DNA of 22,177 bases, from positions 1-22,177 of the IMG/VR virus record IMGVR_UViG_3300025122_000183, one strand, 5' to 3'. The position numbers and the translations under genes were made by a program. The DNA is from a virus. This document shows positions 1-22,177 of this stretch, piece after piece (positions within the stretch are counted from its first letter, which is position 1; every line of letters begins with the position of its first letter). The notes under the pieces were generated by a model that ran no database searches, was not told where the DNA came from, and saw only the letters and a program-made list of their open reading frames with translations.

Positions 1-409
1 CAGGAATTGTTGTTTCTACTGAACTGTCAAATGCTAATGTATATGATGCTCCTGCTTCAAAAAATATTCTAACCAAATTATTTTGAATATCTGCAAAACA
101 ACCACCAGTAAGGTCACTGTTTGAAAACAATCTTAAATTCCTAGCAGATAAATCGTCAACCGATTTAATCCAAATATAAATACTAAAATCAGTTGAAGTT
201 CCAAAATTAAAATCAGACGTGTTTGGAACGCTTACTAAATTAGTACCAGCTGCAGCTGGGTTTACAAACCTTACTCCTGCTTTATCCAGATAAACATCAG
301 TTGGAGTTCCATGATTATCATTACCACTCCAATCGCTATAAGTCCCACTTCTAAAATCCATATAAAGTTTTAATACGCCTTCAGTTTTTAATTGTTGGAT
401 TATGCTCAT
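1..409 (-). CDS. LamG/concanavalin-A-like virion protein, partial (C-terminus off the window)
   Basis: The ATG at 409 overlaps the stop codon of the upstream LamG gene (ATGA), so the two are translationally coupled. The first ~136 residues are visible. They show an N-terminal LamG-type opening (MDFRSGTYSDWSGNDNHG, a common D-xSGNxNHG lead-in) followed by beta-strand segments such as TDFSIYIWIKSVDD and LRLFSNSDLTGGC, typical of laminin-G-like/concanavalin jelly rolls. In tailed viruses such domains usually sit on tail fibres or the capsid surface and bind glycans. It is the third LamG protein in a row. The family is fairly clear from the pattern; the exact virion location is inferred. No signal peptide or membrane segment is seen. 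Confidence 0.7.
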   Translation of the reverse strand, partial: MSIIQQLKTEGVLKLYMDFRSGTYSDWSGNDNHGTPTDVYLDKAGVRFVNPAAAGTNLVSVPNTSDFNFGTSTDFSIYIWIKSVDDLSARNLRLFSNSDLTGGCFADIQNNLVRIFFEAGASYTLAFDSSVETTIP

Positions 410-1674
410 TTGTTATTCACCCTTTTTAGTTCGTTATTGTATAAGTCTTGGATTTGTAATGGTGTTAATTCAGAATTCCATACTTTACAAGAAGCTAATG
501 AGCCTTGATATGGTTTAAATGGTGTAGCTGCTTCAATCCCAAGATAATATGTTGTAGTGTAATCATAACTAAACGCAGCAAGTGTATTTCTATATTCTCC
601 ATTTAAATATACCTTTAAATCTGTACCATCGTGAGTTACTACCCAATGAAGCCATTGGCCTAATTGAGTTGGAACATTTGCAACAACTGCATTATTTCCT
701 GCATTATAAACCCTATAAGTCCCTGCTGATTCTTGAATTACCCATCCATCAGATTCTGGAGAATTATACCCAAAATTTATCCAAGTGTCACTTCCCAATA
801 ACCTATCTAACCTACTCATAATAGACACAGTATATTCACTCCCTGCTGAGAATCCAAGGTTGGGTAAAATTAAATAATCATTCGTACCATCAAATTCATA
901 ACCATTAATGTGTGTATTCTTAACTGGGTCAGAAGTTCCACCTGGCATTGTTGCATCGTTTCCATTTCCACTTACATCTTTAACTAATCCATTAGTTGGG
1001 TCATTATTAGCAAAATCCATCGGTAAATCCATAATTGATTCATTACGATAAGAATAAACCTCTCCATTATAAATATCGGTGTGCTCTTGTAATGTTAACA
1101 TTTCACTAAACATTTTAACACTATGGATTGTTCCAATATATTTATTAGTTCCACCAATTTCCGAACCAATAGCAATTGCAGTATCAGTTACTCCTGCTCC
1201 TCCTCCACTACTTCCACCACTTAATTGAACTCCATCCAAAAACACACTTCTGGCTGAAGCACCATTAAAGCGTACAGTAATTGTATGACGACCACTGCTT
1301 AACGGAATTCCTGTTCCAGTAAATGGTTGGTGAGCATTATTCGCACCCATTCTAATTGTATCATCAGCATCAATTTTTATATATCCTGCTTCGTCATTAA
1401 TTCCAGTTCCCCAATGTGCTATTACTTGAGCCGACCCTCTTCCAGAAATATGGGTTATATCAATATTAACACTATAATCACCCACATCACCCCAAGGAGC
1501 GTAATTATACAATAAACATTCACTTCCAGTTAAGACTAGTCCATTACTGAAAGTTGGAGTTCCAGTTATTGCTGCACCATTAGCGGCAACACTATTTGCA
1601 TCAATTAATTGTTCCACAAATAAACAGCCTCTTCCTCTTTCAGCTGGTGTACTGTTCTTAGTTAGTAAGCTCAT
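406..1674 (-). CDS. Virion adhesin with two LamG/concanavalin-A-like domains
   Basis: A 422-residue protein counted from the ATG at 1674. A TTG nine bases upstream (1683) is open, but it lies inside the preceding gene and gives no better ribosome site. Two jelly-roll modules follow each other. The first spans roughly residues 15-205 and ends in a GTIHSVKMFSEMLTLQE strand/helix. The second spans roughly 212-415 and has the textbook LamG sequence KDVSGNGNDAT, then GQWLHWVVTHDGTDLKVYLNGE, then SLASCKVWNSELTPLQIQDLY. It is probably a tail-fibre or surface adhesin that binds host glycans. The start follows the previous stop by one base and the stop overlaps the next start, so it belongs to the adhesin operon. 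Family is confident; ligand and location are inferred. Confidence 0.82.
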   Translation of the reverse strand: MSLLTKNSTPAERGRGCLFVEQLIDANSVAANGAAITGTPTFSNGLVLTGSECLLYNYAPWGDVGDYSVNIDITHISGRGSAQVIAHWGTGINDEAGYIKIDADDTIRMGANNAHQPFTGTGIPLSSGRHTITVRFNGASARSVFLDGVQLSGGSSGGGAGVTDTAIAIGSEIGGTNKYIGTIHSVKMFSEMLTLQEHTDIYNGEVYSYRNESIMDLPMDFANNDPTNGLVKDVSGNGNDATMPGGTSDPVKNTHINGYEFDGTNDYLILPNLGFSAGSEYTVSIMSRLDRLLGSDTWINFGYNSPESDGWVIQESAGTYRVYNAGNNAVVANVPTQLGQWLHWVVTHDGTDLKVYLNGEYRNTLAAFSYDYTTTYYLGIEAATPFKPYQGSLASCKVWNSELTPLQIQDLYNNELKRVNNK

Positions 1675-1675
1675 T

Positions 1676-1936
1676 TTATTCAATTGCTTCTCTCGGTGTT
1701 AGTTCGTCCACTTTAGCCATCATCTTTTTATGAATCTTAGCCACTTGTTGTTGTGTTAATCCAAGTTTGTGAGCAATAGCCGAATGACCATTATTCTTCG
1801 CCACTTCTTTTAATAATGGAATTGCTTTTTCCACATCAGCTTTAGTTAATGCTTTAACTGCTGCACTTTTAAGTTTAGCACTTTGCAAGTCTGATAATTT
1901 CTTATCGGACAAAGCTTCATCAATTACGTCTGCCAT
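1676..1936 (-). CDS. Small helical protein with HTH-like C-terminal half, unknown function
   Basis: An 86-residue protein beginning MADVIDEALS. An ATG at 1951 is in frame, but its own bases form part of the GGAGGA ribosome site that sits 7 nt before the ATG at 1936, so the inner start is preferred. The sequence is Lys/Ala/Leu-rich and predicted helical throughout. Residues ~48-72 (NGHSAIAHKLGLTQQQVAKIHKKM) resemble a helix-turn-helix. It lies between two LamG genes in the same operon, an odd place for a DNA-binding protein. It could instead be a fibre-assembly chaperone or a helical virion component. No family was recognised, and the HTH reading is pattern-based only. Confidence 0.6.
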   Translation of the reverse strand: MADVIDEALSDKKLSDLQSAKLKSAAVKALTKADVEKAIPLLKEVAKNNGHSAIAHKLGLTQQQVAKIHKKMMAKVDELTPREAIE

Positions 1937-1980
1937 TTTATTGTCCTCCATCCTTAAATCCTGTTACCATTTTTCAACTC

Positions 1981-2817
1981 CTAAAATTTTAATTTTCCTT
2001 CAATTTGATATGTGTTTCCACCAACAGTGCTTTCAATTGCATAATCATTATGTCTCATAACGGGTGTGAAATCAGCAGTATATCTTGCAACTTTACTAAC
2101 TCTTATCTCATCCATAAACCCTTGCAATTCTTCAATACGGGTTCCTGCATCCCAAGTTCTTGCACCAACCATTATCTCACTTGAATTACTACTTGTCATA
2201 CTTAACGAATCAGATACAGAATGAACTTCTGCACCATTGTAAAAAAACTTTAAAGTTCCACTCGCCCTACTAATTGCTAAATGGTGCCAAGAATCTTTAA
2301 CGAAAGTTGGAACGACTAAATCTGGAGTAACATAATCAGTAGTTGAGCCACCTGACCTAATAGCTAAGTTCATTCTTACTCCTGTTCCCCATACAGCAGT
2401 ATGTCCAAATCCAAAACACCAATCGCCATTATGGTCTTCTAGTTCTCCTTGTGCCATAATCCGATAAACCTCAGAAGAAGAAGGAACATCTGTGTAATAA
2501 ATCCAAGCTTCAACTGTATAATCTCCTGTTCCCAAATTAAAATCTGCGTGGTTAGGAATAGTTAAGTAATCTTCAACCTCGTCAAAATACATTGAACTAA
2601 CATTTCCGTGTCTTAATGTCCTCATATGTTTAACATTACCATTCCCTGTTACGGTATGATTACTTGCACTTAAGTCATTAAAAGTTGTACTCTCGTGAGT
2701 TTCGTCTCCAATGACCAACAACACAGTATCTCCATCATTTCCAGTCACACTACTATCAGTCGGAGTAGGGATATTGGTAGCTCCAATCAATTCTCCATCT
2801 TTAAATCCCATTACCAT
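1981..2817 (-). CDS. LamG/concanavalin-A-like virion protein
   Basis: A 278-residue protein with one central LamG_3-type jelly roll at about residues 50-250. Recognisable segments are DYTVEAWIYYTDVP, DSWHHLAISRASGTLKFFYNGAEV and ELQGFMDEIRVSKVARYTADF, which match the strand-turn-strand pattern of this fold (W-H-hydrophobic, then 'YxNG', then 'G.hDEhRh...ARYT..F'). The start at 2817 has GAGGT six bases upstream, and that site overlaps the stop region of the preceding fibre gene; a second ATG at 2811 is less well spaced. It probably binds glycans on the host surface as part of the fibre or decoration apparatus. Family is confident; virion location is inferred from neighbours. Confidence 0.82.
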   Translation of the reverse strand: MVMGFKDGELIGATNIPTPTDSSVTGNDGDTVLLVIGDETHESTTFNDLSASNHTVTGNGNVKHMRTLRHGNVSSMYFDEVEDYLTIPNHADFNLGTGDYTVEAWIYYTDVPSSSEVYRIMAQGELEDHNGDWCFGFGHTAVWGTGVRMNLAIRSGGSTTDYVTPDLVVPTFVKDSWHHLAISRASGTLKFFYNGAEVHSVSDSLSMTSSNSSEIMVGARTWDAGTRIEELQGFMDEIRVSKVARYTADFTPVMRHNDYAIESTVGGNTYQIEGKLKF

Positions 2818-2826
2818 CTTTTAACC

Positions 2827-3720
2827 TCATGCTTTTTTTGTAATAGTGACATCTATTGCACATTTCCAATTAATCGTTGCAGCTGCTCCAGTCACTTGAA
2901 CTTCAATAGTTTGAGCTCCTATGTCCAATGCAAAATCACATGCCCAAGTAGCATCTGTTTCAATCGTGTTAAGACTTACTGTTGCTCCTTGTTGAGTCAC
3001 ATTCCCTGCTGTATTCCTATAAAACAATCCATGAATCTTGTAAACTGCCCGATTTGTCTCATCTGTTTCAACTGCTACCACATCAGCAGTAATGCTAACA
3101 ACATCTCCAACTTCAATGGCAAACGAAGTCCATACTGGAGTTGGAGTATCATTTACAGTCTGTCTTGCACCGCTATCAATCAGTGGTCCACCACCATAAC
3201 TCTGAGCTGGGTCTAATAAAAAAACTCCTTCAACTGCTGTATCTGAATTAATAATTGTAACACCTGTCCCTTTAGGACTAATTTCAATGTCAACATCTGC
3301 ATCTCCACCGACAGTCGATATTATAGGAGCATTCCCGGTTGCCGCATTTGCAATCTGAATATTATTCACCGCTGAACCAGTTGCACTTATTCCAATCAAT
3401 TCATTATCGTTAGTATCTAAGATGTCTGTTCCTGCAATCTTCAAATCAGTTGTCATTTCCGTAACACCAGTTCCTTTTGGTGATAACAAAATGTTAATAT
3501 CTGCATCAGTCCCAGTTACTTCAATTCCAGGTGAATTCCCTGTTGCTGTAGCGTTAATTTCAACTCTATTAACAGAAGTATTTTCTACGTTGAAAGCTAC
3601 ACATTCTACCGACGAACCATTACCATCAACTACCTCAATGTTGTTATCTCCATTAAGACTCATTGAAGGACTACCATTTAAGTAAACGGGTGTTCCGAAA
3701 ACTCTTGAGCTTCTTTTCAT
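2827..3720 (-). CDS. Fibre/appendage-like virion protein with a duplicated beta-rich repeat
   Basis: A 297-residue protein preceded by a strong AGGAGG site. Residues ~49-88 and ~117-156 are tandem copies of a 40-residue unit: SVNRVEINATATGNSPGIEV... and AVNNIQIANAATGNAPIIST..., both ending in (L/I)SPKGTGVT. This 'N-x-I-x-I-x-x-A-A-T-G-N-x-P' to 'I-x-h-x-P-K-G-T-G' pattern is common in phage tail fibres and spikes, where it forms stacked beta elements. Residues ~190-297 form a separate beta-rich C-terminal domain ending in a Lys tail. It is encoded between the 418-aa repeat protein and the first LamG protein. Likely a structural fibre shaft or baseplate-proximal protein; the precise role is unknown. 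Confidence 0.65.
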   Translation of the reverse strand: MKRSSRVFGTPVYLNGSPSMSLNGDNNIEVVDGNGSSVECVAFNVENTSVNRVEINATATGNSPGIEVTGTDADINILLSPKGTGVTEMTTDLKIAGTDILDTNDNELIGISATGSAVNNIQIANAATGNAPIISTVGGDADVDIEISPKGTGVTIINSDTAVEGVFLLDPAQSYGGGPLIDSGARQTVNDTPTPVWTSFAIEVGDVVSITADVVAVETDETNRAVYKIHGLFYRNTAGNVTQQGATVSLNTIETDATWACDFALDIGAQTIEVQVTGAAATINWKCAIDVTITKKA

Positions 3721-3731
3721 TTTTTATCCTC

Positions 3732-4988
3732 CTAATAAAACTTCTTCAAATAAATAGTCCAATCTGAAGTGTTCCCAGTTGTTGTTATTACTTTTACATT
3801 CACATACTTAAATCCATTTGGTGTATCTGCTACCCACATATCACTAGCAGTCAGTACTTGAGTTGCTGCGTTTTGTGTGTGAACACTGGATACTCCAAAC
3901 AAAGCATTAGTTACATCTTGATAAGTGCAACTTCCTGGTGCAGTTCCATCATCTTGAACAGTAGCATAACAATAAACATCTCCTGCTCCTGCTCCTGCAT
4001 CTTGTGTTAATGCTATTTGTAAGGTGAAGTACCTAAATCCATTCATGTCAAAATAGTAGTTGAATGTTCCATCTGTTGCATTTGTTACATTTGCTAAAGT
4101 TTCACTTACAAACTTCTCAGGAATTGGGTCAATCTCTTCAGTTCTTAACGATTGAGTTGACCAAGTGTAACCTGCGATTACTTGTTCACCATATAGGTTT
4201 GCTGTTGGTCTCGCTGCGTCACCACTCGCTACTGCAGTTATTTGAGAACTTCGAGCATCTAACATAGTCATTACTCCAGCAGTTCCTCCACTAGCTGCAT
4301 TAATTACAGAGTCGTGTCCAACTATTGGTGTTGAACCACCTGTTGAATCAGTGAGCATATTATACTGAATTCCAGCTAAACTTGCTGCTGGTCTTATTGC
4401 ATCTCCTTCTTGAACTGTATTTGATAAAGCACTTCCATCATAATCTTTGGCTTCTAACATTACTTGATTTCCAAAATTAGAAGCTGCTACATCGTGTTGG
4501 GCTACATTAATACTTTCAATATATAATGCTCCTGCATCATTTGTTGACAATGGTTGATAATCTCCATCTGTTCCAGCTAAAGCACTTGGTGTATCTTGTC
4601 TAACAGTTAAAGGCATTAAACCAATATCACCAGTTGTGTGAGCTGTATCTTCTGCATAACCAGTTAAACTTCCTGGCATAGTTAAAACATCAACTTGAAC
4701 ATGACCACTAGCGTCAATCAATCCATATCCTGCACCAGAAACTAATTGGTCAGTAGAATAAGTATAAATATTGTCAATTGTAACTCCTGTAACAGTAAGT
4801 TCGGTATCAACCATTAACTTACCTTCACTGTTTAATTGTAAAAAACCATAATCTCCATTAGCTAGGGTTGGTGCTGAACTGTTATACTGTCCTGCTCCAA
4901 CTTGTCCATAACCTAGAGTAATTTCATTTTCAGCAGCAGTTTTATTATGTTCTACTAAGCTTGAAAACTTCCTATCATTTAAAGCCAT
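3732..4988 (-). CDS. Virion structural protein with repeated GD-x-x-P-type motif
   Basis: A 418-residue protein with a strong AGGAGG site before the ATG. The N-terminal two-thirds carries about five degenerate copies of a short beta unit of the form (N/D/E/S)GD-xx-P-xxx-x-G-xhxh, near residues 44-60, 83-100, 141-158, 194-211 and 255-271 (for example DGDYQPLSTNDAGALYIE and EGDAIRPAASLAGIQYNM). The C-terminal ~120 residues look like a separate beta-sandwich ending in DWTIYLKKFY. Such repeat units occur in baseplate or fibre-attachment proteins of tailed viruses. It is the first gene after a 123-bp spacer with TATA-like and hairpin sequences, so it probably opens the adhesin operon. Function is inferred from position and composition only. 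Confidence 0.6.
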   Translation of the reverse strand: MALNDRKFSSLVEHNKTAAENEITLGYGQVGAGQYNSSAPTLANGDYGFLQLNSEGKLMVDTELTVTGVTIDNIYTYSTDQLVSGAGYGLIDASGHVQVDVLTMPGSLTGYAEDTAHTTGDIGLMPLTVRQDTPSALAGTDGDYQPLSTNDAGALYIESINVAQHDVAASNFGNQVMLEAKDYDGSALSNTVQEGDAIRPAASLAGIQYNMLTDSTGGSTPIVGHDSVINAASGGTAGVMTMLDARSSQITAVASGDAARPTANLYGEQVIAGYTWSTQSLRTEEIDPIPEKFVSETLANVTNATDGTFNYYFDMNGFRYFTLQIALTQDAGAGAGDVYCYATVQDDGTAPGSCTYQDVTNALFGVSSVHTQNAATQVLTASDMWVADTPNGFKYVNVKVITTTGNTSDWTIYLKKFY

Positions 4989-5058
4989 TTTATTCCTCCT
5001 AAGTTGGTATTATCATCTGCTGGTATTGAGTATCCCTCGCAGCCACTATAATGTTATA

Positions 5059-5081
5059 ATATTTATACACGTCTATAAATA
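5059..5081 (-). promoter_or_regulatory. Candidate TATA-type promoter for the fibre/adhesin operon
   Basis: Read on the minus strand, the stretch holds TATTTATAG followed by GTATAAATATT, both TATA-box-like, about 75-90 bp upstream of the ATG at 4988. Initiation ~25 nt downstream of either would leave a 50-70 nt leader ending in TTAGGAGGAATAAA. Two overlapping candidates and no clear BRE make the exact box uncertain. Confidence 0.4.
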
Positions 5082-5110
5082 CTCTTTAAATAAAAAAAAA
5101 TATTTATAGA
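5072..5110. terminator. Perfect 10-bp inverted repeat enclosing a T-tract, directly after a stop codon
   Basis: TCTATAAATA at 5072-5081 is the exact reverse complement of TATTTATAGA at 5101-5110. The 19-nt spacer holds a run of A on the plus strand, which is a run of U in the minus-strand transcript. The repeat starts one base past the stop codon of the 142-aa gene. It may end that transcript, as archaeal polymerases stop at U-tracts. Its TATA-like arms may also serve the next operon. The repeat is visible in the sequence; both functions are inferred. Confidence 0.45.
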
Positions 5111-5111
5111 T

Positions 5112-5540
5112 TCAATCTGGTACTACCGCTGCAACTGCTGCACCTATTTGACTATGTGCATATGCCATCCAACCAATAGTATCATTTACCTTAATTACTG
5201 TAACAACTTCTGTGTCAGTCATAAGATATTCTTTTGTACCATCACAATCTTCTGAATTGATTTCTTCTGCACTTGTTGCTGGTGTCCTTAACTCAAAATT
5301 GGTTCCTGCATCACAAAGAATTGTAATTTTATGCCCGTTAGGTACATCTGCTAAAGATGGTAAGATAATCCAATCATTTGCATCGTTTGTTACTGCTGCA
5401 ACTGTAATACTTGTTCTTCCTGCGGTGATTGCACTACCTGAACCAGAATCTGCTGCTGGTGTTACTGTTTGTGCGGTTTCTACGAGTCCTGCTTTGAACT
5501 CCCATAACCTATTTTCTAATTGACTTATTCCAAATGCCAT
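5112..5540 (-). CDS. Small beta-rich virion protein (possible decoration protein)
   Basis: A 142-residue protein beginning MAFG with GGAGG eight to nine bases upstream. The sequence is Ala/Thr/Val/Asp-rich without long helices. A conserved-looking core reads DVPNGHKITILCDAGTNFELRTPATSAEEIN, then CDGTKEYLMTDTEVVTVIKV and GWMAYAHSQIG. This pattern recurs in small beta proteins encoded next to viral capsid genes, which tend to be decoration or fibre-tip proteins. It lies two genes downstream of the capsid gene and shares the first 12 coding bases (ATGGCATTTGGA) and a similar ribosome site with it. It is separated from both neighbours by T-tracts, so it may have its own transcript. Function is not established. 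Confidence 0.55.
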   Translation of the reverse strand: MAFGISQLENRLWEFKAGLVETAQTVTPAADSGSGSAITAGRTSITVAAVTNDANDWIILPSLADVPNGHKITILCDAGTNFELRTPATSAEEINSEDCDGTKEYLMTDTEVVTVIKVNDTIGWMAYAHSQIGAAVAAVVPD

Positions 5541-5594
5541 TTTATATTTCCTCCATCACGATAAATTAAAACGTGGTAAATGTTTTGTTTAATT

Positions 5595-5604
5595 AAAAAA
5601 AAAA
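5595..5604 (-). terminator. T-tract downstream of the capsid transcription unit
   Basis: Ten consecutive A residues on the plus strand give ten U residues in the minus-strand transcript, about 20 nt past the stop codon of the 105-aa gene. Oligo-U runs are the main intrinsic termination signal in archaea. No stable GC-containing hairpin precedes it. Confidence 0.5.
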
Positions 5605-5624
5605 TAAATAATTAGCATTCACAA

Positions 5625-5942
5625 TTAAGCGAATGCTCCTGGGTCAGCTCTTCCAACAATCTCAATTATTCGAGTATCGTTATCAGTTCCTGCTGCGATT
5701 GTCACAGTTAAAACACCTGCACTTACTGCACTTGTATTTGCTTCGGTTGTGATTACACTTCCATCGGTTGTGTGTACCCAACTTGAAACAGATAACAAAC
5801 CAGTTGCTGCAATACCATAAGATGATAATGTGATAGCAATTGTGTTAGTCGCATCAGTTGTGTTCGGACAAATGAACATAACCCTTTTTAGTTCTGCGTT
5901 AGGAACTTCTTCCCACGCTTTCAAAATACTTCCTGCTGCCAT
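5625..5942 (-). CDS. Small virion-associated protein downstream of capsid (possible decoration protein)
   Basis: A 105-residue protein with AGGAGG before its ATG, encoded 15 bp downstream of the major capsid gene. The sequence is rich in small and beta-branched residues (ITLSSYGIAATGLLSVSSWV, SAVSAGVLTVTIAAGTDND), with no transmembrane span long enough to be convincing, and looks like a compact beta-sandwich. Proteins of this size and place in HK97-type viruses are often capsid decoration proteins or head-tail connectors. I recognise no family motif. Its strong ribosome site suggests high expression with the capsid. Role inferred from position. Confidence 0.6.
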   Translation of the reverse strand: MAAGSILKAWEEVPNAELKRVMFICPNTTDATNTIAITLSSYGIAATGLLSVSSWVHTTDGSVITTEANTSAVSAGVLTVTIAAGTDNDTRIIEIVGRADPGAFA

Positions 5943-5957
5943 TTTTTATTTTCCTCC

Positions 5958-7025
5958 TTATACCAGTCCGTATCGCATTACCATACTTGCTTCGAAATTA
6001 ACAACCATTGTACCATACCACTTAATCATATACTTCTGACTATCATTGGTTTTAGCTAATTCTTCGAAAGTGTAATCTTGCAATACTGCTAAGAATACAT
6101 ACCTTGTATCAAGGAATAATATTCTTTTACTGTTGGCTGTTGTTGGCATATACCTATCTTTAATGAACAATACTCCGTCAAACATAAATGCGTCTGGAAT
6201 ACCGAAGTCCATTTGAGCACTAGGTCTTTCAACATTTCTTTGGAAGTCCATTAACAAACCTTTCAAATAATTAAAAGTATCTGCATCTGTTACTGCCAAA
6301 TCAATCAAACCATTAGCATTAAATGAAGTTGCTAAGTCTTCTCTAACTTGTGCCAGAGTAGGTCTTGTGCTAGAGTTATCAGTAGTGTTTGTACTGATTG
6401 TTTGAATTAATCCTTGGAATCCTGCAGGGTCTGTTGTAGTATTTCCATTGATAATTTCATTCTCTAAAGCTTCATTCATACTTGCTGTTTTTACTCTTAA
6501 ATCTTCTGCCATTAAGTTGATGATTGTTTGTCCAGCGGTTGCTTGACCAGTTACTCTTCCTACAGCGTATAAATAACTCATACTTGCAGTTCCAGTACTT
6601 CTTGTATCAACTTGTTCACTTAAAGATGCGTCTTCAAGTAAGAAAGCAGCTCCTGCTTTAGCAGATATAATGTTATATACATAACTCCTTCCTCTAATTG
6701 CCTTTCTTGGTAATAATCTTACCAAAGGTGTTTCTCTCACTGTCCTGTCAACGATTGACGGGTCAACAAAAGGTGGTAACATGCTATATCCAGTATATGT
6801 TCCTCCGATTGTGGAAGGTACTGAAGGTGCTTTAGTTAACATACTTTTTTGTAATGCTTTACCAATACTTGTTAATGATTTGTCACAAGCTTCTTTACTG
6901 CCATCGTATCTTTTACACATACCAGGGTAGTAAACTTGTTCTTCGCCAATTCCAGCTTTTCCGAATTGGTTATCAAAAACAGCACTAGCTTCTGCATTAC
7001 TCATATCCATTGCTCCAAATGCCAT
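5958..7025 (-). CDS. Major capsid protein, HK97 fold
   Basis: A 355-residue protein directly after the protease/scaffold gene, with a strong AGGAGG site and start context AAATAAAATGGCA. Several features match HK97-type capsid proteins. The mobile N-terminal region precedes ETPLVRLLPRKAIRGRSYVYNI (the N-arm/E-loop entry). A P-domain helix region follows at ~165-190 (INLMAEDLRVKTASMNEALENEIINGN). Then comes the typical ending FDGVLFIKDRYMPTTANSKRILFLDTRYV...FEASMVMRYGLV. It would form the icosahedral shell and be matured by the protease encoded upstream. Cleavage could remove part of the first ~65 residues before SVPSTIGGTYTGY, which would be consistent with a delta-domain, but no site is demonstrated. 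Family assignment rests on pattern and gene order. Confidence 0.88.
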   Translation of the reverse strand: MAFGAMDMSNAEASAVFDNQFGKAGIGEEQVYYPGMCKRYDGSKEACDKSLTSIGKALQKSMLTKAPSVPSTIGGTYTGYSMLPPFVDPSIVDRTVRETPLVRLLPRKAIRGRSYVYNIISAKAGAAFLLEDASLSEQVDTRSTGTASMSYLYAVGRVTGQATAGQTIINLMAEDLRVKTASMNEALENEIINGNTTTDPAGFQGLIQTISTNTTDNSSTRPTLAQVREDLATSFNANGLIDLAVTDADTFNYLKGLLMDFQRNVERPSAQMDFGIPDAFMFDGVLFIKDRYMPTTANSKRILFLDTRYVFLAVLQDYTFEELAKTNDSQKYMIKWYGTMVVNFEASMVMRYGLV

Positions 7026-7038
7026 TTTATTTGTCCTC

Positions 7039-7401
7039 CTATTTGTACTTCATAGCTAATTGTTTCTCGATTGTAAAATCGGAATCATCAACTTGTTTAG
7101 TTTCTACAGCGTTAGGTTTTTCAACTTCTGCTTTCAAAACACTCTTTTCCTTAATTTCTTTTAACTGCTTTTCTAACTCAATAATTTTAGCTTTAGCAGC
7201 ATCTACTTCTGCTTGAAGGTCATCCTTTTTAGATTCTTCAGCTTCTGCTTTTGGTTCTTCTTCAGGTTTAGCTTCCTCTTCGGCTGGTTTCTCTTCAGCT
7301 TCGGGTTTTGCTTCTTCCTTTGGAGCTTCCTTTACAGGTGCAGATTCTTCTACAGGTTTCTCTTCCACAGGAGCATCCTTAACAACAATTTCATCTGTCA
7401 T
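7039..7401 (-). CDS. Candidate independently translated scaffold protein (nested, in frame)
   Basis: An in-frame ATG at Met174 of the protease is preceded by AAGGAGG (7410-7416) with an 8-nt spacer, as strong as the sites of the capsid genes. Translation from here would yield a 120-residue acidic protein: a Pro/Glu/Lys-rich segment (KDAPVEEKPVEESAPVKEAP...), then a heptad-like helix (LQAEVDAAKAKIIELEKQLKEIKEK), then a short conserved-looking tail. This is the classic composition of capsid scaffolds, which direct shell assembly and are removed by the protease. The arrangement matches the lambda C/Nu3 pair, where scaffold is made from an internal start in the protease gene. The start signal is seen; use of it in vivo is inferred. 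Confidence 0.6.
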   Translation of the reverse strand: MTDEIVVKDAPVEEKPVEESAPVKEAPKEEAKPEAEEKPAEEEAKPEEEPKAEAEESKKDDLQAEVDAAKAKIIELEKQLKEIKEKSVLKAEVEKPNAVETKQVDDSDFTIEKQLAMKYK

Positions 7402-7920
7402 TTTAGTTTCCTCCTTGTTAATATCAAACTCTTTCGCAACAGCTGAAAAACTAGCGTTACGATTGCTTTGAATGGGAACGATTGTTGCTTCAACAATCTC
7501 GGCTTTCAAGAATCCAGTTCTTGTTTCACCATCAATTTCTTTTTCAATAGTTTCATTTGGAATTGCTCCAATACTAATCCCTACACCCATACCGTTCTCA
7601 AGTGCTTCCTCCACTTGTTTCTTAATCTGACTCGCTAATGGGTTCGCTTCTTTACTAAAAAAGAACGGGTTAGCGGTTAAAGCATGTTTTTTACCTTTAC
7701 TAATTAACTTTTTATTCTTCCAACCACCAATGAATTTCTCCATTTTATTCTCATGGTTAGCCAACATTGGCAATGGACTTCTTTCTCTAGCCCAATCTTC
7801 CAATAATTCTTTGGTCATAAATTCTTCATCTCTGTCCAAGCTATTATCAGAAAGGATTCCTAGAAATTCTCCACCAGCAGTTTTGGTTACTGGCATCCAC
7901 ATCTTAATCTTTTTTTCCAT
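7039..7920 (-). CDS. Prohead maturation protease with C-terminal scaffold domain
   Basis: A 293-residue protein. Residues 1-170 fit the HK97 prohead protease family (herpesvirus-assemblin fold). His56 lies in LANHENK and Ser116 in VGISIG. The strand VEATIVPIQSNRNASFSAVAK (~143-163) matches the conserved 'E-hSxVPxxxNxxA' end of the domain. From ~175 the protein becomes a Glu/Lys/Ala/Pro-rich coil, then a coiled coil (~230-265), as expected for a scaffold. The gene lies between portal and capsid genes. A strong ribosome site and ATG inside the gene (7401) could make the scaffold separately. The start at 7920 has GAGGT upstream and a TTTAAATA promoter element just beyond. Confidence 0.85.
   Translation of the reverse strand: MEKKIKMWMPVTKTAGGEFLGILSDNSLDRDEEFMTKELLEDWARERSPLPMLANHENKMEKFIGGWKNKKLISKGKKHALTANPFFFSKEANPLASQIKKQVEEALENGMGVGISIGAIPNETIEKEIDGETRTGFLKAEIVEATIVPIQSNRNASFSAVAKEFDINKEETKMTDEIVVKDAPVEEKPVEESAPVKEAPKEEAKPEAEEKPAEEEAKPEEEPKAEAEESKKDDLQAEVDAAKAKIIELEKQLKEIKEKSVLKAEVEKPNAVETKQVDDSDFTIEKQLAMKYK
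7410..7416 (-). promoter_or_regulatory. Internal ribosome binding site inside the protease gene
   Basis: Reads AAGGAGG on the minus strand, 8 nt ahead of the in-frame ATG at 7399-7401. The codons it occupies (around Asn168-Glu171) lie in the linker between the protease and scaffold parts, exactly where a separate scaffold start would be useful. Confidence 0.6.
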
Positions 7921-7945
7921 CTTATATAACCTCTAATGCTATTAA

Positions 7946-7962
7946 AGTATTTAAATAATATT
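7946..7962 (-). promoter_or_regulatory. TTTAAATA promoter-like element upstream of the protease gene (shared 17-mer copy 1)
   Basis: Plus-strand AGTATTTAAATAATATT is identical to 10223-10239 and matches 13572-13587 in inverted orientation over 16 nt. It lies ~25-40 nt upstream of the protease ATG at 7920. It could act as a TATA box giving a very short leader that still contains GAGGT. It also overlaps the portal stop codon. Promoter function is inferred. Confidence 0.5.
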
Positions 7963-10118
7963 TAATCTTCCTGAACAAATTGGATTATGGACCTACAATT
8001 TGGGTGAGCTGGTGGAGTATCGAATTCAAAATATTTACCATTAACTGATGCTTTAAAGTTATCATCTAACTCAACAGTGTCCTCATCTAACTCGAGACAT
8101 ATCTTACTTGTCCTATTATCTTCAAAAGCATTCCATTTCTTTTTTCCTTTTAATCCACTATCTTTGTACGCGGCAAGTTTTCCTTGGTTCACGAAACGAT
8201 TGCTCTCTGTTCTTGCTATTTTCATCGCTCTCCCCTCAGTAACTTCACCAGTCACTCTCTTTCCGCCCTTTTGTTGAACCATAATATCTTTAACTTCATT
8301 TTTGATTTCCTTTAGCGAGGATTGGTCGGTGATTCCTTTAGCAACTTTTTCTCTGATTTTATCTTGCACATCTTTGGCAACTCCTTTAATTCCATTCCAT
8401 CGTTTGCCTTCAATACTAAATCCATCAAGTTGTCTTTGTGTTAATGCTTCTGCCTTTTTCTCAAAATTAATCCCAACACCAATATCAACTTTTAATTCTT
8501 TTTCTGCTGCTTCTGTTCCTTGTTTGAGTGTCGCAGTTACAACCGCTTTTAATGATTCAAAGAATCCTGCAGTATGTATTGTATTCATTAACCGCATTAA
8601 GAACTCTCCGAATGTCTTCTCAATGCGGAGTTTAGGATTGGATTTTGACAGAAATTCATCGGAGAGCGTGTCATCAATAAAACTCATTATTTCTTTTTCC
8701 CACTTATTGAATTCTTTTTTTAAGAAATCTGCATAATCTTTTGCTTCTTCTTGGATATTTGGGACTTTTTTTTTTAATTCCTTCTTCTCTTCTCTTTTGG
8801 TTCTTTCCTTTTCCTTATCTTCTTCTTTAGGCTTTTCTTCTTTAGGATTATCTTTATCTTCTTCGTCAGGTTGATTTTCTTTAAACCTATCTTGCATTTC
8901 CATAGCCATAGGTTGGTCGCCCCATTTAACTGGGTTTAAACCTTCTTGGCTTCTAAGTTCGTTAATTGTGATTACTCCTGCATTTAATTTAGCCATAGCT
9001 TGGTCGTGTTTAATCTTTTCCGCTGTGTCGTCATTAGGAAAGAATTTAAATTTAATATCATCATTTCCCGTAATGTCTGGAATAATCTCTCGGTTAATCT
9101 TTTCTTCAATTAGAATTAGGTAAGGTTTAATAGCGTTTTTGATACTGATTCGTTCTTGACTCTCTCCAGTGCTTCTGTTACTGTTCTCATAAAATCCTAC
9201 TTCTTGAGGGCTTAATCCATAAGCTGCAAAGCAAACGTGGAAGTACCATTTCTGTCCTTCGAGCCATTCCATATCTTTATTATTCATTCCTAAAGGAGTA
9301 AATGTAGCATCACTATTATGAATAACTAGTTTATGTGCTTTACCTTGGCATTGTTGTGCCCAACCTTTTTGGAATCTTTCTAAGTTTTCTAATTCTGTAT
9401 TAACACTTAATATACCATCAGGGATTGCATTATTCTTGAAGAACTCTTTATTAAATCTAGTTGATTGAATCATTACTTCAATCTCTTGTTGGATACTTTG
9501 TAATGGACTCCACCCATAAGGGTACTGGTCTGTATTATTTCCTACTTTACCATAAATAATATCATCACGCTCAAAGAATAAGGGTTTGTTAGTTGGGAAC
9601 TGAAAACTATATTGGTACATTCCTTCAATAATGCCATACTTATCAGTTTTGAATAAGAATTTACCACCATCGTGAGCAAATAATTCTTTTAACTCACCGG
9701 CACCATTTCTTCCTTTAACAATAACACCAGCGTCGAGGTCAAGAACATCATCCATAAACATTCCCCATAACTCCCAGAATGTTTGCTTGTTTCGGTTAGG
9801 GTATTTTAAGAAAGTTTTAATTTGTTTAATTTGTTCAGAATAATCTGTTTCGTCTTCTTCATCGGTTGGTATTACATCCCAGTCAATGCTCATAATCTGT
9901 TTCTTAATGGCTGCTTTAACCATTTGAACCCATGGACTTTTAGCATATTGTCTAAGCTCTAACAAATTAGTATTACGCGGAACTCCTAGTTTTGCTGTCC
10001 AGAACCAAGACGGTAATAGTGCCATGCTATCTTCAGCAGCGAGTTCGCTTCCGCTGAATAGCCTTACTTCTTTTGAAAGAAAGGTCTTAGATTTTTTATA
10101 CCAGTCGAGTACGCCCAT
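7962..10118 (-). CDS. Portal protein fused to a MuF-like head morphogenesis domain
   Basis: A 718-residue protein. Residues ~30-410 resemble a phage portal: AKSPWVQMVKAAIKKQIMSIDWDV near 60-82, a wing/stem region, SPLQSIQQEIEVMIQSTRFNKEFFKNNAIPDGIL at 204-237, and FAAYGLSPQEVGFYENSNRSTGESQ at 297-321. A highly charged linker (~415-455) follows. The C-terminal half ends in a MuF-type minor head domain at ~635-718: ARTESNRFVNQGK, KKWNAFEDNRTSKICLELD, and the terminal Cys motif PPAHPNCRSIIQF. The portal forms the packaging vertex and MuF-type proteins enter or line the head. The fusion exceeds the usual ~400-500 aa portal. The start lacks a good SD; the ATG at 10118 fits the conserved N-terminus. 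Confidence 0.88.
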   Translation of the reverse strand: MGVLDWYKKSKTFLSKEVRLFSGSELAAEDSMALLPSWFWTAKLGVPRNTNLLELRQYAKSPWVQMVKAAIKKQIMSIDWDVIPTDEEDETDYSEQIKQIKTFLKYPNRNKQTFWELWGMFMDDVLDLDAGVIVKGRNGAGELKELFAHDGGKFLFKTDKYGIIEGMYQYSFQFPTNKPLFFERDDIIYGKVGNNTDQYPYGWSPLQSIQQEIEVMIQSTRFNKEFFKNNAIPDGILSVNTELENLERFQKGWAQQCQGKAHKLVIHNSDATFTPLGMNNKDMEWLEGQKWYFHVCFAAYGLSPQEVGFYENSNRSTGESQERISIKNAIKPYLILIEEKINREIIPDITGNDDIKFKFFPNDDTAEKIKHDQAMAKLNAGVITINELRSQEGLNPVKWGDQPMAMEMQDRFKENQPDEEDKDNPKEEKPKEEDKEKERTKREEKKELKKKVPNIQEEAKDYADFLKKEFNKWEKEIMSFIDDTLSDEFLSKSNPKLRIEKTFGEFLMRLMNTIHTAGFFESLKAVVTATLKQGTEAAEKELKVDIGVGINFEKKAEALTQRQLDGFSIEGKRWNGIKGVAKDVQDKIREKVAKGITDQSSLKEIKNEVKDIMVQQKGGKRVTGEVTEGRAMKIARTESNRFVNQGKLAAYKDSGLKGKKKWNAFEDNRTSKICLELDEDTVELDDNFKASVNGKYFEFDTPPAHPNCRSIIQFVQED

Positions 10119-10222
10119 GATTATGAAAACCCTGCCAAGCTTTTACACTTGGTGGGAAAGAGGTGATTTTCTCAGCCCTTCATTACTAAAGTAGCCAAAT
10201 CAAATAGTATTAAACATCTTAT

Positions 10223-10239
10223 AGTATTTAAATAATATT
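10223..10239 (-). promoter_or_regulatory. TTTAAATA promoter-like element upstream of the portal gene (shared 17-mer copy 2)
   Basis: Identical over 17 nt to the element before the protease gene and in the same orientation relative to transcription. Initiation ~25 nt downstream would leave a leader of about 80 nt before the portal ATG at 10118. The leader also contains a short repeat, CCAAG...CTTGG, at about 10136-10153. Confidence 0.45.
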
Positions 10240-10375
10240 ATAAATTCAAACAATCCAGTGGAATCATGCTAATACACCCATCTTTATCAAAGAATCTGTA
10301 AGGTTCTCCTTCTATGGTTCTGCACATAACAACAACTCCATAATATTCGTGCTCTTCACCAATCATCCATTTCAT
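10238..10375 (-). CDS. Short protein of 45 aa after the large terminase, unknown
   Basis: A 45-residue frame starting at the ATG at 10375, four bases past the terminase stop codon. It could be extended upstream to 10468, but only by reading inside terminase codons in another frame, so the short form is preferred. The sequence (MKWMIGEEHEYYGVVVMC..., later PYRFFDKDGCISMIPLD) looks like a small beta-hairpin protein with two Cys and good hydrophobic alternation. No clear SD is present, so translation would rely on coupling to the terminase stop. Unrecognised; real-gene status is moderately supported by position and composition. Confidence 0.45.
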   Translation of the reverse strand: MKWMIGEEHEYYGVVVMCRTIEGEPYRFFDKDGCISMIPLDCLNL

Positions 10376-10379
10376 TATT

Positions 10380-11717
10380 TTAGCCCATAAAGAACCCGTA
10401 ACTCCTACCCCTGAGTCCATGTGCTGCACAAGCAAGAGCATCAACAAAGTCATCATGCCCTCCTTCACTATGATGTAATTTCAAGTGTCCACTTGCTGTT
10501 ACTTCATACCTGAAATCTTTTAGTTCAAAGATTAACCGCTTGTGCTGCGGAAAAATAAGATTACCTTGTTCCATGTTAAGTTTTAAATTACTAAATATAT
10601 CTTCTTTATTTTTTAATGTAAACGTTAAGCCTACAACTATATCAGCTGCTGAATACTGCTGATTATAATTAGTCATTGGTGTTTTACTTTTAGGAGTGTT
10701 TAAATCTTTTGCTAACACATCTACTACGCCTGCACCTAATCCTGTTTGGTCACATATAATCTTTTTAAACTTAAACTTTTGGTGTAAGAATTTAATGTAG
10801 TCAATAGCTTCATCCATTGTGTTCTTCTTTAATTCTTTTAAATAGATTACTTTATTCACTTTACTTTGTTCTATTATAATAAATACACTACTATCTTGTC
10901 CCATTCTAGCAAGGTCAGCGCCTAGAATGTACTGTTTGCCACTGTCTATAATATCAGTGTCTAATAGTAACTTATAATCACTTATGCAATTCTCTATTAA
11001 TTTATGATTAAAGTATGCATCTTCATCTGCTATGAAATTAGCCATGTACTCTGTATCAAATTCTAAACTACTTAACTGCATTTTTTGTTCATCAATAAAC
11101 TCTTGAGTGAAGTGTTTAACTTTAACAGCGTCTTCCCATGTGTACCTGTGACTAATATAATTGTCATCTTCTTGAAAGCTTCTATAGAAGTGGTTCATTC
11201 CAAATGGAGTACTTATTTTTATTATCTTACCATTTGTCGCAGCGACCATTGGTAATAGAACCTGGTTCACAATACTGTCCTTTATGTAAGCTGATTCTTC
11301 TAGAATTAGAACGTTTGCTGTCATTCCTCTTATGTTCTTTCCGTCGTCTCCTGTTGGGAACGCACTTATCCTGCTCCCGTTCTTCATTACCATTTCTCGT
11401 TGTGTACTGGATAGAATTTCCATTCCAACGTATGCGTTTTCGATAAAGTTTCGGATTTTCGCAAACAACTCTCCTGCCTGTCTGTCCGTTGGTCCAACTA
11501 TAATGATATGCCGTTGCGGTTCTCGTAGTGCCTCCATAACAGAAAGAATACTTATAGTCATGCTCTTTCCTGTTTGACGACAGAAAGCTCCACATACTCT
11601 TTGCTTTGTTAAACAATCTTGTAAAAATTTTAATTGAAACCAATATAATGTCACCCCGAAAAAATCTTTAACTATCTTCTTCGTCTTGTAGGTCTTCTTT
11701 TGTGATTCTGCAGCCAT
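10380..11717 (-). CDS. terL: Terminase large subunit (ATPase-nuclease packaging motor)
   Basis: A 445-residue protein with the full two-domain layout. ATPase: Walker A-like CRQTGKS at 46-52, Walker B VLILEES at 136-142 (Glu140 the likely catalytic residue), coupling motif ISTP at 168-171. Nuclease of RNase H fold: Asp268 in GADLARMGQDSS, Asp323 in ICDQTGLGAGVVD, and the C-terminal acidic cluster HDDFVDALA at 421-429. It translocates DNA through the portal into the prohead and cuts genome units. It overlaps the end of the putative small terminase by 50 bases; GAGGT lies 5 nt before its ATG. All expected acidic residues are present, so it should be active. Confidence 0.95.
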   Translation of the reverse strand: MAAESQKKTYKTKKIVKDFFGVTLYWFQLKFLQDCLTKQRVCGAFCRQTGKSMTISILSVMEALREPQRHIIIVGPTDRQAGELFAKIRNFIENAYVGMEILSSTQREMVMKNGSRISAFPTGDDGKNIRGMTANVLILEESAYIKDSIVNQVLLPMVAATNGKIIKISTPFGMNHFYRSFQEDDNYISHRYTWEDAVKVKHFTQEFIDEQKMQLSSLEFDTEYMANFIADEDAYFNHKLIENCISDYKLLLDTDIIDSGKQYILGADLARMGQDSSVFIIIEQSKVNKVIYLKELKKNTMDEAIDYIKFLHQKFKFKKIICDQTGLGAGVVDVLAKDLNTPKSKTPMTNYNQQYSAADIVVGLTFTLKNKEDIFSNLKLNMEQGNLIFPQHKRLIFELKDFRYEVTASGHLKLHHSEGGHDDFVDALACAAHGLRGRSYGFFMG

Positions 11718-12087
11718 CTATAACCTCTGTCCAGTTAATAACATGATGAACGTTTTCAGTATGAATCTTTTCTCCATGAGCGGCTTTGTGCCATCTCTCT
11801 TTCATGTATGCAATGTTACCATAAGCTTTAATATTGCCTTCTTTCAAATGGTGCTCTTCAGCCACTGATATATGTTTACCCCAATCAATTAAGCTTAATT
11901 CCGGACTTGCTACTTTAAGCATTAATTTGTCAATCATATCTTTGCTGATTAACGGGTTTTTTAAAATGCGAAAAGTGGCTGCTAATTTCTTTTTATCTGA
12001 CCTAACTAACCCTCCTTTTCTTGCATTTGCACGCTTGACCAGCTTATCACCAGGTTTGAATTGAGTGGCTTTATTAGGAAAAGGCAT
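11668..12087 (-). CDS. Putative terminase small subunit
   Basis: A 139-residue protein from the ATG at 12087, which overlaps the preceding stop codon (TAATG); a GTG at 12099 is also in frame but less likely. The N-terminal part FPNKATQFKPGDKLVKRANARKGGLVRSDKKKLAA resembles the basic, Gly-containing lead-in found in many small-terminase-like proteins encoded just before a large subunit. A helical middle follows (ISKDMIDKLMLKVASPELSLIDWGKHI), then a KAAHGEKIHTENVHH segment and an acidic tail. A small terminase would recognise viral DNA and regulate the motor. The assignment rests mainly on position, size and general pattern; no diagnostic motif exists. Confidence 0.6.
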   Translation of the reverse strand: MPFPNKATQFKPGDKLVKRANARKGGLVRSDKKKLAATFRILKNPLISKDMIDKLMLKVASPELSLIDWGKHISVAEEHHLKEGNIKAYGNIAYMKERWHKAAHGEKIHTENVHHVINWTEVIDGCRITKEDLQDEEDS

Positions 12088-12392
12088 TACAATACACACC
12101 CATCCGTAATGTAATATTGATGTTTTGTGTGGTTGTTGAGCCTCCTGCAGAGCATTGGTTTGTTGTTGTGAATGTCACATTTGTTATCCGTTAAGTGTGG
12201 GCATTTCATTGGGACTACAATCCTGTAAGTTCTATTTGGAAGTTGTTCTACTTTACACCCATGTGCTTTATAGTATTCTTTGAATAAATCTGTTAATATT
12301 TTTTCTTTGAATACTATGTTCCTGCAACAACTGGCTTTACAGTTTTTTAGGTTTGCTAGGCAGTCGGGTTGTTTTGGTTTTACTTTCTCCAT
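12087..12392 (-). CDS. YkgJ-like cysteine-cluster protein (putative metal-binding)
   Basis: A 101-residue protein with eight cysteines. Cys11, Cys18, Cys22 and Cys23 (pattern C-x6-C-x3-CC) open the chain. CPHLTDNKCDIHNNKPMLCRRL (Cys64, Cys72, Cys82) closes it. This combination of an N-terminal CxxxCC and C-terminal 'CPHL...CxIHxxxPxxCR' is the hallmark of the YkgJ/Fe-S-or-zinc Cys-cluster family. Members are thought to bind a metal or Fe-S cluster; some act in protein modification, but most are uncharacterised. It overlaps the 62-aa gene by 56 bases and the small terminase by 3. Its presence in a packaging operon is unusual. The family call is good, the function unknown. Confidence 0.75.
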   Translation of the reverse strand: MEKVKPKQPDCLANLKNCKASCCRNIVFKEKILTDLFKEYYKAHGCKVEQLPNRTYRIVVPMKCPHLTDNKCDIHNNKPMLCRRLNNHTKHQYYITDGCVL

Positions 12393-12525
12393 CTTCTTGT
12401 CTTGCCCATTCGATTAGTTCTTGCCTGAAGTTTTCTTCTATCGTCCATGTGCTTCTTGCCCCATTTAGTATTACTCGTTTGAGTTCTTCTAAATGTTTAT
12501 CCTTAAATGGTAGTTTCATACTCAT
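12337..12525 (-). CDS. Hypothetical 62-aa protein in the packaging operon
   Basis: A 62-residue basic protein. The ATG at 12525 overlaps the stop of the two-TM gene (ATGA), with AGGGGT a few bases before. Its C-terminus overlaps the Cys-cluster gene by 56 bases. The sequence is amphipathic and charged (PFKDKHLEELKRVILNGARSTWTIEENFRQELIEWARQ), with a Lys/Pro-rich tail; a helical hairpin is plausible. No family recognised. Its place in an unbroken chain of overlapping genes supports it being real. Confidence 0.6.
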   Translation of the reverse strand: MSMKLPFKDKHLEELKRVILNGARSTWTIEENFRQELIEWARQEDGESKTKTTRLPSKPKKL

Positions 12526-12704
12526 TTTTTACCCCTGTACCCTTTTTCAATTCCTATGCTCCATAACATTAGGAATGCTGAAATTAAGATAAGTCTCACT
12601 CCTAGTGACCAGTTAAGGAAATAAATTCCAACAGGAAATCCAATCGTAGCTATTAATGCTAGAATTGTTGAAATCCATCGGACTGAATCGTTTTTCTTCT
12701 TCAT
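12522..12704 (-). CDS. Small two-transmembrane protein, possibly holin-like
   Basis: A 60-residue protein with charged ends (MKKKND..., ...EKGYRGKK) and two hydrophobic helices at about residues 10-28 (ISTILALIATIGFPVGIYFL) and 34-52 (LGVRLILISAFLMLWSIGI). It would insert as a hairpin with both termini inside. The ATG overlaps the stop of the coiled-coil gene (ATGA). Small two-TM proteins of tailed viruses are often holins, but no lysis enzyme is seen nearby and archaeal virus release is poorly known. The membrane topology is clear; the holin role is a guess. Confidence 0.7.
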   Translation of the reverse strand: MKKKNDSVRWISTILALIATIGFPVGIYFLNWSLGVRLILISAFLMLWSIGIEKGYRGKK

Positions 12705-13168
12705 AATTTATCGAACTCCTGTTTTAAACTCATTATTAAAGGATGATTCATTTCAAGCTTATGTGCAGTTGCTAATGGTGCTAGGATTTGGTTTTGTGCC
12801 ATAATCTTACCATTGCTGTCTTTCACATCAATTAGAGAATATCCTCTTTTTGCTTTTTCTGCAATAACTACTTTCTTCATTTCAGCTAGTAATTCTTGGT
12901 TCAATGGTGCTAGTGCCTGGACATAATCTTGATTGAATTTTAGCAATCTGTCATTTTGTTTGCTTAATGTTTCTAGGTTTTTCTTGAACATATCTTCTTC
13001 AATTTGTTTTTCTAGTTGTTGCTTTTGTTGTTCTTGTTGTTTCATTTGGCCGTGTAAGCTTTGTTGGTCAAGTACTGCTTCTCCTACTTCCATTGTTTTA
13101 ATAACTGTTTGCGTAGTTTTAATTTTTCCATCTACGACTTCTACTTTAAATTCATTTTCTGCATCCAT
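12701..13168 (-). CDS. Coiled-coil protein, unknown function
   Basis: A 155-residue protein. Residues ~38-75 are a Gln/Glu/Lys-rich coiled coil (HGQMKQQEQQKQQLEKQIEEDMFKKNLETL). A second helical segment follows (~80-105), and then a compact region with GYSLIDVKDSNGKIMAQNQILAPLATAHKLEMNHP. GAGGT eight bases before the ATG supports this start, which lies 17 bases inside the winged-helix gene. It could be a scaffold-like or adaptor protein for packaging, or a regulator partner of the neighbouring wHTH protein. No family recognised. Confidence 0.65.
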   Translation of the reverse strand: MDAENEFKVEVVDGKIKTTQTVIKTMEVGEAVLDQQSLHGQMKQQEQQKQQLEKQIEEDMFKKNLETLSKQNDRLLKFNQDYVQALAPLNQELLAEMKKVVIAEKAKRGYSLIDVKDSNGKIMAQNQILAPLATAHKLEMNHPLIMSLKQEFDKL

Positions 13169-13511
13169 TTTGGAGTACCTCGTTTAGTTTTTTTAGTTCT
13201 TTTACTTGTAATAATCCTATTATTAAATCTTGGTTACTAGCTGCGAAAGCAGGGTCATTACGTAATTGTTTATATTCAATCAAGGCTTCTTCTAGTTTAT
13301 CATCTGTTTTTCTAATAGAAAAATAGGATATAGCAGGACCGAATTTGTTTACTGTAACGTTTTTAGAAACTAAAGTGTTTTCAGTGATTAATTTGTTGAT
13401 AGCTGCTCGAGCGCTTTGGTAATTTATTTTTAGAATTTTACTTAAGTCATCAGCGCTGAAAAACGCATTAGGGTTTTTGTTTAAAAAATCATATATCTCT
13501 TTTTTACCCAT
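13152..13511 (-). CDS. Winged helix-turn-helix DNA-binding protein
   Basis: A 119-residue protein. Residues 1-68 form a winged helix: helix 1 KKEIYDFLNKNP, helix 2 SADDLSKILKI, recognition helix NYQSARAAINKLITENTL, then a beta-wing SKNVTVNKFGPAISYFSIRK. The C-terminal half is helical and may dimerise (DDKLEEALIEYKQLRNDPAF...LIIGLLQVKELKKLNEVLQ). It is the first gene after the clearest promoter in this half of the window, so it heads the packaging operon. It may regulate the switch from replication to virion genes or act on its own promoter. AGAGGTG lies five bases before the ATG. Fold is confident; target is inferred. Confidence 0.75.
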   Translation of the reverse strand: MGKKEIYDFLNKNPNAFFSADDLSKILKINYQSARAAINKLITENTLVSKNVTVNKFGPAISYFSIRKTDDKLEEALIEYKQLRNDPAFAASNQDLIIGLLQVKELKKLNEVLQNGCRK

Positions 13512-13545
13512 TTATACACCTCTATATCATTGAAAGTATAATAAC

Positions 13546-13559
13546 TTTATATACTTTTC
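13546..13559 (-). promoter_or_regulatory. BRE/TATA promoter of the packaging operon
   Basis: On the minus strand reads GAAAAG then TATATAAA, a good archaeal BRE-TATA pair about 35-48 nt upstream of the ATG at 13511. Initiation ~25 nt downstream would leave a very short leader that still holds AGAGGTG. The same arrangement (GAAAG-A-TATATAAAG) recurs on the plus strand at 21889-21903, which strengthens both calls. Confidence 0.65.
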
Positions 13560-13571
13560 TATTTTTTTATG

Positions 13572-13587
13572 ATATTATTTAAATACT
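13572..13587 (+). promoter_or_regulatory. Third copy of the shared TTTAAATA element, inverted
   Basis: Plus-strand ATATTATTTAAATACT is the reverse complement of the first 16 nt of the elements at 7946 and 10223. Here it points opposite to the surrounding genes, between the ERCC4 nuclease stop and the packaging promoter. Its core TATTTAAATA is a palindrome, so it could work in either direction or bind a dimer. Confidence 0.45.
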
Positions 13588-13614
13588 AGTAATGCTTTTT
13601 AGTTAATTACTAGT
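13585..13614. repeat. Perfect 9-bp inverted repeat across the ERCC4 nuclease stop codon
   Basis: ACTAGTAAT at 13585-13593 and ATTACTAGT at 13606-13614 are exact inverted copies with a 12-nt loop; after one mismatch three more A-T pairs extend it. The nuclease stop codon (13603-13605) is in the loop. It could be a transcript-end hairpin or an operator; no U-tract follows on the minus strand. Confidence 0.5.
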
Positions 13615-14052
13615 TTTAACTTTTTTTTTATTATTAATATAACTATTAAATAAACTTTTAATAATTCTCTTACTCTCACACCTGTTACTAGCGAAAAACA
13701 CATTAATCCTGTACTTAACATGTAAAGTGAACAATATTTTAAGAATCACGTAACCTTTCATTCTAGAAAAATAACTGCCCTTGAAATCCTTTTTTTGAAT
13801 TTGAGTGTAAGTGCCATCAATGACAATAGCAAAGTATTCAAGACCTAGTGATTTCATTAATTCTTTTTTAAATCTTTTATGACCTCCTGATAATGTTCCA
13901 AACAAGTCCCCTAGTGATTTTCTTTCTATTGCTATTTGATTCTCGTATCCTTTAATACTATAGTCACCAATGTCTAATTTCTTTCTTTCAATCTTTTTTG
14001 TCCACAAGGGCAATTGCTCCCTTGTATCTACCACTATTGTATATTCGTCCAT
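13603..14052 (-). CDS. ERCC4/XPF-type structure-specific endonuclease
   Basis: A 149-residue protein that is essentially a bare ERCC4 nuclease domain. The motifs are in order: VDTREQLP (Asp9, Glu12), LDIGDY (Asp30), and AIERKSLGDLFGTLSGGHKRFKKEL carrying the ERKx3D signature (Glu43, Arg44, Lys45, Asp49). A hydrophobic strand (EYFAIVIDG) follows. No helicase or tandem HhH domain is attached, unlike cellular XPF/Hef. Such stand-alone nucleases probably cut branched or flap DNA during replication, recombination or packaging. It overlaps the polymerase gene by 19 bases and closes the replication chain. ERCC4 nucleases are mainly archaeal and eukaryotic, which supports an archaeal host. Confidence 0.88.
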   Translation of the reverse strand: MDEYTIVVDTREQLPLWTKKIERKKLDIGDYSIKGYENQIAIERKSLGDLFGTLSGGHKRFKKELMKSLGLEYFAIVIDGTYTQIQKKDFKGSYFSRMKGYVILKILFTLHVKYRINVFFASNRCESKRIIKSLFNSYINNKKKVKTSN

Positions 14053-15791
14053 GTTGACAACTCTTTTTGTTTATTTCTTGTTTTAATAAAAGGATTTATT
14101 TCTTGCCAGAATTTATCTAGCACTATATCTCTAATGCATAGTTTATTTTCATTAAATTCTTTTAATGTGCAAAACTTTTTGCTCTTGCCTGTTCCGAATA
14201 CAGTGTTAGGAATCAAGTTATGTTGTCCTTTACCATATTTTTCTGCAAGGTTATAGAACAAGTTTGTTTTGCAATTATACTTGTTTAATTCTTTTAAATT
14301 AAATTCTTGTTCTACTATAGAAAAATTGTTTCCTATTTCTTCATCTATTACGTCCTTGATGTATCTCCACTTGAATTTAACATTGTTATTGTCTATTATT
14401 TCTTTTTTAATATACTTGTTAAAAACTAGTACTCCTAGTTTAGATGCATTGCTTTTCATTAATGGTAAGCCTTTTAGTTTTAGTTTTCCTGTTTTTGTAA
14501 CGTATAAATAGTTTTTCTTTTTTAATCCAGGGAAGTACATTAATCTTATTTCATCATCTATTCCCATGTCAAACGTGTCTTGTTGGAATGGTACAGATTT
14601 TTTTATTTTGTTAATAACACTTGTTTTAATCATCATTAGTCTTTCTTCATCATCGTAAACATCTTCCATGTATATACTGTCAGTGTCACTGTATAATACT
14701 TTGTATCCTGCTTCAGTAAACATTTTTCTTCCTAGTTTTATTGATTCTCTAACGAATAAAGTGCAGTCCTTGGCAGTGTTAATATTAAATACGTTTTTGA
14801 ATACAGGATTTCCGCAAATACCATATAATGTATTCAAGATTATTTTTAAGGCTACTTCTCTAGGGTCTTTATTTTTTTTATATTCTAGTCTTAGCATGTA
14901 TAAGTCCTTGATTACTTTACTAATAATGTTTAATTGTTTAGTACAGTATTTACCGCTTAACTCGAATAATTCACCACCGTCATATTTTTCTTCTTTAGTG
15001 CAACACGTGCACTTGTTTCCGAATAAGTTTAACATTATGTAAGCGTGTGGGTAAGCGCTGTTAAAGTCTAAACAATAAATATTTCCTGTTATGAATTCAG
15101 TGGCCGGTATACTAACATAGCCTCCTTCAAAGTTTAAGTCTTCTTGCTTGTATTTTTCACGGTCTTCATCATTTAGCCATTCTTCTTTTAATCCTGTTAA
15201 GTGACAAATTGCTTTGTATGCATACGTTCCAGGACTTGACATTAACCATGACCATTCTCTTATATCTATTTTGTTCATGTATTCCCTGTAAAAATAAAAG
15301 TAATTGTACAAGTATTCAAATAATTCTTTTGTTACTTCAATGTCTTGTTGTCCATACTTGAATATTAATTGTATTTCTTCACTTGAATGATTTGGTTTTT
15401 TAAGCATGTCGTAATCAAAGTCATCTATTTTTTTATTTTTTAAGTCTAATGCCTTGGCAATAACAGATAATGATTTCTTTTTGAAACCGCCGTATTTGAT
15501 TAGTGTTCCTCTTCTTTTAATTATTTTTAGTAAATCAATAGGTTTAACATAATTGTATTGTTTAGCGTAAACTCTAGAAATTATTTTAGTATCAAATTCA
15601 TCACCATTGTATGTAACGTATACCTGGTGGGAATCTAGTATTTTTTGAATTTCTTTTTTGTTATCTTTAAACATTAAATTATAATACTTGTCTTCACGGT
15701 ATGAATAACCGTGAAAACTTATAATATTACAAGTATTAATGTCTAAGTCATCTGTTTCTAAATCAAATACAAGTATGTTTTTATTCTTCAT
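14034..15791 (-). CDS. polB: DNA polymerase family B, compact, with proofreading exonuclease
   Basis: A 585-residue replicative polymerase. Exonuclease: Exo I FDLETDD (Asp10, Glu12), Exo II YNGDEFD (Asp64/Asp67), Exo III YGQQD (Asp150). Polymerase: motif A LDFNSAYPHAYI (Asp242), motif B KIILNTLYG (Lys316), motif C YSDTDS (Asp369, Asp371), and a KKxY-like LKKKNYLYV at ~423-431. Both active sites look intact. Cellular archaeal PolB enzymes are usually ~770-800 aa. Here the exonuclease starts at residue ~6, so the N-terminal uracil-reading domain is absent. The ATG overlaps the ThyX stop (ATGA), coupling synthesis of polymerase to nucleotide enzymes. No TPR-type protein-priming insertion was obvious. 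Confidence 0.93.
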   Translation of the reverse strand: MKNKNILVFDLETDDLDINTCNIISFHGYSYREDKYYNLMFKDNKKEIQKILDSHQVYVTYNGDEFDTKIISRVYAKQYNYVKPIDLLKIIKRRGTLIKYGGFKKKSLSVIAKALDLKNKKIDDFDYDMLKKPNHSSEEIQLIFKYGQQDIEVTKELFEYLYNYFYFYREYMNKIDIREWSWLMSSPGTYAYKAICHLTGLKEEWLNDEDREKYKQEDLNFEGGYVSIPATEFITGNIYCLDFNSAYPHAYIMLNLFGNKCTCCTKEEKYDGGELFELSGKYCTKQLNIISKVIKDLYMLRLEYKKNKDPREVALKIILNTLYGICGNPVFKNVFNINTAKDCTLFVRESIKLGRKMFTEAGYKVLYSDTDSIYMEDVYDDEERLMMIKTSVINKIKKSVPFQQDTFDMGIDDEIRLMYFPGLKKKNYLYVTKTGKLKLKGLPLMKSNASKLGVLVFNKYIKKEIIDNNNVKFKWRYIKDVIDEEIGNNFSIVEQEFNLKELNKYNCKTNLFYNLAEKYGKGQHNLIPNTVFGTGKSKKFCTLKEFNENKLCIRDIVLDKFWQEINPFIKTRNKQKELSTWTNIQ

Positions 15792-16624
15792 TTTAGTTCT
15801 GCCTCTAGTTTCTTGAACTTTTTAATGTGGCTGTAATCATCTTTTGGTTTAGGATGAGAGAACTTTATGTTTGACCAATCCTTACCTATTTCTTTTAATT
15901 TTTCTTGGTGTAGTTTGCTTGGTGGATACGTGTTCAAGTTCATTTTTTTATCAATAGCGTTAATGTAATGCCATTCTATTATTTCAGTTGGTATTTTTAA
16001 GAAAGGATATACTTTTAAGATTTCTTTTCTTATTAATAATGCTACGATTCTATCACTTGTTGGTTGGCATTGAACTCCTAATCTTACTCTAATGAATCCA
16101 AGGAAGTCTTTTATGTTTCCGCTCATGAAGTACTTGCATTCTTTCGCTCTAGGCATGTAATGTCTTGCATCATAGAATGTTAATCCTTCTTTTAGTGCAT
16201 CATCATATAATGAATTCATTTCATTACAAATCTTGTGTGCTCTTTCTAGTAAATGAGGTTTTTCAATGAATGCATCATTATCAAGTATGTCATGGTTTGA
16301 CATGCTTACAGGGTCTGTTGACTGTGCAGAGAATGAAAACATTCTGTGTCTGATAATATGTGTTACTGTTGTTAAGTCTAATCCTTCTATGAAAAAAGTT
16401 AGTCTAACTGTTTCTAGAGCTGTTGGTAATGTTCTTCCTTCAAACATTTCATGAACGAGTTCTTCTCTTGTTAAATTTCTATCTTTCATGAACTGGTCAA
16501 GGTCATTATAGTTTTCTAACCAGGTAATGGAACAGAATTCAGGAATATATTTTTTTAATCGTTCCATGCTAGGATAATCTACTAGTGTTACTTTTATATT
16601 TTCTAAATGATTTTTAAATTTCAT
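15788..16624 (-). CDS. thyX: Flavin-dependent thymidylate synthase-like protein, divergent
   Basis: A 278-residue protein. ThyX methylates dUMP to dTMP using FAD, NADPH and methylene-folate. The signature RHRxxSxNxxSxR is present but altered: RHRMFSFSAQSTD at 92-104 keeps Arg92, His93, Arg94, Ser97 and Ser102, but Asn becomes Ser99 and the final Arg becomes Asp104. Downstream, ARHYMP (153-158) and NIKDFLGFIRVRLGVQCQ (170-187) match the second half of the family, though the usual Q-x-E-I-R is replaced by QCQPTSDR. The family is clear; the substrate may differ from dUMP. AGGAGG lies 9 nt before the ATG and the gene starts 11 bases inside the kinase gene. Confidence 0.85.
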   Translation of the reverse strand: MKFKNHLENIKVTLVDYPSMERLKKYIPEFCSITWLENYNDLDQFMKDRNLTREELVHEMFEGRTLPTALETVRLTFFIEGLDLTTVTHIIRHRMFSFSAQSTDPVSMSNHDILDNDAFIEKPHLLERAHKICNEMNSLYDDALKEGLTFYDARHYMPRAKECKYFMSGNIKDFLGFIRVRLGVQCQPTSDRIVALLIRKEILKVYPFLKIPTEIIEWHYINAIDKKMNLNTYPPSKLHQEKLKEIGKDWSNIKFSHPKPKDDYSHIKKFKKLEAELK

Positions 16625-17033
16625 TTTTTAATGCCTCCTTTATGTGTTGAACTGTTGCTTCTTCTGTCATTAATGAAGTGTTCACTGATATATATTTCAC
16701 GTTACAATCATTAATGTAGTCTATTGCTTTTTCAAAACATTTTAAGTCTTTAGCTATATTTACTTTTTCGTGCTTTGCTATCTTGTATCTTGTTTCAAGG
16801 TCTTGTTTATCAGCGTGTAAGTAAACAATAATAATATTATCAATATTATTTAGTAGCCAAGTCTTAATACTTTTACTGACTTCTCTTTTATATCTAAAAC
16901 AATATGCAAGGTATGATAAAAAAAGTCTATCACAAGTTAAGTGTTTGTAATTTGTTTCTTTATCAAATAGTTTATGTATTGTTGTTTTTCCTACTTTGTC
17001 TACTCCCTCAAATACTATTAATTTTAATTTCAT
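16614..17033 (-). CDS. Thymidylate-kinase-like P-loop dNMP kinase, short
   Basis: A 139-residue P-loop protein. The Walker A reads FEGVDKVGKTT (8-18), the form typical of dTMP kinases. CDRLFLSYLAYCF (34-46) matches the DRxxxSxxAYQ substrate motif. HADKQDLETRYKIAKHEK (73-90) is the Arg-containing lid. It would phosphorylate a pyrimidine deoxynucleoside monophosphate to the diphosphate. Cellular dTMP kinases are ~200 aa, so this one is markedly trimmed, with a shortened lid and C-terminal core. The ATG overlaps the HD gene stop (ATGA). Position between the HD protein and ThyX supports a role in thymidylate, or a modified form of it. Exact substrate is uncertain. Confidence 0.78.
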   Translation of the reverse strand: MKLKLIVFEGVDKVGKTTIHKLFDKETNYKHLTCDRLFLSYLAYCFRYKREVSKSIKTWLLNNIDNIIIVYLHADKQDLETRYKIAKHEKVNIAKDLKCFEKAIDYINDCNVKYISVNTSLMTEEATVQHIKEALKNEI

Positions 17034-17530
17034 TTTTGTGCACCTTTTAGTTCTGTGTATAGTCTAGCTATTGCTTTTCTTGTTTCTCTTTTCACTCTAG
17101 GCATATAAAGATTATTTCCTAGTCCTATTTCTGTATTAGTATATTGCATTACGCTTAGTGCATCTGCTAGTTTTACAATTAAGCCTTCAACTGTTCTTTT
17201 ATTATTAAAATCATTTAATAATTCCTTGTACTCTGGGTATTTTTCTTTAATAATATTGTTTTCTATTTTAGTAGCTACCTCATCTAGTTCTTTGTACTTA
17301 TCCTTGATATTTCTTGGTATGTCACTAACCCATATTTCAAAAATATCATGTGTTATTGCCATTAGTAATGCTTTTTCTAAATTAAACTGGTATGTCTTGT
17401 GTAGTCTTGCTACTATTAAAGAAACAAAAAAAGAGTGCTCAGCTACTGATTCATTTGTTATTCTTGATAAGTTATTAAAACGAATTATGTTTTTTAAAGC
17501 GTATAACTCCATCATTTCTTCTTCTATCAT
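17030..17530 (-). CDS. HD-domain 5'-deoxynucleotidase, YfbR-like
   Basis: A 166-residue HD phosphohydrolase. The metal ligands fall in the YfbR order: His32 in SVAEHS, His61-Asp62 in THDIFE, Asp123 in KLADALS. Glu65 and Asp70 (VSDIP) match the catalytic and substrate residues of the family, with the same spacing as H-D-x2-E-x4-D in E. coli YfbR. Such enzymes remove phosphate from dNMPs; relatives in some phages degrade dNTPs (for example DatZ acting on dATP). It may shape the nucleotide pool used by the viral polymerase. The ATG at 17530 overlaps the preceding stop (ATGA). Fold is confident; substrate preference cannot be read from the sequence. Confidence 0.85.
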   Translation of the reverse strand: MIEEEMMELYALKNIIRFNNLSRITNESVAEHSFFVSLIVARLHKTYQFNLEKALLMAITHDIFEIWVSDIPRNIKDKYKELDEVATKIENNIIKEKYPEYKELLNDFNNKRTVEGLIVKLADALSVMQYTNTEIGLGNNLYMPRVKRETRKAIARLYTELKGAQK

Positions 17531-17967
17531 TCTATTTCACCTACATAGTCTAAGGTATAGTTTTCATCTTGTAAATAATTGTAGACTATAAGTTTTAGAA
17601 CCGTTAATGATGTTGCTACGCCTATTCCGCTTTTTGATAGCATTAAGTTAAAGCCTCCTTTTAGTCCATCACAGTAATAAATTATTGGTTTGTTATTTGA
17701 AAATGCTACGCCGCATTCAAATATTGTTCCCATGTCTTTATCTCTAGTGTTTGCTATTATAAAGTCTGCTTTTTTAATTTCATTAACGTTTTGATTAAAT
17801 GTTTTAGTTTTGTCTTCTTCAGAGTTCATTGAACTTACTAAGCATTCATCTTTTGGACTAAAAAACACTACATCTAACTCTTTTAATATATGTTTTATAT
17901 TAGCTAAATCATTGGCTTGTTTTTCATTAAACCACCCTGAAGCAATATAAGCTGTTTTATTCACCAT
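17527..17967 (-). CDS. Nucleoside 2-deoxyribosyltransferase-like protein
   Basis: A 146-residue protein of the NDT/DNPH1 superfamily. AYIASGWFN (6-14) is the N-terminal phosphate/ribose loop, FFSPKDE (35-41) the second strand, KKADFIIA (65-72) the acidic strand, and DKDMGTIFECGVAFSNNKPII (76-96) the catalytic helix with Glu84 in the D-x-G-T-x-x-E-x-G-x-A pattern. Members swap bases between deoxynucleosides or cleave dNMPs into base and deoxyribose phosphate. It begins the nucleotide/polymerase chain, with AGGAGG before the ATG and a hairpin/U-tract just upstream. It may salvage bases or destroy unwanted host nucleotides. Family is good; transferase versus hydrolase is open. Confidence 0.83.
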   Translation of the reverse strand: MVNKTAYIASGWFNEKQANDLANIKHILKELDVVFFSPKDECLVSSMNSEEDKTKTFNQNVNEIKKADFIIANTRDKDMGTIFECGVAFSNNKPIIYYCDGLKGGFNLMLSKSGIGVATSLTVLKLIVYNYLQDENYTLDYVGEIE

Positions 17968-18000
17968 TTTTTATCCTCCTATAGTTTATACTAAATAAAT

Positions 18001-18039
18001 AAAAAAAGTTAATACAGTGAGTTTAAGCACTGTATAAAC
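18001..18039 (-). terminator. Hairpin plus U-tract terminator after the 50-aa gene
   Basis: ATACAGTG (18012-18019) pairs with CACTGTAT (18028-18035) around an 8-nt loop. Past one mismatch, GTT/AAC extend the stem. On the minus strand the stem is followed by seven U (18001-18007). It begins six bases past the stop codon at 18045. This is the form of a factor-independent terminator, or an attenuator controlling read-through into the deoxyribosyltransferase chain. Confidence 0.65.
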
Positions 18040-18044
18040 TGATT

Positions 18045-18197
18045 TTATTTACTAGTTGTTGCCTTAATTTCTTTGCTAACTATTCCATAAGCGCAACTCA
18101 AAGCTTTTCTCAAATCACCTAGTTCTATATTAGGCTCTTCTCCTTTAATACCATCAATTGCTTTGCTAGCTAACAACTGTTTCATTTCATTCTTCAT
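18045..18197 (-). CDS. Hypothetical 50-aa protein downstream of dUTPase
   Basis: A 50-residue protein from the ATG at 18197, which has GAGGAGG ahead of it inside the end of the dUTPase gene, one base after that gene's stop. A start at 18236 is open, but lies within the dUTPase frame without a ribosome site. The sequence is helical and mixed-charge (MKNEMKQLLASKAIDGIKGEEP..., LGDLRKALSCAYGIVSKEIK). No family recognised. The strong ribosome site and the terminator right behind it support it as a true gene. Confidence 0.62.
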   Translation of the reverse strand: MKNEMKQLLASKAIDGIKGEEPNIELGDLRKALSCAYGIVSKEIKATTSK

Positions 18198-18198
18198 T

Positions 18199-18543
18199 TT
18201 AGTAACCCTCCTCTTTTCGTTTGTTATTAATCTCATTCTTCATGAGAAATAATTCTTTCACTTCTAAACTAGTCATTCCTGCAGCTAATGACAAATTGAT
18301 TACAAAATGCCATAAGTCAATAATCTCTTCTTTAAACTTAGCTTGGTGAAATTCTTGTTGTTTCTTCCATGGTTTCCATGGAGTCTCTCTAAGTGCTTCC
18401 ATTAACTCGTCCATTGCAGCTAGTACCATCATATTAATATATTCTTGGTTACCTACAATTTTGAAGTCTTCACCTTGTAGCTTAGTTTGTAGTGCTATTT
18501 GTTTTTGAAACATTTCATGCAAACCATCTGTTAATTCTTCCAT
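18199..18543 (-). CDS. dUTPase, dimeric all-alpha (MazG-like superfamily)
   Basis: A 114-residue helical protein. The metal-binding acids fit the dimeric dUTPase pattern: E-x2-E in AAMDELMEAL (Glu46, Glu49) and E-x3-D in KFKEEIIDLWHFV (Glu72/Glu73, Asp76). TPWKPWKK (54-61) is the family WKxWKK segment. LFLMKNEINNKRKEEGY (98-114) is the usual KNxxNxxRQxxGY ending. It would hydrolyse dUTP to dUMP and pyrophosphate, supplying substrate for the ThyX-type enzyme and keeping uracil out of DNA; the viral PolB lacks the uracil-sensing domain. At 114 aa it is shorter than many relatives. GAGGT precedes the ATG. It follows a hairpin/U-tract, so it may be controlled apart from the replication unit. Confidence 0.85.
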   Translation of the reverse strand: MEELTDGLHEMFQKQIALQTKLQGEDFKIVGNQEYINMMVLAAMDELMEALRETPWKPWKKQQEFHQAKFKEEIIDLWHFVINLSLAAGMTSLEVKELFLMKNEINNKRKEEGY

Positions 18544-18564
18544 TTTATTTACCTCGTAGTAAAG

Positions 18565-18584
18565 AAAAAGGGGTAATAACCCCT
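18565..18584 (-). terminator. Hairpin plus U-tract at the end of the primase/SSB unit
   Basis: AGGGG (18569-18573) and CCCCT (18580-18584) flank TAATAA. In the minus-strand transcript this makes a five-pair GC-rich stem, whose 5' arm shares two bases (18583-18584) with the UAG stop codon, followed by five U (18565-18569). It looks like an intrinsic terminator or attenuator between the ssDNA-binding gene and dUTPase. Confidence 0.6.
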
Positions 18585-18918
18585 AATTCATTGCTATTTC
18601 TTTTACGCTGTATTGTGTGTCAAATCTATCACCAACTTTCAAAATACTCAATTTTACTTTATCAGCTGGTGTTTTACCTTCTAATATAGGTCTTAGTTTC
18701 TGTTTAAGTCTTCTACTACTAGTCGTAAACTTTTTATCAGATGTTTCTTTACCATCTTCCTCTAATACATCAGACTGCAGCTCGACTTGTTCCTTGTCAA
18801 ATTTTTTCACTTTTTCAAAGTGTATGTTAGTTACAACAAGCACTTTTTCTTTGTCTGCTTCTAATTTAACAAACCCGTCGCTTGCAATTGCGTCGTCCCA
18901 ACTTATTTCTTCTGCCAT
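18583..18918 (-). CDS. Probable single-stranded DNA-binding protein
   Basis: A 111-residue protein with GGAGG eight bases before the ATG. The layout resembles small OB-like phage replication proteins. An acidic start (MAEEISWDDAIASDGFVKLEADKEKVLVVTNIHF) gives the first strands. A Lys/Glu-rich loop follows (KKFDKEQVELQSDVLEEDGKETSDKKFTTSSRRLKQKLRPIL). Strands such as VKLSILKVGDRFDTQYSVKEI close the barrel. It is encoded 44 bp after the primase-helicase in the same unit, the usual place for an ssDNA-binding partner. No decisive motif is present; the call rests on strand pattern and context. It could also be a helicase cofactor. Confidence 0.5.
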   Translation of the reverse strand: MAEEISWDDAIASDGFVKLEADKEKVLVVTNIHFEKVKKFDKEQVELQSDVLEEDGKETSDKKFTTSSRRLKQKLRPILEGKTPADKVKLSILKVGDRFDTQYSVKEIAMN

Positions 18919-18962
18919 TTTAGTGGCCTCCGTCTTGCTGAACTCTTATGGTTCCGCTTTGA

Positions 18963-21590
18963 CTATAATATCATCACACGCCCTGGCTTTGGTTCATATA
19001 TAGCACCAGCTTTAATTAGCGATGTAATGAAGGTATCGATATTCTGTTTAAAATGTACAGCAATATCTTCTATTTCAATTAAGTGACTTTTACTTGATTT
19101 TATGAATTTCAAAATATCTTCTGACCTTAAAATTTTCTCACTTTTGGCTTTTGAAAAACCATTGTTTAGTGACGGACGGTTTTTAATTAGCGCCCCGGGC
19201 TGATTTTTTAAGGTCTGTTTTTCATTTTTATATATAAAAACAGCAGGGACCTTAAACCTGTTTTCAGAATCATAGTAAAATTTACAATCATCAATATTGA
19301 TATTTTGATATGATTTTGATTTTGAGTTTAAGGTCATGTGTTTTAGTAAAGCTTCACCATCAGGTAATTCTATCAAATCTAAAGCTTTTTCCTCGTTTAA
19401 AGTATATAAAGTAGTTTTACCTAAACTCTTCTCTGAATTTAAATATCCAAGGTTTTCTAAGTGAGCTAGTTGACCATGCCAGTGAGTATGACTTTTACCA
19501 ATTAATCTTTGTAAATCATACACACTAAAGGAATCCTTCCATGAACTTTTCTTTAGTAATGTAATAATATCTATTTGTTGAACCGTTAATCCAGAAAACG
19601 TAGCGCCTAGAATATTATGAGAATATTGTTTAGCTATATCATAATCAATAATATCACACTTTATAAACTCTTTTCCTTCAATTTCAATGATTTCTCGTTG
19701 TTTTTGATGTAAATAAGCACTACACTTGATAAGAGTAATAAACTTCATGTAATCCCGTCTCGCTCTAACATCATTAGTAGGAATCTTCATGAATTCCTCA
19801 TCTAAAAAATTAATAATAAAATGATAAGGTTTAAGCTGCTTTAAAGCATCTCTAATGGTTCTTATTTCTAGCTCATTATTACTAAGTATTCCTTTATTTA
19901 AGTCAGTCTGGTGCTTTAAAATCATCCTGGTTTGATTCTCTGACACATCTAAACTTATTAACCAGTTTCTATTATTTAATTGGTCTCCTACCATTCCTTC
20001 TGCTTGACAAGTTAAAAAACAAGGTTGGCCTTTAGTTGTTTTACGAACTTTGCTATTAACTTCAATGCCTTCTTCATTAATAACCTTTTCAACAGTATCA
20101 AAAGCTAGTTTACCTTCGCTCATCCATACCCTTAATTGAGAAGTATTTTCATCTAATCCTTGCATTTCTTCTACAAATAATATTTTACCATCCATATTTT
20201 CTTCAGTATAATAATTAATAACAGATTTTGACATTCTAGAAATAACATGATAATCCTCACCTTCGATTCCAAAAAGCTTTAAAATCTTTTTAGCCACGTA
20301 TGTTTTACCTGAAGATGAATCAGATGCTAATATAATATTTTGGCTCATCGGGTCACTTGGAATATTCCAATCAATCATACCTGTTTCTGAAGGAAAGTCT
20401 TTACTAAGTAATAATAAAAATATAAGCATTTTAATATCGTCTTCACCTACTATCTCATCATCAAGAATTTTTTTAATCTTTTGTAATAGTTTAGAAGAAT
20501 TTAAAAAATCATTAGCTTTTTTATTTTTAGCACAACAAAATTCACAAACAGAACTATCATGTACTCCTAGTTCATCAAGTTGTGAACAATTCCAGAATAC
20601 TTTTTCTTGAGCATAAACCCAGTTCATCCAGTTTTCTGCTTCATGTAATGTAAACTTATGACCTACTTGGTCACAATTATTAACGTATTCATCTAATATT
20701 AATAGTGTTTCTTTCTTTGGTAACTGGTCAATTCTACAAGCAACTGAAATTAAAAAAGCTCCTTTACTTCTATTTCCTGAATCAGTTCCTTCTTTTAATT
20801 TTAGAATACTATCCATTTCAGAATACTTAATTTTTAAATATTCATTTTTGAAAGGTTCAATTTTTGTGTCTTTACAAGTTTTTATAAAATTAGAAAGATA
20901 AGAACAAAGCTCTATAATATCAATATCAAAAGATTCAATTTGAACAGGGTACTTAACATGCTTTAATTCATTAACACTTATTTTTTTATTATTGAAAGTA
21001 TCTTTTGAAATATATGTTTTGTAAGTAGTAGTATAAGATTCATCTGGTTTCTTAGTAATTTTTCTTCCACCACAATCTCGTATTAAATGTGAGGACCCTG
21101 CAAAGTAATCAAATTTAATTACTTGGGAGTCAACATATTTACCCCTAAATTTTTCATCAATACCTGCTTCTTCAAGAATTAGATTCCAAAACCATAATCT
21201 TATATGTTTCGGGATAAAGCCATAACTGTTTGCTTCTTTTAATAATTCTTTATGTTTAGTGTTTGTTGCTATTAGTTTATTAAAATAGATATGAATGTGA
21301 ATTCCTTTGCCACCTGTTGCATAAATATAATAAGGTATGTTTCTATTTTCTAATGCTTCAACAACTAATTTGGCTTTATTATAATTTTTTATGTAAGAGC
21401 TCCAGTCAAAATCAAAAACAATTTCATTCATTAGAACATTTCGTTCATCATGAATCTCGTATTTTCCATAACTATAACGGTATCCTGGTTTATATCCGAG
21501 GTCATCTGATTTTTTAATTAATGCAGCGACTTGGATTGGAACCGTTGAAACGGATTTTAATTGTTCAATATATAGTTGTTGACCATTCAA
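18963..21590 (-). CDS. Primase-helicase: AEP-type primase fused to AAA+ ATPase with winged helices
   Basis: An 875-residue replication protein. Residues ~40-240 look like an archaeo-eukaryotic primase: IVFDFDW (Asp60, Asp62), then YATGGKGIHIHIYF (90-103) as the nucleotide-binding GG-x-H motif, with RDCGGRKI at 171-178. Residues ~250-355 are helical and end in a Cys group (Cys335, Cys349, Cys352, Cys353). A AAA+ ATPase follows: Walker A ASDSSSGKT (422-430), Walker B ILFVEEMQ (470-477), NNRN (539-542) and VRARRDY (608-614) as possible sensor/Arg-finger regions. Two winged helices (~665-732 and ~822-872) finish the chain. It probably primes and unwinds viral DNA. The start is TTG with AGAGGTG six bases upstream; a stop lies just upstream in frame. 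Confidence 0.82.
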   Translation of the reverse strand: MNGQQLYIEQLKSVSTVPIQVAALIKKSDDLGYKPGYRYSYGKYEIHDERNVLMNEIVFDFDWSSYIKNYNKAKLVVEALENRNIPYYIYATGGKGIHIHIYFNKLIATNTKHKELLKEANSYGFIPKHIRLWFWNLILEEAGIDEKFRGKYVDSQVIKFDYFAGSSHLIRDCGGRKITKKPDESYTTTYKTYISKDTFNNKKISVNELKHVKYPVQIESFDIDIIELCSYLSNFIKTCKDTKIEPFKNEYLKIKYSEMDSILKLKEGTDSGNRSKGAFLISVACRIDQLPKKETLLILDEYVNNCDQVGHKFTLHEAENWMNWVYAQEKVFWNCSQLDELGVHDSSVCEFCCAKNKKANDFLNSSKLLQKIKKILDDEIVGEDDIKMLIFLLLLSKDFPSETGMIDWNIPSDPMSQNIILASDSSSGKTYVAKKILKLFGIEGEDYHVISRMSKSVINYYTEENMDGKILFVEEMQGLDENTSQLRVWMSEGKLAFDTVEKVINEEGIEVNSKVRKTTKGQPCFLTCQAEGMVGDQLNNRNWLISLDVSENQTRMILKHQTDLNKGILSNNELEIRTIRDALKQLKPYHFIINFLDEEFMKIPTNDVRARRDYMKFITLIKCSAYLHQKQREIIEIEGKEFIKCDIIDYDIAKQYSHNILGATFSGLTVQQIDIITLLKKSSWKDSFSVYDLQRLIGKSHTHWHGQLAHLENLGYLNSEKSLGKTTLYTLNEEKALDLIELPDGEALLKHMTLNSKSKSYQNINIDDCKFYYDSENRFKVPAVFIYKNEKQTLKNQPGALIKNRPSLNNGFSKAKSEKILRSEDILKFIKSSKSHLIEIEDIAVHFKQNIDTFITSLIKAGAIYEPKPGRVMIL

Positions 21591-21612
21591 TTTAACACCT
21601 CTTTAGTAAATA

Positions 21613-21783
21613 TTATTTAGCCCATAGAGCTAAGTACTTTCCATGCTTTCCTTTTTTGGCTTGCATGATTATTGTCGAATCTTCTTTTGCTTCTATATAA
21701 TTAATTAGCTCGATTGGAATTGTTACTGCTTTTGAGCCACCTTTTAAGCCTAATTTTCGTTCAAATGTTATTTCATCTTGCAT
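21613..21783 (-). CDS. AbrB/MazE-like swapped-hairpin DNA-binding protein, 56 aa
   Basis: A 56-residue protein with AAGGAGG before its ATG. The core FERKLGLKGGSKAVTIPIELINYIEAKEDSTIIMQ matches the AbrB/SpoVT swapped-hairpin domain: basic strand, GGS turn, the VTIP strand, then a short helix and a second hairpin strand. Such proteins are dimeric transcription regulators or antitoxins. No toxin gene lies beside it, so a regulator is likelier. It is the first gene of the leftward replication unit and sits beside a palindrome-rich divergent promoter region, which may be its operator. The primase gene follows after 22 bases. Fold is fairly confident; target is inferred. Confidence 0.72.
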   Translation of the reverse strand: MQDEITFERKLGLKGGSKAVTIPIELINYIEAKEDSTIIMQAKKGKHGKYLALWAK

Positions 21784-21830
21784 TTTTGGTTTCCTCCTTA
21801 ATATTAATGTAATTTATGATTCTAAGCTCC

Positions 21831-21840
21831 TTTATAAATA
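21831..21840 (-). promoter_or_regulatory. TATA box for the leftward replication unit
   Basis: On the minus strand reads TATTTATAAA, about 50 nt upstream of the AbrB-like ATG at 21783. Initiation ~25 nt downstream leaves a leader of ~25 nt containing AAGGAGG. It faces away from the plus-strand TATA at 21895, with a palindrome between them. Confidence 0.55.
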
Positions 21841-21853
21841 TTATTATTATACG

Positions 21854-21879
21854 TTGTATATATTACAGAATATATACAA
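21854..21879. repeat. Perfect 11-bp inverted repeat between divergent promoters (operator candidate)
   Basis: TTGTATATATT (21854-21864) and AATATATACAA (21869-21879) are exact inverted copies separated by ACAG. The repeat lies midway between two opposing TATA boxes. It would suit a dimeric repressor such as the adjacent AbrB-like protein, or an origin element that melts easily. Confidence 0.6.
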
Positions 21880-21888
21880 AATATAATA

Positions 21889-21902
21889 GAAAGATATATA
21901 AA
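21889..21902 (+). promoter_or_regulatory. BRE/TATA promoter for the rightward genes
   Basis: GAAAG, one base, then TATATAAA, matching the packaging promoter at 13546-13559. Initiation ~25-30 nt on, near 21925, would place a 10-bp hairpin at the head of the transcript just before its ribosome site. Confidence 0.62.
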
Positions 21903-21924
21903 GTAGTACTGCTTTCTATATCTT
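21891..21924. repeat. 34-bp inverted repeat overlapping the rightward TATA box
   Basis: AAGATATA (21891-21898) and TATATCTT (21917-21924) pair exactly. After one mismatch, AAAG and CTTT extend the stem, and the loop contains the palindrome AGTACT. Because it spans the TATA box, a protein bound here would block rightward transcription. Confidence 0.55.
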
Positions 21925-21929
21925 ATAAC

Positions 21930-21955
21930 AAATAAACAACAAAGATTGTTTATTT
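21930..21955 (+). repeat. Perfect 10-bp inverted repeat in the rightward leader
   Basis: AAATAAACAA (21930-21939) and TTGTTTATTT (21946-21955) flank CAAAGA. In RNA this is a hairpin ending two bases before the CGAGG ribosome site, so it may affect transcript stability or translation; in DNA it may be a third binding site. Confidence 0.5.
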
Positions 21956-21956
21956 A

Positions 21957-21976
21957 CGAGGTCTGGAAAAATGAAA
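21957..21976 (+). repeat. 20-nt ribosome-site/start module, copy 1
   Basis: Reads CGAGGTCTGGAAAAATGAAA and is repeated exactly at 22118-22137. It contains the SD (GAGGT), an 8-nt spacer and the first two codons of the 54-aa gene. Confidence 0.7.
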
Positions 21977-22135
21977 TGTGAAATATGTAAAAAATCTGAA
22001 AAGTTAATAAAAACAAATTTAGCTAAAATTTGTGATAAATGCTTTTTATTATTTTTAGTAGAAAAAAAATTTATTTCTCAAAAAGAATATAAAAAAGAAT
22101 TAAATGAATTAAAAATGCGAGGTCTGGAAAAATGA
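21971..22135 (+). CDS. Small CxxC zinc-ribbon-like protein, 54 aa
   Basis: A 54-residue plus-strand gene, the first rightward gene from the divergent region. It starts MKCEICKKSEKL, and CDKC follows at 21-24; Cys3, Cys6, Cys21 and Cys24 form a CxxC-x14-CxxC zinc-ribbon pattern. The rest is a Lys-rich amphipathic helix (FLVEKKFISQKEYKKELNEL). Proteins like this in archaeal viruses are usually nucleic-acid binders or regulators. The ribosome site GAGGT lies 8 nt ahead of the ATG. The stop overlaps the next start (ATGA), and the last codons MRGLEK also encode the next gene's ribosome site. Function unknown. Confidence 0.7.
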   Translation: MKCEICKKSEKLIKTNLAKICDKCFLLFLVEKKFISQKEYKKELNELKMRGLEK

Positions 22136-22137
22136 AA
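22118..22137 (+). repeat. 20-nt ribosome-site/start module, copy 2
   Basis: Exact second copy of 21957-21976, here embedded in the last codons of the 54-aa gene and serving the next gene's start. Confidence 0.7.
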
Positions 22138-22177
22138 ACACAAAAAACAAAATATGTAATAACAAAAAAATGCTTTG
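22132..22177 (+). CDS. Start of a second rightward gene, partial
   Basis: The ATG at 22132 overlaps the stop of the 54-aa gene (ATGA) and has GAGGT at the usual distance. Only the first 15 residues (MKTQKTKYVITKKCF) are visible before the window ends, too few to name it. It is likely co-transcribed with the small zinc-ribbon-like gene. Confidence 0.6.
   Translation, partial: MKTQKTKYVITKKCF

Follow-up and report, generated by a model that had tools for sequence, protein, structure and literature searches.

C68, a small protein of the plasmid-virus pSSVx, binds in the interval that separates its promoter from a divergent one; one of its sites overlaps the BRE and another is equidistant from the two promoters (PMC5569661). 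In pRN1, the repressor gene orf56 shares one operon with orf904, which encodes a prim-pol/helicase (PMC4234260). The locus described here recalls both arrangements. It lies in a 22,177-bp IMG/VR record, IMGVR_UViG_3300025122_000183, which is referred to below as the window.

Positions 21784-21970 of the window are likely to be an autoregulated divergent early promoter/operator region of a virus that is probably archaeal and tailed. Switches of this kind are ordinary. The type is known, and here it occurs in a little-known virus group, uncultured and tailed, with archaeal-type promoters and replication genes. The literature yielded no studied regulator for this group, for which the proposal makes a concrete, testable early-gene switch available.

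The virus and its relatives

The virus is probably a tailed virus of archaea. Among annotated phages, the nearest terminase is that of haloarchaeal HGTV-1 (32%), the primase-helicase has weak matches to Sulfolobus fuselloviruses only, and a family-B polymerase and an ERCC4 nuclease are also encoded in the window. Promoters and replication genes together point to an archaeal host. A pattern scan of 84,980 bacterial and archaeal genomes found no primase or integrated relatives, and hence no host. The window has no tRNAs, and an Rfam search of it found no families.

Scans with single proteins (primase, PolB and AbrB) retrieved only one relative, the sister contig 3300025141_014011. It is 99.95% identical to the window across 12966-21976 with the control region unchanged, and such near-identity gives no test of conservation. 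The wider family was opened by terminase alignment and extended by primase and SSB alignments. Primase genes of its close members are 48-58% identical to that of the window, and one genome, G012, has a 111-bp terminal repeat and was taken as complete.

Two further features of these genomes deserve mention. Inserts that vary in length and contain stops break up the terminase gene of several relatives at about codon 245-260 (L095 11426-11634, L017 9295-9962 and G013 about 22934-23913). The L017 insert has an HNH-endonuclease-like frame, and no Rfam intron family was found in L017 or L095. In addition, G012 (L095/L096, 17397-19969) and G005 (L097, 15148-17381) carry QueC-, QueD-, QueE- and GTP cyclohydrolase-like genes, the identities of these 7-deazaguanine pathway genes being judged from sequence. 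The window has at the same place (15788-18543) ThyX, a kinase-like gene, an HD nucleotidase and a nucleoside deoxyribosyltransferase. The two sets appear to be alternative nucleotide or DNA-modification cassettes.

Divergent genes and archaeal-type promoters

Every likely gene elsewhere in the window points leftward, which leaves the control region as the sole obvious point of divergence, as the original prediction held. Its flanking genes and promoter elements, with one further promoter match, are as follows:

13545-13562, minus strand: third promoter-motif match, shortly before a 119-aa HTH gene at 13511
18963-21590, minus strand: 875-aa primase-helicase with archaeo-eukaryotic primase motifs and the Walker A motif DSSSGKT; next gene of the leftward operon
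21613-21783, minus strand: 56-aa AbrB/MazE-like (swapped-hairpin) protein by weak but concordant matches in Pfam, Foldseek and VIA-align; proposed autoregulator
21793-21799, minus strand: the sequence AAGGAGG, ribosome-binding site of the AbrB-like gene
21830-21847, minus strand: leftward BRE+TATA, ATAATAATATTTATAAAG; two mismatches to the motif ATAGAAANATTTATAAAG
21831-21838, minus strand: leftward TATA box, TTTATAAA
21886-21903, plus strand: rightward BRE+TATA, ATAGAAAGATATATAAAG; one mismatch to the same motif
21895-21902, plus strand: rightward TATA box, TATATAAA
21958-21962, plus strand: the sequence GAGGT, ribosome-binding site of the first rightward gene
21971-22135, plus strand: first rightward gene, for a 54-aa Cys-rich (Zn-ribbon-like) protein; absent from the near-identical sister

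The two opposing TATA boxes, and the AbrB-like and primase-helicase genes beside the region, had all been predicted, and both the boxes and the gene starts are where they were placed. The motif ATAGAAANATTTATAAAG was read from relatives and the window together. The control regions of L106 and G005 carry it either unchanged or with a single mismatch, and its three matches in the window at up to two mismatches compare with 0.075 expected. This significance is somewhat flattering, as the window was already in view when the motif was picked out. The third match precedes the 119-aa HTH gene, which comes first in the next block of leftward genes, and the promoter there has no repeat-1 operator (see below).

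Both control-region promoters appear to be of the archaeal (TBP/TFB) BRE/TATA type. Sigma-70 promoters were considered and rejected, as matches in 17000-22177 are at chance level and none of those listed falls within 21784-21970. In archaeal promoters, transcription starts about 26 bp from the centre of the TATA box. If this spacing applies here, the TATA positions would place the starts near 21925 on the plus strand and 21808 on the minus strand.

The 54-aa gene is itself flanked by a direct repeat of about 20 bp, GAGGTCTGGAAAAATGAAA, with ribosome site and start codon (21958-22137). In the sister that lacks this gene, the leader is joined directly to the next gene (L003 4601-4650), which suggests that this early gene was gained, or was lost through the direct repeat.

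Inverted repeats and a larger dyad

The intergenic control region spans 187 bp (21784-21970) and holds three inverted repeats in addition to its two opposed TATA boxes. They and the dyad to which they relate are:

21827-21906: imperfect dyad of 80 bp, arms 21827-21864 and 21869-21906 matching at 31/38 positions; proposed control core
21854-21879: repeat 1, TTGTATATATT-ACAG-AATATATACAA, with perfect 11-bp arms, a loop of 4 and its centre at 21866.5; proposed operator
21891-21924: repeat 2, 15/17 pairs; proposed, from its position, as a second, occluding operator site
21930-21955, plus strand: repeat 3, perfect 10-bp arms and a loop of 6; possible 5' leader stem-loop or further DNA site

Repeats 1 and 3 are exactly as first described in position, arms and perfection, and with loops of up to 14 the window has no other perfect inverted repeats of at least 10 bp. 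When the 187-bp intergenic region is shuffled with its dinucleotides kept, a perfect 11-bp repeat arises with P 0.01 and two separate repeats of at least 9 bp with P 0.002. Repeat 2 is also at the expected place, but its proposed 12 pairs with one mismatch give way to a better alignment with two mismatches, centred on 21907.5, for which shuffles of 21885-21970 give P about 0.008. Repeats 2 and 3 did not occur together in any of 500 shuffles of that interval.

The prediction that the arms all differ has to be amended, since repeat 1 lies together with the two TATA boxes in a single dyad. With its 38-nt arms, this dyad is the strongest in the window and was equalled in 0/500 dinucleotide shuffles. 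Repeat 1 forms its perfect core and the TATA boxes its outer ends. Outside the core, 27 bp match at 20/27 positions, against 11.9 expected (P 0.0025), so that each promoter nearly mirrors the other across 21866.5. Both predicted transcription starts lie about 58 bp downstream of this centre. Repeat 1 is present in a single copy in the window even with three mismatches allowed, and no iteron family was found at the control region.

Repeat 2 spans the stretch of the rightward promoter from BRE/TATA to the predicted start. Repeat 3 would sit in the rightward leader, just before the ribosome-binding site; as RNA its fold is weak (-6.2 kcal/mol, z -1.6). Among the imperfect inverted repeats of the window, the one second in strength lies elsewhere, at 17996-18051. 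It is a hairpin (ATACAGTG...CACTGTAT) between two leftward genes that has a T-run after it on the minus strand and resembles a terminator.

The AbrB-like protein and the proposed switch

The 56-aa protein scores 14.9 bits (E 0.027) against Pfam MazE_antitoxin and its G012 homologue 20.2 bits, both below the cut-off of 24.7. With a monomer model of pLDDT 73, the Foldseek top ten consists of AbrB-fold or closely related small DNA-binding proteins, C68 of pSSVx being first and MazE also leading, at E values no better than about 0.4. VIA-align gave 14 rows, all of them AbrB, MazE, SpoVT or VapB proteins (Z 2-4.4). These matches are individually weak, and it is their agreement that makes the protein AbrB-like, by fold comparison rather than as a certain family member by sequence. 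It presumably binds DNA, its own promoter included. Seven of eight homologues of the neighbouring primase-helicase match LigD Prim-Pol weakly, and the structure model of that protein is poor (pLDDT 61).

A switch can be proposed from these elements. The leftward promoter would drive the AbrB-like gene, the primase-helicase and SSB-like and nucleotide genes, and the rightward promoter an operon of about 2 kb for small proteins, often of Zn-ribbon type. A dimer of the AbrB-like protein, the product of the first leftward gene, would bind the palindrome at the centre, which has the two promoters at equal distances. At higher dimer levels, repeat 2 over the rightward BRE/TATA would probably be occupied too. 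Binding would adjust or shut off both promoters, limiting expression of the regulator and the primase-helicase. Repression seems likelier than activation, though a purely occluding mode would require repeat 2 or spreading, because repeat 1 lies outside the BRE/TATA elements. Early timing is presumed, as is a role for repeat 3.

A gene position occupied by different small proteins

The order of a small-protein gene and then the primase-helicase gene is kept in most relatives found, and in each of the nine close family members examined the primase gene has such a gene directly in front of it. The protein is AbrB-like in five (the window, L105, L106, G012 and L120), RHH-like in two (G005 and L108) and of a third kind in two (L109 and G021, whose proteins are 44% identical to each other). 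The third family is unrelated, matches no Pfam family and is found at L126 3621-3797 and L109 7805-8026. In the window as in its relatives, the small gene is co-directional with the primase-helicase gene and immediately upstream of it, the arrangement known from pRN1. That unrelated DNA-binding folds replace one another at this position fits a regulator role.

Genes upstream of this pair diverge from it in 5/5 genomes of the AbrB type (the window included), 0/2 of the RHH type and 1/2 of the third type. All four other AbrB-type relatives found thus share the divergent layout originally predicted for the window. One small early gene (58 aa) has a homologue that runs against the primase gene in L106 and the sister and in the same direction as it in G005. 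The primase tree places the window, L105, L106 and G012 together and G005 with L108, and the evidence for a coupling of regulator to orientation is thin, being a matter of five against two with shared ancestry. Exchange of the regulator together with inversion of the early operon, such that a control module is swapped as a unit at this position, is at most a tentative and rather doubtful reading. The family nevertheless lends itself to a natural comparison, since the same operon comes with an AbrB-like, an RHH-like or a third-type small protein.

The same gene order bears on whether the viral protein acts at the dyad at all. A host regulator, for example one that is Lrp- or MarR-like, could bind there instead, with the AbrB-like protein acting elsewhere, or serving as an antitoxin or a chromatin-like protein. 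A palindrome centred about 58 bp upstream of the predicted starts would also suit activators, Sta1 provides a known case of a host factor that controls viral promoters in archaea (cited in PMC5569661), and MazE and VapB antitoxins have the same fold. However, no toxin-like partner adjoins the 56-aa gene, next to which the primase-helicase is found in all relatives, and other small proteins, including RHH types, fill the position in other branches. We consider a host regulator unlikely.

Replication

The region had also been put forward as a possible replication origin, and its position beside a primase-helicase gene, its AT-richness and its strong dyad are what such a site might have. An AT-rich dyad could melt or form a cruciform recognised by the primase-helicase, whether or not the region is also an operator, and prim-pol/helicase replicons with a stem-loop origin are known (PMC4234260). 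Nevertheless, relatives with primases 50-57% identical have no common stem-loop or sequence here, and searches beside the replication gene of L105, L106, G012, G005, L108 and L120 found no shared repeat, either iterons or a stem-loop. In pRN1, the closest replicon with a repressor-primase operon to have been studied by experiment, the origin is on the downstream side of the primase gene, upstream of which nothing but the promoter is needed (PMC4234260, PMC3869888).

The GC-skew check suggested with the prediction was run on G012 and G005. Skew in G012 is negative in every 2-kb block except that of the rightward operon (+0.37), and in G005, where the early genes are co-directional with the primase, it is negative throughout. 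Skew thus follows transcription direction and shows no turn beyond it, a pattern that leaves room for unidirectional or recombination-dependent replication. An origin in this region is accordingly very improbable, and the promoter/operator reading is preferred.

Conservation of the repeats

The original prediction proposed that the repeats be sought in relatives that keep the flanking genes, and there they are not conserved. Repeat 1 has no copy in L105, L106, G012 or L120, and no significant dyad is present at the same place in these four genomes (best P 0.06 to 0.5). Conservation is thereby removed as support for an operator. It does not follow that there is none, because the regulators have diverged too and are only 24-45% identical. 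Across IMG/VR, the sister contig is the only other match to the 22-base palindrome, and a relaxed 18-base version adds one further contig, where it falls inside an unrelated coding frame. A half-site, TTGTATA, occurs in the intergenic region of L120 (TATACAAAA...TTTTGTATA) but is too weak to claim.

It is also very improbable that the dyad arose mainly as one promoter was duplicated in inverted orientation to give a divergent pair, its symmetry having no operator role. The outer 27 bp, TATA boxes included, do still match at 20/27 and the divergent promoters of relatives lack a significant dyad, but the central 11 bp are perfect against seven mismatches in the flanks, as expected under selection on the core, and a separate repeat 2 lies over the promoter.

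Comparison with known systems

As a probable divergent control region, the locus resembles that of C68 in pSSVx. Both involve a small viral protein, AbrB-like in the window by fold comparison and of AbrB fold in C68, whose gene diverges from its neighbour, with opposed archaeal promoters between them (PMC5569661), and the BRE site and equidistant site of C68 resemble repeats 2 and 1 in layout. The differences are clear. C68 recognises TATG(C/GG)TTTTC, not the palindrome of the window (PMC5569661), no primase-helicase follows its gene, and the virus type is unrelated. In addition, the BRE-overlapping repeat of the window is on the rightward promoter rather than the regulator's own.

The likeness to pRN1 is one of gene order, with a 56-aa protein followed by a large prim-pol/helicase behind a BRE/TATA promoter (PMC4234260, PMC3869888). 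ORF56 is a CopG/RHH autoregulator, like the small proteins of G005 and L108, whereas that of the window is AbrB-like, and the origin of pRN1 is a stem-loop downstream of orf904 (PMC4234260, PMC3869888). SvtR of SIRV1, AvtR of AFV6 and F55 of SSV1 all have the RHH fold and sites unlike those of the window. They are nonetheless comparable as small autoregulated viral repressors that act at or near BRE/TATA elements, and AvtR covers about 100 bp between two promoters (PMC5569661).
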